A stretch of 64,000 nt of DNA, from contig JAAZMR010000023.1 of assembly GCA_012798695.1 (NCBI GenBank), positions 30,749-94,748 on the forward strand, written 5' to 3'. This DNA comes from Bacillota bacterium (lineage in GTDB: Bacteria; Bacillota; Limnochordia; DTU087). Below, one piece after another: positions 1 to 64,000 of the stretch. Each line of letters starts with the position of its first letter. Within the stretch, counting starts at the first letter, position 1. Made by a program: the position numbers and the translations under genes. The notes below the pieces were generated by a model, which saw only the letters and a list, made by a program, of their open reading frames with translations, made no database searches and had not been told where the DNA came from.

Positions 1-48
1 CATACAAGCAACCATTCGGCTGGTAAAAGGAGTTCTGCAAGCATTTTA

Positions 49-1059
49 GTGGAGGGAGTGCTAATTGTGCAAGATATAGTCAAGGAATTGGTTGAGCTTT
101 ATGGCCCTACCGGCAGGGAAGAGCAGGTAGCTGAGTATATTGCCAAAATAATGCGGCCCTTAGTCGACGAAGTTTATACAGATGCACTAGGAAATTTAGT
201 TGCTGTTAAACGGGGCTCTGCCAATGCTGAGAAGATCATGTTGGCTGCCCATATGGATGAAGTCGGGGTGATTATTACTGACATAGATGATAACGGGTTT
301 CTGCGTTTTTCCAACATCGGCGGTGTTTCACCTTTTACCTTGATTGGTCAAAGAGTAAGGTTTGCTGATGGTACTATAGGGGTATTTGGACAGGAGAAGC
401 TCGACCAGATCAAGGATCTCAAATTCAGTAAAATGTTTATTGATATTGGAGCTTCATCACGGCAGGAAGCAGAAGCTAAGGTGAGTATCGGCGATGTAGC
501 CGTCTATCATCGGGAATTTACCCTACAGGGCCAGCGGGTGATTGCTAAGTCACTAGATAACCGCATCGGTTGTGCTGTTCTCATAGAGACAGCCCGACGG
601 CTACAAGCATCCCCCCATGAGCTCTACTTCGTTTTTACGTCTCAGGAAGAGGTAGGCCTTCGGGGTGCTCGCACTGCCGCCTATTCACTGAATCCCGACT
701 ATGGCATTGCGGTAGATGTGACAGGAACCGGAGACACTCCCGAGGCTCATCGCATGGCTGTATCTTTGGGAAAAGGGGCGGCCATTAAGGTTAAGGATAG
801 CTCAGTTATTAGTCATCCGATTGTGAAGGACTTGCTAGTCAAGACGGCTAAAGCCAATGGCATATCCTACCAAATGGAAGTATTGGAGCGAGGAGGTACT
901 GATGCTGGGTCTATCCATCTTACTCGCAGTGGTGTACCCACGGGTGCTGTCTCGATTCCATCTCGTTATATTCACAGCCCTTCAGAAATGGTGGACCTAG
1001 GGGATGTTGATAACTGTGTAAGGCTGTTGGTTGCGGTTCTAGAGGGCCCTTGGGCCTAG
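49..1059 (+). CDS. M42 family metallopeptidase (glutamyl aminopeptidase / CelM-like)
   Basis: Full-length ORF; YGPTGREEQVAEYI start, AHMDEVG, SLDNRIGCA, TSQEEVGLRGA and GGTDAGSIH motifs typical of M42 peptidases. Confidence 0.93.
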   Translation: MEGVLIVQDIVKELVELYGPTGREEQVAEYIAKIMRPLVDEVYTDALGNLVAVKRGSANAEKIMLAAHMDEVGVIITDIDDNGFLRFSNIGGVSPFTLIGQRVRFADGTIGVFGQEKLDQIKDLKFSKMFIDIGASSRQEAEAKVSIGDVAVYHREFTLQGQRVIAKSLDNRIGCAVLIETARRLQASPHELYFVFTSQEEVGLRGARTAAYSLNPDYGIAVDVTGTGDTPEAHRMAVSLGKGAAIKVKDSSVISHPIVKDLLVKTAKANGISYQMEVLERGGTDAGSIHLTRSGVPTGAVSIPSRYIHSPSEMVDLGDVDNCVRLLVAVLEGPWA

Positions 1060-1191
1060 ATTTGCCGAAGGCATGGCAAAGTGTAATATTGGGAATACGG
1101 CTCTTGGCAGGACCCGAAGCTCTCTTGTGGAAGGTTGTACTTGGGAGACAGGTAGGATCAACCGCAACCCACGGAAAAGGGGGTATCGTAA

Positions 1192-1917
1192 ATGCACAAT
1201 CAAGGATTTGCTTGTATGATTGTGGTTATTGCGTTGGCGCTGCTATCGCTAAGTTTCACGGAAGTGGGTTTTGCTCAGGAAATTCGCCAGATCCATGTCC
1301 GAGGCTACGGCAGCATGAGCGTGGAGCCGGATTTGGCCTATGTAAGCCTTGGTGTGGAAACTCAAGCACTAGAGGCCGAAGAGGCTCAGACCAAGAATGC
1401 GATTAATATGCGCAACATCTTGGCAGTCTTGGGCGAACAGGGTATCAAGAGTCAGAATATAGAAACCAGCTATTTTAATGTATATCCGATTTACCGTTAC
1501 AATGAGGAGAAGGGTAATCAGTTGACTGGCTATAGGGTCAGCAACAGTATCTCGATTAGGTTAGAGGATCTATCCAAGGTCGGGGAAGTCATAGATAGTG
1601 CCATCAAAGCCGGTGCTACCAACGTCAACACAGTACGTTTCACATTGGCAGATGAAGGGCCCTGGCTAGACAAGGCACTAGCATTAGCGGTGGAAGATGG
1701 ACGCCGAAGAGCTGAAGTCATGGCAACAGCCGCAGGAGAAAAACTTGGTCTCGTCATGATGATGCGTGATCCCAGTACTAGTTCTACGCCATATTATGCC
1801 GGGAACGAAATGGCGCTCAAGGCGACAGCCATGGCCGACCGGGGCGTTCCTACTCCGATCCAACCTGGGAAATTGGAGATCACAGCCGCCGTAGAAATGG
1901 TTTTTGCCTTGGAATAA
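1192..1917 (+). CDS. Secreted SIMPL (DUF541) domain protein
   Basis: N-terminal signal peptide, then IHVRGYGSMSVEPDLAYVSLGVETQ and GYRVSNSISIRLEDLSKVGEVIDSAIKAGATNVNTVRF, typical of the SIMPL domain. Confidence 0.9.
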   Translation: MHNQGFACMIVVIALALLSLSFTEVGFAQEIRQIHVRGYGSMSVEPDLAYVSLGVETQALEAEEAQTKNAINMRNILAVLGEQGIKSQNIETSYFNVYPIYRYNEEKGNQLTGYRVSNSISIRLEDLSKVGEVIDSAIKAGATNVNTVRFTLADEGPWLDKALALAVEDGRRRAEVMATAAGEKLGLVMMMRDPSTSSTPYYAGNEMALKATAMADRGVPTPIQPGKLEITAAVEMVFALE

Positions 1918-1944
1918 CCCACGATAGAAACTGAAGACCATTCC

Positions 1945-1966
1945 GAGGGAGGCAACTGCCTCCCTC
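1945..1966. terminator. Hairpin downstream of the SIMPL gene (GAGGGAGGC-aact-GCCTCCCTC)
   Basis: Perfect 9-bp inverted repeat with a 4-nt loop, 28 nt after the stop codon; no strong T-tract. Confidence 0.5.
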
Positions 1967-2157
1967 AGGTTCCTGCCCCAGTCTTTTCACGCATATCTAG
2001 CCTCAAAGCACTGAGCGTTTATGTTCAAGAAAGGCTCCAATCAGTCAACCGACAAAAGCGGGTTCCAGGGTATAGCCCTGCGGCATACCCTGAAGTATTA
2101 TACATGGTGAGGAAATACGAGTCAGCTTTCTAACCTACCGCAGGGGAGTGGGAATCT

Positions 2158-3096
2158 TTGGCACAAGATGAATCTATCCAACATAGTCTCAGTCCAATAG
2201 TGAAGCAATTGGCCACTGTGGCCGGAGCTTTGGGATACACAAATGAGAGTGGTGACAAGACTGTTCCCAAGCCGGAGAATGTAGTAGACTTACTGCAGGA
2301 TCTGCGCAGCATTCTCTTCCCAGGGTACTTTAAGCCGTCACGTAATGGCTATGATGTCGTATGTATGCTAGAGCATCTAGGAGTAGTCTACTGGCGTTTG
2401 GCAGGGCAGATCCACAATGCTCTGCACAGCACCTGCTCCCATGTATGTGATTCTACCGCGATTGCCTGTCCGGTGATGGAGAAAAGCTGCCATCTCTCGA
2501 TGGAGTATCTCCAGCGTTTGCCGAATATACAAGCCCAACTGCAGAAGGATGTACAAGCCGCCTATGATGGCGATCCCGCTGCCACTAATCTTGAGGAGAT
2601 CATTTTGTCCTATCCAGGGATTTATGCCATTACAGTGCATAGGCTCGCTCATGAGTTCTACAAGATGGGGCTCATCTTAATTGCCCGGATTATGAGTGAA
2701 CATGCGCATAGCTCCACGGGCATAGATATTCACCCAGGCGCGCAGATCGGAGAGAGCTTCTTCATTGATCATGGCACAGGTGTCGTCATTGGCGAAACCT
2801 GTGTGATTGGAAATAATGTTAAGCTCTATCAAGGGGTTACTTTGGGGGCATTGAGCTTTCCCAAAGATGAAAAGGGTAAACTGATCCGCGGCAATCGGCG
2901 CCACCCCACAATCGAAGATGATGTGACTATCTACGCGGGAGCAACTATCCTCGGGGGAGATACTGTCATTGAGCAAGGCTCAGTGATCGGTGGTAATGTA
3001 TGGCTGACGGAGGGTGTGCCACCTTTCAGCAAAGTAACGAATCGTGCCCAGGTCGAAACGCGCATACAGCATTATCGGACAGATAGAGAAGGATGA
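2158..3096 (+). CDS. Serine O-acetyltransferase-like (CysE/EpsC-type left-handed beta-helix)
   Basis: AHSSTGIDIHPGAQIGESFFIDHGTGVVIGETCVIGNNVKLYQGVTLGA hexapeptide-repeat region; TTG start preceded by AGGGGAGTG. Confidence 0.88.
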   Translation: MAQDESIQHSLSPIVKQLATVAGALGYTNESGDKTVPKPENVVDLLQDLRSILFPGYFKPSRNGYDVVCMLEHLGVVYWRLAGQIHNALHSTCSHVCDSTAIACPVMEKSCHLSMEYLQRLPNIQAQLQKDVQAAYDGDPAATNLEEIILSYPGIYAITVHRLAHEFYKMGLILIARIMSEHAHSSTGIDIHPGAQIGESFFIDHGTGVVIGETCVIGNNVKLYQGVTLGALSFPKDEKGKLIRGNRRHPTIEDDVTIYAGATILGGDTVIEQGSVIGGNVWLTEGVPPFSKVTNRAQVETRIQHYRTDREG

Positions 3097-4949
3097 ATAG
3101 CGTGAGATCAGATCAGCAGCCGAAATTGACTACAATTGCACTAGCCAGCCTCAATGCGAAGTTTATCCACTCCAATCTGGCCCTCGATTATCTGCGGGCC
3201 TATTGTGAGGAACAGCAGTTGCCAATATCATTTGAGCTCTTGGAGTTTCACATTAACCAGCCGGTTGATTACATTGTTGGCGAGATTCTCTCTCTGGACA
3301 TAGGTATAATCGGGTTTTCCTGCTATATCTGGAACATAAACGAGACTCTACATGTGATTTCCAGATTAAAACTGGCTAAACCAGACTTGATCGTGATCAT
3401 TGGAGGGCCCGAGGTTTCCTATGATACAGAAACACTGATGGAAAAGCATCCGGAAGTGGATTATTGCATAACCGGTGAAGGAGAAAAGAGCTTTGCAGCT
3501 TTGCTTGCCCACCTGTTATCAAAGGGGAAGGTTGAAGACGCTTCCAGCGGGAAGGTGGTTGGGCGGATCATTTCGGGTGAACCAGTTGATCTTGACCAGC
3601 TGCCGTCTCCCTATCCTGTGAACCTCGAAGCCAGGTATTGCAATAAGTTGGTATACCTTGAGACCTCGCGGGGCTGCCCTTTTGCCTGTCAGTATTGCCT
3701 ATCGGCCAATACCCGAGGGGTAAGGTATTTCCCTTGGGAAAGGGTGAAAGGCGAATTACTCAAGCTCATGGATGCTGGCTTTCCCCAGATCAAGTTAATT
3801 GATCGCACCTTTAACGCTAATCCCGCCTGGGCTCTGAGGATTTTTGATTTCTTGGTCAAGGAGAACACACGCAGGGGAGCTTTTGAGGGTACCCAGCCAC
3901 CTACGGTCTTTCATTTCGAAATCAGTGCCGATATCTTGACTGAAGAGTTGTTGGCATACCTGAGCAGTGTACCACCGGGATTATTTCAATTTGAGATTGG
4001 GATACAGTCTACCACCCCAGCAGTGCTCGAGGCAGTAGGTAGGAAAAGTGAATGGCAGGCGCTGGCCCAAACCATAAAACGGTTAGCGGAGCAGGGGAAC
4101 ATTCATTTACATCTAGATCTGATCGCTGGTCTACCTGAGGAAACTTATGAGAGTTTTCGACAGTCCTTTGATGATGTATACGGGTTAGGTGGCCATCGAA
4201 TACAACTAGGGTTCCTAAAGCTGCTGAAGGGATCAGGTTTGCGGCTGAGGAGCAAGGAGCTGGGACTGGTCTTTGATCCCCATGCCCCCTATGAGATAAT
4301 CTGTACACCAACCATGAGTGCCATAGATTTGGTTCGCCTCAAGGAGATAGAGAGTCTCCTGGAGCAGTACCACAACAGTCACCGCTTTAGCCTGACCCTA
4401 GCGCTCTTATGCCATGAGCTATATACATCACCCTTTCGATTTTTTGAGGATTTTGCCGCCTATTTTCGAGAGCGAGGATTGCATCGAGTATCCCACAGCC
4501 AGTTAGCCCTTTATGATATCTTGTATCGATACTTGCGGGAACGCCATCCAAGCATTGTGCCCGTAGCGGAGGAGACTATGAAGTTTGATTTTCTACGCAC
4601 AGAACCCCATCGCCCCTTGCGTACTTGGATGCCGGACAAGCTAGGCAAGGCTCATAAGCATCTACGACGGAAATTGCAGCAAGATGTCGATCTGTTAAGT
4701 AAGCTGCATTCAGATACAGCTGCTCTCAGTCCCCGAGATTTCGCTCAACAGATACGTATCGGCAAGTTTTCGTTGGAGTTCATCAAATTGCTGGTTCAAG
4801 GATATTCATCAAGAGACTTGCTTTGTACTACGCCTGTAGAGCTAGAGAGCGTTACTACGAATCATGGTTATATCATCTTTGATCACCATTGGCCCGACCC
4901 CTGGACTCGGGAGAGTGGGTATATCTTAGTCGTATCGGAGGATAGGTGA
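3093..4949 (+). CDS. B12-binding domain / radical SAM protein (DUF4080-type)
   Basis: N-terminal Rossmann-like region with IGGPEVSYD; radical SAM CPFACQYCLS (CxxxCxxC); C-terminal extension; start overlaps the preceding stop. Confidence 0.9.
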   Translation: MNSVRSDQQPKLTTIALASLNAKFIHSNLALDYLRAYCEEQQLPISFELLEFHINQPVDYIVGEILSLDIGIIGFSCYIWNINETLHVISRLKLAKPDLIVIIGGPEVSYDTETLMEKHPEVDYCITGEGEKSFAALLAHLLSKGKVEDASSGKVVGRIISGEPVDLDQLPSPYPVNLEARYCNKLVYLETSRGCPFACQYCLSANTRGVRYFPWERVKGELLKLMDAGFPQIKLIDRTFNANPAWALRIFDFLVKENTRRGAFEGTQPPTVFHFEISADILTEELLAYLSSVPPGLFQFEIGIQSTTPAVLEAVGRKSEWQALAQTIKRLAEQGNIHLHLDLIAGLPEETYESFRQSFDDVYGLGGHRIQLGFLKLLKGSGLRLRSKELGLVFDPHAPYEIICTPTMSAIDLVRLKEIESLLEQYHNSHRFSLTLALLCHELYTSPFRFFEDFAAYFRERGLHRVSHSQLALYDILYRYLRERHPSIVPVAEETMKFDFLRTEPHRPLRTWMPDKLGKAHKHLRRKLQQDVDLLSKLHSDTAALSPRDFAQQIRIGKFSLEFIKLLVQGYSSRDLLCTTPVELESVTTNHGYIIFDHHWPDPWTRESGYILVVSEDR

Positions 4950-4956
4950 TTGCTTC

Positions 4957-7900
4957 GTGTTTGTGCATCTACATGGTCATACCTACTGGTCTTTGCTAGA
5001 TGGAGCTGCACCACCCAAGGAGCTCTTTAGGCGGGCTGCCGCCTTGGGTATGCCGGGTATTGCCGTTACAGACCACGGAGCAATGTATGGGACCGCAGAA
5101 TGCTATCTTATGGCCCAGAAAATAGCGAGGGAGACCGGCAAACAGTTTCGCTTCATTCCCGGCCTAGAGGCCTATGTTGCACCTCGGAGTCGTTTCGACA
5201 AAGAAAAAAGCCAGGGTGATGATGCTAACTGGCATTTGGTGTTATGGGCTCTGGACAATACCGGGCTATCCATCCTTTATCGGTTGGTTACCCATTCAGA
5301 GATGTACTATAAGCCTCGGATCGATAAAGACCTATTGGCTGAGTTGGTTGAGGAATGCGGACAAGGTCACATTGCCGCAAGTTCCGCCTGTCTTGCCTCA
5401 GAGATTAGTTCACATCTTTTGCAGGGTAACTACGCAGGAGCGCGAGAGGCGGCTGGCCAATACCGAGAAATCCTAGGTGAAGGCAATTTCTTTCTGGAGC
5501 TACAAGACCACGGTTTTGAAGAGCAAAGACAGGTTAACCGAGGATTGCTGGGACTCCACAAGGACATCGGCTTGCCGCTGATCGCTACGAATGATTACCA
5601 CTATGTAGAGCCAGAGCATGCTTTCTTGCATGATGTCGTTGTCTGTATTCAAACAGGCAAACAGCTGTCTGATCAAGAACGCCTACGTTTTCAGAGCAGC
5701 CAAGCATATCTCAAGAGCCCGCAGGAGATGCTGGAACTATTTCCCGATCAAAGACAAGCTCTCTTCAATACTATAGAGATCATGGAACGATGCCGAGTAG
5801 AACTCGATTTTGATACAGTCCACTTACCTCACTTTGAGCTGCCGGAGGGATTTGCCGGTGCCGATGATTATCTGAGGACCCTAGCTTATCAAGGGGCTGC
5901 GCGACGCTTTGGCGAAATCAGTCAAACAGTTAGAGATCGGCTAGACTATGAATTAGAAGTAATTGGGGAGATGGGTTACTCTGACTACTTCTTGATTGTG
6001 TGGGATTTTGTCCGCTTCGCTCGGAACCAAGGTATTGCCGTGGGCCCAGGCCGGGGAAGCGCTGCTGGCTCACTAGTTGCTTATTGCCTGAGAATCACCA
6101 ACATCGATCCACTCCGCTATGGTCTGCTCTTTGAACGTTTCCTAAATCCGGCCAGAGTGACCTTACCGGATGTGGATATGGATTTTTGCTATCATCGTCG
6201 TAATGAAGTGATTGAATATGTTGTACAGAAATACGGTGCAGATCGAACGGCTCAGATTATTACCTTCGGGACGCTAAAGGCGCGAGCTGCCGTCCGTGAT
6301 GTAGCGCGGGTAATGGGAATGCCTCTGCGAAAAACGGATGCTATTGCTAAGGCTATACCGTTTGGGGAGTCACTATCTAGTGCATTAGCAACAACAGCGG
6401 AACTCAAGAATGCCTATGAGCAGGACGCCGAATCAAGAAAAGTTCTTGAAACGGCGCAGTTTCTTGAAGGTTTCCCCCGACATGCATCCACACATGCCGC
6501 AGGGGTGGTCATTGCTCCCAGACCCTTGGAACTCGATATGCCTTTAGGTCGACCGGAAAGTGATAAGGTAGTCACACCCTTCGTTACTCAGTATCCGATG
6601 GGCGTTCTGGAAGAAATGAAGTTCCTCAAAGTCGATTTCCTGGCTCTACGCAATCTCTCCGTGATCCAGACAACGGTCAATTGGGTGCAAAAACTCCGAG
6701 GCCTGAGGCTTGATATGGACACACTCCCTATAGATGATGAGGTCACCTACAGGAACATCTTTCATGCCGGACTGACTGGTGGGATCTTCCAGTTTGAATC
6801 AGAGGGAATGCGGCGACTTCTCCAGGAATTTCAACCAGAAAGCCTGGATCACTTGACCCTGCTGAATGCCATGTACCGGCCCGGTCCCATGCAATATATT
6901 CCCGCCGTGATTCGGAGAAGAAAGGGGCAGGAAGCCATCACATGGCCTCATCCTGACCTTGAGGAGTTACTGAAGGAAACCTATGGGATCATGGCCTACC
7001 AGGAACAGGTAATGGCAGTTGCACATCATTTCGCCGGTTTCTCGCTGGGAGAAGCCGATCTCTTACGGCGAGCTATGGGGAAAAAGAAGCAAGAAATCAT
7101 CGATGATGAGCGTGAGAAATTCATCCAGGGAGCCGTATCCCGTGGTTATTCGGACAAACTGGCTAGACAGATATATGATGACATTGAGAAGTTTGCTGGT
7201 TATGGGTTTAACAAGAGCCACGCCTGCGCGTATGCTCTGATAGCTTATCATACGGCTTACCTCAAGTGCCATCACCCAACGGAATTCATGGCAGCGTTGC
7301 TTACTAGTGTAATGGGTAGGGCAAAAAACGTGAAGCTGGGGGAGTATCTGGAAGAATGCCGAGACATGGGCATCAAAGTTGAATTGCCGGATATGAATAC
7401 CAGCCAAGTTACCTTTGTCCCCAATCCCAATGGAAGCATCAGTTTTGGACTCTCTGCCATCAAGAACGTGGGAGAAAGTGCAGCTGAAGCTATTGTGGCA
7501 AATAGAGACTCAGGCCCTTATCAATCACTCCTGGATCTATGCATCCGTACCCGTCTGAATAGGGATGCGTTGCTTAGCCTCATTCGGGTGGGAGCATTAG
7601 ATAATCTAGGTGAGTCACGAGCTCAGCTGGAGGCGATTCTGGATCAAGTAATGCAAATAGCGGCAGGCTACAGCCGCAGCCAACACCATGGCCAAGGCAG
7701 TCTGTTCGACTTGGTCGCCATGGATGCACAGGCCTTCACCTGGGAAGTCGACACAGACATAGCGGAATACGATGAACATAGGCGATTGCAATACGAAAGG
7801 GACTTAATCGGGGTCTATCTGTCAGGCCATCCCCTCGACCAGTACTCCAAGCAGCTGGCAGACTGGGGGGTGACGATTAGTCGAGACCTAGAACAAAAAC

Positions 7901-8577
7901 CACAAAACGAGAGAGTAACTGTAGCCGGAGTAATAGTGGATTGTCGGCGGGTCCTGACTCGACACAATGATGAGATGGCTTTCCTGACTGTCGAGGATCA
8001 GGCTGGCCCTATGGATATCATCATCTTCCCCCGGGTATACGAGGAATGTCATCAACTCTTGTCGGGGGAGTCTCTAACAGTTTTGCTCATAGAAGGTCGT
8101 AACGATTCGTCTGTGGAAGAGGTAGACGGTCTAGCCGACGATGAATTGTCTATGGGTGAGGATGAACAGCAGCCGGACAGGGAGTTTCAGGCAAAGATCA
8201 TTGCTTCTGCTTTATATACCATCGATGAGTGGCAACAGAAGATGAAAAGGGAGAAAGACACCAGGACTTCTGGAAAAAAGATGTCAGCTGAGCAAGCCTG
8301 GTCCAGGGATCCAATCATAATCCATGCTGATGGTTTGGGCGAGAGGCGATTGCTCGAGTTACGAAACCTGCTGCAGGAGTTTGCCGGGGGTATGCCGGTA
8401 ATCCTTTACTTCGCGGAGCCTTCCAAAACGTATCTCCGCTTAGATGAACGTTACTGGGTGGACCCGGCAAGGTTCGAGGAGCTCTGCGTACGGGTAGAGG
8501 TCCTGATGGGGAAGGGGCGAGTTCATCGCTCCCGGAAGCAGAGAGGAGAAACTGGATGCAGCTTGGATTGGGCATAG
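4957..8577 (+). CDS. dnaE: DNA polymerase III subunit alpha
   Basis: 1206 aa; PHP domain HLHGHTYWSLLDGA, GPGRGSAAGSLVAYCL, LPDVDMDF, YQEQVMAVAHHFAGFS, GYGFNKSHACAYA; GTG start. Confidence 0.96.
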   Translation: MFVHLHGHTYWSLLDGAAPPKELFRRAAALGMPGIAVTDHGAMYGTAECYLMAQKIARETGKQFRFIPGLEAYVAPRSRFDKEKSQGDDANWHLVLWALDNTGLSILYRLVTHSEMYYKPRIDKDLLAELVEECGQGHIAASSACLASEISSHLLQGNYAGAREAAGQYREILGEGNFFLELQDHGFEEQRQVNRGLLGLHKDIGLPLIATNDYHYVEPEHAFLHDVVVCIQTGKQLSDQERLRFQSSQAYLKSPQEMLELFPDQRQALFNTIEIMERCRVELDFDTVHLPHFELPEGFAGADDYLRTLAYQGAARRFGEISQTVRDRLDYELEVIGEMGYSDYFLIVWDFVRFARNQGIAVGPGRGSAAGSLVAYCLRITNIDPLRYGLLFERFLNPARVTLPDVDMDFCYHRRNEVIEYVVQKYGADRTAQIITFGTLKARAAVRDVARVMGMPLRKTDAIAKAIPFGESLSSALATTAELKNAYEQDAESRKVLETAQFLEGFPRHASTHAAGVVIAPRPLELDMPLGRPESDKVVTPFVTQYPMGVLEEMKFLKVDFLALRNLSVIQTTVNWVQKLRGLRLDMDTLPIDDEVTYRNIFHAGLTGGIFQFESEGMRRLLQEFQPESLDHLTLLNAMYRPGPMQYIPAVIRRRKGQEAITWPHPDLEELLKETYGIMAYQEQVMAVAHHFAGFSLGEADLLRRAMGKKKQEIIDDEREKFIQGAVSRGYSDKLARQIYDDIEKFAGYGFNKSHACAYALIAYHTAYLKCHHPTEFMAALLTSVMGRAKNVKLGEYLEECRDMGIKVELPDMNTSQVTFVPNPNGSISFGLSAIKNVGESAAEAIVANRDSGPYQSLLDLCIRTRLNRDALLSLIRVGALDNLGESRAQLEAILDQVMQIAAGYSRSQHHGQGSLFDLVAMDAQAFTWEVDTDIAEYDEHRRLQYERDLIGVYLSGHPLDQYSKQLADWGVTISRDLEQKPQNERVTVAGVIVDCRRVLTRHNDEMAFLTVEDQAGPMDIIIFPRVYEECHQLLSGESLTVLLIEGRNDSSVEEVDGLADDELSMGEDEQQPDREFQAKIIASALYTIDEWQQKMKREKDTRTSGKKMSAEQAWSRDPIIIHADGLGERRLLELRNLLQEFAGGMPVILYFAEPSKTYLRLDERYWVDPARFEELCVRVEVLMGKGRVHRSRKQRGETGCSLDWA

Positions 8578-10643
8578 ATGCTGGAGGCACTTATACAGAT
8601 ACCGTACTATATGATTTTCAGCAGCGACTTGTGGTTGGGAAAGGCAAGGCACTGACGACTAAAGATGATTATGCCGTTGGAATCGCCAATTCTTTAGAGC
8701 AAATCCTCATTGCTGATCCCCAAGCCATAGACTTAGTAGGGCTGTCTACTACGTTGGCCACGAATGCCTTGGTTGAGGGAAAAGGAGCTCGGGCAGGACT
8801 GCTTTTGATCGGGTATGATCTTGAACTGGTACAACGATTTCTCCAAGTAGCCCCGTACTGGATAGTAGCTGGTGGGCATGATATGCGAGGCAACGAAAGG
8901 GCTCCACTGGACAAAGAAGAAGTGCGTCGAGTAGTGGCGGCCATGGCTGACGAAGTAGAGGTGATCGCTGTCTCGGAAATGGGTGGGGCGGTTAACCCTG
9001 ACCATGAGCACCGAGTCCAAGCGCTGATCAAAAGGGAATATGGCATTCCAGCCATTACCGGGCACGAGCTGAGCACCGAAATGGACTCCATGAAAAGGGC
9101 GACAACCGTGTTTTGGAATGCGCGGTTGATTCCTATTCTTTTGGAACTAATTGAGGCAGTGACTGGTGTGCTTGAGGCTCGGGGCATTACCGCTCCCATC
9201 ATGCTGGAACGCAGTGATGGAACCTTGATGGGTGAAAGACTGGCTCGCCGACGGCCTATTGAGACGCTAATGTCTGGCCCAGTAGCAAGTGTCTATGGTG
9301 CCCTACATTTGACTGACTGTCAAGATGCATTGGTCATTGACATGGGCGGCACAACTACAGATATTGGTTTGGTGCGCAACGGTCAACCCCGTCTGCGCAA
9401 CAGTGGTGCTCGTATCGGAGTATACCGGACAACCGTGAAAACCTTGGATTTGCATACTACCGGTTTGGGCGGTGATAGCGAACTCGTCATCAAGCAAGAT
9501 GGAAGCCTTGCCATAGGACCCAAGAGGGTGATGCCTGTTAGCTATGCAGCTCAATTATGCCCAGCTATAGCCGAGGAATTGGGAAATTGGGATAAGATCC
9601 AGTGTGAGCACGTCGACGCTGCTTTGCTGCCCCCTGTAGAGTTTTTCATTGCAGTAAAGCAAAGTGGGCACCAGGGCTCTTCCATTAGTAATATGAGCCA
9701 TGCTTTGGGTATGGGCGAACGCGAACAAGCAATTTTCGAAGCCTTACAGACTCTGGGAGGCGCCTCCCGCTTTCGACTTGCTCGGGCCATAGGCTATTCC
9801 TACCCATCTTTACTGCACATGGATGGTTTGGAGTCAGAAGGCCTTGTCTACAGGGTAGGTTTGACACCTACGGATATTTTGCATGTATTGGGTACAATGA
9901 ATCTTTGGGAAGCTGATGCTGCTAAGCAGGCAGTCAGAGCTTTTGCACATCGTTGGGAAGAAACTATGGAATCTACCTGTCAGGCGGTACTTCAAACTAT
10001 GCACCAGCGCTTAGCAGAACAAGCTGTGAACGTAATTTTGGCCGAGACCAATCAAGCGAGTAACAGTTCGAATGGAAGAAGATCACGTGTGGGAACTCTT
10101 TGGATGCGCCAATCCGAGGCGATCCCTTCAATGGAGGATTGCCCCATATGCCAGTATCTCTTGCAGACGGGTCTTAACGGGACTAGTGATCAGCCTTTGG
10201 AATGTAACGTGAAGATCAATTTGCCGATTGTGGCAGTAGGGGCACCAGTAGAAGCATATTTCCCCACATTAGCCAGGGCAATCGGAACAGAACTGCATAT
10301 TCCGGAAAATGCGGATGTAGCCAATGCTATAGGTGCTATCACCGGCAATATCGCTGTAGCCGTAGAAGTTGTGGTTGCCGCTACCGGAGATGGTTACTAT
10401 ATTATCCAGGGAATACCAAGAAACAACAGCTTTGAGGACTTGGAGGAGGCGAATGCGGCCGCAATCGCCTATGTGACTAATAAGGCCAGAGAGCAGGCGA
10501 TAGAGGCGGGAGCCGAAGCAGTAAATATTGATGTCACTGAGGAAGAGGTCATTTCGCAAGTGGGGGATGAGGATTGTCAAGCGCTTTTTTTGCATAAGAA
10601 GATCGTAGCCCGGGCCACGGGGCGACCTCAGACCAGGGTGTAG
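8556..10643 (+). CDS. Hydantoinase/oxoprolinase family protein
   Basis: LGIDAGGTYTDTVLYD, LSTTLATNALVEGKG, VIDMGGTTTDIGLV motifs; start overlaps the dnaE 3' end by 22 nt. Confidence 0.9.
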   Translation: MQLGLGIDAGGTYTDTVLYDFQQRLVVGKGKALTTKDDYAVGIANSLEQILIADPQAIDLVGLSTTLATNALVEGKGARAGLLLIGYDLELVQRFLQVAPYWIVAGGHDMRGNERAPLDKEEVRRVVAAMADEVEVIAVSEMGGAVNPDHEHRVQALIKREYGIPAITGHELSTEMDSMKRATTVFWNARLIPILLELIEAVTGVLEARGITAPIMLERSDGTLMGERLARRRPIETLMSGPVASVYGALHLTDCQDALVIDMGGTTTDIGLVRNGQPRLRNSGARIGVYRTTVKTLDLHTTGLGGDSELVIKQDGSLAIGPKRVMPVSYAAQLCPAIAEELGNWDKIQCEHVDAALLPPVEFFIAVKQSGHQGSSISNMSHALGMGEREQAIFEALQTLGGASRFRLARAIGYSYPSLLHMDGLESEGLVYRVGLTPTDILHVLGTMNLWEADAAKQAVRAFAHRWEETMESTCQAVLQTMHQRLAEQAVNVILAETNQASNSSNGRRSRVGTLWMRQSEAIPSMEDCPICQYLLQTGLNGTSDQPLECNVKINLPIVAVGAPVEAYFPTLARAIGTELHIPENADVANAIGAITGNIAVAVEVVVAATGDGYYIIQGIPRNNSFEDLEEANAAAIAYVTNKAREQAIEAGAEAVNIDVTEEEVISQVGDEDCQALFLHKKIVARATGRPQTRV

Positions 10644-10667
10644 TGTATTTCCTATGGGGGTGTCAAC

Positions 10668-12362
10668 ATGGAGCCGAATAACTCCTATGTGCATGTAGAA
10701 ATTGAAGGAATAGGAAGACGCAAAGTGGAGGCCGGGATCACTCTTCAGAGGCTCGCCCAAGATTGCTGGCCCAAGACTTGGCGCAAGGTAGTTGCAGCTT
10801 ACGTCGATAATGATCTGCGTGAATTGACCCAAACCATCACGCGAGATTGTGTCATCTGCTTTTTTGGGGTGGAAGTCAAGGATGGATATCGTATCTATCA
10901 GCGTAGTGCTACCTTTATTCTGATCCGCGCCGCTCGAGAGATTCTACCGGGATGTAGAGTGACTATCGAGCATTCTCTCAGCAATGGCCTCTATGGTGAG
11001 ATCCACTACAAGAGAGCCCTGACGGAAAAAGATCTGAAAGGCATTGAGCAGAGAATGATGGAGATCGTTGCTCGAGATGAACCTTTTGAGAAAATGGTTG
11101 TACCTAAATCAGCCGCCAGAGAGCTTTTTCTGAAAGACAGGCAATTTGACAAGGTCAACCTCCTCAAATATCGCGAAGCTGATACAATCAATATTTACCG
11201 GTGTGGATGGTTTCACGATTATTTTTATGGCTATATGGTGCCTAGTGCCGGATACCTATCTAAGTTCCGGTTACGTTTCTACCTACCCGGGTTTATCTTA
11301 CAGGTCCCAGACCCTCAAAACCCAGACACGATCCCACCGTACCGAGAGCAACCGAAACTGGCCAGTGTTCATCGCGAGGCAGAGCATTGGGGCAACATCC
11401 TCAATGTAGGGACTGTATCGGCCCTCAACGACATTATTGCCAATGGAGGCAGTGGAGATCTGGTCCGTATAGCAGAAGCACTGCATGAAAAGAAAATCGC
11501 GCAGATGGCAGACATGATTTTAGAGAGACATGAAACATTGCGGGTTATTCTGATTGCCGGCCCATCATCCTCAGGCAAGACCACTTTTGCCCAACGATTG
11601 TCCATTCAGCTGCGAGTCAATGGTCTGCGGCCGGTGGCCCTTCACCTCGATGATTACTTCTTGGATCGGGACAAAACCCCCAAAAACGAAAAAGGTGAAT
11701 ACGACTTTGAATCCATAGAAGCCATCGACCTGGCTTTGTTCAATAGTCAACTATCAGAATTGATTCAAGGCGAGGAGGTAGAGGTGCCCTCCTTTGATTT
11801 CATCAGTGGGCAACGGCAATATACGGGCAAAAAGCTAAGAGTAGCACCCGATGAGCCGATTATTATCGAAGGGATCCACGGTCTCAATGACCGGCTGACT
11901 CAGTCAATTCCAAGTGGTAACAAGTTTAAGATATATATCAGTGCTTTGACACAGCTAAATATCGATGATCATAATCGGATTCCAACCACTGATGTCCGCC
12001 TCCTCAGGCGCATGGTTAGGGACCATCAGTTCCGTTCTCATTCTGCTCACGATACCTTAGGACATTGGGGCGCCGTCCGGCAAGGAGAGAGAAGGAACAT
12101 TTTCCCATTTCAGGAACAGGCTGATGTCATGTTTAACTCGGCTCTTACCTATGAGCTTGCCGTCCTCAAGCGACATGCAGAGCCCCTGCTGCAGACAATT
12201 CGCAGACAGGATCCCGGCTATATTGAAGCTAAACGGCTGCTAAAGTTTCTAAGTTACTTCTTGCCTCTTGATGAAAAAGACGTACCAGCTACTTCCATCC
12301 TACGAGAGTTTGTTGGCGGCAGTTGTTTCCATGAGACAATTCCCACCAATGATGACGTATAA
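10668..12362 (+). CDS. Nucleoside (uridine-type) kinase with N-terminal ThrRS-like/TGS region
   Basis: TGS-like N-terminus, GPSSSGKTTFAQRL Walker A, LHLDDYFLDRDKTP, EGIHGLN. Confidence 0.9.
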   Translation: MEPNNSYVHVEIEGIGRRKVEAGITLQRLAQDCWPKTWRKVVAAYVDNDLRELTQTITRDCVICFFGVEVKDGYRIYQRSATFILIRAAREILPGCRVTIEHSLSNGLYGEIHYKRALTEKDLKGIEQRMMEIVARDEPFEKMVVPKSAARELFLKDRQFDKVNLLKYREADTINIYRCGWFHDYFYGYMVPSAGYLSKFRLRFYLPGFILQVPDPQNPDTIPPYREQPKLASVHREAEHWGNILNVGTVSALNDIIANGGSGDLVRIAEALHEKKIAQMADMILERHETLRVILIAGPSSSGKTTFAQRLSIQLRVNGLRPVALHLDDYFLDRDKTPKNEKGEYDFESIEAIDLALFNSQLSELIQGEEVEVPSFDFISGQRQYTGKKLRVAPDEPIIIEGIHGLNDRLTQSIPSGNKFKIYISALTQLNIDDHNRIPTTDVRLLRRMVRDHQFRSHSAHDTLGHWGAVRQGERRNIFPFQEQADVMFNSALTYELAVLKRHAEPLLQTIRRQDPGYIEAKRLLKFLSYFLPLDEKDVPATSILREFVGGSCFHETIPTNDDV

Positions 12363-12576
12363 ACAGAAATGGTGACAAATTAATGTAACTGTAACATACA
12401 CAGGCAGGAATCCCCTCCATGAGCAGGAATATATTAGTTAAACGGAGTCATTACTAAGAGGGTATTGTTACTAATTCATTGCAGACCCGTTGCGTTTGAC
12501 TATACATCCTGCACATCACTTGCTAGACTAATGGCATTTCAACGCCAAATGGAACTAAGTAGCGGGAGGGGATAAA

Positions 12577-13365
12577 ATGCTGGCATTGGAAATGGTCCCT
12601 GATAGGAATGTCTCGTACAGGCGGGATAAACAGCTGGTGGCAGAGTATCTCTTGTTGTATGAACGAAACCGTTCACCGGAATTACTCGAAATACTGGTAC
12701 TGGCCCACTGGGAACTGGTAGAGTATCTAGCCTCGAAATTTACTAAAGATCCCCAGCTACGAGAAGATCTGGTACAAGTTGGCGGCATTGGTCTTACTAA
12801 AGCTCTTCAACGATTTGAGAGCAACCGAAAAGTACAGTTTGTGACTTATGCAACACCGACTATTATTGGAGAGATCAAACGTTATCTGAGGGATAGTACG
12901 TGGAGTGTGAAGATCGGCCGTGAAGCTAAGAAATTGCACTATCAGATGGAAGAAGCGAGAGTCTACCTCTCCAATAAGCTGGGCCGAACTCCGACACTTA
13001 GTGATATCAGCCAGTGGCTAAATGTAGAAGAAGAGAAGCTTCTAGAGGCTTTGGAAGCGGGCCCCAATCGCGTGTCTGCTTCCCTCCAACAGGAAACCAG
13101 TGGTGATGAACTGTTTCTCGAAGATTTTCTGGGAGTGCCGGATAGCGATTATGACGCGGTGGAAAATCGGTTACTACTCAGGGATATGATGGCAGACATA
13201 GCGCCTAGAGAGCGCCAGATCTTATATCTGCGCCATGTGGAAGGGCTTTCTCAAAGCATGGTGGGAGAGATGTTGGGCATATCGCAAATGCACGTATCTC
13301 GCTTGGAGCGGAGGACATTGTCCAGGCTGCGGACAGCCGTTTCGTCCTGCAGCCTATGTACCTAA
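12577..13365 (+). CDS. RNA polymerase sigma factor, SigB/SigF/SigG family
   Basis: LREDLVQVGGIGLTKALQRFE, FVTYATPTIIGEIKRYLRD region 2; APRERQILYLRHVEGLSQSMVGEMLGISQMHVSRLERR region 4. Confidence 0.93.
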   Translation: MLALEMVPDRNVSYRRDKQLVAEYLLLYERNRSPELLEILVLAHWELVEYLASKFTKDPQLREDLVQVGGIGLTKALQRFESNRKVQFVTYATPTIIGEIKRYLRDSTWSVKIGREAKKLHYQMEEARVYLSNKLGRTPTLSDISQWLNVEEEKLLEALEAGPNRVSASLQQETSGDELFLEDFLGVPDSDYDAVENRLLLRDMMADIAPRERQILYLRHVEGLSQSMVGEMLGISQMHVSRLERRTLSRLRTAVSSCSLCT

Positions 13366-13384
13366 TGTACCTAAAGAAAACGCG

Positions 13385-13429
13385 AAGGCCAGGAGCATAA
13401 AGCACTATGGCGGTTCTCTGGCCTTTTTT
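13385..13429 (+). terminator. Intrinsic terminator after the sigma factor gene
   Basis: AAGGCCAGGAG ... CTCTGGCC followed by TTTTTT. Confidence 0.75.
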
Positions 13430-13557
13430 CATTTTCGTATGGTCCTGTTCTGCAAATGCTTACCTCCCTTTCCACATCACTAGTGATATAATAATGCGTG
13501 CCAAGCTCATGCCAAGTAGAGCAATAATGCTGTCTTGCTGGGAGAGGAAAAGCGATT

Positions 13558-14472
13558 ATGGCCTGTTTCAGGCAACAACTATCGATACATATTGGTGAGG
13601 GAGCCCAAGAGGCGTTGAATGATCAGCATATGACTAATGAGACTGCCAGGCATGTTGAGAAAGGGTATCCTAAGGAGGAAGAACAGACTCAACCTCCGCG
13701 TTTGGGATTGGCCCTTGGTGGAGGTGCTGCCCGGGGGATTGCCCATGTTGGGGTATTACAGGTCTTATGGGAAAACGAAATCCCAATCAAAGCCATTGCC
13801 GGCACTAGTGCCGGTGCTATGGCTGGTGCTATTGTAGCTGCTGGGCATACGCCTGATGACCTAGCCGAAATCGCCAGAACCAGCAACTGGTGGTTTCTGG
13901 CCAAAGACGTGTCACTGAGGGCAGGCTTGCTGCGCTCTGCGGGTATAGAGAGATGGTTAAGGCGTCATACGCAAGGCAAGACGTTTCGGGATCTTGAGGT
14001 ACCATTGGCAGTAGTTACCTCCGATCTGATTAGTGGTGAGACAGTGGTCTTTACCAGTGGAGATGTAGCGTGGGCAGCTCGGGTGAGTGCCACGGTTCCC
14101 GGTATTTACGCTCCGGTAGAATACCGGGGCCGCTTACTGGTAGATGGCGGACTCACACAGAATGTCCCCGTGACTACCGCTCTCGCAATGGATGTAGATG
14201 TAATTCTAGCAGTCAGTCTCAATGGCTCATTTTTAGATAGTGGACCACCCGAGCGGCCGGCGGAAGCAATCCAACAAGCTATCAGCATATTGCAGCGGGC
14301 CCATGTGAAGGAGCAGATCAGCCAAGCTCATCTGACCATCACCCCCAATCTGGAAGGATTGGGGTTAACGGATTTTCGCGCTGTGGACGAATTCATCCAG
14401 TTGGGTAGGGAAGCAATGGAGAGAGCATTGCCAGACTTGCAGTCTATACTACAGAAAGGGACGAAAGAGTAG
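13558..14472 (+). CDS. Patatin-like phospholipase family protein (RssA/YchK-like)
   Basis: LGLALGGGAARGIAHVGVLQVL, GTSAGAMAGA (GxSxG), DGGLTQNVP (DGG) motifs; ORF start chosen, a downstream ATG is possible. Confidence 0.9.
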   Translation: MACFRQQLSIHIGEGAQEALNDQHMTNETARHVEKGYPKEEEQTQPPRLGLALGGGAARGIAHVGVLQVLWENEIPIKAIAGTSAGAMAGAIVAAGHTPDDLAEIARTSNWWFLAKDVSLRAGLLRSAGIERWLRRHTQGKTFRDLEVPLAVVTSDLISGETVVFTSGDVAWAARVSATVPGIYAPVEYRGRLLVDGGLTQNVPVTTALAMDVDVILAVSLNGSFLDSGPPERPAEAIQQAISILQRAHVKEQISQAHLTITPNLEGLGLTDFRAVDEFIQLGREAMERALPDLQSILQKGTKE

Positions 14473-14475
14473 CAT

Positions 14476-15018
14476 ATGGATATACGACGAGAATCAAAGA
14501 ATAACCCACTCATTGGAGTCGTAATCGGCAGTGATAGTGATTTGCCGATCATGGCACCTGGTTTGGAGATACTGGAAAAATGGGGAATACCTTTCGAAGT
14601 GCATATCTTATCAGCCCACCGCACCCCAACTGCAGCGGCTGATTATGCCCAGACTGCCAGGGACCGTGGTTTGAAAGTGATCATCGCTGGGGCGGGAATG
14701 GCCGCGCATCTGCCCGGAGTATTGGCTGCTTACACTACTCTTCCAGTGGTTGGTGTGCCAATAGCTAGTGGGGAACTAAAAGGAGTTGATGCCCTCTACG
14801 CCATTGTGCAGATGCCATCAGGTGTACCGGTAGCATCGGTCGGAATCAATGCTGGGAAAAACGCCGTAATACTGGCGATAGAGATTCTAGGCTTGACTGG
14901 TTCAGTTTGGCAAGATAAGCTAGAAGCGTATCGGAAAGATCAAGCAGAGGGGATTTCAGTCAAGAACGCCCGATTGCAGGAATTGGGATACCATAAGTAC
15001 TTAGATAGTGCAAAATGA
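14476..15018 (+). CDS. purE: 5-(carboxyamino)imidazole ribonucleotide mutase
   Basis: VVIGSDSDLPIM, FEVHILSAHRTPTAAADYA, AGAGMAAHLPGVLAAYTTLPVVGVP. Confidence 0.96.
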   Translation: MDIRRESKNNPLIGVVIGSDSDLPIMAPGLEILEKWGIPFEVHILSAHRTPTAAADYAQTARDRGLKVIIAGAGMAAHLPGVLAAYTTLPVVGVPIASGELKGVDALYAIVQMPSGVPVASVGINAGKNAVILAIEILGLTGSVWQDKLEAYRKDQAEGISVKNARLQELGYHKYLDSAK

Positions 15019-15105
15019 TACTCCGCTCTGTAGTGATTTTGTCGTAATCTTAGCCTTGACTCGAAAGAGCCAGTTATCTGCAATTTGGCGTTGCACGCGT
15101 ATGAG

Positions 15106-15134
15106 TTGCACCGACGATATACGCCTGCTATAAT
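15106..15134 (+). promoter_or_regulatory. Sigma-A-type promoter upstream of the pur leader (TTGCAC-N17-TATAAT)
   Basis: -35 TTGCAC at 15106-15111, 17-nt spacer, perfect TATAAT at 15129-15134. Confidence 0.75.
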
Positions 15135-15183
15135 TAGACATGGAACCACCGATTGAAAACTCAATATTGTCTTTTAGATGAAA

Positions 15184-15305
15184 GTGCACCTAGGGTTCCG
15201 CCGCCTGCGGGCGGGTCTGGACCAAGTGGTGCAGGCATTGACCATAAGAGGACAGTGCTACACCCTAGAAGGATAAAAGCCTGGGCGGGTAGGTTTCACG
15301 GACTA
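15184..15305 (+). ncRNA. ykkC-class riboswitch aptamer, most likely PRPP riboswitch (subtype 2b)
   Basis: CTAGGGTTCCGCC...GTCTGGACCAAG...ACACCCTAG...GGATAAAAGCCTGGGCGGG. CTAGGGT (15190-15196) pairs with ACCCTAG (15262-15268). Located between a promoter and purL. Ligand inferred from the de novo purine gene context. Confidence 0.8.
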
Positions 15306-15324
15306 TAGTGTAACCTACCCGCCC
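15283..15324 (+). terminator. Expression-platform hairpin of the pur leader
   Basis: GGGCGGGTAGGTT / AACCTACCCGCCC perfect 13-bp stem plus CAC/GTG extension; 5' arm overlaps the aptamer 3' end; the following T-tract (TTAGCTTT) is weak. Confidence 0.7.
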
Positions 15325-15408
15325 TTAGCTTTCGGAGAAAAGGCTAATTAGGAGGAGAGCTGGGAACCTCTAAGTAGGGGTAAAGTACCATTCGATAAGG
15401 AGGCATAA

Positions 15409-17652
15409 ATGATGGCATCAGGAAACGCTAACATTTGGGAAGATATGGGGCTTACTGCTGAGGAGTATGCAATGATTGAGGAACATCTTGGCCGTCGACC
15501 CAACGAACTCGAATTAGCTTTGTTCTCCGTGATGTGGTCAGAACACTGTGGGTATAAGTATTCTCGAGCACTGCTAGGTCGCTTGCCAACAAAAGGTAGT
15601 CATGTGTTACAGGGGCCAGGTGAAAACGCTGGCATTGTCGATATTCATGATGGTCAAGCAATAGTAATGAAGATCGAAAGCCACAATCATCCGTCGGCAG
15701 TGGAGCCCTATGCAGGGGCTGCCACGGGAGTGGGTGGTATTTTGCGGGATATTTTCACCATGGGTGCCAGACCTGTGGCAGGTCTAAACTCTTTGCGTTT
15801 CGGTCGCCTGACTGACTCGCACCAGCGGCACCTGCTCAAGGGAGCAGTAGCCGGTATGGCAGGATATGGTAATACGGTGGGAGTCCCGATGATTGGCGGA
15901 GAGATCTATTTTGATGACTCCTATAGCGGAAACTGTCTAGTCAATGCTATGGCAGTGGGGTTCTTGGACAAAGGCGATCCAATCGCCAAAGGTATTGCCG
16001 CGGGTGTAGGCAATCCGGTGATGGCTGCAGGCACGCCTACTGGTCGGGATGGTATTGAAGGTGCAGCATTTGCCTCAGGAGAACTTACAGAAGCATCAGC
16101 GGAGAGGCGTTCTGCTATACCTAAAGGCTATCCTGAGATGGGTAAGCGGCTCATTGAAGCCTGTTTGGAGGCAATCAAATCAGGCCACCTGGTCGGAATC
16201 CAGGACATGGGGGCTGCCGGACTGACTAGTTCTGCTTGTGAGATGGCGGCTCGGGGAGAGCACGGTATCGAACTGAACATAGACTTGATTCCGGTAAGAG
16301 AGCAAGGTATGACTCCTTACGAGATCATGCTGTCGGAGACACAGGAGCGTATGCTCTTTGTCGTGAAGGCGGGCGAGGAAGCTCAGGTGGAAGCCATATT
16401 CGAGAAATGGGAAGTGCCCATCGCTACCATTGGTAGGGTAACAGATGATGGCCTTCTGCGCCTGAAGTGCGGCCACAAGATTGTAGCTGAAGTGCCCGCG
16501 GAAGCTCTAGCCTCTGCCCCTATCTACCAACCCGCATCCAGGCGTCCCCAGTATCTAGAAGAGACATCGAGTTTCGAGCTGAATAGCATTGCGGAACCCG
16601 ATGATCACAACCATGTACTCCTTCGACTCTTGGCCTCTCCCAACATTGCCAGCAAAGAATGGGCTTTCCAGCAATACGATTATGCGGCTGGTGGCAACAC
16701 ATTAGTGCCTCCCGGACTTTCTGGGGCAGGAGTAATTGGGATTGCAGATACCAATAAGGCTGTAGCATTTAGTGTCGATTGTAACTCCCGTTTATGCTAT
16801 CTTGATCCCGCTTCCGGAGCCGCGGCAGCAGTGGCGGAGGCTGCCCGGAACCTAGTCTGCAGTGGGGCAAGACCAATAGCTGTTACCGATGGTCTCAACT
16901 TCGGCAATCCCGAGAAGCCAGAGAATTACTGGCAGTTCTCAGAGGCGATTGACGGTATTGCTGATGCTTGCCGTATGCTCGATACACCGGTGATCGGTGG
17001 CAATGTATCATTTTACAATGAAAGTAAGGGTAAAGCCATCTATCCTACCCCTGTTATCGGTATGGTGGGTCTCATAAACGATAAGGCTCATATTTGTACA
17101 CAGAGTTTCAAAGAAGTGGGAGATGTTATTGTCCTTCTGGGAGAGAACCGAGGAGAGCTAGGAGGCAGCGAGTATTTGCAGGTAGTGCACGATTTGGTCA
17201 CTGGCTGTCCACCCAAATTGGACCTAGATCTGGAGAGACGGATCCAGCAAGTATGTCTGGAGGCCATTGAGGAAGGATTAGTCAATTCTGCCCACGATTG
17301 CAGTGAAGGTGGGTTGGCCATAACTCTGGCAGAGTGCTGTATCCAAGGACAACTTGGTGCAGAAATCACCCTAGACCATGAGGGTTTATCCGGAGCGGCA
17401 CTGCTTTTCGGAGAAAGCCATAGTCGCATAGTGCTCTCTTTGCCTGCCGAGTATCTGGATAGACTGCGGAAAATAGCCACAAAACGGGGAGCGCCTCTGC
17501 AGACAATAGGTAGGGTGCAAGCTGGCAGTATAAAAGTCGCGGTGTCGCTTAAGGACGAACACACTACTCAGCCGCAGATCCTGATCGACTTGCCGGTGCA
17601 GGAACTAGAAAACACCTGGCGAGGGGCTATTGCAGGTCTGATGGAGTCATGA
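15409..17652 (+). CDS. purL: Phosphoribosylformylglycinamidine synthase subunit PurL (small type)
   Basis: 747 aa; SEHCGYKYSR, ESHNHPSAVEPYAGAATGVGGILRDI; RBS AAGGAGG; overlaps purF by ATGA. Confidence 0.97.
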   Translation: MMASGNANIWEDMGLTAEEYAMIEEHLGRRPNELELALFSVMWSEHCGYKYSRALLGRLPTKGSHVLQGPGENAGIVDIHDGQAIVMKIESHNHPSAVEPYAGAATGVGGILRDIFTMGARPVAGLNSLRFGRLTDSHQRHLLKGAVAGMAGYGNTVGVPMIGGEIYFDDSYSGNCLVNAMAVGFLDKGDPIAKGIAAGVGNPVMAAGTPTGRDGIEGAAFASGELTEASAERRSAIPKGYPEMGKRLIEACLEAIKSGHLVGIQDMGAAGLTSSACEMAARGEHGIELNIDLIPVREQGMTPYEIMLSETQERMLFVVKAGEEAQVEAIFEKWEVPIATIGRVTDDGLLRLKCGHKIVAEVPAEALASAPIYQPASRRPQYLEETSSFELNSIAEPDDHNHVLLRLLASPNIASKEWAFQQYDYAAGGNTLVPPGLSGAGVIGIADTNKAVAFSVDCNSRLCYLDPASGAAAAVAEAARNLVCSGARPIAVTDGLNFGNPEKPENYWQFSEAIDGIADACRMLDTPVIGGNVSFYNESKGKAIYPTPVIGMVGLINDKAHICTQSFKEVGDVIVLLGENRGELGGSEYLQVVHDLVTGCPPKLDLDLERRIQQVCLEAIEEGLVNSAHDCSEGGLAITLAECCIQGQLGAEITLDHEGLSGAALLFGESHSRIVLSLPAEYLDRLRKIATKRGAPLQTIGRVQAGSIKVAVSLKDEHTTQPQILIDLPVQELENTWRGAIAGLMES

Positions 17653-19097
17653 GGACAATGGGCCAGGATCTTGTCAAGCTGCAGGAAGCATGTGGAGTGG
17701 TGGGAGTTTGGGGGAAAGAGGCTGCCATACAGGCTGCTCCCATCTGCTACTTGGGTCTTTATGCATTGCAGCACCGGGGACAGGAGAGTGCCGGCATGGT
17801 GACTTTCGATGGTCATCGCTTGTGGTTAGCGAAAGGTGCCGGTCTTGTTCCCGAAGTATTTGATCAGGATAGCCTTAACCAACTGCCGGGTTTTGCCGGG
17901 ATTGGGCATGTTCGACTGGCCACCGAGGCGGAAAAGCATATAATAAACACCCAGCCGCTGCTGGTACGCTCTTCTTATGGCAGTTTAGCTATCGCCCAAA
18001 ATGGCAGTATCGTGAATGGGCAAGAGCTGCGACAAAGACTTTTAGACAAGGGCACCGTGCTGCAAACCGATACCGATTCCGAAGTCATTCTCAATTTGAT
18101 TGCCCAAAGCGATGCAGATGACCTGGCCGCCGCGGTTACCAGGGTCTTAGGGCTCATTCGCGGTGGCTATGCCCTAGTAATTTTGAGTGAGAGCATGCTG
18201 CTGGCGGCTAGAGATCCCTGGGGTAATCGCCCTTTGTGTCTCGGGCAGCTAGAGGAGGGCTATGTCATAGCCTCGGAGTCTTGTGCGATCGCCAATCTAG
18301 GTGGTGAGTTCATTAGAGAGGTAAGCCCAGGAGAGCTATTGATCTTGGATGCAGCAGGTTACCATACGCATAGCATCCAGCCTAAGCAGAAACAGGCTCT
18401 ATGTGCCTTTGAACATGTCTATTTCGCTCGTCCGGATAGCTGCATAGGTGGCCGGAATGCCTATCTCGTCCGCAAAGCTATCGGTCGGGAGCTGGCCAGA
18501 GAGGCTTTCGCCGAAGCTGATATTGTAATTGGCGCCCCGGATTCTGGTATGTCACCGGCGTTGGGTTTTGCTCAAACTTTGGGAATTCCTTTTGAAATTG
18601 GGGTAATCAAGAATCGCTATGTAGGCCGAACCTTCTTACAGCCTACTGAAGCCGGTCGTAAGACAGCTGTGCGGATCAAGCTCAATCCAGTAGTAGAGGT
18701 GCTAAAAGGGAAGCGTGTCGCTGTTGTCGATGACTCTATTGTACGGGGGACAACTTCTGGGAAACTGATCGGTTTGCTGAGAGAAGCAGGTGCGCGGGAG
18801 GTGCATATGTATGTTGCTTCACCTCCTTATCGCTTTCCGTGCTTGTACGGAATTGAACCTTCGTCAAAAAGTGAACTGGTAGCACGGGGTCGCAGTCTAG
18901 AAGAGTTAAGAACCCTGATCGACGCTGATTCACTGCACTATGTTTCAGTTGATGGATTAGCTAAAGCCATAGGCATGCCGAGAGAACAATTATGTCTGGC
19001 GTGTTTTACAGGGGAGTATCCGATTGATGTCAGCAAGGCCCCCAGAAGTCGGGAAAAGCGGTCCGGACATCAGAGGAAAACTGGAAGAGAGGGGTAA
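17649..19097 (+). CDS. purF: Amidophosphoribosyltransferase
   Basis: CGVVGVWG N-terminal Cys nucleophile region, LGLYALQHRGQESAGM, VAVVDDSIVRGTTS PRPP loop. Confidence 0.97.
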   Translation: MRTMGQDLVKLQEACGVVGVWGKEAAIQAAPICYLGLYALQHRGQESAGMVTFDGHRLWLAKGAGLVPEVFDQDSLNQLPGFAGIGHVRLATEAEKHIINTQPLLVRSSYGSLAIAQNGSIVNGQELRQRLLDKGTVLQTDTDSEVILNLIAQSDADDLAAAVTRVLGLIRGGYALVILSESMLLAARDPWGNRPLCLGQLEEGYVIASESCAIANLGGEFIREVSPGELLILDAAGYHTHSIQPKQKQALCAFEHVYFARPDSCIGGRNAYLVRKAIGRELAREAFAEADIVIGAPDSGMSPALGFAQTLGIPFEIGVIKNRYVGRTFLQPTEAGRKTAVRIKLNPVVEVLKGKRVAVVDDSIVRGTTSGKLIGLLREAGAREVHMYVASPPYRFPCLYGIEPSSKSELVARGRSLEELRTLIDADSLHYVSVDGLAKAIGMPREQLCLACFTGEYPIDVSKAPRSREKRSGHQRKTGREG

Positions 19098-19130
19098 TGA
19101 GGTTTCTCGGTTATCAACGCCATCCAACCA

Positions 19131-20177
19131 ATGGAGGGAAGAGCATTGAAAAGAAGTACGTATAAGGCATCGGGTGTGGATATCCACGCCGGGTATGAGG
19201 TGGTACGCCGCATTCGCAAACACACCGAATCGACTTTTCGGCCAGAGGTTTTGGGTGATATCGGCAGTTTTGGATCGTTTTTTGCCTTGGACGCGTCAAA
19301 ATACCGTGAACCAATCTTGGTAGCCGGTACTGATGGGGTGGGAACCAAGCTAAAAGTTGCCTTCATGATGGATAAACATGATACCATTGGGATCGATGTC
19401 GTAGCCTATTGCGTGAATGATATTATCTGTCAGGGAGCAGAACCACTGTTTTTCCTAGACTACTTGGCCGTTGGCAAGACCTATCCGCAAAAGGTTGAGA
19501 AGATCGTAGCCGGCATTGCGGAAGGATGCCGGCAAGCCGGGTGTGCTCTAGTAGGTGGCGAAACAGCAGAGATGCCTGGTTTCTACCCCGAGGATGAATA
19601 TGACCTTGCCGGATTTACTGTCGGGGTAGTAGAAAAATCCAGCTGCTTGACGGGGCAAGCCGCAAAAGCCGGAGATGTGCTCCTGGGTTTAGGCTCCAGT
19701 GGTCTGCAAAGCAGCGGCTTTTCTCTTGTACGCAAGGTCTTCTTTCATGATCATGATCATAAAGTTACCGATCATTTTGACGAACTAGGTCGTACCCTAG
19801 GCGAAGAACTGCTAGAACCAACTCTTATCTATGTCAAGCCAATTCTCAATCTGATCGATAGCCTCGAGGTAGCTGGTGTTGCCAATATCAGTGGGGGAGG
19901 ACTAGCTGAGAATGTGCCCCGCTCCATGCCAGCCAATTTGGATGCAGTTATCCGGAAGGGTAGCTGGCCAGTACATCCCATATTTGACGTGCTCCAAAAA
20001 GTAGGAGATGTAGATGAAGGTGAGATGTACAATACGTTCAATATGGGGATCGGTATGGTGGTTATGTTAAAGCCTGAGCTGGTAGATGCTGCTGTGGGAG
20101 AGCTGTCCAAGTTTGGGATCGAAGCATATGTCATAGGTGAATTGGTACCTGGTCAGGGAAACGTTGTCTTTGCCTAA
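19131..20177 (+). CDS. purM: Phosphoribosylformylglycinamidine cyclo-ligase
   Basis: YKASGVDIHAGYEVVRRI, GTDGVGTKLKVAF, VGGETAEMPGFY. Confidence 0.97.
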   Translation: MEGRALKRSTYKASGVDIHAGYEVVRRIRKHTESTFRPEVLGDIGSFGSFFALDASKYREPILVAGTDGVGTKLKVAFMMDKHDTIGIDVVAYCVNDIICQGAEPLFFLDYLAVGKTYPQKVEKIVAGIAEGCRQAGCALVGGETAEMPGFYPEDEYDLAGFTVGVVEKSSCLTGQAAKAGDVLLGLGSSGLQSSGFSLVRKVFFHDHDHKVTDHFDELGRTLGEELLEPTLIYVKPILNLIDSLEVAGVANISGGGLAENVPRSMPANLDAVIRKGSWPVHPIFDVLQKVGDVDEGEMYNTFNMGIGMVVMLKPELVDAAVGELSKFGIEAYVIGELVPGQGNVVFA

Positions 20178-20189
20178 GGGGGAAGTTAA

Positions 20190-20795
20190 GTGGGACGTTT
20201 GGCAGTATTGGTGTCAGGCCGGGGCTCTAACTTGCAGGCTTTAATCGATGCCATTGATACAGGCAGCCTGGATGCGGAAATAGTGATAGTGATCAGTGAT
20301 CGGCCAGGAGCCTTAGGCTTATCTAGGGCTGAGAAAGCCGGGATTCCCGTACAGGTAGTGGCCTGGGAAGGTGAGGGGCGCCGAGAAGCCTATTTCGAGA
20401 AGATAGCTAGTATTCTCCGGGCAGCCAATGTAGATTTGGTCATATTAGCAGGTTTTATGCGCTTGCTTTCCGCCAATCTAGTAAGGGCATTTCCCCAACA
20501 GATCATCAATATCCATCCCTCGTTGCTGCCCGCTTTTCCAGGACTGAGAGCGCAGCGACAGGCATTGGAGTATGGAGTGAAAGTTGCTGGCTGCACTGTA
20601 CACTTTGTTGATGAAGGGCTGGATTCTGGCCCCATAATTGTGCAAAAGGCTGTGCCCATCTATGACCATGATACCGAAGAGACTCTATCAGAGAGGATTT
20701 TGACCAAGGAACATGAAGCCTTGCCAGAAGCAGTTGCATTAGTCTTAAGCAAGCAGTGGCAGATACGGGGGCGGAGGGTGACATGCGAGTCTTAG
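20190..20795 (+). CDS. purN: Phosphoribosylglycinamide formyltransferase
   Basis: VLVSGRGSNLQALIDAI, IINIHPSLLPAFPGLRAQRQALEYGVKVAGCTVHFVDEGLDSGPII; GTG start. Confidence 0.96.
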   Translation: MGRLAVLVSGRGSNLQALIDAIDTGSLDAEIVIVISDRPGALGLSRAEKAGIPVQVVAWEGEGRREAYFEKIASILRAANVDLVILAGFMRLLSANLVRAFPQQIINIHPSLLPAFPGLRAQRQALEYGVKVAGCTVHFVDEGLDSGPIIVQKAVPIYDHDTEETLSERILTKEHEALPEAVALVLSKQWQIRGRRVTCES

Positions 20796-22054
20796 TGATT
20801 GGCGGGGGTGGCAGAGAACACGCATTAGTGCACAAACTTTCGGAAAGCTCACAGGTGGATGATATCTGGTGCTTTCCAGGAAATGCAGGTACTGGCCAGA
20901 TCGCCAAAATACCGAATTTGGTCTCTGCAAAATGTGATGTGTTGGCTGATTTTGCCCTAGCTGAAGATATCGATCTGACCATAGTGGGGCCGGAAAACTA
21001 TTTAGCAGCCGGTATCGTTGATCTCTTCCATTCCCATGGGCTCACGATTTTCGGGCCCACGCAAAAAGCAGCCCAAATTGAAAGCAGCAAAGTTTTTGCT
21101 AAGGAATTGATGAAAACACATAACATACCGACGGCTGCCTATGGGGTATTTTCCGATTATGACAGCGCCAAGGCCTATATAGAGGCTATGGGAGTGCCTA
21201 TCGTGATTAAGGCAGATGGCCTAGCTGCCGGTAAGGGGGTCATTGTAGCCGAGGACACGGAAACTGCCCTAGCGGCTGCCCAAGCTACGCTCTCCGGCAA
21301 GCAGGTGGGTGAAGCTGGTAGACAGATCGTCATAGAAGAGTTTCTGTCTGGCCAAGAGGTATCCATCTTGGCGCTTTGTGATGGGACAACTTGTATACCA
21401 CTAGTGCCCAGCCAAGATCATAAGACGATAGGTGAAGGAGATCAAGGGCCCAACACTGGGGGCATGGGAGCATATAGCCCGGTTCCGGTGGTCGATAAAG
21501 CCCTGGAGAAAACGGTCTATGATACTATCCTGATCCCCACTCTAGCTGCACTGCGCCAAGAGGGTATCGAGTATACTGGTGTGCTGTATGCAGGGCTGAT
21601 GCTGACAGAGAGCGGACCGAAGGTGATCGAGTTTAACTGCCGCTTTGGTGATCCCGAAACCCAAGTAATTCTGCCTCGATTGAAAACAGATTTGGTGGAT
21701 TTGCTCCTTGCTGCCAGTCAGGGCCGCCTGGCTGATTGCCAACCGCTCGACTGGGATCCCCGAGCCTGTGTGTGCGTGATCGCTGCCTCTGAAGGTTATC
21801 CGGGAGCTTATACGTCTGGTTTTACTATCAAGGGTCTCGAAGCGGTAGCTGGTTTATCTGATGTGTATACCTATCATGCTGGGACAGCTTGGCGAGATGG
21901 CAAGATGGTCACCGCCGGTGGTCGCGTCCTCGGCGTATCAGCTCTAGGTGATGACATACGACAAGCCCGGGAAAGAGCCTATGAGGCTCTTGGCAAGCTC
22001 GATTTCGACGGGATGTATTATCGATCTGATATCGGTTGGCGAGCTCTCGAGTAA
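20783..22054 (+). CDS. purD: Phosphoribosylamine--glycine ligase
   Basis: MRVLVIGGGGREHALVHKL; start set at the internal ATG (ORF track starts at 20756); GADGLAAGKGV-like ATP-grasp, EFNCRFGDPETQ. Confidence 0.96.
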   Translation: MRVLVIGGGGREHALVHKLSESSQVDDIWCFPGNAGTGQIAKIPNLVSAKCDVLADFALAEDIDLTIVGPENYLAAGIVDLFHSHGLTIFGPTQKAAQIESSKVFAKELMKTHNIPTAAYGVFSDYDSAKAYIEAMGVPIVIKADGLAAGKGVIVAEDTETALAAAQATLSGKQVGEAGRQIVIEEFLSGQEVSILALCDGTTCIPLVPSQDHKTIGEGDQGPNTGGMGAYSPVPVVDKALEKTVYDTILIPTLAALRQEGIEYTGVLYAGLMLTESGPKVIEFNCRFGDPETQVILPRLKTDLVDLLLAASQGRLADCQPLDWDPRACVCVIAASEGYPGAYTSGFTIKGLEAVAGLSDVYTYHAGTAWRDGKMVTAGGRVLGVSALGDDIRQARERAYEALGKLDFDGMYYRSDIGWRALE

Positions 22055-22166
22055 ACTCTGGTTGCTGTAGTGGAAACGTGAACAGGGCAATGACTGGTGA
22101 GTAAGCCGGTCTAGAACAGCTGTTTGGAAGCGAGAAAGCTGCAGAGGCAGCGGGGAAAAAAACGAA

Positions 22167-22196
22167 GGGGCTATTCTGGGGAAGAGCGATAGCCCC
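22167..22196 (+). terminator. Hairpin after purD (GGGGCTAT...ATAGCCCC)
   Basis: 8-bp perfect inverted repeat followed by TAGTTTG; weak T-tract. Confidence 0.5.
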
Positions 22197-22238
22197 TAGT
22201 TTGACTGCCCAGGTGGTAAGCCTATGTTCTACCTTAGA

Positions 22239-22673
22239 CTAGTTTATCGTCAATCGCCGGCCTCTGCCCCCTGCCTTAGGCAGATGGATTTCCAGAACAC
22301 CGTTCTCGAAGCCGGCTTCCGCCTTTTCCGCATCAATATCTCCTGGTAAGGCAAACGCCCTGCGGAATTTGCCCATCCGGCGTTCCTGATAAATCAGATC
22401 CGGGGAGTTTGATTGCTCTTCAACAACGTTGTTACCCTTAATGGTGAGTGTATTGCCATCTAGTTCAATCTCCAAATCACCCTTAGAGTAACCCGGTACG
22501 TCAGCCTTGATTACATATGCCTCCGGGGTCTCCCCTATGTCGATGTTTGGGTAGGTCAAACCACTAGGCATCATACCCTCATCCCAGAGAGCATTGGCTA
22601 GCTGCATGAAATCAGCAAACGGGTTCCACTGCTCCCTCAGCATGCGACGACGAAACGGTATCAGATTAGCCAT
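22239..22673 (-). CDS. Hsp20/alpha-crystallin family small heat shock protein
   Basis: PNIDIGETPEAYVIKADVPGYSKGDLEIELDGNTLTIKG ... FENGVLEIHLPKA. Confidence 0.96.
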   Translation of the reverse strand: MANLIPFRRRMLREQWNPFADFMQLANALWDEGMMPSGLTYPNIDIGETPEAYVIKADVPGYSKGDLEIELDGNTLTIKGNNVVEEQSNSPDLIYQERRMGKFRRAFALPGDIDAEKAEAGFENGVLEIHLPKAGGRGRRLTIN

Positions 22674-22691
22674 TCATATAACCTCCCAATG

Positions 22692-22747
22692 TTTGACCTT
22701 CATTGACCTTCAAACATATTGTAGCATAAAGGTCAGGAAAGGTCAAG
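22692..22747 (-). promoter_or_regulatory. hsp20 promoter (TTGACC-N17-TACAAT on -) flanked by two tandem CtsR-like heptad sites
   Basis: - strand GGTCAAT-GAA-GGTCAAA (22692-22708) matches a tandem heptad with 3-nt spacer; second, weaker tandem GGTCAgg-aaa-GGTCAag on + (22731-22747) overlaps the -35. Confidence 0.7.
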
Positions 22748-22903
22748 GGTATCACCGACCTTTGTACGCGGGTTAGTGTGGAGCCACGACTAGCGTCTGT
22801 GGTATACTAATAGGAGCATATAGGAGCATAAACTCTGTCGAGTCCTTTTCAACTAATGGGTTATGTTTGATTCGCTTGGAGAGGATGGAGAGGAGCGTTT
22901 CCG

Positions 22904-23536
22904 TTGTATTTCCTAGTAGTCGCTGATCATATTGATCCCCTATTATATGATTATTACCGGCCAGAGCGGTTTCCGAGTATCGATCTGATTCTGGCCTGTG
23001 GAGATCTAGATCAATGGTATCTATCCTATTTGATGTCTACTTTTAATGCCCCGCTGTATTATGTTAGGGGCAATCACGATAAATCGTTCCATCGCGATCC
23101 CCCCGATGGAGGGGAGGATATCCATGGCCGGATTGTCTCCTATAAAGGTGTTCGGATAATGGGTTTTGAGGGCAGCCAGATATGTACGCGGGAGGCGGTT
23201 CAATATACTGAACGAGAGATGTATTGGAAATATCAGATGATGAGATTCCGGCTGTGGCGGCTGGGAGGGGTTGATATTGTCATTACCCATGCACCACCCA
23301 AAGGGATCCACGACATGCAGAATATTACCCATACCGGCTTTTCCATCTTCAACACGATTATCGAGCAACAGCAGCCCAAATACTTTTTCCATGGCCATAC
23401 ACATTTGAACTATGGGCGCAATCAGGAGCGGGTGACACAAGTGGGGGATACTTATGTGATCAATGCCTATGGATTTTATGTGCTCAATTATGAAAAGGGT
23501 CCGGGAGGCAGTGGTGCCTACCAGACCCCTAGATGA
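22904..23536 (+). CDS. Calcineurin-like metallophosphoesterase
   Basis: LVVADHIDPLLYDYY, LACGDLDQWYLSYL, YVRGNHDKSF, ITHAPPKGIHD, FHGHTHLNYG; TTG start. Confidence 0.9.
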   Translation: MYFLVVADHIDPLLYDYYRPERFPSIDLILACGDLDQWYLSYLMSTFNAPLYYVRGNHDKSFHRDPPDGGEDIHGRIVSYKGVRIMGFEGSQICTREAVQYTEREMYWKYQMMRFRLWRLGGVDIVITHAPPKGIHDMQNITHTGFSIFNTIIEQQQPKYFFHGHTHLNYGRNQERVTQVGDTYVINAYGFYVLNYEKGPGGSGAYQTPR

Positions 23537-23559
23537 TGGCCGAAGTCTTTGTACGATCT

Positions 23560-24534
23560 TTAGCTAGCGGCCTCACTTTGTGTAGTATTTTGCCATTTAT
23601 GGCAACGATCACCCCATCGAGCCAAGACGACCTTGTCTTGCCTGATTTCAACAACCTCACAGCGGTTGGGACAGCCATTGCACTCAAAACTTCTGGTCAC
23701 AAACTTCAGTTCACTGGCACCAAACCCTCGGAATGCAGTCTTTTTGCCCCTGACCATGTTTTCTTTGGCCAGGATTGCTATACCTAGGGCACCCATGACC
23801 CCAAAATCCTCTGGGATGATCACGGGAACACCCAGTTCCTTCTCAAAAGCATGCCTAATGCCCAAGTTGGCCGCTACTCCTCCCTGAAATACTACCGGTG
23901 GCACTATGGACTTGCCTTTGCCTACGTTATTGAGGTAGTTTCTGACCAGGGCATCACATAGACCAGCTACGATATCGGGGGTCTTGTGACCCATTTGCTG
24001 CTTGTGCACCATATCGGATTCGGCAAAGACAGAGCAGCGACCAGCTATACGAACAGGATGTTTGCTCTGCAGGGCTAGATCGCCAAATTCCTCAATGGGA
24101 ATACCTAATCTTGCGGCTTGGTGATCTAAGAAAGAGCCCGTACCGGCTGAGCAAACCGTGTTCATTGAGAAATCAACTACTACCCCATCTCGAATAATGA
24201 TCAGCTTGGAATCTTGGCCACCAATCTCCAGCACCGTCTGTACATCTGGTACGCGATGCATAGCAGCTACAGCATGGGCTGTGATTTCATTCTTGACTAT
24301 GTCTGCACCAATAATGACTCCAGTTAGGTGGCGAGCTGAGCCGGTAGCCCCGGCCCCTACAACGGTGAGGGAGGGGGGTACTTGTTTTTCCATTTCCCTT
24401 AAGCCTGCTTGGATAGCCTGGATGGGTTGGCCTTTGGTGCGAATATAAAGGCTATCTAATAGCCGATTGTCATCATCCATCAATACGAAATTAGTGCTAA
24501 CAGAACCTACGTCAACTCCTAGATATGCCCTCAA
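23560..24534 (-). CDS. Acyl-CoA dehydratase activase (BadF/BadG/BcrA/BcrD ATPase, COG1924-type)
   Basis: LGVDVGSVSTNFVLMD, GGQDSKLIIIRDG, NTVCSAGTGSFLDHQA, CSVFAESDMVHKQQMGH. Confidence 0.94.
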   Translation of the reverse strand: MRAYLGVDVGSVSTNFVLMDDDNRLLDSLYIRTKGQPIQAIQAGLREMEKQVPPSLTVVGAGATGSARHLTGVIIGADIVKNEITAHAVAAMHRVPDVQTVLEIGGQDSKLIIIRDGVVVDFSMNTVCSAGTGSFLDHQAARLGIPIEEFGDLALQSKHPVRIAGRCSVFAESDMVHKQQMGHKTPDIVAGLCDALVRNYLNNVGKGKSIVPPVVFQGGVAANLGIRHAFEKELGVPVIIPEDFGVMGALGIAILAKENMVRGKKTAFRGFGASELKFVTRSFECNGCPNRCEVVEIRQDKVVLARWGDRCHKWQNTTQSEAAS

Positions 24535-25631
24535 GCACTTTCACCTCGCAGTCGTTCTCGTCTCATGGCCAATAAGTCCACGAAGGCTTCCAAACGGGTA
24601 CTAGTACCGGCTTTGCCTGTTTGCTCATCTAGCATCAAGGTCAAGACTGGCAGATTATAGTCCTTACTGACTTTGGGGATAATACTTTTGGCCACTATTT
24701 CTGGTATACAAGTAAAGGGGGCTAGTTGGACTACACCATCGAAACCTCGCTTGGCATAGAGAATGGTCTCGCCAATGCTATTCTGACCATGACCGCCGAC
24801 CAGCTCAGGCAAGTAGGGACGAGCGGCGTCCTTGATGTTCATCTCGCCTTCTACCCGAAATGCATCTAGAACCGTATTCTCTATAGTCCAATCTGTTAGG
24901 AATATAGATTTATCCACATAGACCCCCATGTGGCCCAATGTCTCTACAACATCAAGATTGACAAAAGGCTCAAGCACAACATATATCTCTCCGATGATCC
25001 CAACCCTCAGAGGCTTTCGCTCTGGGTCTACAGCTATGTTTCTCATCGTCTCAAGATTAGCTGTAGTTGCAGCTTTGACTTCCTTAACTGAATCAGCATT
25101 GTCAATATCGGCAAAAGCGTTTGTCAGCAAGCGGCTCGTGGTTCCAGTCTCAATCTCCAGAGGCCGTATTCGGTAACTCTCTCGTTCCAGAGCATCTAGT
25201 GCCAAGAGCTTTTGCCACGTCAACCATACTAAGCCGAGAAACTCACGAAAACTGACTTTGACTAGATCGCGCAAGATCCGATAGGTACCTATCCAATTGC
25301 GTCTAAGTGGTTCAAAGGTAATTACCCTTATGTCATATCCCAACTGCTCCTGCAAAATTCTTTGCTGAAGTTTTGTATAGTATCCGGCTCGACAGGGACC
25401 AACTCCACCGGAAGAGACGATGGTATCGGCTCCCAACTCTACAGCCTCTAGATAAGTACCCAGCAGTACCTTAAATGGAAGACAGGCAAATTCTGGTGCG
25501 TACTTTGTACCTAAGTCTAGGGTATGTTTGGTAGGGGGCGGGGGCAGCACCACCTCCTGACCGATGCCCTCAAGCAAGGTTTTGAAGCCTATCCAAGAGG
25601 TCCCCATATGGGGAAAGGTTATTTTCATCAT
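24531..25631 (-). CDS. 2-hydroxyacyl-CoA dehydratase-like protein (activase-associated, COG3581-type)
   Basis: MKITFPHMGTSWIGFKTLLEGIGQEVVLPPPPTKHTLDLGTKYAPEFACLPFKVLLG; ATGA overlap with the activase gene. Confidence 0.88.
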   Translation of the reverse strand: MMKITFPHMGTSWIGFKTLLEGIGQEVVLPPPPTKHTLDLGTKYAPEFACLPFKVLLGTYLEAVELGADTIVSSGGVGPCRAGYYTKLQQRILQEQLGYDIRVITFEPLRRNWIGTYRILRDLVKVSFREFLGLVWLTWQKLLALDALERESYRIRPLEIETGTTSRLLTNAFADIDNADSVKEVKAATTANLETMRNIAVDPERKPLRVGIIGEIYVVLEPFVNLDVVETLGHMGVYVDKSIFLTDWTIENTVLDAFRVEGEMNIKDAARPYLPELVGGHGQNSIGETILYAKRGFDGVVQLAPFTCIPEIVAKSIIPKVSKDYNLPVLTLMLDEQTGKAGTSTRLEAFVDLLAMRRERLRGESA

Positions 25632-26683
25632 GAATCACCCTTCCTACGCACCAACATGTCAATGAAAGCCTCTAAACGAGTCATGACGCCAGCTACTCCT
25701 GTATGTTCATCTAGGCATAGGGAAAGGTAGGGCAACCGATTTTGCTTACGGCAATCGAGCTCCAGCAGCTTATCTACCATGGCATCGGGCCCGCAGCCAA
25801 AGGCTGTGACGTGAATCAGGCCATCAATCATTTTCTCCTGGAAAAAGTGATAGGTGGCACGGATCACCTGGTTACTGTAATACCAGAATAGATATTTCGG
25901 TTGCTTCTTAGCCTGAGCCTTACGGCTCGGGGCAGGTACCATTTCGGGAGTCAATACCGTGGCACCCAGACGCTTCAGATTGGCGAGCAAACTGCAGTTG
26001 ACAAATTCATCATAGAGCATATATGGATAGCCGACGACTCCTAGTCGGACTTGCTTGCTAGAGTCTCCCAGCATTTCTGTGGATGCTTGGGCAGACGCGA
26101 TACCGCTTCTGGCGTCAGCCAGGCTGGGTGAGCTCTTATCCTGCAAGGATGCCCACCACTTTTCGATCACCGACATAGCTTCATTAGGTAGCATGTGATT
26201 GGCCAATAGAGCTTCATAGTATTGTCCGACTTGTATTGCTCTACGGTATGCGAGTAAACCCTTACGACGGCCTGCACCTAGGATTTTGGCAACATCTAGC
26301 CAGGCCCGCAGGGGAGCAAACCGCCCATCGCGGATATCGAGACGAGGAGTCAGCAGTGGAGGAATATCCGCCACCGAGGCCTTGATCATGTCGGATAACC
26401 CAAGAAACTTTGGGCAGAGAGTAGCCTCTCCATCGATACTCACCAAACGTGGTATGAGAATATAGTCCACCTGACCGATCAAGGCAGCGACATGTCCATG
26501 AAACACCTTTATGGGGATGCAGGCATCGGTCACGGTATCTCTGATACCTTGATCTACGATATCCTTGGTGGTAGGGGGACTCAACACAACTTCAGTTCCG
26601 AGTTCTTCCAGATATGTTTTCCATTGTGGGTAGAACGAATAGTATGCCAGAGACCTCGGAATGCCTACACGAATTGTCATCAT
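25628..26683 (-). CDS. 2-hydroxyacyl-CoA dehydratase-like protein (DUF2229/COG3580-type)
   Basis: IRVGIPRSLAYYSFYPQWKTYLEELGTEVVLSPPTTKDIVDQGIRDTVTDACIPIKVFHGHV; ATGA overlap with the next gene. Confidence 0.88.
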   Translation of the reverse strand: MMTIRVGIPRSLAYYSFYPQWKTYLEELGTEVVLSPPTTKDIVDQGIRDTVTDACIPIKVFHGHVAALIGQVDYILIPRLVSIDGEATLCPKFLGLSDMIKASVADIPPLLTPRLDIRDGRFAPLRAWLDVAKILGAGRRKGLLAYRRAIQVGQYYEALLANHMLPNEAMSVIEKWWASLQDKSSPSLADARSGIASAQASTEMLGDSSKQVRLGVVGYPYMLYDEFVNCSLLANLKRLGATVLTPEMVPAPSRKAQAKKQPKYLFWYYSNQVIRATYHFFQEKMIDGLIHVTAFGCGPDAMVDKLLELDCRKQNRLPYLSLCLDEHTGVAGVMTRLEAFIDMLVRRKGDS

Positions 26684-26799
26684 TCAACCTCCCTACACTT
26701 CACAAATTACTTCGAGACTAGACACAAGAACGCCTGCCCACGGGGCTATTTTTCTCCAAAGGAGGCAAGATATGGAGTGAGAGAAGTTGAAGTCGGGGC

Positions 26800-27927
26800 C
26801 TAACCGGCCGGAGAAGCAAAGCAACTGCCTCTCACCGGCCATGATATGGTCACAGGGCTGCTGCGTGTACTTTCATTGCCACCATGGTCGATACTAGATA
26901 CTGCTAGTTCAATTGATATGATGACATCCTCAGGGTGAGACGACAGATCTGGTTGATATAGATAAGAAGTTATGGAAGCGGGTACTGTGGCGATTAATTG
27001 AAATCCGGCAAAGACATCCAGCTGTGTGTATAGCCTATATGCTTTTAGATCGTCTTCTATAGGCGCAACAGCATCCCAAGATACCAATATCCCATCCTCG
27101 TGTAACAATGCATTCACACTCTTAGGGGATGGGGGAGGTGCATCAATCATTCCAATGATCTCGACACATCCCCAAGCCGGATTCCACTCTACCGCGGTGG
27201 TTTTGCCTGGCTGAATGGTGATCACCTCCCAAGGGCTTTCGTAAAAGCGATTATAGGAGTGAAAGGTATTCTCATAAAGTTCTATTCGCAGGTCATGGGT
27301 ATGGGGCGGCAGTTCATCAATGGTCACTATCAGCTGGGATGCATCATCTCTGATAAACTCCTTGACTACTGCTGGCTGCTCACCCGTCCCGATAATGATC
27401 TTGCCTTTGACAAGCTCATATCTGCCAAAGCCCCCTAGGTCCAGAGCAATGACGAGTGTACCCGGGGCAGCCAGGAGAGGCAGATCTACGCCAGTCGTTT
27501 GGTCTTCATCAATCCATACACTGGTAGTGCCGGAATAGAGCATCTCACCTTGCCGGCCAAAGACGTCAACTCGCAGCTGCCATGTACCAACGAGGAGCTT
27601 GGATATCCTGCCAGATGCCGTCATTTGAGTCAAATCTACCACAAGGTCCTGTTGTACTTCTTGTTTGCCACGCGTAAGGGTAGCCGTCACCCGGCTAATG
27701 GAGTGGTTGTGAGCCATATCAGAAGTGAGCAAGGCTTTGACCGCTACACCACCGGTAGGACCATTGGGGGCATATGAAATGGTTTGGCCTAGACCCCCAA
27801 AACATCCACTAGTGAACATCGTCAGTCCGATTAGTGTCAGCACAAGCATGGTTTCTTGCCAGGCAAGGCTTCTGCATTGAGAGACAATACATTGAAGGAT
27901 GAGAGGAAAACGCGGTCGTGATGACAC
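26800..27927 (-). CDS. Putative lipoprotein with beta-sandwich/FN3-like C-terminal domain
   Basis: Hydrophobic N-terminus ending in lipobox-like FTSGC; C-terminal DGILVSWDAVAPIEDDLKAYRLYTQ resembles FN3. Confidence 0.65.
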   Translation of the reverse strand: MSSRPRFPLILQCIVSQCRSLAWQETMLVLTLIGLTMFTSGCFGGLGQTISYAPNGPTGGVAVKALLTSDMAHNHSISRVTATLTRGKQEVQQDLVVDLTQMTASGRISKLLVGTWQLRVDVFGRQGEMLYSGTTSVWIDEDQTTGVDLPLLAAPGTLVIALDLGGFGRYELVKGKIIIGTGEQPAVVKEFIRDDASQLIVTIDELPPHTHDLRIELYENTFHSYNRFYESPWEVITIQPGKTTAVEWNPAWGCVEIIGMIDAPPPSPKSVNALLHEDGILVSWDAVAPIEDDLKAYRLYTQLDVFAGFQLIATVPASITSYLYQPDLSSHPEDVIISIELAVSSIDHGGNESTRSSPVTISWPVRGSCFASPAG

Positions 27928-28025
27928 AAAAACGCCTCCTTACCTCAAAGAGGGCAAGGTGGCGCAAGGACAGAGATAATCGTGTAATCCCTGTGGTTTC
28001 AGTATAGATTCTATGTCTTAGTCTG

Positions 28026-29048
28026 TCAAGTAGCGAAAGGGTTCTTGTCTAAGGACGCCAAGAGTTTCTCATCATCTACATGAGTGTAGATTGTAGTTGT
28101 AGCAATATTCTCATGGCCCAAAAGGCGCATAAGTGTTCGCAGATCCTCACCATTTAAGTAAAGCGCGGTGGCGAAGGTATGTCGCAGCTTATGGGGGGTA
28201 AGCATCAGCTTCTTACTGTCCGGCAAGTCGGTGAGCGCCACATACTCCTTGAGCTTTTGCTGAATCGCGCGGGGGGTGATGCGCGTATACCTATTGCCAA
28301 GAAAGAGTGCCAAGCGGTGTTGACCCTTAGCTTTGCCTCTGGGACGGACTTTTTTGTACTCTGCTACCGCCTCTCGGACTGCCGGGGGAACCGGGATGGG
28401 GCGATTCTTCCCACCTTTTCCACCGGTAACTCGATAAAACGTGGTTTCGGGCCCGATATCATCAATATTCATTTGTACGACTTCACCAATACGCAACCCC
28501 ATACTCAGCATGATCAGGAAGACAGTATAGTCCCTTTCACATCCATGTCTTTGCACAGTAGCGAGAAAATGGAAAGCTTCCTCAGCGGTTAGGTGCAAAG
28601 GTGCTTCATTGCGATGGATGGTCTTGGTTTCTAGGTCATAAATCAAAAAGGGATCAGGCAGCAGCTCACGGTCGAAAAGATACTTAAAGAATCGCCTAAC
28701 CGCCACGATTTTGCGGTTGATCGTGGTTTGAGCGTAACCCTGAGTTTCTTTCAGAAAGAGGAAATACCCAACCAGATCGTCGGGGCGAATTGCTTCCAGA
28801 TCGACTGTAAAACCGTCCAGAAGCCGACTAGAAACGGCTGTTAACCTCTGATTATCAGCCTCGAAAGCGGCCTCGAATTCGCTATAGGCGATCTTGCTGT
28901 GAGGCAGAGTTACACAAGGACATCGAGCCAGGACCAGATGCAGCTTAAGCAGCCGTAAGTCCGATCTATAGGCTTTAGCGGTATTGAGGCTCTTATTGAT
29001 ACTCAAACTGGCAATGAATCTTTCTACCTGTAGATCAAAATCCAACAC
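28026..29048 (-). CDS. Tyrosine recombinase, XerC/XerD-like
   Basis: SAM-like N-terminus (FIASLSINKSLNTAKAYRSDL), MLSMGLRIGEVVQM, LTPHKLRHTFATALYLNGEDLRTLMRLLGHENIATTTIYTHV (R-HxLRH-H-Y). Confidence 0.94.
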   Translation of the reverse strand: MLDFDLQVERFIASLSINKSLNTAKAYRSDLRLLKLHLVLARCPCVTLPHSKIAYSEFEAAFEADNQRLTAVSSRLLDGFTVDLEAIRPDDLVGYFLFLKETQGYAQTTINRKIVAVRRFFKYLFDRELLPDPFLIYDLETKTIHRNEAPLHLTAEEAFHFLATVQRHGCERDYTVFLIMLSMGLRIGEVVQMNIDDIGPETTFYRVTGGKGGKNRPIPVPPAVREAVAEYKKVRPRGKAKGQHRLALFLGNRYTRITPRAIQQKLKEYVALTDLPDSKKLMLTPHKLRHTFATALYLNGEDLRTLMRLLGHENIATTTIYTHVDDEKLLASLDKNPFAT

Positions 29049-29217
29049 AAGTGATTCCTCCGGTATGTTCTTTCGATGAAGTAAGCTCCCAATGTACCTA
29101 ATTCACTAGACAACCGACATTTCCTGTAATTCTCGTGATTCGATGGGATAGAGGTGTAGGGGCGTGATCGGCATAGGCAGCTAGATTCATACGATTAAAT
29201 CAGATGGAAATCACCAC

Positions 29218-29245
29218 ACTTCGTAGAAGATATATTATGCGAAGT
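29218..29245 (+). other. Candidate dif (Xer recombination) site
   Basis: ACTTCGTAGAA-GATATA-TTATGCGAAGT; 23/28 identical to the B. subtilis dif ACTTCCTAGAATATATATTATGTAAACT as I recall it; arms 9/11 symmetric; lies directly upstream of the Xer gene. Confidence 0.75.
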
Positions 29246-29363
29246 GGATTGCCGTTTGTTTGTTTTGTTGGGACCGACCGGTCTTATTACTTCGTGAGCC
29301 AGCACAAACATGTGCTTCGTAGACAACACTCATACAACAACCAGCCTAGCGTGGAATCAAACA

Positions 29364-29807
29364 TCAAGTTGAACGTGAAACGGGATCAGGATAAACAGCA
29401 ACTGGTTCACGATATGCCCTAATTCCCTCGCTTCGCTGCATGCCAGAGTCGTCGGTGGGTATCAATAATGTTTGACCCGGTCTGATGTTGACTGATTCGA
29501 GCTCATTCAGTTGTCTAATCTGGTATACGGTTCTTCGTGGATCAGCACCTGGTTTAGCCTTCCTTGCAATTGTCCATAATGTATCTCCTTGACGTACGAC
29601 TATGGTTGCATAGCTTGGTTTGGGCCTACTATACGATACTACCCCGACAAAAATGGACCCGGCAAGCAGCAAAGCTCCCAGCGCAACAAGGATGGCCTTC
29701 TCGATCCTCTGTCTTCGGGATGCAAGGTGTTTGCATTTATGGAGAGATTTACTCTGTCCGGCAGTAGTGCCTGTGTCAAGCTGTACCTGACCAACATCCA
29801 GCGCCAT
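29364..29807 (-). CDS. LysM-domain membrane-anchored protein, YneA-like (candidate SOS cell-division inhibitor)
   Basis: N-terminal TM (AILVALGALLLAGSIFVGVVS), LysM IVVRQGDTLWTIARKAKPGADPRRTVYQIRQLNELESVNIRPGQTLLIP; divergent from lexA. Confidence 0.8.
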   Translation of the reverse strand: MALDVGQVQLDTGTTAGQSKSLHKCKHLASRRQRIEKAILVALGALLLAGSIFVGVVSYSRPKPSYATIVVRQGDTLWTIARKAKPGADPRRTVYQIRQLNELESVNIRPGQTLLIPTDDSGMQRSEGIRAYREPVAVYPDPVSRST

Positions 29808-29838
29808 ACTAGCAGCACCTCCCGAACTAATGTCTTGG

Positions 29839-29852
29839 CGAACACGTGTGTG
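29839..29852. promoter_or_regulatory. Weak LexA (Cheo-type) box CGAACACGTGTGTG
   Basis: Partial match to CGAACRNRYGTTYG in the lexA / YneA-like intergenic region. Confidence 0.4.
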
Positions 29853-29870
29853 TCTGCATTTACCATATCA

Positions 29871-29884
29871 CGAACAGGTGTTTT
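29871..29884. promoter_or_regulatory. LexA (Cheo-type) box CGAACAGGTGTTTT
   Basis: One mismatch to CGAACRNRYGTTYG. Confidence 0.65.
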
Positions 29885-29923
29885 CGTCAACACCAACCGG
29901 GGCGAAAAGTACGGCAATAATTG

Positions 29924-29937
29924 CGAACGGGCGTTTG
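29924..29937. promoter_or_regulatory. LexA (Cheo-type) box CGAACGGGCGTTTG
   Basis: Exact match to CGAACRNRYGTTYG; overlaps the -35 of the lexA promoter. Confidence 0.88.
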
Positions 29938-29963
29938 CAAAGGGGTTCTTGCTGTGCTATAAT
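29935..29963 (+). promoter_or_regulatory. lexA promoter TTGCAA-N17-TATAAT
   Basis: -35 at 29935-29940, TATAAT at 29958-29963, upstream of lexA at 30020. Confidence 0.75.
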
Positions 29964-30019
29964 CAAGTTGATGTGTTGAGAACGGATTTTCGTGAAGTTA
30001 GCCATCGGGAGGGAACCCT

Positions 30020-30637
30020 ATGAACGAACTCACTGAACGGCAAGGACAAGTACTGGAGTTCATCAAAGAACACGTCAGAGAAAAGGGCTATCCACCCTCG
30101 GTTCGAGAAATAGGTGACGGTGTTGGTTTGCGCAGCAGCTCAACCGTGCATGGGCATTTGCGGCGGCTGGAAAGCAAGGGATATATTCGCCGGGATCCCA
30201 CGAAACCCCGTGCTATTGAGATCCTCAATGATCAGCCGGAAGAGAGCCGCATCATAAGAGACGTAATAGCTGTGCCTGTGGTGGGCAATGTTACGGCCGG
30301 ACGACCTATCTTGGCGGTGGAAAACGTGGAAGACTACTTTCCGCTGCCTCGTGCCTTTGCATCTGATGAAGCTACTTTCATACTGCGAATTCAGGGTGAC
30401 AGTATGATTGAAGCAGGGATTTTGGACGGCGACTATGTAATAGTTCGCCAGCAACCCGATGCACTTAACGGGGACATAGTTGTAGCACTCATTGAGGATG
30501 AAGCGACTGTCAAACGGTTCTTCAAAGAGTTAGACCATATTCGCTTACAACCGGAAAACCCGGTCTATGATCCGATTGTCACTACTGATGCTCACATCTT
30601 AGGGAAAGTCATCGGAGTTCTGAGAATGGTTCACTAA
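30020..30637 (+). CDS. lexA: Transcriptional repressor LexA
   Basis: [57 protein letters not shown] (cleavage region); [28 protein letters not shown]. Confidence 0.97.
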
Positions 30638-30806
30638 CGGAGGCACTTATTATAGAATCTCGGTGGTTGCTGACTTATTGGTACTGGTTAGATTGAGTTT
30701 GTTTTAGATCGGGGCGTAATCATGCTGCCTACATGGAAGTAAGGGGGCGAACCGATTGCCCGCTTTTCGAGCACGGCCCCCTACTCCCTTGGTAAGCGTA
30801 TTTTAC

Positions 30807-31178
30807 TCAAGAGGTCGTATCCTCGTACTTTTCTTTCGTGATGAAACTACCATTTTCTAACCACTTATTTGTAACTCTGTACATTCCGTCAAATTCCAGA
30901 CGTAATTGCATCCGGTTAAAGCAGTTATTCCCCATAACCGTCTTATTGATGAACATTTGGTAATCATGATTGCCAGCTTCTTCGCGTTGTATCTCCGATG
31001 ATTTGCGAAGACGTAATGCCAACTTCTCCCCACATTTATCACACTGCACATAGACCCAGACAGCGTCCTTAGTCACGCGAATACCTGGCTGCTGGGTGGA
31101 CCCTGGTGATATGAACTTGCTTACCAACTTTGCCAGTAAACCCAATCCTAAACCTCCATAGTCTGCTCGGTTTCCCAA
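30807..31178 (-). CDS. Hypothetical protein with CxxC motif
   Basis: Complete ORF with VQCDKCGEKLALRL; overlaps the upstream ORF, consistent with an operon. Confidence 0.6.
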   Translation of the reverse strand: MGNRADYGGLGLGLLAKLVSKFISPGSTQQPGIRVTKDAVWVYVQCDKCGEKLALRLRKSSEIQREEAGNHDYQMFINKTVMGNNCFNRMQLRLEFDGMYRVTNKWLENGSFITKEKYEDTTS

Positions 31179-31561
31179 TGGTTAGTATCCTTAAGTAGGC
31201 CATTGCGTGGGCTCGAGCTACCCGAGGTACGTAAGGCCAGCATGTCTGCCGAACCGATGCCCAATAATGTAAAGAACATCTCCAGAGCCTGTTCTAACCC
31301 CCGCTGCTCTGGGGCAACCGTTTGATCAGGATCAAAAAGAGGCAGTTTGGCATATTCCTGCACAGCCATTTCATACGCCAAGTCTACCCCTTTTTCATCC
31401 ACGAGCTCCATTAGGTCGCTATATTTCTGTCGTCGCGTCTCCGCCTGTGCTTTCCAAAAGTCGGGGTTGGAGGTCAAGCTGCTTGCTAGGAGATCTTGCT
31501 TGGCGAGCCGCCTAAACTTCTTCAACCCCCTGAGGACATCATCTTTGGCCACCTGTATCAT
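31148..31561 (-). CDS. Hypothetical protein
   Basis: Complete ORF in operon-like arrangement; helical composition; no recognised family. Confidence 0.55.
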   Translation of the reverse strand: MIQVAKDDVLRGLKKFRRLAKQDLLASSLTSNPDFWKAQAETRRQKYSDLMELVDEKGVDLAYEMAVQEYAKLPLFDPDQTVAPEQRGLEQALEMFFTLLGIGSADMLALRTSGSSSPRNGLLKDTNHWETEQTMEV

Positions 31562-31806
31562 AGCGCATCCCCCCTGATAACCATCGCTTCTTCAGTACTT
31601 CTACCCGCGCAGCTCAAATCCTCTTATCTGGCTCCACTAATCCCTGGATCCAATTCCCCATGTCTTCACAGTGACCTGCTATCACCAATGCTTTTGATTC
31701 AGCTTATGCTGGTAAGGCGGCAAAAAGTAACCAATAATAGGATTCGTTTGGGGCAGCTCCAATATACAAAAAAACTGGCTGATCATTGAAAACCTGTTGC
31801 CTATGC

Positions 31807-32475
31807 TCAGAGAACACCATGGCGCCTTAGTTCACTTATGGCATCCGGTGCCTGTAGATAGTGAAAAAGAGCCATTATGTATTGTCCCTTTTCCTTATAG
31901 ATCGCACTCAACAGCAGGTGTGTATACTGGTTTTTTGGATCAAGTTTCAGGGCGCGTTCGAGGTGGACCTGTGCTCGCTCAATCTCACCAGTCTGACCGC
32001 ACACTATAGCACAGAAATTTCGGCTCCAGGCAACAGTTGGGGCCAGGCGAATGATCTCCTCGAAATAGCTGATGGACTGTTCCAGGTCACCAAAGGCGTA
32101 GGAACCAAAGGCAGCACAATTCAGCAACAGCAGGTCTTCAGGTGAACGTCGCAGCTGCCGGAGGTTGTCCAAGACAAACTCAGCAACCTCTTCTCTATAA
32201 CCATCTTCTCCGGCTATCTCCAGTTCTTTCAAAGCTCGCGGTAGTTGACCTAGATTAGCAAAGGCTATTCCTCTCAGCAATCGGCTTGCCACGGTTCTGC
32301 TTAATTCGTTCTCCCCAATCACTTTTTCCCAGTCAACATGGTTAGGTGCAGTCTGGCTTTGAGCATGAGTAATAGAGGGCCAGATGGTATTGGTCCAACC
32401 AAGTAACAGGGCTACCAATAGGATACCTGCAATTAGTCTTTGCTCTACCAACCGTACCCCATTGTTCATCCTCAC
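31807..32475 (-). CDS. Secreted/membrane-anchored TPR-repeat protein
   Basis: N-terminal hydrophobic segment; TPR-like LGQLPRALKELEIAG, DLEQSISYFEEIIRLAPTVAWSRNFCAIVCGQTGEIERAQVHLERALKLDPKN. Confidence 0.8.
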   Translation of the reverse strand: MRMNNGVRLVEQRLIAGILLVALLLGWTNTIWPSITHAQSQTAPNHVDWEKVIGENELSRTVASRLLRGIAFANLGQLPRALKELEIAGEDGYREEVAEFVLDNLRQLRRSPEDLLLLNCAAFGSYAFGDLEQSISYFEEIIRLAPTVAWSRNFCAIVCGQTGEIERAQVHLERALKLDPKNQYTHLLLSAIYKEKGQYIMALFHYLQAPDAISELRRHGVL

Positions 32476-32491
32476 AACTCTCCCTACACCA

Positions 32492-32779
32492 TTAGCAGAA
32501 CACGTGCACTGCCTGAATAGCCACCAGCAACACTACTGAGCCCTGAAATACCCAAAGGGCCAGCCGCACTATAGTCAATAGGATTGCAGGCCATGGCAGC
32601 TGGTTTGAGCTCTCCGTTGCTGGCTCTGCCTCTACCAGGAGGTCGAGATATGGGTTCCCCCGACATTTCGGCCTTCGTTGTGGCCAATAAGAGCAACCAC
32701 ATAAATAGACAGCAAGACCACATAGAGCGACAACCCCACTTATGAGCGCCACCTGCAGCAGAAGCATACCCAAGCCCAT
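32492..32779 (-). CDS. Small two-TM hypothetical protein
   Basis: Two hydrophobic segments; frame choice is uncertain because 32484..32723 overlaps in another frame. Confidence 0.45.
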   Translation of the reverse strand: MGLGMLLLQVALISGVVALCGLAVYLCGCSYWPQRRPKCRGNPYLDLLVEAEPATESSNQLPWPAILLTIVRLALWVFQGSVVLLVAIQAVHVFC

Positions 32780-32854
32780 ACTAAGATCCCCCTTAGGTAG
32801 GATATGTGTTTACCTAAGGAGAGGTCACTGGTTGTTGTGTCATGTCGATCTGGT

Positions 32855-33619
32855 TCAGTCTAGATCCCATTGAGCCAACTCATCCATAAAGGCTTCATGG
32901 GTTAGCTGAAAGCGAACTGGGGTGATGGAGATCCAACCATCCTTGACTGCCCTTGTATCTGAGTCTAGTCCTTCCTCCAGATCAATCGCTTGACCGGTAA
33001 GCCAGTAATAGGTTCGTCCCCAAGGGTCTAGCCTCTTTTCCACAAAATCACGATATCTGCGAATTCCCACCCGTGTAATCTTGATGCCTCTTATCTCGGC
33101 ACCAGGAACCCTAGGTAAATTGACATTCAGCAAGGTATCTTTGGGCAGCCCCTTGTTCTGGACCTCTCTTGCTGTGCTGGCGGTTAACGTCACCGCTTTC
33201 TTCAGATTCAACCATGTGCCCGAATAATCGGCGATCGAGATAGCCAACGCAGGAATCCCCATAATTAGTGCCTCAACGGCCGCTGATACCGTTCCTGAAT
33301 AGAGCACATCAGTTCCTAGGTTCGGGCCGGCATTGACTCCAGAAACCACCAGATCTGGCCGGTGGTCCACCAACATCTCCAGACCGAGCTTTATACAATC
33401 TGCCGGAGTGCCATCTACCTGAAAGGCGAGGACAGCCCCCGGTATACCTCCAACCTCTGTCACTCGCAACGGTCTATGCATGGTAACTGCATGTCCCATC
33501 CCACTGCGCTCACGATCGGGAGCGACCACATACACATTTCCCAGCGAGCTTAGACCTTTGACCAGCTCCAGCAGCCCTGTGGATCTGATCCCATCATCAT
33601 TAGTTATAAGAATATCCAC
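32855..33619 (-). CDS. surE: 5'/3'-nucleotidase SurE
   Basis: MDILITNDDGIRSTGLLEL, VVAPDRERSGMGHAVTMHRPL, VSGVNAGPNLGTDVLYSGTVSAA. Confidence 0.97.
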   Translation of the reverse strand: MDILITNDDGIRSTGLLELVKGLSSLGNVYVVAPDRERSGMGHAVTMHRPLRVTEVGGIPGAVLAFQVDGTPADCIKLGLEMLVDHRPDLVVSGVNAGPNLGTDVLYSGTVSAAVEALIMGIPALAISIADYSGTWLNLKKAVTLTASTAREVQNKGLPKDTLLNVNLPRVPGAEIRGIKITRVGIRRYRDFVEKRLDPWGRTYYWLTGQAIDLEEGLDSDTRAVKDGWISITPVRFQLTHEAFMDELAQWDLD

Positions 33620-33630
33620 GTACCAGCCTC

Positions 33631-34287
33631 CTACTGCCAGCTAATCTCCTTGACTTCAGATAGGCTCGATAGCTCCTGCATCAAGCCTTCCAGCTGAATG
33701 CCATGGGGAGTCTCAACTCTCATCTCTACATAGCATTCCCCGTCATCGGTTGTATCTACTGTCATAGTACGGATATTCACGCGCCGTTGACCTAACAAAG
33801 TAGCTATGGCTGCTAGTTGACCAGGTCTATCGGCGACCTGTAGTCGCAGAGAACGCTCTTCGTGAGGGAGCAAGTACTGCTCCAATTTGTTCACCAGAGT
33901 GAGAACAGCCAATAAGGTGGCGATCACTGCTCCGAGGTAAAAGCCTGAGCCAATTGCTAAACCGATTCCAGCGACAACCCAGAGACTTGCTGCTGTTGTG
34001 AGGCCTTTGATGCTCAAACCTTCCCGCAAAATGGTTCCAGCACCGAGAAAGCCAATACCACTAACTACCTGTGCGGCTAATCTGCCTGGATCCCATCTTG
34101 AACCGTCAATCCCACTCTCAGCGAAACCGTAGATAGAAATCAACATGATCAACGTGGACCCCAAGCAGACCAAAATCTGAGTACGGAATCCAGCTGCCCG
34201 GCCATGTATTTCTCTTTCTATCCCAATTAGGCCTCCGGCTGCGACAGCCAAAACCAGCCGAAGTATGACCTCCCACTGAGTGAGCAC
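33631..34287 (-). CDS. MgtC/SapB family membrane protein with C-terminal ACT-like domain
   Basis: GLIGIEREIHGRAAGFRTQILVCLGSTLIML, VSGIGFLGAGTILREGLSIKGLTTAASLWV. Confidence 0.95.
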   Translation of the reverse strand: MLTQWEVILRLVLAVAAGGLIGIEREIHGRAAGFRTQILVCLGSTLIMLISIYGFAESGIDGSRWDPGRLAAQVVSGIGFLGAGTILREGLSIKGLTTAASLWVVAGIGLAIGSGFYLGAVIATLLAVLTLVNKLEQYLLPHEERSLRLQVADRPGQLAAIATLLGQRRVNIRTMTVDTTDDGECYVEMRVETPHGIQLEGLMQELSSLSEVKEISWQ

Positions 34288-34364
34288 TTACGTGTACCCC
34301 CATCCTTTGCTCCTACCGGTTTGATCAGCATACACCAATCGGCACACCGAACCTCATTCAGCTC

Positions 34365-34727
34365 TTAGCTTAGTTTAGCTCGACAATGGGGACAAAACTC
34401 ATTTTCAACATCGACTGCCGCAAAACACCGGTAGCAGTCCCGCTTCAAGACACCTTTACAATGGGGACAAAACGCTAACCAAGATAGTGCCTTCTTATTG
34501 CAGTGAGGACATACTCTCATTGCACCTTTAGGTCTAGCCAGACCATAAATCAGCAGGACTATGCCTGTTCCCAATGGCCCGAAGGGTCCTAGTAAAAAAA
34601 GGCCAGCCATTATGATAGTAGCTGCCCACAAAACGGAGTTGGCATCTCGTCCCTTAGCATCCTGATAAGTCCAGTAAGCAGCGGGGCCTGCCACTGCCAA
34701 ATTGATGACCAGTACTGTCCAGTTCAT
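34365..34727 (-). CDS. Membrane protein with C-terminal double zinc ribbon
   Basis: Two TM segments, then CPHCNKKALSWLAFCPHCKGVLKRDCYRCFAAVDVENEFCPHC. Confidence 0.8.
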   Translation of the reverse strand: MNWTVLVINLAVAGPAAYWTYQDAKGRDANSVLWAATIIMAGLFLLGPFGPLGTGIVLLIYGLARPKGAMRVCPHCNKKALSWLAFCPHCKGVLKRDCYRCFAAVDVENEFCPHCRAKLS

Positions 34728-34914
34728 AAAATTATCGGCACCTTCTCAAGGTCAATGAAAAGGACCTAGGCGCCTTCTCTCCTTCCTCCACACACACATT
34801 GGATTTCCTGAAATGGGCAGCTGAAAGGAAGTCCATGCAGACCCTAATTCTTCAAATCACAGAGAAACCCTGCCTCTACTAGGGTTTAAGATTTTACCAC
34901 TGAAGCTCTCGCCC

Positions 34915-35565
34915 CTAGAACTCCTTCCCTATCTTGGTCTTGATCCGACATAAGGCATTATCAATAGACTTGGTATGAGTACCTAGCTCTTCGGCCATCT
35001 CCTTATAAGATAGCCCATTAATGTAGAGCCGAAAGACGCTATACTCAAAATCGCTCAACACCTCTTTGATATATCGCTGAGTATGCTGCAGCCTCTCTCG
35101 GTCAATAACCAGGGCTTCGGGATCATCAACCCGGTTATTGGACAACACTTCCATCAAAGTACGGTCTCCTTCAGCATCGTAAATGGGTTTGTGTAAGGAA
35201 GTATACGAATTGAGGGGAATGTGTTTCTGCCTGGTAGTACCCTTGATGGCACTAATGATATTGCGAGTGATACAGAGTTTCGCGAAGGACCAGAAAGATG
35301 ACGAACCCGGCGAAAAATCGCGGATGGCCTTGTATAAACCGATCATCCCCTCTTGGAGTAGATCGTCATCTTCGGCTCCCTGTAAGAAGTAGGGCCTAGT
35401 CCAAATATAAACCAACTTTTGATACTTATAGAGCAAATAATCCGTAGCATCTTGGCGACCAGCTTGTGCTTGTTGAACAATGTCTTCATCTGGCAAATCT
35501 CGAAAAGCTCTAAATCCATCCAAATGATAGTTGATCGGTAACGCACTACCCATGGACACAACCAC
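34915..35565 (-). CDS. sigH: RNA polymerase sporulation sigma factor SigH-like
   Basis: DEDIVQQAQAGRQDATDYLLYKYQKLVYIWTRPYFLQGAEDDDLLQEGMIGLYKAIRDF; SYKEMAEELGTHTKSIDNALCRIKTKI. Confidence 0.9.
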   Translation of the reverse strand: MVVSMGSALPINYHLDGFRAFRDLPDEDIVQQAQAGRQDATDYLLYKYQKLVYIWTRPYFLQGAEDDDLLQEGMIGLYKAIRDFSPGSSSFWSFAKLCITRNIISAIKGTTRQKHIPLNSYTSLHKPIYDAEGDRTLMEVLSNNRVDDPEALVIDRERLQHTQRYIKEVLSDFEYSVFRLYINGLSYKEMAEELGTHTKSIDNALCRIKTKIGKEF

Positions 35566-35666
35566 TCCTTTGGGTCAAGCAAACGTCTCCGTGTTCTGAC
35601 TATCTACCAAAATATACATTTCAACATTAGAGCCCTAAATCCTTCAATTGGAGTCCACAAAACAGC

Positions 35667-35703
35667 AAAGCCCTTTACCGTTGACATACACGGAAAGGGC
35701 TTT
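35667..35703 (-). terminator. Terminator downstream of speD
   Basis: AAAGCCCTTTaCCG ... CGGaAAGGGCTTT inverted repeat; T-rich on both flanks. Confidence 0.75.
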
Positions 35704-35763
35704 TAATCGAAACTTGCCATATGATTACACATACAAATCTAGCTTCGCCTCCCTTTAGGCAAC

Positions 35764-36138
35764 CTAAGAAATCTTAACCATCGCATGTTGCGTCACACCC
35801 CTTTTCACCTCAGAAGCGACTGTATTTTGGGCTCGGAAGTGCTTTAGCAAATAGTTTAGTGCATCCCAGGGGTCCACTGTATCACCGCAGGTAAACACGT
35901 CGATGGCAGCATAGCCAAGCTCTGGCCATGTGTGGATGGTTAGATGAGACTCGGATATGACGACCACTCCACTGACTCCCTGTGGACTGAACTTGTGAAA
36001 TGCAACTTCCCTCACCTCTGCTCCTGCAGCTAATGCTGCTTCTACCATAATACTCTCCACCAGGTTCCGATCATTTAATACCTCAGGATCACATCCATAG
36101 GCTTCACAGAGGATGTGACGGCCCAAAGCATTTTTCAT
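35764..36138 (-). CDS. speD: S-adenosylmethionine decarboxylase proenzyme
   Basis: [41 protein letters not shown] (processing Ser region). Confidence 0.96.
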
Positions 36139-36214
36139 TCCATTCGTTGCCCCCTTTCGGCGATCTCTCCACCCTTCTATAGTCTCGTACCCAAAGCACT
36201 ATTCGACCGCTTCA

Positions 36215-36242
36215 ATTCTAGCAGAACCTCACGAAATGTCAA
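36215..36242 (-). promoter_or_regulatory. speD promoter TTGACA-N16-TAGAAT (- strand)
   Basis: TTGACATTTCGTGAGGTTCTGCTAGAAT on the - strand upstream of speD. Confidence 0.7.
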
Positions 36243-36355
36243 GCAAAACGGCATATTGCTGCCGCTATACCTGCACACCTCCTTCTGGCTCAGTTTATCT
36301 CCTCTTCTTTCGCTCTAGCAAAGCATTTGTCCTTATTGCCACATAGCGCTGCTCA

Positions 36356-37627
36356 TCAGCTAGTCTCGTGTTTCGGTACCAGGGATTCCACCACCTGGTA
36401 AAGAGCCAATTCTACATGTTCTTTGCACATGCCGCCCTGTAAATAGACTGTATAGGGCGATCGCAGTGGTCCATCGGCACTGAGCTCGATGGTCGAGCCC
36501 TGAACAAAAGTGCCTCCGGCCATTACTACCTGGTCTTCGTATCCTGGCATGTCTCCGGGTACTGGTTGAACGAAACTGTCAATCGGGGAGCTGGCTTGAA
36601 TGCTTTGGCAGAAAGCTAAAAGCTCCTCTTTACTAGATAGTCTCACTGCTTGCACAATATCGCTCCTTGGTTCATCCCATCGAGGAGATACAGAGTATCC
36701 CAAGTCCTGCATTACTTTTGCTACCAATATCGCACCGGCCAATGCCTCACCCACCACGTGTGGTGCCATCCACAGCCCCTGTAATATCCAACGGTTTAAG
36801 CCATAGGTTGGACCTAGTTCGCGCCCCAGTCCCGGTGCGGTCATTCGATCAGCAATGATTTCGATTAGACGCTCCGAACCGACCATATAGCCACCACCGG
36901 CCACCAAACCACCACCAGGATTCTTGATGAGGGAGCCGGCGATGAGATCCGCACCCATATGGCATGGCTCCCAATTCTCCACAAACTCACCATAACAGTT
37001 ATCCACAAAGATGATAATATCTTTGCTGATGGTACGGATAATAGAGATCATATTCTGAATGTCATCAATGGTGATCGCTGGCCGCCAGCTATAACCCCGG
37101 GAGCGCTGAATCATCACCATTTTGGTTGTACTACTGACGTTAGCTAAGATCCCGTCTTTGTCCCAGTTGCCTTCCTTGTTGAGCGGGACCTCCTTGTATC
37201 GAATGCCATCTCGCAGCAAGCTGTTAGGCAGATCGCCCTTTGTACCGATCACTTGCTGTAAGGTATCATATGGAGCACCGGTCAGGGAGACTAGCTCATC
37301 TCCCGGCCTTAGCAAAGCGGCCAGACATGTGGCTATCGCATGGGTACCTGACACCAACTGTGGCCTAACCAAGGCATCTTCCGCTCCAAATACCTGAGCG
37401 TACAAGGATTCGATCACCTCGCGGCCGCTGTCGTTGTAACCATACCCAGTACTGCCCGCAAAATGATATTCACTGACTTGATGTTGACGAAAAGCCGTCA
37501 GCATTCGGCTTTGGTTAGCCAGTTTCCGCTCTTCGATCTCTTCCCACTTACCTTTGATCTCAGCTTTGGCGTTATTGATCAACTGCTTTATCCAGTGATA
37601 TCTATCGGACAGTAAAGTTGTGTGCAT
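36356..37627 (-). CDS. Methionine gamma-lyase-related / aluminium resistance (YnbB-type) PLP protein
   Basis: GYGYNDSGREVIESLYAQVFGAEDALVRPQLVSGTHAIATCLAALLRPGDELVSLTGAPYDTLQQVIG; FVDNCYGEFVE. Confidence 0.93.
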   Translation of the reverse strand: MHTTLLSDRYHWIKQLINNAKAEIKGKWEEIEERKLANQSRMLTAFRQHQVSEYHFAGSTGYGYNDSGREVIESLYAQVFGAEDALVRPQLVSGTHAIATCLAALLRPGDELVSLTGAPYDTLQQVIGTKGDLPNSLLRDGIRYKEVPLNKEGNWDKDGILANVSSTTKMVMIQRSRGYSWRPAITIDDIQNMISIIRTISKDIIIFVDNCYGEFVENWEPCHMGADLIAGSLIKNPGGGLVAGGGYMVGSERLIEIIADRMTAPGLGRELGPTYGLNRWILQGLWMAPHVVGEALAGAILVAKVMQDLGYSVSPRWDEPRSDIVQAVRLSSKEELLAFCQSIQASSPIDSFVQPVPGDMPGYEDQVVMAGGTFVQGSTIELSADGPLRSPYTVYLQGGMCKEHVELALYQVVESLVPKHETS

Positions 37628-37764
37628 GGGCTTGTCTCCTCATTCGATGATCTTGGTACATCTATTCTTGTTGTGATAGATCACTCGAGCTTCTATATCA
37701 AATCGCAAGTGATAGCAACTAGGCAAAGGTGAGGTATTGAGATTGATGGTGCTGTCCACCAATC

Positions 37765-38934
37765 CTAACAGTAACGAATGCCAGCATCACGCAGCCGCTC
37801 AACTGCATCCTTGATTCGCTCCTGCTCTACACATAGAGATATGCGGATATAGTTCTCGCCATACTGGCCATAACTGATTCCAGGTGTGACAACCACTCCG
37901 GCTTCCTCCAAAAGCAGTGCTGCAAATTCAGTCGATGTATAACCCTCAGGCACTGGAGCCCAGACATAGATGGTTGCCTGGGGTCTTTCCAATTCCCAGC
38001 CTAGCTGCTGCAATCCATTGATCACCATATTCCGCCGTTCAAGATATAGCTCTTGCATCGCCGCTACGGAGTCTTGGGGACCGCTTAGTGCTTGAATACC
38101 GGCATATTGGATTGCTGAAAACACGCCAGAATCAATATTGCTCTTCACCCTCGCCAGGGCTTCAATGACTTCCCTATTGCCTGCTGCCCACCCTAGCCGC
38201 CAACCAGTCATGTTATAGGTCTTGGAAAGTGAGTGAAACTCAATGCCGACCTCCTTGGCACCCTCGATTTCCAGGAAACTAAGGGGCCGGTATCCTTCAA
38301 ATGCGACCTCGCTGTAGGCTGCATCATGGCAAACGATAATATCATATTCTCGGGCAAAGGTGATGACATCTTCATAGAATTCTCTCGGTGCGATTGCACC
38401 TGTAGGGTTATTAGGGTAATTTATGAACATGAGCCTGGCCTGTTTGGCGACATCATCCGGTATCGCTGAAAGATCTGGCAAGAAGTGATTGGCTTTAAGG
38501 AGAGGCATTCTATAGCTTATGCCCCCTGCAAACATCGTTCCTGTGCTATAGGCAGGATACCCTGGATCAGGGATCAGGTTGATGTCCCCTGGATCAACAT
38601 AGCATAGTGATATGTGAGCTAGCCCTTCCTTGGATCCAATTAGGGTAACGATCTCTGATACGGGATCAAGCTCCACCCCACGGGTTCTCTCGTACCAGCT
38701 TGCCACAGCCTCGCGAAAAGGCAGCATTCCCTCGTACACCGGGTAACGGTGTGTTTTTGGGTCTTTGGCGGCAAGCTGAAGGCTTTTCACAATATGAGAA
38801 GGAGTCGGCCGATCTGGGTCTCCCATTCCCAGGTTAATGATATCTACCCCTGCAGCTTTTGCTTTAGCAATTTTCTGATCAATCTCGGCGAATAGGTATG
38901 GTGGCAATTCTTGAATACGTCTAGCAGTCTGCAT
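37765..38934 (-). CDS. dapL: LL-diaminopimelate aminotransferase
   Basis: [63 protein letters not shown]. Start placed at [18 protein letters not shown] track extends to 39048. Confidence 0.9.
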
Positions 38935-39076
38935 AGGACCATCGCGGCCCAACTGGAGCCAGCCAGTTAAGCCCCGTATGCCAGGGCCGGCGGGCTGAAG
39001 CCGCTTCCACGCCTCCTTTATACATAAATATCTAGCGTGCAAACCCAAAGATGGGCTCCCCTAAGCAGATTCCATA

Positions 39077-39382
39077 TCAGTGGACAACATCCTGCAACCA
39101 TGATCCATCAAACTCATCCTCTAGTACATATGTGACAGGTTTGCAGCAAACAGATAGCATGTCTGAACTATCCTGGGGAGCATCTGTATATTTCTCTTGC
39201 TCTTTCGAGTTACAGATGGGACAGCGATTTTGCTCTAAACATTGCTGCCTAAGATCCAAGACACCATAGGCCATGCCTATATGGAAACCTTGTTTTATCC
39301 CCAGCCTGCGTCCCACCGCGAATCCGCAAAGGATACTAGCTAAGATTAATACTATCACATTAATATTGACCACTGATTTCAT
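39077..39382 (-). CDS. Small membrane-anchored hypothetical protein with CPIC motif
   Basis: N-terminal TM, then NRCPICNSKEQ and a later Cys pair; overlaps the adjacent ORF. Confidence 0.55.
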   Translation of the reverse strand: MKSVVNINVIVLILASILCGFAVGRRLGIKQGFHIGMAYGVLDLRQQCLEQNRCPICNSKEQEKYTDAPQDSSDMLSVCCKPVTYVLEDEFDGSWLQDVVH

Positions 39383-39980
39383 CTTCCTTTCTCGCCATAT
39401 GCCGCAAAATGCTCACTATCAATGGTCCGTTGATCGAAACCAATAGGAGCTTGATCACGTCCAGATAGCATAATAGCGCTATGGCAATGGCGGCGGCTAA
39501 GCCAGTCTCCACCACTCCCCATCTCGTCGCCCAATTGGCAGCCCCGCACATCTTGTCTTGTTGATGATCGAGCAAGTCATCAACAGCCTGTAATGAGAAG
39601 ATTGCTGCCCAGGAAGTGACCAGGGCCTTCCACCCAAAAGCAGATAGGGTGAGTACTCCAAGAAGCAAAGCTTCTTGCCATCCCGTTAAGCCCAAAGGTA
39701 GGGGCCTCAGCCTATCACCTCTCATACCTACAGCGTAACTAGCCCAAAACAGCGTGATTGACCAAGTGGGTTCAGCGATTACGGCCAAGCTAAAGGCGAG
39801 TAAAGCATAAGGTAGTGTGGCTTCTTGGAGATCAGCGGCCCAAGTCTTCTTGCCGATCAGGCGGTCTAGAGGGCCATCCAGGTAATCATCCATCATCTTA
39901 ATGGTCATGCCTGTGAAAAAACAAGCCAAGCATGGCCGCAGCAAAGGAAGTATGGATACACTAAAGATGGCGCCAGACAA
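39360..39980 (-). CDS. Polytopic membrane protein, possible divergent UbiA-like prenyltransferase fold
   Basis: Multiple TM segments with two Asp-rich motifs: MMDDYLDGPLDRLIGKKT and AVDDLLDHQQD. Confidence 0.5.
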   Translation of the reverse strand: MSGAIFSVSILPLLRPCLACFFTGMTIKMMDDYLDGPLDRLIGKKTWAADLQEATLPYALLAFSLAVIAEPTWSITLFWASYAVGMRGDRLRPLPLGLTGWQEALLLGVLTLSAFGWKALVTSWAAIFSLQAVDDLLDHQQDKMCGAANWATRWGVVETGLAAAIAIALLCYLDVIKLLLVSINGPLIVSILRHMARKEDEISGQY

Positions 39981-40569
39981 ATTGCTTCACCTCAGCAAAA
40001 CCAGTTTTGAGCAATGCAGAAATCGGGAAAATCACATGGCCGGGAAGCTCTTTGCGTATCTGAGCCAATCCCTTGGTTGCTTCCGGCAAATCCATCTTGT
40101 TAGCCAGTATGGCATAGCCATCCCGCATTCCCCCAAACTGAGCAACCTGCCAGTCTACTTCTCCCATGGTTTCAACCGCGCCCAGCTTATCGACACTGTT
40201 GGCGTCGATCAAGTGCAATATGACCGCTGCTTCTCGCACCTGCGCGAGCGTTTGGGCCATAGCCCTCCTGATCATCACCTCTTCAGGCACCCCTTCGGTC
40301 AGCCCGCTGGTATCCACAAGCGTAAATCGCTTTCTACCCTTAAGTCCAGGCATCTGAATCTGAATGGACTGTAATCCCAAGGTGTGATGGGGTGTCGTAT
40401 TGGTCAACTCATTCAAGGCCTCTTTTTGACTCAGGGTATGGCGGTAACTCTCCCCACCGGGAGGCGTGAATTCTATTTCCAGGCGAGTGATTCCGAGATA
40501 GCCGGCGAAATTGATGGCAAAAAGAGTTTTGCCTACATTTGCCTTACCAATCACAATACAGGCCTTCAA
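39961..40569 (-). CDS. Small P-loop GTPase (Era/TrmE-like)
   Basis: IGKANVGKTLFAINFA (G1), DTSGL (G3), LANKMDL (G4), ISAL (G5). Confidence 0.85.
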   Translation of the reverse strand: MKACIVIGKANVGKTLFAINFAGYLGITRLEIEFTPPGGESYRHTLSQKEALNELTNTTPHHTLGLQSIQIQMPGLKGRKRFTLVDTSGLTEGVPEEVMIRRAMAQTLAQVREAAVILHLIDANSVDKLGAVETMGEVDWQVAQFGGMRDGYAILANKMDLPEATKGLAQIRKELPGHVIFPISALLKTGFAEVKQFVWRHL

Positions 40570-40570
40570 C

Positions 40571-41536
40571 TCACCAACCCTCCCCGAAATCCTCGACCTC
40601 TATGTGGAGCAGATCCTTACGAGTCATGCCTTCGGCCCTTTGGACAAGACGAACTGCCTGACGCCGAATGGCCAGCTCAATCCAATTTCGTACAGTGCGG
40701 GCATTGCCGAAACTGTAGGTCTCTGTGCGCAATCCCTTTTGAATCAGCAAGGCCAATCGTCTGCGCGCCCCTGCAGTCAGCCGGTACTGACGTTTTTCCA
40801 ACATCAACTCAGCAATAGCCAATAGCTCCGCTGCATCATAATCGGGAAAATCAATATGCAGCGGGAAACGGGAGCGCAGTCCGGGGTTGCTCTGGAGGAA
40901 GAACTCCATTTCGTCGGTATAGCCGGCTAGAATCAGGATAAACTCCTGTTTATGGTCTTCCATAGCTTTTACCAATGCATCGATTGCTTCCTTCCCAAAG
41001 TCCTTTTCTCCGCCTCGGGCTAAGGAGTAGGCTTCGTCAATAAATAATATGCCGCCTAAGGCTTTGCGTATTTGTTCTCTTGTTTTTTGTGCCGTATGAC
41101 CTATGTACTCACCCACCAGATCAGCCCGTTCAACTTCCACAAGGTGCCCCCTAGGCAAGACTCCCATATGTCGGAACATCCGACCTAGAATCCGGGCTAC
41201 AGTCGTCTTGCCCGTACCGGGGTTTCCACGGAAAATCGTATGCAGCACTAAGGGTTCAGTAACTAACTGTTCCTCGGCGCGCCGCTTTTGAATCTCGACA
41301 AAGGCCTGGATCTCTCTGACAAGCTGCTTAACCTCTTTAAGTCCAATGAGGGTATCTAGCTCAGCTAAGACCTCCCCTAGTTGTTCTTGGCTCTCTTTGG
41401 CACCCCCATTGGGTGACTCGTTTCTTTTTCCCATAGCCCGAAAGAGGGCAAAGGCTTCGGCCGGCGAAACCCTACCCTCTTCTAACCAGTCCAATACTTC
41501 CTCAACGGTTAGTGGCGCTAAATTCCTGCTCAGCAT
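40571..41536 (-). CDS. spoVK: AAA ATPase, stage V sporulation protein K-like
   Basis: LDTLIGLKEVKQLVREIQAFVEIQKRR, FRGNPGTGKTTVARILGRMF, GILFIDEAYSLARGGEKDFGKEAIDALVKAMEDHK. Confidence 0.93.
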   Translation of the reverse strand: MLSRNLAPLTVEEVLDWLEEGRVSPAEAFALFRAMGKRNESPNGGAKESQEQLGEVLAELDTLIGLKEVKQLVREIQAFVEIQKRRAEEQLVTEPLVLHTIFRGNPGTGKTTVARILGRMFRHMGVLPRGHLVEVERADLVGEYIGHTAQKTREQIRKALGGILFIDEAYSLARGGEKDFGKEAIDALVKAMEDHKQEFILILAGYTDEMEFFLQSNPGLRSRFPLHIDFPDYDAAELLAIAELMLEKRQYRLTAGARRRLALLIQKGLRTETYSFGNARTVRNWIELAIRRQAVRLVQRAEGMTRKDLLHIEVEDFGEGW

Positions 41537-41674
41537 CCTCCCACCTCACGGAGGCAATGTTTTACCTTAACATGTATATGTAAACAGCATCGGAAATGTG
41601 TTTAGGAAAAGGCCCAAAAAAAAGAAAAGAGCCCTGAAGACAAGCTCCCTTCCCGTTTTTCCTGTGGACGTAGC

Positions 41675-41923
41675 TCATGATTCCGTGGTTTGAGCCAATG
41701 CTAGGTTGAAAGGTTTTTGGGGGGTAATTGTGGAAATGGCGTGCTTATAGATGAGGTCACTTTTTCCGTCACTTTCACTTTCGAGGAGTAGCGTAAAATT
41801 ATCAAAAGCTCTAACCAACCCGCGTAACTGCACCCCATTGACTAAATAGATGATTACTGGGATGTGTCCTCTGCGGATTTGGTTGAGATAGACATCCTGC
41901 AAGATCATTGCTGTCTTTGCCAT
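41675..41923 (-). CDS. hfq: RNA chaperone Hfq
   Basis: [43 protein letters not shown]...[19 protein letters not shown] before ATG at 41923. Confidence 0.97.
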
Positions 41924-41975
41924 GATGCTCCTCCTATCCTCGCCGGTCAATTCATATTGGTTGCTGCCTTTTGAT

Positions 41976-42932
41976 TCATATTTCGTGTTCTGTATGAAAA
42001 TTCCTCCAATAAATGCCGGTGATTTTCTCTACGGCGTCCTCCCTACTGATCTGGTCCAGATCCAACCAGATGATCTCTTGGTCACGTCGGAACCAGGTAA
42101 GCTGACGTTTGGCATAGCGGCGAGTGTCTCTCTTCAACCGGCGCACTGCTTCTGTCAGATCATATTCGCCGCGCAAATAGCCCACCAGTTCCTTGTATCC
42201 CAAGGCCTGTAGGGCAGTGGCGCTGCCTTCTAGCCCTTGGCTCATCAATTGCTTGACCTCATCAAGCAGCCCCGTTTCCATCATGAGGTCTACCCTCAGA
42301 TTAATCCGATCATAGAGCCGTCGCCGGTTGCGGGTAAGACCAAATTTGACTGATGGGTGTCTGGGCGGCTGTCGCTTTTGGGCCGCTAGATGCCTAGACA
42401 AAGGCTGGCCAGTCGTATGGTAAACCTCGAGAGCTCGGATTACCCGACGGTGGTCATTGGGATGCAGCCTCTTGGCGCTATCTGGATCTACCTCTGCCAA
42501 CCGTTGATGTAAAACAACTCCACCCCTGGTGCTTGCCATCTTTTCCAGCTGCACGCGCAGCTCTTCATCTCTTGCTTCCGGGTCGAACACGAAACCATCT
42601 AGGACCGCCCTGATATAAAGGCCTGTGCCTCCGGTCAGGATGGGGGTCTTATCGCGCTCAGCTAAGCTCCGGAGAGTCTCTTCTACCATTCGCTGGTAGT
42701 CTGCCACACTAAACTCTTGATCTGGAGTCACCACATCCAGCATGTGATGGGGAATCCCCTGCCGTTCATTTTCGGTGGGTTTGGCTGTACCTATATCCAT
42801 ACCTTTGTAAACTTGCATGGAGTCAGCAGAGATGATTTCTCCATCAACAGCTCGAGCCACTGCAATAGACAAGTCTGTTTTACCCACAGCTGTGGGGCCT
42901 ACGATTACTAATATGGGCCGCACGCCCTTCAC
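41976..42932 (-). CDS. miaA: tRNA dimethylallyltransferase
   Basis: [49 protein letters not shown]. Confidence 0.97.
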
Positions 42933-42949
42933 TCCTAGGTTATATTGAT

Positions 42950-44746
42950 CTAAAGCCTACCAAAGCGCCGGTGTATGTCAGCTAGTGCCAAACGTACTAC
43001 TATAGGTCTACCATGTGGGCAGGTGAAGGAATTTTGGGTGGTCATAAGATCTGTAAACAGTTGCAGCATCACTGGCAAGGAAAGCTGTTCCCCTGCCTTA
43101 ACGGCTCCTTTGCAGGACATGACTACTACGGCAGCCTCCCGATAATCACCAGTATGACCCACCCTGATTATCTCCAGTAACAACTCTTCGAGTTCTTCCT
43201 CAGCTATCCCGGACAGTTCGGCTGGAACTGTGCGTACTAAGCAGTCCTTGGAACCGAACTCAGCGATCTCAAAACCGAGTGCTGCCAGCTTAGGCGCCCA
43301 CTCCAAAATCGCCGCTGTCGATGTTGATCCCAACTCAGGGTGCAAAGGCACCAGTAAAGCTTGGGCCTGGATGCTGCGTGCATTCAACTGTTTCTGAAAG
43401 CGCTCATATAAGATCCGCTCATGCGCCGCATGCTGGTCAACTAGCCAGAGTTCTTCTTCTGCCTCGATGAGCATGTATGTCTTGTGAAATTGCCCCAGTA
43501 TCTGATACCCTGTTTGCTCGACTGCTGCCGCTTCATTGACGGTCATCGGCTCAACGGTAGGCGCTGCCGCTTCCCAGCCGGGAGTATGTTGCGCTGCATT
43601 GCTATCCAACCTGTGCTTAGAGTCAAGTGGGGGGATCATCCTGTGTTCTGTGTGATAGGGCTTGGCTCCAGCTGGTATATGGGAAAATTGCGTTTGATCC
43701 ACAGTGGCGGGAATGTCCTGTTGAGGAGCTGATCCCATTGACCACGACGCAAATGACATTGATGACTCCAGGCCTCTTCTCACTGCCAACATTACTTGTC
43801 TGTAAATTTCGCTGTTGTCACTAAAGCGGATTTCACGTTTAGCCGGATGCACATTGACATCGAGCCGGCTCGGTTCCATGGTTAAGAAAATGGCAGCTAT
43901 GGGAAACCGGCGACGGGGTAAGAGGGTTTGATATCCTTTCTCTATAGCACTAGCGAGGAGCGAGCTCTCCACAACTCGGCCATTGACGATAAATGTCTCT
44001 GCTTGACGATTGCCGCGATGGACATCGGGTTTGGAGACAAGACCAGTGATTGTGAAATAGTTGCTCTCACGTTGGATTGGTACCAAGCTCTTGCCAACGC
44101 GAGACCCGTATATACTCCACATGACGGCTTCCATTTTGCCGTCACCAGGCGTGAGCAAGATCTCGTCTTCATCGGATATCAAACGAAATCGCACCCTGGG
44201 GTTGGCCAAGGCTAGTCTTCCCAGTATATCGAAAATGTAACGTCGCTCTGTTGCCGCTTGTTTCAAAAACTTATAGCGGGCAGGTGTATTAAAGAAAAGG
44301 CGCCGCACAGTCACTGCTGTCCCTGAGGGAGCACCCACAGCTTCCAAGCGCACCCGCTTACCGCCGGAAAAGGCAATCAGTGTACCTACGGCAGCCTCCT
44401 TAGTCTTTGTAATCATCTCCAATTCCGATACTGCCGCTATACTGGGCAGCGCCTCACCCCTAAAGCCTAGGGTGACTATGCGGAACAGGTCATCGGCTGA
44501 GCGAATCTTGCTGGTCGCATGGCGTTCAAAGGCCAGTGGCACCTCGGCTTCAGGTATGCCACGGCCATTGTCAACGATTCTCAGATACTCTTTTCCACCT
44601 TCGCGGATCTCCACATCGATGCGAGTTGCCCCTGCATCTAATGCGTTTTCTACAAGCTCTTTTACTACAGAAGCCGGTCTTTCTACCACCTCACCAGCGG
44701 CGATCTTGTTAGCTGTGTCTTCATGCAGGCGAATTATGCAGTTCAT
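42950..44746 (-). CDS. mutL: DNA mismatch repair endonuclease MutL
   Basis: IAAGEVVERPASVVKELVENALDAGATRI, DNGRGIP, GFRGEALPSIAAVS; C-terminal VDQHAAHERILYE, ACKGA/HGRP-like region. Confidence 0.97.
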   Translation of the reverse strand: MNCIIRLHEDTANKIAAGEVVERPASVVKELVENALDAGATRIDVEIREGGKEYLRIVDNGRGIPEAEVPLAFERHATSKIRSADDLFRIVTLGFRGEALPSIAAVSELEMITKTKEAAVGTLIAFSGGKRVRLEAVGAPSGTAVTVRRLFFNTPARYKFLKQAATERRYIFDILGRLALANPRVRFRLISDEDEILLTPGDGKMEAVMWSIYGSRVGKSLVPIQRESNYFTITGLVSKPDVHRGNRQAETFIVNGRVVESSLLASAIEKGYQTLLPRRRFPIAAIFLTMEPSRLDVNVHPAKREIRFSDNSEIYRQVMLAVRRGLESSMSFASWSMGSAPQQDIPATVDQTQFSHIPAGAKPYHTEHRMIPPLDSKHRLDSNAAQHTPGWEAAAPTVEPMTVNEAAAVEQTGYQILGQFHKTYMLIEAEEELWLVDQHAAHERILYERFQKQLNARSIQAQALLVPLHPELGSTSTAAILEWAPKLAALGFEIAEFGSKDCLVRTVPAELSGIAEEELEELLLEIIRVGHTGDYREAAVVVMSCKGAVKAGEQLSLPVMLQLFTDLMTTQNSFTCPHGRPIVVRLALADIHRRFGRL

Positions 44747-44810
44747 GATCTACCTCCTATATACCCGACCTGGTCACATCACAGAACCGCAGTGCTTTCT
44801 CATAGCTGGG

Positions 44811-47507
44811 CTACGTTTCTTCTGATTTACGCAGATGGTCTTGCCATTCCACCAGCCGCTTTAGGGCCTCAAAAGGAGTCCATTGCGACAAATCGGCAGT
44901 CTCAATTTCCTGCAAAATGGACGCACCCCGCTTAGAGTTCAGATCAGCTGACCCTGGCTGCCTTTGATTTTCGTCACGAGCACGGCCTGCTGCCGTTTCT
45001 GCCATAGCCTCTTCTGGCCAGACAGCCTTGTCTGCCTCTCCCGCCAGAAAGAACCTATCTAGACTGAGCTGGCGGTAGGATGCGTCTGGCTCCAGGCCAT
45101 CCAAAACGGATTTTGCTCTACTTAAGACCTGTTTAGGCAATCCGGCTAACCGGGCTACATGTATACCATAGCTCCTATCAGCCGCTCCATCGCCCACCTT
45201 ATAAAGAAAAACAATTTCCGGTCCCTCTTCCCAAACCTCCATTCTCAGGTTCTTGATTCGAGGCTTAGTTAGGGCCAATTTGGCGAGCTCATGGTAGTGA
45301 GTAGAAAAGATGGTCCTAGCTCTACACACATCATGAATATATTCAGCTATAGATTGAGCCAGAGCCATACCATCATATGTCGAAGTGCCGCGGCCTAGCT
45401 CATCAATGATGATCAGTGATTGCGGTGTGGCCTGGCTGAGAGCGATGTTCACCTCACTCATTTCTACCATGAAAGTGCTCTGCCCAGTACCGAGGTCATC
45501 AGCAGCGCCTACTCTGGTGAAAATCCGGTCCACCAATCCAATCTCTGCCGCTTCTGCCGGTACAAAAGAGCCTATCTGGGCCATCAACGTGATTAGTGCC
45601 ACCATCCGTAAGTATGTGCTCTTACCCGCCATATTGGGACCGGTGAGAATCAGCAACTGAACATTCTCGCCGTCCAGGTAAACATCATTAGGCACAAATT
45701 GTCCTTCGGGCATCATGGCTTCCACAACTGGATGACGCCCGGCCTTGATATCAATGGTGCGGTCCTCTGTAATCTCAGGCCGACAGTACCGTCTGCGGAC
45801 AGCGACTTCACCGAGCGCAGCCAACACATCGAGCTGCCCAATGATGGCTGCCAGTTGCAGCAATCGAGGGGCAGCCTCGCTTATCCGGTTGCGAATATCG
45901 ACAAAAAGCTGGTATTCGAGCTGCAGAGCCCGTTCTTCAGCCCCCAATATGAGATTTTCTTTCTCCTTGAGCTCAGGGGTAATATATCTCTCTGAATTGG
46001 CGAGTGTCTGCTTTCGTTGATAATCGTCAGGGACACTAGCCAGGTTGGCCTTTGTCACTTCAATATAATAGCCAAAAACCTTATTAAAGCCCACCTTGAG
46101 GCTCTTGATGCCAGTTCGCTTGCGCTCCGCCGCTTCAAGGGCAGCTATCCAACTTTTGCCCTCCCGAGAAGCCGCTCGCAATTCATCTAGCTGCTTTGCA
46201 TAACCTGGGCGGATAATGCCTCCCTCTCTGAGAGTCGCCGGCGGAGATTCTACAAGGCTTCTTTGCAGCAAGTTAGCGAGTTTCGGTAGTGGTTCCAAAT
46301 TACTAGCCAGGGTCTTGAGTCTCTGTGTTTGAACATGAGTGAGGTTCTCCCGGATACTGGGCATTTGCTGTAGCGACACGCCCAGAGCCACCAGATCTCT
46401 AGGGTTGGCACTGCCATAGGTAACTCGCCCCACCAGCCTCTCCAGATCGTGTACTCTTGACAGTTGCTCTCTTAGAGTATTGCGTAAAGGTGTATGTTCG
46501 ACTAGTTCTTCAACTGCATCTAAGCGTTCCACGATCTCTTGTTGATCAAGCATCGGCTGCAGCAGCCAATGGCGCAGCAACCTACCTCCCATGGCTGTCA
46601 CAGTATCGTCCAGGAGCCAGAGCAGAGAGCCCCTGTACTCACCATCCCGTAAGGTCTGGATCAGTTCCAGATTACGACGGGTAGTGGACTCCATGAGCAT
46701 GTAGTTTTCGGTGGAGTAGACATCAATGCTGGTAATATGACTGAGGATCCGCTTTTGAGTGTCCTGCAGGTAGGAGAGAACTGCTCCTCCAGCTCGCACG
46801 GCTGCCGGTGATTCTTCTATGCCAAAGGACTGAAGCGTTCTTATCTCAAAATGCCGTTTGATGGTCTCCTTGGCGGTATCAAGGCGCCAGCCTCTCTCTC
46901 CGTAAACCGAAAATGTGCAGTCAAGACGTCTGCTAGCTTCTGCCTTCCAGGCCAGGTCTTCCCCAAGTGATGGGTGCAAAAGGCATTCTGCGGGAGATAG
47001 GCGCTCCAACTCATCCCAGAGCTTATCCTGACCCAAATCGCCTCGCAATTCGGTCAGTCCAAAATAGCCGGTAGACACGTCCACCACTGCTAGACCATAA
47101 GTCCGCTGGTGTTGAAAAATCCCTACCAAGTAATTGTTGGATTTGTCCTCCAAAAGCTGGGGCTCGATCACGGTACCAGGTGTAACAACTCGAGTTACCT
47201 CACGCTTGACGACCCCCTTAGCGGTCTTTGGGTCTTCAACCTGTTCACAAATGGCCACTTTGTAGCCATGACGCAGTAGTGTCGCCAGATAATCGTCTAT
47301 GGCATGATAAGGAACTCCACACATGGGAAGCTGTTTGCCCTTCCCCATCCCTCTACTGGTCAAAGCGATGTCTAGGACTTGAGAACCGATCTTCGCATCG
47401 TCACCGAACATCTCATAGAAATCTCCCAATCGGAAGAAGAGAATGGAATCCTGATGTTGCCGTTTAATGGAGTAATACTGTCGAAGCATCGGGCTAAGAT
47501 TCTCCAT
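44811..47507 (-). CDS. mutS: DNA mismatch repair protein MutS
   Basis: PMLRQYYSIKRQHQDSILFFRLGDFYEMFGDDA, LTGPNMAGKSTYLRMVALI, IIDELGRGTSTYDG; start at MENLSPMLRQYY. Confidence 0.97.
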   Translation of the reverse strand: MENLSPMLRQYYSIKRQHQDSILFFRLGDFYEMFGDDAKIGSQVLDIALTSRGMGKGKQLPMCGVPYHAIDDYLATLLRHGYKVAICEQVEDPKTAKGVVKREVTRVVTPGTVIEPQLLEDKSNNYLVGIFQHQRTYGLAVVDVSTGYFGLTELRGDLGQDKLWDELERLSPAECLLHPSLGEDLAWKAEASRRLDCTFSVYGERGWRLDTAKETIKRHFEIRTLQSFGIEESPAAVRAGGAVLSYLQDTQKRILSHITSIDVYSTENYMLMESTTRRNLELIQTLRDGEYRGSLLWLLDDTVTAMGGRLLRHWLLQPMLDQQEIVERLDAVEELVEHTPLRNTLREQLSRVHDLERLVGRVTYGSANPRDLVALGVSLQQMPSIRENLTHVQTQRLKTLASNLEPLPKLANLLQRSLVESPPATLREGGIIRPGYAKQLDELRAASREGKSWIAALEAAERKRTGIKSLKVGFNKVFGYYIEVTKANLASVPDDYQRKQTLANSERYITPELKEKENLILGAEERALQLEYQLFVDIRNRISEAAPRLLQLAAIIGQLDVLAALGEVAVRRRYCRPEITEDRTIDIKAGRHPVVEAMMPEGQFVPNDVYLDGENVQLLILTGPNMAGKSTYLRMVALITLMAQIGSFVPAEAAEIGLVDRIFTRVGAADDLGTGQSTFMVEMSEVNIALSQATPQSLIIIDELGRGTSTYDGMALAQSIAEYIHDVCRARTIFSTHYHELAKLALTKPRIKNLRMEVWEEGPEIVFLYKVGDGAADRSYGIHVARLAGLPKQVLSRAKSVLDGLEPDASYRQLSLDRFFLAGEADKAVWPEEAMAETAAGRARDENQRQPGSADLNSKRGASILQEIETADLSQWTPFEALKRLVEWQDHLRKSEET

Positions 47508-47591
47508 GATCCATCGGACCTCCCTTCTCAAACATATTGCTTCTGCAACGGTTCACATGGCTCCTGCCTGTGCCATATGCGCCAAGGACAG

Positions 47592-47633
47592 AAAAACGCC
47601 TTGCTCAGCAAGATGACTTGGCTGCCCAAGGCG
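47592..47633 (-). terminator. Terminator upstream of mutS
   Basis: - strand CGCCTTG...CAAGGCG followed by TTTTT, between ORF 47707..48129 and mutS. Confidence 0.6.
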
Positions 47634-47706
47634 GGAATCATGCGGTCTTGTTCTAAACCAGCCAGTTAGTAGCGGGTCTAGGTGCACTGTACCTCCTATA
47701 CGGACG

Positions 47707-48129
47707 TCATGGGTCAGTGTCCATGTCCGAGAAAACAGGGTCCATACCAGCCTCTTCAAGCCAGTACGGTGTCTGATCAAGTATAGCGTGAATGAGCTCC
47801 TCATGTGGCCGTTCCATAGGGTAAGTCAAGGTGGGTAAAGCCAGAAAATCAACAGCATCTATGTTGCAGAAAACGGCTGTTTCTGTGATCTCGGTAATCA
47901 TATCGGCTGGCACCGGAACGTGGTGTCCAGATCGTTCGTCATAGACAACAACATATCTGATGGTGCACATACTGGGCTGCACCAATTGCCGAATAATGTG
48001 GCCGCATACATGCTGATCCCGGCTGACTAGTTCCAGCTGCCACAGATCTCGATTACTCACTTCCAGCAATGCTGCATCCGGAATCATGTTGTTACTGCAT
48101 AAACTGTCTATGCCTCGGTGTTTACACAT
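47707..48129 (-). CDS. Hypothetical protein
   Basis: 140-aa complete ORF between miaB and mutS in operon-like orientation; no confident family. Confidence 0.6.
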   Translation of the reverse strand: MCKHRGIDSLCSNNMIPDAALLEVSNRDLWQLELVSRDQHVCGHIIRQLVQPSMCTIRYVVVYDERSGHHVPVPADMITEITETAVFCNIDAVDFLALPTLTYPMERPHEELIHAILDQTPYWLEEAGMDPVFSDMDTDP

Positions 48130-48159
48130 AACTGCTGCCCCCTACCCAGCCAGCTCTGC

Positions 48160-49491
48160 TCAAGCGAGCTCACCACCTAGGCTCCAGGTATGAGCCTCTG
48201 TAATGCGTACATTGACTAGCTCACCGATTAGTTCTTGCCTGCCCGGAAAGACTACATTCTTGGCAGTCCTCGTTTTTCCGGTTAGCATATTGGTATCGTT
48301 TCTGCTGATCCCCTCTGCGAGAACCTGCAGCTCACGGCCGAGGAGTTTTGTATTGCGCTCTAGACTCATCTTATTCTGTAATTCGATGAGTCGATAGATG
48401 CGCTCTTTTTTTACATCTTCCGGCACCTGGTCGGGCATCTCGGTGGCCGGTGTCCCTTTCCGCGGTGAGTAAATGAAGGTAAAGGCTGAGTCATATCCAA
48501 CCTCTCTTACCAGAGATAATGTATCCGCGAAGTCAGCTTCTGTCTCCCCGGGAAATCCCACCATGATATCAGTAGTAAGGCTAATGTCCGGTACGTAATG
48601 GCGTACTTTGTCTACCACCTTCAAGTAATCTTCCCTGGTATACCGTCTGTTCATACGGTGCAACACATCATTACTCCCTGCCTGTACCGGTAAGTGCAGG
48701 TGCTCACATACCTTTTCCAGCTGCGCCAGGTGGAGAATCAGCTTATCGCTGATGTCTTTGGGATGAGAGGTAGTGAACCTAATGCGCTCTATGCCCGGTA
48801 CTTGGTTAAGCCTATCCAAAAGATCAGCAAAATCCACCTCTATCTCCAAATCCTGGCCATAGGAGTTGACATTCTGTCCCAAGAGGGTGATCTCTTTGAT
48901 GCCCTTGTCTGCCAGCCCCTCAACTTCTCGCCAGATCTCGTGAGGATGACGACTGCGTTCCCGCCCTCTGACATATGGGACTATGCAATAGGAACAGAAG
49001 TTATTGCACCCATACATGATCGTAACCCAAGCTTTGAAGGTGCTGTCTCTTAAGGCCGGTAACCCTTCAATTGGGTCTCCACCCTTATCCCAGATCTCAA
49101 CTACTTGTTCCCCGGTTGTGGCTATTTTATGCAGCAGTTCCGGTAGGCGATGGATATTGTGGGTGCCAAAGAACAGATCTACATGGGGAAGCCGATTCAG
49201 CATCTGGGTCAATTCTTCTTGCTGTTGCGGCATACAGCCGCAGATCCCGATAATCATGTCAGGTTTCTTGGCCTTGGCCTCCTTGAGCTGCCCTACTTGT
49301 CCATATACCTTCCGCTCTGGATTCTCCCTCACGCAACAGGTGTTAAACAAGACCAAGTCGGCAGCTGCGGGATGTTCAGTAAACCCGTACCCTGCTTGGG
49401 CTAGCAAGCCTCGTATGGTCTCGGTATCTCTCTCATTCATCTGACAACCAAAAGTACGAATAAATGCCAAGCGTTGTTTGGCCATACCCAA
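48160..49491 (-). CDS. miaB: tRNA-2-methylthio-N6-dimethylallyladenosine synthase
   Basis: TFGCQMNERDTE, FNTCCVRENPERKVYGQ, GCNNFCSYCIVPYVRGRERSR, TRM-like C-terminal domain. Confidence 0.97.
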   Translation of the reverse strand: MGMAKQRLAFIRTFGCQMNERDTETIRGLLAQAGYGFTEHPAAADLVLFNTCCVRENPERKVYGQVGQLKEAKAKKPDMIIGICGCMPQQQEELTQMLNRLPHVDLFFGTHNIHRLPELLHKIATTGEQVVEIWDKGGDPIEGLPALRDSTFKAWVTIMYGCNNFCSYCIVPYVRGRERSRHPHEIWREVEGLADKGIKEITLLGQNVNSYGQDLEIEVDFADLLDRLNQVPGIERIRFTTSHPKDISDKLILHLAQLEKVCEHLHLPVQAGSNDVLHRMNRRYTREDYLKVVDKVRHYVPDISLTTDIMVGFPGETEADFADTLSLVREVGYDSAFTFIYSPRKGTPATEMPDQVPEDVKKERIYRLIELQNKMSLERNTKLLGRELQVLAEGISRNDTNMLTGKTRTAKNVVFPGRQELIGELVNVRITEAHTWSLGGELA

Positions 49492-49632
49492 TCGCCGCGG
49501 CTAGACTGGCGGCGCACTCTCCTTTCCACCAAATCACTCAGACTATACACTGGAGTTCCAGGTAACAGTAATATCCTGTCCAGCACCGACTTATTCAATA
49601 TATGCTCTGCACACCCAGAGTGGCATTTTGCA

Positions 49633-50388
49633 CTAGGAATGAGACTTGGTGTGATCTTGAAGGTCGTCGGTCGTAGCGTTCGCAAGCATTTGCTCCACGT
49701 CCACACCATGGGGACCTTCTGGACCAGTACTCATATGATCAACCCTATGTCCTGTCACCATATACATGACCCGCTCGGCAATATTGGTAGCATGATCAGC
49801 AATACGTTCCAGGTAGCGAGCAACAAACAGGAGGTTGATGGCTTGGCCTGAGCGTCTTCCGTTTTCTCCTTGGAGCACAATACCGATTAGTTCATCGAAT
49901 AGCTGAGAATACAATTGGTCAACTGGTTCATCTGCCTGTCTAACTCGTTCCGCCAGCTCCAGATCACGTTCCACAAAACAGGTAAGACTATCTCTGACCA
50001 TGGCTTTTGTCTTATCTGCCATGATGGGAATATCGATCAAAGGTTTAATTAACGGCTCTTCCCCAATACGCAGTGTCAACTCAGCTATGTTACAAGCATG
50101 GTCACCAATTCTCTCTACATCGGTAGTGATCTTGAAAATGGCTACTACAGTGCGCAGGTCAGATGCCAGAGGTTGCTGCAGCGCGATTAGGCGCATACAG
50201 TCCTCTTCTATGTCGATCTGCATCTGGTCAACGATATCATCTTTGTCTAGTACTGCCTGAGCGCCAGCTAAGTCTTGAGTGCCGAGAAAATGGACTGCTT
50301 CATGGATCTGTTTCTCTACTAGGCTGCCCATCTTGAGCATTTCCGCCTGAATAGCCTGTAATTCCCTGTGAAAACTCTCCCTAGTCAT
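49633..50388 (-). CDS. phoU: Phosphate transport regulator PhoU
   Basis: SFHRELQAIQAEMLKMGSLVEKQIHEAV, LQQPLASDLRTVVAIFKITTDVERIGDHACNIAE, ARYLERIADHATNIAERVMYMVTG. Confidence 0.95.
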   Translation of the reverse strand: MTRESFHRELQAIQAEMLKMGSLVEKQIHEAVHFLGTQDLAGAQAVLDKDDIVDQMQIDIEEDCMRLIALQQPLASDLRTVVAIFKITTDVERIGDHACNIAELTLRIGEEPLIKPLIDIPIMADKTKAMVRDSLTCFVERDLELAERVRQADEPVDQLYSQLFDELIGIVLQGENGRRSGQAINLLFVARYLERIADHATNIAERVMYMVTGHRVDHMSTGPEGPHGVDVEQMLANATTDDLQDHTKSHS

Positions 50389-50423
50389 ACTACAAGCCCC
50401 TCTCCATCTGCTGGAGTGCGATC

Positions 50424-51191
50424 TTAGTTAAATCTGCCTGTAATGTAATCTTCGGTGCGTTTGTCCTTGGGCCGTGCGAAGACGTCTGATGTTGGGCCAA
50501 ACTCCACTAAAGATCCCTCTGACAAGAAAGCCAAATAATCGGAGACCCTGCCAGCTTGTTGCAGGCCATCAGTGGCCAAGACTATCGTATAGAACTCCTT
50601 TAACTCCAAAATCAGATCCTCTATCTTCGCTATGGAGACAGGATCGAGATTGGAAGCAGGATCGTCGATTAAAAGTACCTCTGGTTCAACTGCCAAGGCT
50701 CGCGCAATACACAATCTGGCTTTCTGTCCTGGTGAAAGCTCGAGGGCTGAAATCTGCAATCGATCCTTGACTTCATTCCAAAGAGCTGCTCGCTTTAGAC
50801 TTCTCTTGACTATCTCATCTAGTTCATTTCGCTGTCTCACCCCATGAAGGCGTGGGCCATACGCAACATTGTCAAAAACGCTCTTGGGAAACGGATGGGG
50901 GCGTCGGGCTAGCAACCCTATACGTCTTCGAACACGTGTAACATCAACATCAGGCCCATAGATGTTTTTGCCATCAAGCAAAACTCTTCCTTCCGTTGTG
51001 ACCCCGCCCCAAAGCTCGTTCATCCGACAGAGTGAGCGTAACAAGCTTGATTTCCCTGCATCGGTGCGGCCGATTATAGCAGTTGCGGCACCCGATGGAA
51101 TGGTCAGATCAATAGAGGTAAGGGCTTGAAAAGCCCCATAGTAGACGCTTAAGTCTTGCACCACCAATTTGACATCATTTGTTACTGCCAT
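50424..51191 (-). CDS. pstB: PstB-like ABC ATPase with altered catalytic motifs
   Basis: PstB-family backbone (RPHPFPKSVFDNVAYGPRLHG, RLCIARALAVEPEVLLID, RTEDYITGRFN) with GRTDAGKSS, LLARRP, LSPGQKA, LLIDDPASNLDP and ATDGLQQ substitutions. Confidence 0.9.
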   Translation of the reverse strand: MAVTNDVKLVVQDLSVYYGAFQALTSIDLTIPSGAATAIIGRTDAGKSSLLRSLCRMNELWGGVTTEGRVLLDGKNIYGPDVDVTRVRRRIGLLARRPHPFPKSVFDNVAYGPRLHGVRQRNELDEIVKRSLKRAALWNEVKDRLQISALELSPGQKARLCIARALAVEPEVLLIDDPASNLDPVSIAKIEDLILELKEFYTIVLATDGLQQAGRVSDYLAFLSEGSLVEFGPTSDVFARPKDKRTEDYITGRFN

Positions 51192-52054
51192 CAACCATCT
51201 ATCCTTTCTCCCATATTTGGAGTCGATAGTGGAGAAACCCAAATGCTTCTCACCAAAATAGCGGCAGATTGAAGCAATAGACATATTGTCAGTAGGAGCA
51301 ATGCGGTACCAAACTGACTCTCTGTACCGATCTCGGCTGACTCAATTACAGAACGGTACAGGTAGTATGGTAGTATCCGGAGCGGCGCCTCTTGAGGCAG
51401 TGGCTGGGAAGCGGCCAGCATGATCACAGGTGCCGCAACGCCACTGACGCGAGCCATTCCTTCCAAGATACCCGCAACAATGTCTGCCATAGCGTACGGT
51501 AGTACGGCCTTGAGAGTCGTTTGCCAGCGACTGGCACCTAATGCCAAACTCTCCCTTCGGAAAGAGACAGGCACCTCCTGTACAGCGGCGTAAGTCACAG
51601 TAATCAGCCTCGGTAGCAGCCACAGTCCTAATGTGAGGAGGATCAGCCAAGATGCATCTAGGCCCCAATGGAGGCTCAAAGCTCCCCAGCCAAATAACCC
51701 GTATACTATCGGAGGCACCTCAGCCAAGCTATCAATACCATCTACAATACTTGCGGTCGAACGGGTATCAGGAGCGTATTCGCTGAGAAAAATGCCAGCA
51801 CTCACACCTAGAGGCGATGCTATTAAGGTGGCACCAAGTAGGGCATATATGGTCCGCCACCCCGCTTCCACTAGTGGCTCATTCCCTACTTCCATAGACG
51901 CGCGCAAACAACCATGCTTCAGTGGCGACCATCCATTAGCCAACACATATCCTAGAAGCATCATGAGTATTCCCGCTGCCATAAAGGAAAATATGGCTAT
52001 GCAGCAGCACATCAATCGTTCAGCATTGGCTCTGGAAATAGGGGGTTTCTTCAT
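51191..52054 (-). CDS. pstA: PstA-like phosphate ABC permease
   Basis: EVPPIVYGLFGWGAL, RRESLALGASRWQTTLKAVLPYAMADIVAGILEGMARVSGVAAPVI; TGATG overlap with pstB. Confidence 0.9.
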   Translation of the reverse strand: MKKPPISRANAERLMCCCIAIFSFMAAGILMMLLGYVLANGWSPLKHGCLRASMEVGNEPLVEAGWRTIYALLGATLIASPLGVSAGIFLSEYAPDTRSTASIVDGIDSLAEVPPIVYGLFGWGALSLHWGLDASWLILLTLGLWLLPRLITVTYAAVQEVPVSFRRESLALGASRWQTTLKAVLPYAMADIVAGILEGMARVSGVAAPVIMLAASQPLPQEAPLRILPYYLYRSVIESAEIGTESQFGTALLLLTICLLLQSAAILVRSIWVSPLSTPNMGERIDG

Positions 52055-52974
52055 TCGAGCTCCCCCCTCTGAGTTCGCAATAGCCGTCGACGAAAATAAC
52101 TTAGACCAAAGGAAATTGCCGTCAACAGCAATCCCAGTAGATAGAAAATATGATATTGAGGGTCTCCTGGCCCTATCGAGGGCGCTTCAAGTGCGATAGC
52201 AGCTGGTATGGTTAAGAAAGAGCGGACGCTCTCCTGCTGTCCCCGACTAAGGACCTGAGCCAGCATTAGCAGGATGACGGTATCTCCCAGCACCCGTCCA
52301 AAAACGAACAATCCCGCAGCAGCGATACCTGGCCGTGCCGCGGGATAGATTGTGTGGGCTATGGTTTGCCAACGAGTGGCGCCAAGCGCATATGAAGAAG
52401 CCTTAAAGGATGCCGGTATGCGCCGCAAAGTGTCAGTTAGAAAGCAGACCGTGCTGGGATATGCTTGAAGGGACAGAAGTAATGAAGCCATTACGAACCA
52501 TAAGATATAGGAGACCCCTAACTGCGGCCCGTACTTAAGCAAGACCACGATACCAAGAAATCCGATGACCACCGGAGGAATGGCGCCTATCCCTTTTAAG
52601 ACTATCCAAAGCAGTCGCGCTACTCTAGGGGAAGCTATCTCTGTTATGTATAGTGAGGTAATTATACCAAAAAATAGGGCGATCACCGTGGCTCCACACC
52701 CGACCAAGAATGAGTTGATGATCAAGAGAAGGATACTGTATCGAGGGGCTCCTGACAGTGGAATCAAGCCAGGCAAGCCAAAAATACACTTCACATCCAG
52801 TTGGTAAAAACAGGCAACAGCCTGCTTTACGATAAACATGATCATTAAGATCAAAACAGTTAGTGCACCTAGGGTCGCAATACGGATCAGGTTCTCCATG
52901 CTCCGACCAAGTGAATCATGAAAGTCTAGCCTTGGTTGGTTATCTCCCCTGCTTCCGATCTCGATCTTGTCCAT
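52051..52974 (-). CDS. pstC: PstC-like phosphate ABC permease
   Basis: GIGAIPPVVIGFLGIVVL, FKASSYALGATRWQTIAHTIYPAARPGIAAAGLFVFGRVLGDTVILLML. Confidence 0.9.
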   Translation of the reverse strand: MDKIEIGSRGDNQPRLDFHDSLGRSMENLIRIATLGALTVLILMIMFIVKQAVACFYQLDVKCIFGLPGLIPLSGAPRYSILLLIINSFLVGCGATVIALFFGIITSLYITEIASPRVARLLWIVLKGIGAIPPVVIGFLGIVVLLKYGPQLGVSYILWFVMASLLLSLQAYPSTVCFLTDTLRRIPASFKASSYALGATRWQTIAHTIYPAARPGIAAAGLFVFGRVLGDTVILLMLAQVLSRGQQESVRSFLTIPAAIALEAPSIGPGDPQYHIFYLLGLLLTAISFGLSYFRRRLLRTQRGELE

Positions 52975-53334
52975 GGGTAGCGAGGCCGAAACCCAGGCTA
53001 GTCACCAGGGTAACGCCGTGCCTCCTCTCTAGCTTTTCGAGTCCCGGGGCGAAGATCAGTTGTCCCGCCATACCAGCAATGCACTCTCTGTGTGGCAGCA
53101 TTTGCTCAAGTTACTGTGTGTGGGCAACTTCTAGAGACCTTCTTGCAGTATTTAATGTTATCATGTTGGTGTTACCTGTTTGTTACAGAAATGCTAATTT
53201 CTCGTAACACACCAGGTAGACGCTTTGCTGATCTTAGCACGGTTCGCGATTTTCTTTAGATTCATGCCAGTCTTTTCACAAGGTAAGTACTGCAAAAGAA
53301 CTGCGAAAATGAGGCCAACTACTATTGACAAAAG

Positions 53335-53363
53335 TGTACAGCAATGGTATATTAAAGACGACA
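53335..53363 (+). promoter_or_regulatory. Promoter TTGACA-N17-TATATT for the small ORF
   Basis: -35 at 53335-53340, -10 at 53358-53363. Confidence 0.7.
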
Positions 53364-53440
53364 AGAACGTGTATACAGGATACAATCTCAGGCACTTGTT
53401 ACTCTTTACTAACTCACCACTTCCGAAAGGAGTGACCCCC

Positions 53441-53611
53441 ATGATTATCTCTGTAGGAAATTGGGAAATCGCCATCAAAGTCCAAGAGCAAGAGAAACCG
53501 GAGATAGCCGAAAAGATCCATCGGCAAATGCTTCAGCAAAAGCAGATAGAGCGTGATCGAGAATTGGCCTACGCTCGACTGTTTCTCGGTCGGGGGAATC
53601 ACTTTAACTGA
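53441..53611 (+). CDS. 56-aa small protein of unknown function
   Basis: MIISVGNWEIAIKVQEQEKPEIAEKIHRQMLQQKQIERDRELAYARLFLGRGNHFN; RBS GAAAGGAGTG; bracketed by promoter and terminator-like hairpin (AAACCGCG...CGCGGTTT). Confidence 0.6.
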   Translation: MIISVGNWEIAIKVQEQEKPEIAEKIHRQMLQQKQIERDRELAYARLFLGRGNHFN

Positions 53612-53767
53612 TTAAGTTCGACTCTCTACAAACCGCAAACCGCGCTGCGCTTCCCTTAGAGGAAGAGCATACGCGGTTTGCTTTATTAATTGCCTTAATT
53701 TATCTTGGAACCTTCATTTACCCTGACCATAATGGTTCCAGATACAGCTGATTGGGTCGGGTTGAGA

Positions 53768-55357
53768 CTAGTTACCTATGAAGCCGATGATCAGGGCCAA
53801 TACGGCAGCAATTGTTGCAATATTGGCTGCACCTTTGAGACTCTTGTTTTCTTTCTCGGCGTGCTTACGGTAGCTATCAAACTCATCCCGTAACTCTTGT
53901 AACTGGCGCTCCATACGCTTTTCTCTCATTAAGGAGGCGCTCAACTGCGCAGACGCTTCTGTCACAACTTTCTCATCCATGGCAGCGAGTTTGTTTTCTG
54001 TTACGGCCACACGGTCCTGCAATGTAAGAACAACCCCTTGCAGATCACTAACATATCCCTTCAAGTCTGCCAAATCCTTGCTATCGGCCGCAGCACCTTG
54101 CTGCAAAATACCGGTCCGCTTGTCCAAAGCCGCAATCCTATCACTGATATTAATCAGGTCAGTCTGAACTGCCTCCAAGCTCTTGACCAAATCTTGACGC
54201 AGTCCGCTTACATCTTTCATCAGTTGACCATCGGCTGCTGCCAAGACTTCTGCTTGTTTGACGAGCTGTCCCTGCAACACCTGTATATCTTCAGAAATAG
54301 TCTCTGTTTCCTGAGTGCGGGTTTCTACCTCTGCTCCTAATGCCAGCTGCAACTGTGCAAGATCCGATTCTAGGCCATCCATTTGGACTGCTAACTCTTC
54401 GTCACGCTTGGTGCTAGCATTCTGCCAGGAAACAAGGGTATCCTCCACTGTATTTAGCTGCTGAACGGCATTGGCTAAGTCAATTTCAACCCGGTTAATC
54501 TCAGCCGCCAGTTCGGCATCTTTCGTTTCGAGTTCTGTCTGTAACAAGCTCAAAGCAGCTTCCCTTTCCGCGAAACGACTCTGCACTTTTACTCCTAGTG
54601 CCTCTTCCAATGCTGTCAGCGAATCCCCATGCACCGCCAATCGACGGCTGTGCTCTTTTAGCTTCTCTGTATTATCTTCCACCGCAGCCTCTGTATTGGC
54701 CAAGGAAGTGGTGGCCGCTTCCAGTGTGGTCCCTTGGGCAGCCAGTTCCTCTTCCATCCTCCGCAACTGGACACTCTGTTGATCCACTTGTTCCGTCAAG
54801 ACCACATCCGTTGCTTCTAGTCTCGTCGTAGTATCATCCAGTTCTTGTTTGACAGCCGCGATCTCGGCTAAAATCGCGCTGGCCTGCTCCTGCTGAGCGT
54901 AACGTATCGCTGCATCCTCTTGTTCCATGGTATCGATTACCCGTGTAATTGTATCATCCATCACCTGAACACGTTTTTGAGTATCTGCTACGGTAGAGCT
55001 CAAATTTTCTTTTTCATTATACCAGCGCACCAATTCATCGCGAAATTCCGTAGAGAGCTTCCGCAAGAGCTCTAGGTCATCCTGGGTTACTCCCAACTGA
55101 CCCTTTTCTATTTCTAGAAGCATCTTTCCAACTACTGATGCCAATGTATACCGATCTACAGGCTTTTGACCTTGAAATGTACCGTCTTCATAAACAGCTA
55201 AGTAACCCTCTTGGACAAGTTTCTTCACACCCTGATATGCCCAATGGCTCTCGGGAACGTCACTAATCTGTACCTCGGCAGCAAGAACCCCCGAACTCGC
55301 TAGCATTAAAAGCAGAATCACCGCTGCCGCTATCCTACTGAGTAATTTGGACTCCAT
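53768..55357 (-). CDS. SLH-domain / long coiled-coil / C-terminal TM protein (Omp-alpha-like envelope tether candidate)
   Basis: Signal peptide, one SLH domain (ISDVPESHWAYQGVKKLVQEGYLAVYEDGTFQGQKPVDRYTLASVVGKML), about 380 aa of coiled coil, C-terminal ANIATIAAVLALIIGFIGN TM. Confidence 0.85.
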   Translation of the reverse strand: MESKLLSRIAAAVILLLMLASSGVLAAEVQISDVPESHWAYQGVKKLVQEGYLAVYEDGTFQGQKPVDRYTLASVVGKMLLEIEKGQLGVTQDDLELLRKLSTEFRDELVRWYNEKENLSSTVADTQKRVQVMDDTITRVIDTMEQEDAAIRYAQQEQASAILAEIAAVKQELDDTTTRLEATDVVLTEQVDQQSVQLRRMEEELAAQGTTLEAATTSLANTEAAVEDNTEKLKEHSRRLAVHGDSLTALEEALGVKVQSRFAEREAALSLLQTELETKDAELAAEINRVEIDLANAVQQLNTVEDTLVSWQNASTKRDEELAVQMDGLESDLAQLQLALGAEVETRTQETETISEDIQVLQGQLVKQAEVLAAADGQLMKDVSGLRQDLVKSLEAVQTDLINISDRIAALDKRTGILQQGAAADSKDLADLKGYVSDLQGVVLTLQDRVAVTENKLAAMDEKVVTEASAQLSASLMREKRMERQLQELRDEFDSYRKHAEKENKSLKGAANIATIAAVLALIIGFIGN

Positions 55358-55422
55358 CTCTTATCCAGCCCCCTGTCAATTCTTTCTGATCGGTTGTGTA
55401 TGCCCTACCGGCAAGTAACTGT

Positions 55423-57462
55423 TCATTTGCTTACAGTAACCGGTAAGCCCGCAGCTCCCAATTCCACCACCTGGCCACCACTAGTCGTCAGACGGGCTGA
55501 GTGCAGCTGAATTACCCCACTGCCTTCATCGACAGCCAGGAAGCGGATAGCACACAGGTTACCGGTGAGTCGACGTGTTCCCACTTCTGGCAGCTGGGTG
55601 ATCTTAAGCCTGATCATGCCTTGTAGTGGTTCCAATTCCACTTCCATGGGAATTCTCTGTCCGGTCGTTGCTGAAATCGATGCCAGCACCTGGCCTGGCT
55701 CTATCCCCAGCTTCCCACCGGTTACCCGCAACAAGTTCACAGGGTACTGCAGCAAAAACTCAGCTTCCTGGATATTTCTTAAGTTATAGCCCTTGACCGC
55801 CACTTTGTAGGGTGAGCCTAAGGTAATTGCTGCCTTGGGTTCCTCCGCCGCCAGTCGCACTAGCTGCGGCAGTTGCGGTATACTGATGAAACCATTCAGC
55901 ACCTGCGTATCGGTCACCCCTGACTCCACCTTGACTGAATATGGCAGATTGTCGCTAGCCACATCTGTGGGGGTAATAAACCACTGCAGCAGGCGCTTTT
56001 CCCCTGGAGCTAGGTCACCACTCAGCTTTATTCGGGATTCTCCCGGGGCTAGTCGTAGTCCTATGGGGGCTTCCCACTGAGCTTGTACCCACTTTGCTTC
56101 CATCTCACCGACATTAGTAATAGCAGCCCTGACAGCAAACGGTACTGGCTGTAGGCTCCCATCTTCAATCAACAGCCGCGGCGGGCCTGAGAGCTCAACC
56201 TCCAGACGGGCTGGGTGCAATATTTGAACTTGACGCCGCACTTGGTTGGGTTCGCTATTAGCCGCTTCTACGCGAACCTGATAGTTAAGTGTCCCCCTAA
56301 CTCGCTCTTTCACCTCTACCTGCCAGGCGATTTGCACTGATTGACCTACATCGAGATTCCCTAGTTGCCCGATAGCCTGTTGGCCAGGAGCCAAGATGAG
56401 CCCTTCAGGCAGCTGGATTGAGGCTTTTACGTCCCTAGCCTCGCCTTCCCCGCTGTTTTCCACATAGGCTACAACTGGGAACCGGGTACGCCCATCAGGT
56501 GATTCGGTGACTATGGCGGGAGATGTTACCCCCAAAGAGATCTTGCCCGGGGCGATGGTAATACCACCCAGGCCATAGTAGGTTACCCAAGTGACACTTT
56601 CTCCCGCAGGAAGCGGGACAGGATCCCAAAACATGGCAATGGCTGAGTCCAGCTCAAACTCACCCTTGCGCAAAAAAATCCGATCAATCTCGAAATCGAA
56701 GTCCCAAATACTCTCTGCCAGTACACCCCAATTGGTAAAATATACCCGATCCGGTGTTGTCACGCCTGAGCCCCTCAAAGTTCCCTGAGACATGACCTCG
56801 GGCTCAGCCAGCGAATCAAAGGCTTGCCAAAAATCTGGTATTTCAGCTTTTGTAAATAGAGCATCTGTTGTAACTGCCTGTTCCTTTACTCGAAATGGAG
56901 CACCGTCATTGGCACCGAGCATCGTATCGAGCATTAGCCGCATGCCTACTGAATGAGGAGCTGTATCCTGGTTGGTCAATCGATAAGCAATGCGGGCGGT
57001 ATCTTTGAGCCCGGTGGTACTGCTGCGGGTAAAGCTCAGCATCTGCTCTACTTCGACAAAGCCCAGCTGATATACGGTGCGAATTGCGTTTCCTTCGACG
57101 ATAGCTGGCCCAGAGACTAGTCTGCCAAACGGTCCCTGACGACCCGCTGATGTTTGGGTACGACCGCCAAATACGTAGTTATTGCCATCCACCTGGATGG
57201 TCGTATACGAAGTCCACGGGTCAGCCATTCCATAGACAAGTGGTTTGTTCTCATCACCGCTTCTATCTGGATCACCACCGGTTGTATTGATCGAAAAACG
57301 ACCGGTGTTTTCTTTACCTCCATTGACGATAATGGAAATATATTCATTGGCAGCGATTACGTTGCTGCCGGCTGTGCCTCCAATGGTGGCTAGGGCGTTC
57401 CCTGCACAAAAACTCATCGCCATGGCCACAAGCAGGCTAATTATTAGCCAACGCCGCATCAA
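55423..57462 (-). CDS. Secreted multidomain beta-sandwich protein with C-terminal cohesin-like domain
   Basis: Signal peptide; CARDB/DUF11-like repeats (ENSGEGEARDVKASIQLPEGLILAPG; TNVGEMEAKWVQAQWEAPIGLRLAPG); cohesin-like VKGYNLRNIQEAEFLLQYPVNLLRVTGGKLGIEPGQVLAS...AIRFLAVDEGSGVIQL. Confidence 0.7.
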   Translation of the reverse strand: MMRRWLIISLLVAMAMSFCAGNALATIGGTAGSNVIAANEYISIIVNGGKENTGRFSINTTGGDPDRSGDENKPLVYGMADPWTSYTTIQVDGNNYVFGGRTQTSAGRQGPFGRLVSGPAIVEGNAIRTVYQLGFVEVEQMLSFTRSSTTGLKDTARIAYRLTNQDTAPHSVGMRLMLDTMLGANDGAPFRVKEQAVTTDALFTKAEIPDFWQAFDSLAEPEVMSQGTLRGSGVTTPDRVYFTNWGVLAESIWDFDFEIDRIFLRKGEFELDSAIAMFWDPVPLPAGESVTWVTYYGLGGITIAPGKISLGVTSPAIVTESPDGRTRFPVVAYVENSGEGEARDVKASIQLPEGLILAPGQQAIGQLGNLDVGQSVQIAWQVEVKERVRGTLNYQVRVEAANSEPNQVRRQVQILHPARLEVELSGPPRLLIEDGSLQPVPFAVRAAITNVGEMEAKWVQAQWEAPIGLRLAPGESRIKLSGDLAPGEKRLLQWFITPTDVASDNLPYSVKVESGVTDTQVLNGFISIPQLPQLVRLAAEEPKAAITLGSPYKVAVKGYNLRNIQEAEFLLQYPVNLLRVTGGKLGIEPGQVLASISATTGQRIPMEVELEPLQGMIRLKITQLPEVGTRRLTGNLCAIRFLAVDEGSGVIQLHSARLTTSGGQVVELGAAGLPVTVSK

Positions 57463-57545
57463 TTACCAGCCCCCTACTTACAAAGCTGCATACTTAACCG
57501 ACTATCCATGAAGCCCGCCTCTTCTTGTTCGGTTCAGCTCCCGAT

Positions 57546-58484
57546 TCATTCGTCTTTGACATACCGAATCCCGTCATACTCAATTCTAACCCTAAACTCA
57601 GGTGGGCCGCCGAACACGATCGTTACCGAAAGGACGTAGTCTTCGAGCAACGGTTCCATCTTCCATCCATGTTCGATCGTTAGACTGGCAACCTGATCCA
57701 AGGTGTCTAGACCCGATGACTCGCGGATCACAATCCGGTTAGCCTTTGTTGCACCTTTAGGAACATAGGCATCGAGCTTCACAGTACCAGCTAGACCTTC
57801 ATTGATCGCGTTTTTCGGGTATTGGACCCTACCTCCACCTGCAACTATACTGCCGGCAGCCGGCAGTGGCGGTAACGGTGGCGGTGATGGCTCCACTTCT
57901 TCTAGCAGATCTGGATCTACCGAAGGGCCAGCCGCCGGCTCACCACCTGCTGCATCTGGAGAACCGCCTCCGGATACCACAACATCCTGGCCTTGCTCAC
58001 TGGTAAGCAAACGATCATTATCACTGCCTGAGTCAGCAAGATTCTTTTCCGTATCATCGGCGGGCTCAAGTACCTGTTCCTGCGGTTCCGGTGCGGGTGC
58101 CGCCTTTTCTTCGACAGTGGCCGGAGTTTGTGATTCAATCGGGGTTGAGATCTCTTTTGGTACTGGCTGTTCCACCTGAGGCTCGGGCTTGACTTCTGCC
58201 TCAACTACTTGCTTCTCGGGTTGAGGTACTGGCGTCTCTGTGGCCGGCTTCTTGGTTTCCTCCCTGCGCACCCCGTCAGCGGGTTGTCGGCTCAATTGCG
58301 CTCTTGCAGACGGCTGATCGTCTATAGGTATGATGGTAATTATCCCACCATTACCCCCGAACAGCATGCCTGGGCCCGTAGCTAACTGCCACTCTGGATA
58401 GAGAAAAATCAGCAAGGCATGGAGGATAAGAGAAATCAGAACAAAGGCCCCTAAAGACCTCTCGGATTCATCAGTAACGTACAT
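57546..58484 (-). CDS. Energy transducer TonB-like protein
   Basis: N-terminal TM containing SLILH (SxxxH), Pro/Glu-rich spacer, C-terminal TonB domain QYPKNAINEGLAGTVKLDAYVPKGATKANRIVIRESSGLDTLDQVA; strong RBS GGGGGGAGGTGG before ATG at 58484. Confidence 0.85.
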   Translation of the reverse strand: MYVTDESERSLGAFVLISLILHALLIFLYPEWQLATGPGMLFGGNGGIITIIPIDDQPSARAQLSRQPADGVRREETKKPATETPVPQPEKQVVEAEVKPEPQVEQPVPKEISTPIESQTPATVEEKAAPAPEPQEQVLEPADDTEKNLADSGSDNDRLLTSEQGQDVVVSGGGSPDAAGGEPAAGPSVDPDLLEEVEPSPPPLPPLPAAGSIVAGGGRVQYPKNAINEGLAGTVKLDAYVPKGATKANRIVIRESSGLDTLDQVASLTIEHGWKMEPLLEDYVLSVTIVFGGPPEFRVRIEYDGIRYVKDE

Positions 58485-58532
58485 TGTGGCACCACCTCCC
58501 CCCAAGGTTGTCCATATGACACCTATAGGTGT

Positions 58533-58943
58533 TTACTTATCCCGGGGGCGAACCGCCAAACCAAATCGATATCCCCCTACCTGCCGTATATCATCCATAG
58601 CCTGTACTACATAGTCATAACGTGTATTTTTGTCTGCCTTAATCACAATAAATAGGTCCGGTCTTTGCTTTAGTGATTTGCCGATCTCTGCCTTTAGTGT
58701 TGCAGAGCTCACCTGCCGATCACCAAGAAATGTCCGACCATCGGCCGCTATCGAAATAGTCACCTGGCTGGGAGACTGCCTGTCTGAAGTCGCTGCCTTA
58801 GGTAGTTCCAGATTCAGTCCGGCAGGTTGGGTCCGAAAAGTAGTAAAAAGCATAAAGAAAACGAGAATGAAGAAAATCACATCGATTAGAGGCACAATCT
58901 GGACATTTGGCTTCTTGCGGGTCGGACGCTGGACCAACATCAA
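58533..58943 (-). CDS. ExbD/TolR family biopolymer transport protein
   Basis: NVQIVPLIDVIFFILVFFMLFTTF with the TM Asp; periplasmic ExbD domain. Confidence 0.93.
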   Translation of the reverse strand: MMLVQRPTRKKPNVQIVPLIDVIFFILVFFMLFTTFRTQPAGLNLELPKAATSDRQSPSQVTISIAADGRTFLGDRQVSSATLKAEIGKSLKQRPDLFIVIKADKNTRYDYVVQAMDDIRQVGGYRFGLAVRPRDK

Positions 58944-59554
58944 ATGTCACCCCTTGCTTCCAGAATCGCCAACAGCTCAGAAGAGCGTTTATTGATATCG
59001 ACCACTTGGCGATCAATCAAGCTTGTAAGATACGAATAGACCAGCATGCCAGGGATGGCGATAACCAATCCGACTGCTGTAGTAATCAAGGCTTCAGCAA
59101 TCCCCACACTCACGGCTAGTGGTTCTTCTAGGCCGCCGACAGCCGCTATCACCTGAAAACTCTTGATAATACCCGTGACGGTACCCAATAAGCCCAGCAG
59201 CGGGGCAATGGTCACCATTACATCCAACGTGCCCAGTCGCCGCTCCATGCGAAACACTTCTTCATGAGCGACTTCTTCGAGCCGTTCTCGAATATGCTCT
59301 TTGTCTTTATCATAATGGGCTATTCCAGCGGCCAACACTGCCGCGACCGGCCCCCTGGTCTTCTTTGCTATCTGCATTGCCTCCAAGATCTTGCCCTGCT
59401 GCAGTGCTAGTTTAATATCATCCATCAAGTCTTCTGTATCCACCCGGCAACGCAGCAAGTAGAACAGTCTTTCCAGCGAAACAGCCAACATCAACACTGA
59501 GCATAGCAACAAGGGGATCATGACCGGGCCACCCCGAATGATCATATCCAGCAT
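58940..59554 (-). CDS. MotA/TolQ/ExbB proton channel family protein
   Basis: GGPVMIPLLLCSVLMLAVSLERLFYL, LGTLDVMVTIAPLLGLLGTVTGIIKSFQVIA, GIAEALITTAVGLVIAIPGMLVYSYL; ATGA overlap with exbD. Confidence 0.95.
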   Translation of the reverse strand: MLDMIIRGGPVMIPLLLCSVLMLAVSLERLFYLLRCRVDTEDLMDDIKLALQQGKILEAMQIAKKTRGPVAAVLAAGIAHYDKDKEHIRERLEEVAHEEVFRMERRLGTLDVMVTIAPLLGLLGTVTGIIKSFQVIAAVGGLEEPLAVSVGIAEALITTAVGLVIAIPGMLVYSYLTSLIDRQVVDINKRSSELLAILEARGDI

Positions 59555-59824
59555 TATCTATACCTCCACTCCATCCACATTCATTGGGTAAGACTATTCG
59601 ACAGCCATCTACCATATCCTTCCCTGCAGGATTTCCTAGAATTTCTTCAAAAAAACTCCTACATGTTTCAGGAATTTCCCTATTTGGCAGTTTCGACAAG
59701 CAGCAAATCAAATCCTGCTGTCATGACTCGACATTAAGAAAAGAAACCAGACTGCAAGCATGGGGAAATGTCCCCAGGATAAACTAAGGATAGCCGGCAA
59801 CCGATATTAGGAGACTTACACAAA

Positions 59825-60064
59825 ATGGATAGACAATCTAGGCAAATTCACGAGCAAGCCATGGGCAAACTGAAACGGGACCTAGCACAAGAAATGGGTT
59901 TATGGGAGCTAGTTCAGGAGGGGGGATGGGGGGCTCTATCAGCCAAAGACTGTGGGCGCATCGGTGGTAGGATGGCCAGCCAGCTCGGTCCGGGTCTCAT
60001 GCGAAAAATCGCGGCTCTAGGGGAGTCAGAATGGCTCAAGGGCGAGACTACCACGAATGAATAG
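59825..60064 (+). CDS. Alpha/beta-type small acid-soluble spore protein-like (divergent)
   Basis: KLKRDLAQEMGLWELVQEGGWGALSAKDCGRIGGRM aligns with the SASP pattern KxKxExAxELGL...LTSRxxGxxGGxM. Confidence 0.78.
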   Translation: MDRQSRQIHEQAMGKLKRDLAQEMGLWELVQEGGWGALSAKDCGRIGGRMASQLGPGLMRKIAALGESEWLKGETTTNE

Positions 60065-60125
60065 CTGGATAACCAAAAGAGGTGGTGAAACCTACTCCGG
60101 GCCTCACCACCTCCAAATCTGGAAA

Positions 60126-60692
60126 TTAGCCGGCAGAACTGTAGCAAGGGTGCAGCTTGTAGAACTCGTCCTTCAGGATACGCATGAGATATATCTCCCA
60201 TTGCCTTTTTTCGTGCACGTGGGAACGGACAAGCTTGCCCTCTTTTTTGAACCCTGCCTTCTCATAGCAGCGAATAGCAGCTTCGTTACTACTGGCTACC
60301 CGTAAGTATACTCGAGAGAGATTCATCTCCACAAAGGCATAGGCCAATAACGTAGTTACGGCATCGACTCCATAGCCCTTTCCCCGGTAACCGCCTTCAC
60401 CTATGCGAATGCGCAATTCCGCATCGCCGTTCCTCCAGGTAATATGATCTAGTTCTACATCCCCAATCGGATGTCCGTCTCGAGTGGTGATCATTAGCCG
60501 CTGTTTGTGGCGATTACTGCATTGGCTCTTATGCCAGTCATAACAGGCCTCTTCTGTTTCAGGATAACCATCATCATCCATATAATGGCCTACTTCAGGG
60601 TCTTTGGTCCATTTCACTAGTTTAGGAAAATCAGATGGAATTAGAGGCCGTAAGATAATTCTCTCCCCAACAACTTCCATGGTCAGTGCCAC
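60126..60692 (-). CDS. GNAT family N-acetyltransferase (RimJ/RimL-type)
   Basis: ILRPLIPSDFPKLVKWTKDPEVGHYM, LRIRIGEGGYRGKGYGVDAVTTLLAYAFVEMNLSRVYLRVASSNEAAIRCYEKAGFKKEG. Confidence 0.94.
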   Translation of the reverse strand: MALTMEVVGERIILRPLIPSDFPKLVKWTKDPEVGHYMDDDGYPETEEACYDWHKSQCSNRHKQRLMITTRDGHPIGDVELDHITWRNGDAELRIRIGEGGYRGKGYGVDAVTTLLAYAFVEMNLSRVYLRVASSNEAAIRCYEKAGFKKEGKLVRSHVHEKRQWEIYLMRILKDEFYKLHPCYSSAG

Positions 60693-60844
60693 CTCTTTGT
60701 GTTCAGCATTTCCTTCTCTAATTGGAGAGTACCTCGTAATAGGTTTCTCCGGTCTGTGGTTTCACGTTAGAGTTCTACTCAACACAAAGGTAACCTTTAG
60801 GCAAATGCACCCAGCCACGCCAAGAACTAAGTAACAATACCACC

Positions 60845-61609
60845 TTATTCCATCAGGAATTGCCGCAAGAGTAACATGGTGCGTTTTTCCAGCCGCGATA
60901 CCTGACCCTGTGATATGCCTAGAAGATCAGCTACCTCGTTTTGAGTCCTCTCTTGCAGAAAGCGCAAAAGGACTATGGCCCTTTCCCTAGGTGGCAATTG
61001 ATCACAGGCTTGCTTAAGGGCATAGTTCTCTACCCAGGCATCAGATTCAGGGTCTATGCCTATCTTGTCTTGCAGCAGCACAGGAGTGCCGCCATCTTCG
61101 TGAATAACCTCATGGATTGAGGCTACTGGGGTGATTGCTTCCAAGGCTTCCACCACATCTTCACGCTCTATCCCCAGAACCTCACCAATTTCTACTGGAG
61201 TAGGAGCTCTGCCCAACTGCTGCTGCAATTCCTCTCTCGTTCGTATAGCGGCCGCGGCCCTTTCCCTCACCGTCCGGGTAAGCTTCACGGGCCCTTCATC
61301 TCTGAGCAAACGGCGAATCTCCCCAATGATTAAGGGTACCGCATAGGTGGAGAACCTTACCTCAAAAGAGAGATCAAACTGATCGATAGCCTTAACCAGC
61401 CCAATACAGGCTACCTGAAATATGTCTTCAATGTCTCCCCTACCACTGAAACGTTGAGCAATACTCATCGCCAAACGCAGGTTGGATTCGATCAAGCGCT
61501 CTCTAGCGGCTGCATCCCCCGCCTGCGACTTGGCCAAAAGACACCGAACCTCCTTGGGAGTCAAGTTTGAGGCTGGTGGCAACTGAATGTTACCTACGGC
61601 ACCCTGCAT
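60845..61609 (-). CDS. sigF: RNA polymerase sporulation sigma factor SigF
   Basis: SigF/G family regions 2 to 4; directly downstream of spoIIAA-spoIIAB. Confidence 0.95.
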   Translation of the reverse strand: MQGAVGNIQLPPASNLTPKEVRCLLAKSQAGDAAARERLIESNLRLAMSIAQRFSGRGDIEDIFQVACIGLVKAIDQFDLSFEVRFSTYAVPLIIGEIRRLLRDEGPVKLTRTVRERAAAAIRTREELQQQLGRAPTPVEIGEVLGIEREDVVEALEAITPVASIHEVIHEDGGTPVLLQDKIGIDPESDAWVENYALKQACDQLPPRERAIVLLRFLQERTQNEVADLLGISQGQVSRLEKRTMLLLRQFLME

Positions 61610-61621
61610 GCTATTCTCTCC

Positions 61622-62068
61622 CTATGATCGCACCTGAGCCTGAACCGGCAACTTGGTCATGGTCAAAGAGGTGCCTTCCCCCACAACTGAATCTACTACC
61701 AGGTTGTCCATATATTCTTTGATGAAAACCAGGCCCAACCCCATACGTTCCTCCGGCTCTGTTGTGAAAGCTGGTTCTAGGGCTTTCTCGACATCGGCTA
61801 TGCCTTGTCCCTCATCCTGTATCGTGATTTCCAGACCTTCATCGGAAAGCCGACAGATAACGGTAATCTCACCATCCGTTCCTTTGTAGCCATGGATCAC
61901 CGCGTTCGATACTGCCTCAGAAGCAGCAATCTTGATCTCATCCAGCTCATCAAGGGTGAAATCCAGCTGGGAAGCGAAGAGTGCAACAGCGGTTCTGGCG
62001 AAACCAATATTGGCAGCCCTGCTGGGAAATCGCATCAGGACCATATTGCGTACAGCATCCATCCTCAT
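61622..62068 (-). CDS. spoIIAB: Anti-sigma F factor SpoIIAB
   Basis: Histidine kinase-like ATPase: LDEIKIAASEAVSNAVIHGYKG, IQDEGQGIADVEKALEPAFTTEPEERMGLGLVFIKEYMD. Confidence 0.95.
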   Translation of the reverse strand: MRMDAVRNMVLMRFPSRAANIGFARTAVALFASQLDFTLDELDEIKIAASEAVSNAVIHGYKGTDGEITVICRLSDEGLEITIQDEGQGIADVEKALEPAFTTEPEERMGLGLVFIKEYMDNLVVDSVVGEGTSLTMTKLPVQAQVRS

Positions 62069-62427
62069 CTTCCTCCAATCTGAGCCAGTGCTTGTTCCTC
62101 AGTATCAGCAAACTGCATGATGCGCTCCATGCCAGCCATCCTTAACATGCGGCGTACGGAAGGTATCGCCTTTAGTGCCACCACGTTACCAGACCTCGCT
62201 TCGATTTTCTTGTATCGGCCCAAGAGTACTCCCAGGCCAGAGCTATCGATAAACCCAACATTTTCAAGATCCCAAATCAAATGATGGAGTCGAGCATCTT
62301 CCAATAGCACCAGATCGACTCGGTCTCTTACCTCACCGGCAGTGGCCAAGTCGAGTTCTCCTCCCAAAGACACTATTAAGGCCTTACCTTTGCGCTTGAT
62401 TGCTATGTCCACCCTCTGTCCCTCCAT
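62065..62427 (-). CDS. spoIIAA: Anti-sigma F factor antagonist SpoIIAA
   Basis: STAS domain: VSLGGELDLATAGEVRDRVD, LIWDLENVGFIDSSGLGVLLGRYKK. Confidence 0.95.
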   Translation of the reverse strand: MEGQRVDIAIKRKGKALIVSLGGELDLATAGEVRDRVDLVLLEDARLHHLIWDLENVGFIDSSGLGVLLGRYKKIEARSGNVVALKAIPSVRRMLRMAGMERIMQFADTEEQALAQIGGR

Positions 62428-62457
62428 GGTAGCTCAAACCCACTTTTTACTTCTGCC

Positions 62458-62991
62458 TTGGCTCAATGGCCAATCCGTGCCTTTGAATGTATTTTCGCAA
62501 ACACTCTGACTAATTCCTGCCACCAGCATGACTTATTGATGAACTCATGCTATTTTTGTTCTCATATTCGCCATGTAACATTTGAATTCATACCGGATAG
62601 AAAAGTATTCTGCTACGATGGGAAGGTGAATATTTGCGACCATGGACTGGACACCTATGAATATATTCTAAGGGAATTGACAAAGTAGGTGATCGTTGGG
62701 GATCTACCCATGGTCTACTTTTGCAGCGTAGGATCCATATTGCGGAAGGAGATGATTGATGCCGGTAGATTTGTCTCTTCCGAAATATTCGTGTTTCTTG
62801 ACGATGACTTTGGAGAACAAGAGGGTATAGAGATCGTACCTGCAGGGAACTATGCTTGCATACATTTTCACAGCTTTTGGAAAGAAAAGGAGAACGCCCA
62901 AAAGCTGTTTTATTTTATCCAGGATAATGGATATGAGATAGTGTGGCCGAGTTATCCACTGGTCCGGTTGAAGAAGAGAAGAAACAATTAA
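62458..62991 (+). pseudogene. Remnant of a MerR/BmrR-type regulator effector-binding (GyrI-like) domain, interrupted by an in-frame TAG
   Basis: Two same-frame ORFs split by TAG at 62686-62688; joined FEFIPDRKVFCYDGKVNICDHGLDTYEYILRELTK*VIVGDLPMVYFCSVGSILRKEMIDAGRFVSSEIFVFLDDDFGE...GIEIVPAGNYACIHFHSF; no N-terminal HTH. Confidence 0.7.
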
Positions 62992-63183
62992 TGACACTTC
63001 GGAAGGAAATCTCCTGGGCAGAATCAACGGGAGATGACCGAGTCGTAGAAAGATACTCTAATGTACCTTATAATTACACCGAAACGGATAGGCAATAACC
63101 CTGATAACGTCACCCGATGGTGCCGTATCGCCCGAGAGGAAGCGGAAAGGATCTAGCTATAGCAACACTCGACATATAACCAA

Positions 63184-63216
63184 GAATACCAGGGCTCCAA
63201 GCTAGCCCTGGTATTC
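63184..63216. terminator. Hairpin between the MerR remnant and the M16 peptidase gene
   Basis: GAATACCAGGGCT-ccaagct-AGCCCTGGTATTC perfect inverted repeat. Confidence 0.65.
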
Positions 63217-63278
63217 CCCTCATGGTTTGCCAAAGCGACCTATTTCAGTTATCGGTTGGTACGCTCTCACCCCTAATA

Positions 63279-64000
63279 CTACTCTATCTCCAACCAATTA
63301 ACCCTCTCTATCTCATCTGGCTTTATTCCATAGAGCTCCGCCACTCTCGCTACCTCTCCAAACACTCCGGGATCACCCAGTAGTACTATCGCAAAATTAC
63401 CCGGGTGGAAATGCTTATCTATTGCCACATCAATATCCCACTGGTCTATAGCATCAACTAGCAAGGGATATGTCTGTACCTCTTTGAGGGATTTGAAACG
63501 CAGACCAGAAGTGATAGCCGAAGCAGTGCCACCTAGAGTCTCGAACCTGAGCGCATAGCTGCCAATTCGATTGGCCTTAGCATATTTCAGTTCTTCATCG
63601 GTGACTCCTTGCGTAGCGAATTTCTCTAGCTCGGCTTTTATGACCCTCATGGTGCGGTATAGCTTTTCATTTTCCGTAAAGGTAGAGAGAATGAACATAC
63701 CATCATACTCGCCACCTCTATATCCACTGCCAATCCCATAGGTCTCACCCATCTCGGAACGGATTATCTTCATGAGGCGAGATGAGAAGCCGCCTCCACC
63801 CAGGATATAGTTGTAAAGATCCATGGCTATCCAATCACTGGTGTGCCTAGACGGACCTGGTTGTGCCATGCGGATCTGTACCTGAGTCTGACCAGGTTTC
63901 TCGATAAACAACATACGTGGGCGGTCGAGGGGTCGTTGCACCATAACCTCTTCGGCTTTGTCAGGCTTAGTGCTAGCATCAGTGGACCAACCGCCGAATC
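63279..64000 (-). CDS. M16 family metallopeptidase, C-terminal part (partial; continues past the window edge)
   Basis: FIEKPGQTQVQIRMAQPGPSRHTSDWIAMDLYNYILGGGGFSSRLMKIIRSEMGETYGIGSGY; frame stays open to 64000 (GGWSTDASTKPDKAEEVM). Confidence 0.93.
   Translation of the reverse strand, partial: FGGWSTDASTKPDKAEEVMVQRPLDRPRMLFIEKPGQTQVQIRMAQPGPSRHTSDWIAMDLYNYILGGGGFSSRLMKIIRSEMGETYGIGSGYRGGEYDGMFILSTFTENEKLYRTMRVIKAELEKFATQGVTDEELKYAKANRIGSYALRFETLGGTASAITSGLRFKSLKEVQTYPLLVDAIDQWDIDVAIDKHFHPGNFAIVLLGDPGVFGEVARVAELYGIKPDEIERVNWLEIE

Follow-up and report, generated by a model that had tools for sequence, protein, structure and literature searches.

A conserved exbB-exbD-tonB cluster with a secreted cohesin-bearing protein and an SLH anchor: a possible Tol-Pal-like system in diderm Firmicutes

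What does a TonB-type protein pull on when its neighbours are a secreted beta protein and a wall-binding anchor? The question is raised by five contiguous genes on the minus strand of the window, the whole 64,000-nucleotide stretch of DNA that we analysed, from a Bacillota bacterium of the class Limnochordia. The original prediction had placed these genes at 53768-59554 and had read them as exbB, exbD, tonB, a secreted protein with a cohesin-like C-terminus and an SLH/coiled-coil/TM protein; all five held as placed. It had not remarked on the lack of a receptor for this TonB or on the likeness of the gene order to tol-pal, the two points on which our reading turns. By analogy, and with a probability of roughly 0.5, we suggest that the cluster encodes an SLH-based, Tol-Pal-like force system for attaching the outer membrane to the wall. 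Its gene content and domain make-up are shown, and the features are as follows.

58940..59554, minus strand: exbB/tolQ-type motor subunit, 204 aa (Pfam MotA_ExbB, 115 bits)
58533..58940, minus strand: exbD/tolR-type motor subunit, start ATG at 58940 (Pfam ExbD, 106 bits)
57546..58484, minus strand: tonB-type force transducer with N-terminal TM, proline-rich linker and TonB_C (TonB_C match, alignment, ribosome-binding site)
58419..58433, minus strand: SxxxH motif within the TonB TM, Ser25 and His29 in long-ORF numbering (alignment)
57618..57827, minus strand: TonB_C domain, residues 227-296 (PF03544)
55423..57459, minus strand: secreted four-domain beta protein, the central partner of the cluster, here called BETA (homologues, AlphaFold2)
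56515..57366, minus strand: BETA N-terminal beta-supersandwich, galactose-mutarotase-like, residues 33-316 (model, Foldseek, conservation)
56218..56514, minus strand: BETA Ig-like domain 1, NEW3/CARDB type (PF10633 among homologues)
55843..56217, minus strand: BETA Ig-like domain 2 (strands of the AlphaFold2 model)
55426..55842, minus strand: BETA cohesin domain (PF00963 among homologues, profile against solved cohesins)
53768..55357, minus strand: SLH/coiled-coil/C-terminal TM protein, the wall-binding anchor (Pfam SLH, layout, homologues)
55151..55267, minus strand: SLH repeat of the anchor, residues 31-69 (PF00395, 34.9 bits)
53774..53836, minus strand: C-terminal hydrophobic helix of the anchor, about residues 508-528 (homologues)
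60078..60114, minus strand: terminator-like hairpin after the GNAT gene (15-pair stem, T-rich tail)
59825-60064, plus strand: SASP gene between the cluster and the sigF operon

The likelier starts of tonB (ATG at 58484) and BETA (ATG at 57459) are both preceded by G-rich ribosome-binding sites. The exbB-exbD overlap had been predicted as ATGA, a detail that failed: the junction reads TGATG, in which the stop and the ATG share one A. The TonB_C domain scores 29.5 bits against a Pfam cut-off of 24.6, and the SxxxH motif predicted within the TM held, reading SLILH. S25 and H29 are the sole invariant columns in an alignment of 21 TonBs spanning the class, and SxxxH is present in 70 of 73 TonBs. 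Because these coupling residues are kept, we expect the cluster motor to be coupled to the proton-motive force.

The motor subunits themselves score nearer TolQ and TolR than the Ton families. With NCBIfam models, ExbB scores better as tolQ (99.5 bits) than as exbB (78.4), and ExbD better as tolR (75.4) than as exbD (58.3), all below the equivalog cut-offs (221 for tolQ and 127.3 for tolR). Most genomes of the class hold just two members of the MotA/ExbB family, a MotA of about 270-300 aa and the cluster ExbB of about 205-215 aa. In a motor tree, the motors linked to receptors form one separate clade; the deep branches are weakly supported, so we draw no conclusion as to whether TolQ or ExbB is nearer.

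Nearly all diderm Firmicutes of the Limnochordia, Halanaerobia and their relatives have the five-gene set, and its order recurs far beyond chance. It is intact at every one of the 69 uncut loci, drawn from Limnochordia, Halanaerobia, Hydrogenispora and UBP13, with median intergenic gaps of -1, 20, 17 and 16.5 bp; the remaining 11 of the 80 loci retrieved from the bacterial genomes searched are incomplete, each cut by a contig end exactly on the side of the missing gene. Related records come from Limnochordia, Halanaerobium, Orenia, Halanaerobacter, Halonatronum, Frackibacter, Hydrogenispora and UBP13. BETA was found in 70 of 73 class genomes (41-80% identity over the main matches), and we rejected its apparent absence from the other three, where the start of the cluster is present and is then cut by a contig end.

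At 40 class loci, wherever the contig reaches and with few exceptions, the genes run spoIIAA-AB-sigF, GNAT, exbB-exbD-tonB-BETA-SLH; where the profile missed tonB, the slot is usually filled by an ORF of the same layout. Read by eye, the flanks are spoIIA-sigF in Limnochordia, gyrA/gyrB in Halanaerobium, his genes in Orenia, plsX/fab in Hydrogenispora and PDH genes in UBP13. Since the flanks differ so widely outside Limnochordia, the five genes are kept together by selection and not by their neighbourhood. A cell-wall hydrolase (Hydrolase_2, SleB-like) lies downstream of the SLH gene in 13 of 13 Halanaerobia loci, consistent with an activity where the wall is being remodelled. The conservation check suggested alongside the original prediction has been run, and the claim survived it, the neighbourhood being kept across the class and beyond.

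The cluster is also linked to the outer membrane. The host assembly (2.68 Mb, 100% complete, 5% contamination) carries BamA, around which, on contig C99, lie genes for LptD, LptA-like proteins, an LptFG-like permease, LpxC, LpxD, TamB, three Skp-like proteins and the L/P-ring proteins FlgH/FlgI; the Lpt, Lpx, Skp, TamB and Flg genes were identified by reading sequences, not by HMM. The same genome encodes a separate OmpM-like SLH/coiled-coil protein of 1087 aa. With BamA, LptD and an OmpM-like protein present, the original prediction survived its check for outer-membrane genes, and its picture of a spore-forming diderm with a PMF-driven TonB linked to a secreted cohesin-like partner is largely supported. 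Among 399 Bacillota genomes, 88 carry full-length BETA (E < 1e-120) and 102 carry Omp85: both were found in 87, BETA only in 1, Omp85 only in 15 and neither in 296 (Fisher p 8e-71). The cells of this table are genomes and not independent events, so the p value overstates the case, yet the pattern spans many families. The sole BETA-only genome is a 91% complete assembly, and 14 of the 15 Omp85-only genomes belong to three families (f44, f74 and f85) that we infer are probably Negativicutes. As these presumed Negativicutes have Omp85 without BETA, an outer membrane can exist in its absence, and OmpM, also present, is another candidate tether besides the cluster. Both facts tell against our preferred reading.

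The TonB of the cluster is an orphan, and there is a strong case against nutrient import. Searching the host genome with Plug and TonB profiles, we found one TonB and no Plug domain. Plug matches were obtained in 19 of 102 genomes, 9 of the 73 in the class and 10 of the 29 outside it, and a second TonB is present in 17 of these 19, against 1 of the 83 genomes without Plug (p 3e-16). All three exceptions are explained by contig ends: in two (G003 and G004) the second tonB, next to the receptor, is truncated, whereas the third (G057) has an extra TonB at a contig start. At the receptor loci, the order of receptor, tonB, exbB and exbD varies, and an ABC importer, likely for B12 or iron, is often adjacent. 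In the loci read, no receptor gene was found in or adjoining the five-gene cluster, and the cluster is retained in all 83 genomes without a Plug match. The separation of the cluster from receptors is thus shown.

BETA is the partner about which the domain evidence says most. The structure prediction proposed earlier for 55423..57462 was run and gave a beta-supersandwich, two Ig-like domains and a cohesin; the AlphaFold2 model is all-beta (pLDDT 87.8, pTM 0.73). Foldseek with full-length BETA returned generic Ig matches only (TM about 0.2), and for this reason we modelled the N-domain separately (pTM 0.87), which then matched GH94/GH116 enzymes, mutarotases and the YidC periplasmic domain at TM 0.40-0.58. 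Conservation across 42 homologues is centred on this N-domain, which has 53 invariant positions; the cohesin is the least conserved domain, with no invariant residue. The first Ig-like domain matches PF10633 (NPCBM_assoc) in 39 of the 42. The protein from the window has no Pfam match above the cut-off when searched alone, and the cohesin call rests on its relatives: PF00963 matches 30 of the 42 (best 5.7e-13), and positions 536-647 of the family profile match cellulosomal cohesins of solved structure at 2.7e-14. The predicted cohesin-like C-terminus therefore held, as a true cohesin. The signal peptide lacks the conserved cysteine of a lipobox.

The anchor was predicted as an SLH-coiled-coil-TM protein, and that too held. 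Besides a signal peptide and a single SLH repeat, it has a coiled coil and, at its C-terminus, a hydrophobic helix; nearly all homologues keep this layout, and the hydrophobic C-terminal 17-mer is found in 64 of 71. Its further role as an outer-membrane tether remains an inference, because the membrane that holds the C-terminal TM has not been shown; the likeness to Thermotoga Omp-alpha, on which that role was argued, held as architecture.

The closest parallel that we found is Tol-Pal. The five genes match E. coli tolQ-tolR-tolA-tolB-pal slot for slot: two motor genes (scoring best, under the equivalog cut-offs, against TolQ and TolR), a transducer with SxxxH in its TM, a secreted beta protein and a wall-binding, membrane-anchored protein. 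The parts themselves differ. Where TolB is a six-bladed beta-propeller, which we did not find in the BETA model, BETA is supersandwich-Ig-Ig-cohesin; where Pal has an OmpA domain and a lipid, the anchor has SLH, with no OmpA domain by Pfam, and a TM helix; and the C-terminal domain of the transducer matches TonB_C. In addition, the cluster occurs in Terrabacteria, where Tol-Pal is reportedly absent, Pal and Tol-Pal being limited to Gracilicutes (PMC12204202; PMC10628300). An OmpA-family search of the host genome returned only MotB, beside MotA, and hence no Pal; a few other genomes gave extra OmpA-family matches. Without a TolB propeller or a Pal domain, the cluster is not Tol-Pal by descent, and the parallel is one of analogy.

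Other known systems share fewer of its parts. The Ton system has the same ExbB, ExbD and TonB_C families, SxxxH and expected PMF coupling, but the cluster lacks a receptor, as do most of its host genomes, and the genomes with receptors hold a second, separate exbB-exbD-tonB. With OmpM/SlpA the anchor shares a signal peptide, one N-terminal SLH, a coiled coil and an SLH region that resembles the por_somb (SomB/OmpM-type) NCBIfam model, below cut-off; unlike them, it has no OmpM-type C-terminal beta-barrel and ends in the hydrophobic helix. Thermotoga Omp-alpha (OmpA1) shares SLH, coiled coil and C-terminal TM helix with the anchor, in architecture only; the anchor sits in a fixed operon, whereas no link of Omp-alpha to a Ton-type motor is known. 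PorE of Bacteroidetes has likewise been proposed to stand in for Tol-Pal, together with a TonB-like protein (PMC12204202), but it is a single multi-domain lipoprotein of Gracilicutes, a proposed TolB-Pal-CpoB fusion, and shares no domains with the cluster.

Given that this TonB usually has no receptor to serve, we propose a Tol-Pal-like upkeep of the outer membrane. The five gene products would form one trans-envelope machine: powered by the proton gradient, the motor of ExbB and ExbD would shift the TM helix of the TonB-type protein that bears SxxxH. The C-terminal domain of that protein would span the periplasm and pull BETA, the SLH anchor or both, in place of a nutrient receptor. The SLH of the anchor may bind peptidoglycan or its secondary polymer while its C-terminal helix sits in a membrane, and BETA, by analogy with TolQRA-TolB-Pal, may hold or release the anchor. 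Pulling could then move anchors to where the outer membrane and the wall draw in together, such as the septum. The partner contacts, the membrane of the anchor and the septal role are all inferred, with no interaction, localisation or phenotype data behind them, and the case that the cluster does the job of Tol-Pal is a moderate one that could fall either way. If it holds, diderm Firmicutes other than Negativicutes would have in this system their own counterpart of Tol-Pal, built on SLH. A bolder reading, toward which we are more sceptical than not, is that this is a second, proton-driven kind of Tol-Pal that moves SLH anchors, takes the place of Tol-Pal throughout these lineages, and arose independently of Tol-Pal or is an older design from a diderm Firmicutes ancestor.

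We regard the cluster as a force machine of the Ton/Tol family whose orphan ExbB, ExbD and TonB had been noted before in Halothermothrix and whose five-gene set is new to the open-access literature that we searched. The Halothermothrix genome paper of 2009 noted ExbB, ExbD and TonB together without a receptor and suggested another function (PMC2626281). The diderm Firmicutes paper of 2016 placed SLH proteins in the Halanaerobiales outer-membrane locus, its text mentioning neither TonB nor ExbB (PMC5007114). A survey of force transducers from 2025 reported Tol-Pal in Gracilicutes only and, among diderm Firmicutes, Ton in Negativicutes only, and it expected further outer-membrane-stabilising systems to be revealed (PMC12204202). 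The claim that no described system has this gene set held within the open-access literature that we searched, which contains no description of the five-gene system; earlier mention in subscription papers is possible. With this cluster, the orphan TonB of the 2009 paper acquires two fixed partners, and the question can be put to the test in isolates in culture, whether Halanaerobium, Orenia or members of the Limnochorda class. It also bears on how diderm Terrabacteria energise and constrict their outer membrane without Tol-Pal, which is one piece of the puzzle of how Firmicutes lost that membrane.

The rival that survives best, and one that we consider possible, is that the anchor links the inner membrane to the wall beside ExbBD-TonB, like the wall-binding part of MotB, and that the machine drives another process through BETA, such as moving or loading wall or surface polysaccharide. 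A hydrophobic helix of 17-20 residues at the very C-terminus, as in the anchor, normally stays in the inner membrane. The BETA N-domain resembles carbohydrate-active proteins, supersandwich domains often bind sugars, and its 53 invariant residues suggest a ligand site. Against this rival, the tight association with the outer membrane would need some further explanation, and Thermotoga Omp-alpha, with the same layout, is located in the outer membrane (PMC9388160). The choice between this rival and the Tol-Pal-like reading hangs on which of the two membranes holds the anchor helix, and sequence cannot settle it.

Ordinary TonB-dependent import, with receptors too divergent for the Plug model, is unlikely. 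In its favour, TonB_C, ExbB and ExbD are all present, and import was raised as one option in the Halothermothrix paper (PMC2626281). Existing receptors were nevertheless found easily (Plug E down to 1e-34), and almost all of those read are accompanied by a dedicated set of ExbB, ExbD and TonB, while the Plug-negative genomes keep the cluster without a receptor gene beside it. Having searched 102 genomes for Plug and read the receptor loci, we set divergent receptors aside.

A sporulation system tied to spoIIA-sigF, for instance one drawing the outer membrane around the forespore, is very unlikely. For it, the cluster adjoins spoIIAA-AB-sigF through most of Limnochordia with a SASP gene between, and the Halanaerobia hydrolase is SleB-like. 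Against it, the opposite-strand SASP gene and a hairpin at 60114-60078 (one of 8 matches, against 7.3 in shuffles, with by far the longest stem) part the cluster from sigF; sigF is not nearby in many loci outside Limnochordia; and BETA follows Omp85 and not the phylum, being absent from 296 of 297 Omp85-negative Bacillota genomes. We set a sporulation operon aside on the terminator, the SASP gene and the other genomic contexts. The presence of spoIIAA-AB-sigF in the window, as predicted, held as co-location with no functional link visible: the association is old within Limnochordia, not required, and in our view incidental.

A cellulosome-like surface scaffold, in which the cohesin binds dockerin enzymes and is held at the cell surface by the SLH protein, with the Ton genes as mere bystanders, has a genuine cohesin adjoining an SLH protein in its favour and is the least likely of these rivals, given that the order with the motor is fixed in every uncut locus, that the supersandwich and not the poorly conserved cohesin is the core of BETA, and that SLH proteins of the OmpM kind face the periplasm in diderms.

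One further point against the Tol-Pal-like reading concerns the anchor, whose length varies from 211 to 1447 aa among homologues; such variability is odd for a rod of set span.

Across the loci compared, the SLH anchor, the last gene product of the five-gene cluster, spans an extreme range of rod lengths, from 211–260 aa in Halanaerobia and UBP13 to about 1,450–1,480 aa in the longest examples (loci L090 and L063). At locus L134, an additional short SLH/coiled-coil/TM gene lies immediately 5' of exbB, so that the cluster is flanked on both sides by an anchor gene.

L090:11951-16291, long SLH anchor
L063:9861-14300, long SLH anchor
L134:7073-7762, extra short anchor gene 5' of exbB

After the SLH gene, all 13 of the 13 Halanaerobia loci carry a SleB-like cell-wall hydrolase (Hydrolase_2), which is likely a sixth gene of the system.

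L143:12663-13244, SleB-like hydrolase
L127:12586-13206, SleB-like hydrolase

Upstream, the interval between the GNAT gene and exbB holds an ABC ATPase gene (PstB profile match) in several families (L159, L037, L058, L060, L061, L063 and L071). In the window, an alpha/beta-type SASP ORF of 79 aa lies between these two genes, on the strand opposite to both; its PF00269 score of 28.6 bits (cut-off 22) was obtained with a copy one residue short.

L159:843-1610, ABC ATPase gene
Window 59825-60064, + strand, SASP ORF

The window's own genome (G000) also encodes an OmpM-like protein, in which SLH, a long coiled coil and barrel-like sequence follow in that order.

G000, contig C54, near 41799-41930 (L156), OmpM-like open frame of 1,087 aa

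Ton loci tied to a receptor occur in Limnochordia and Halanaerobia (L162, L163, L164, L166 and L168–L173), several adjoining an ABC importer with a periplasmic binding protein, whose substrate is probably B12 or iron.

In Bacillota without Omp85, the supersandwich N-domain of BETA, the cluster's secreted beta protein, is found with part of the Ig region inside very large proteins of 1,200–2,600 aa (genomes G276, G314, G112, G250, G279 and G425).
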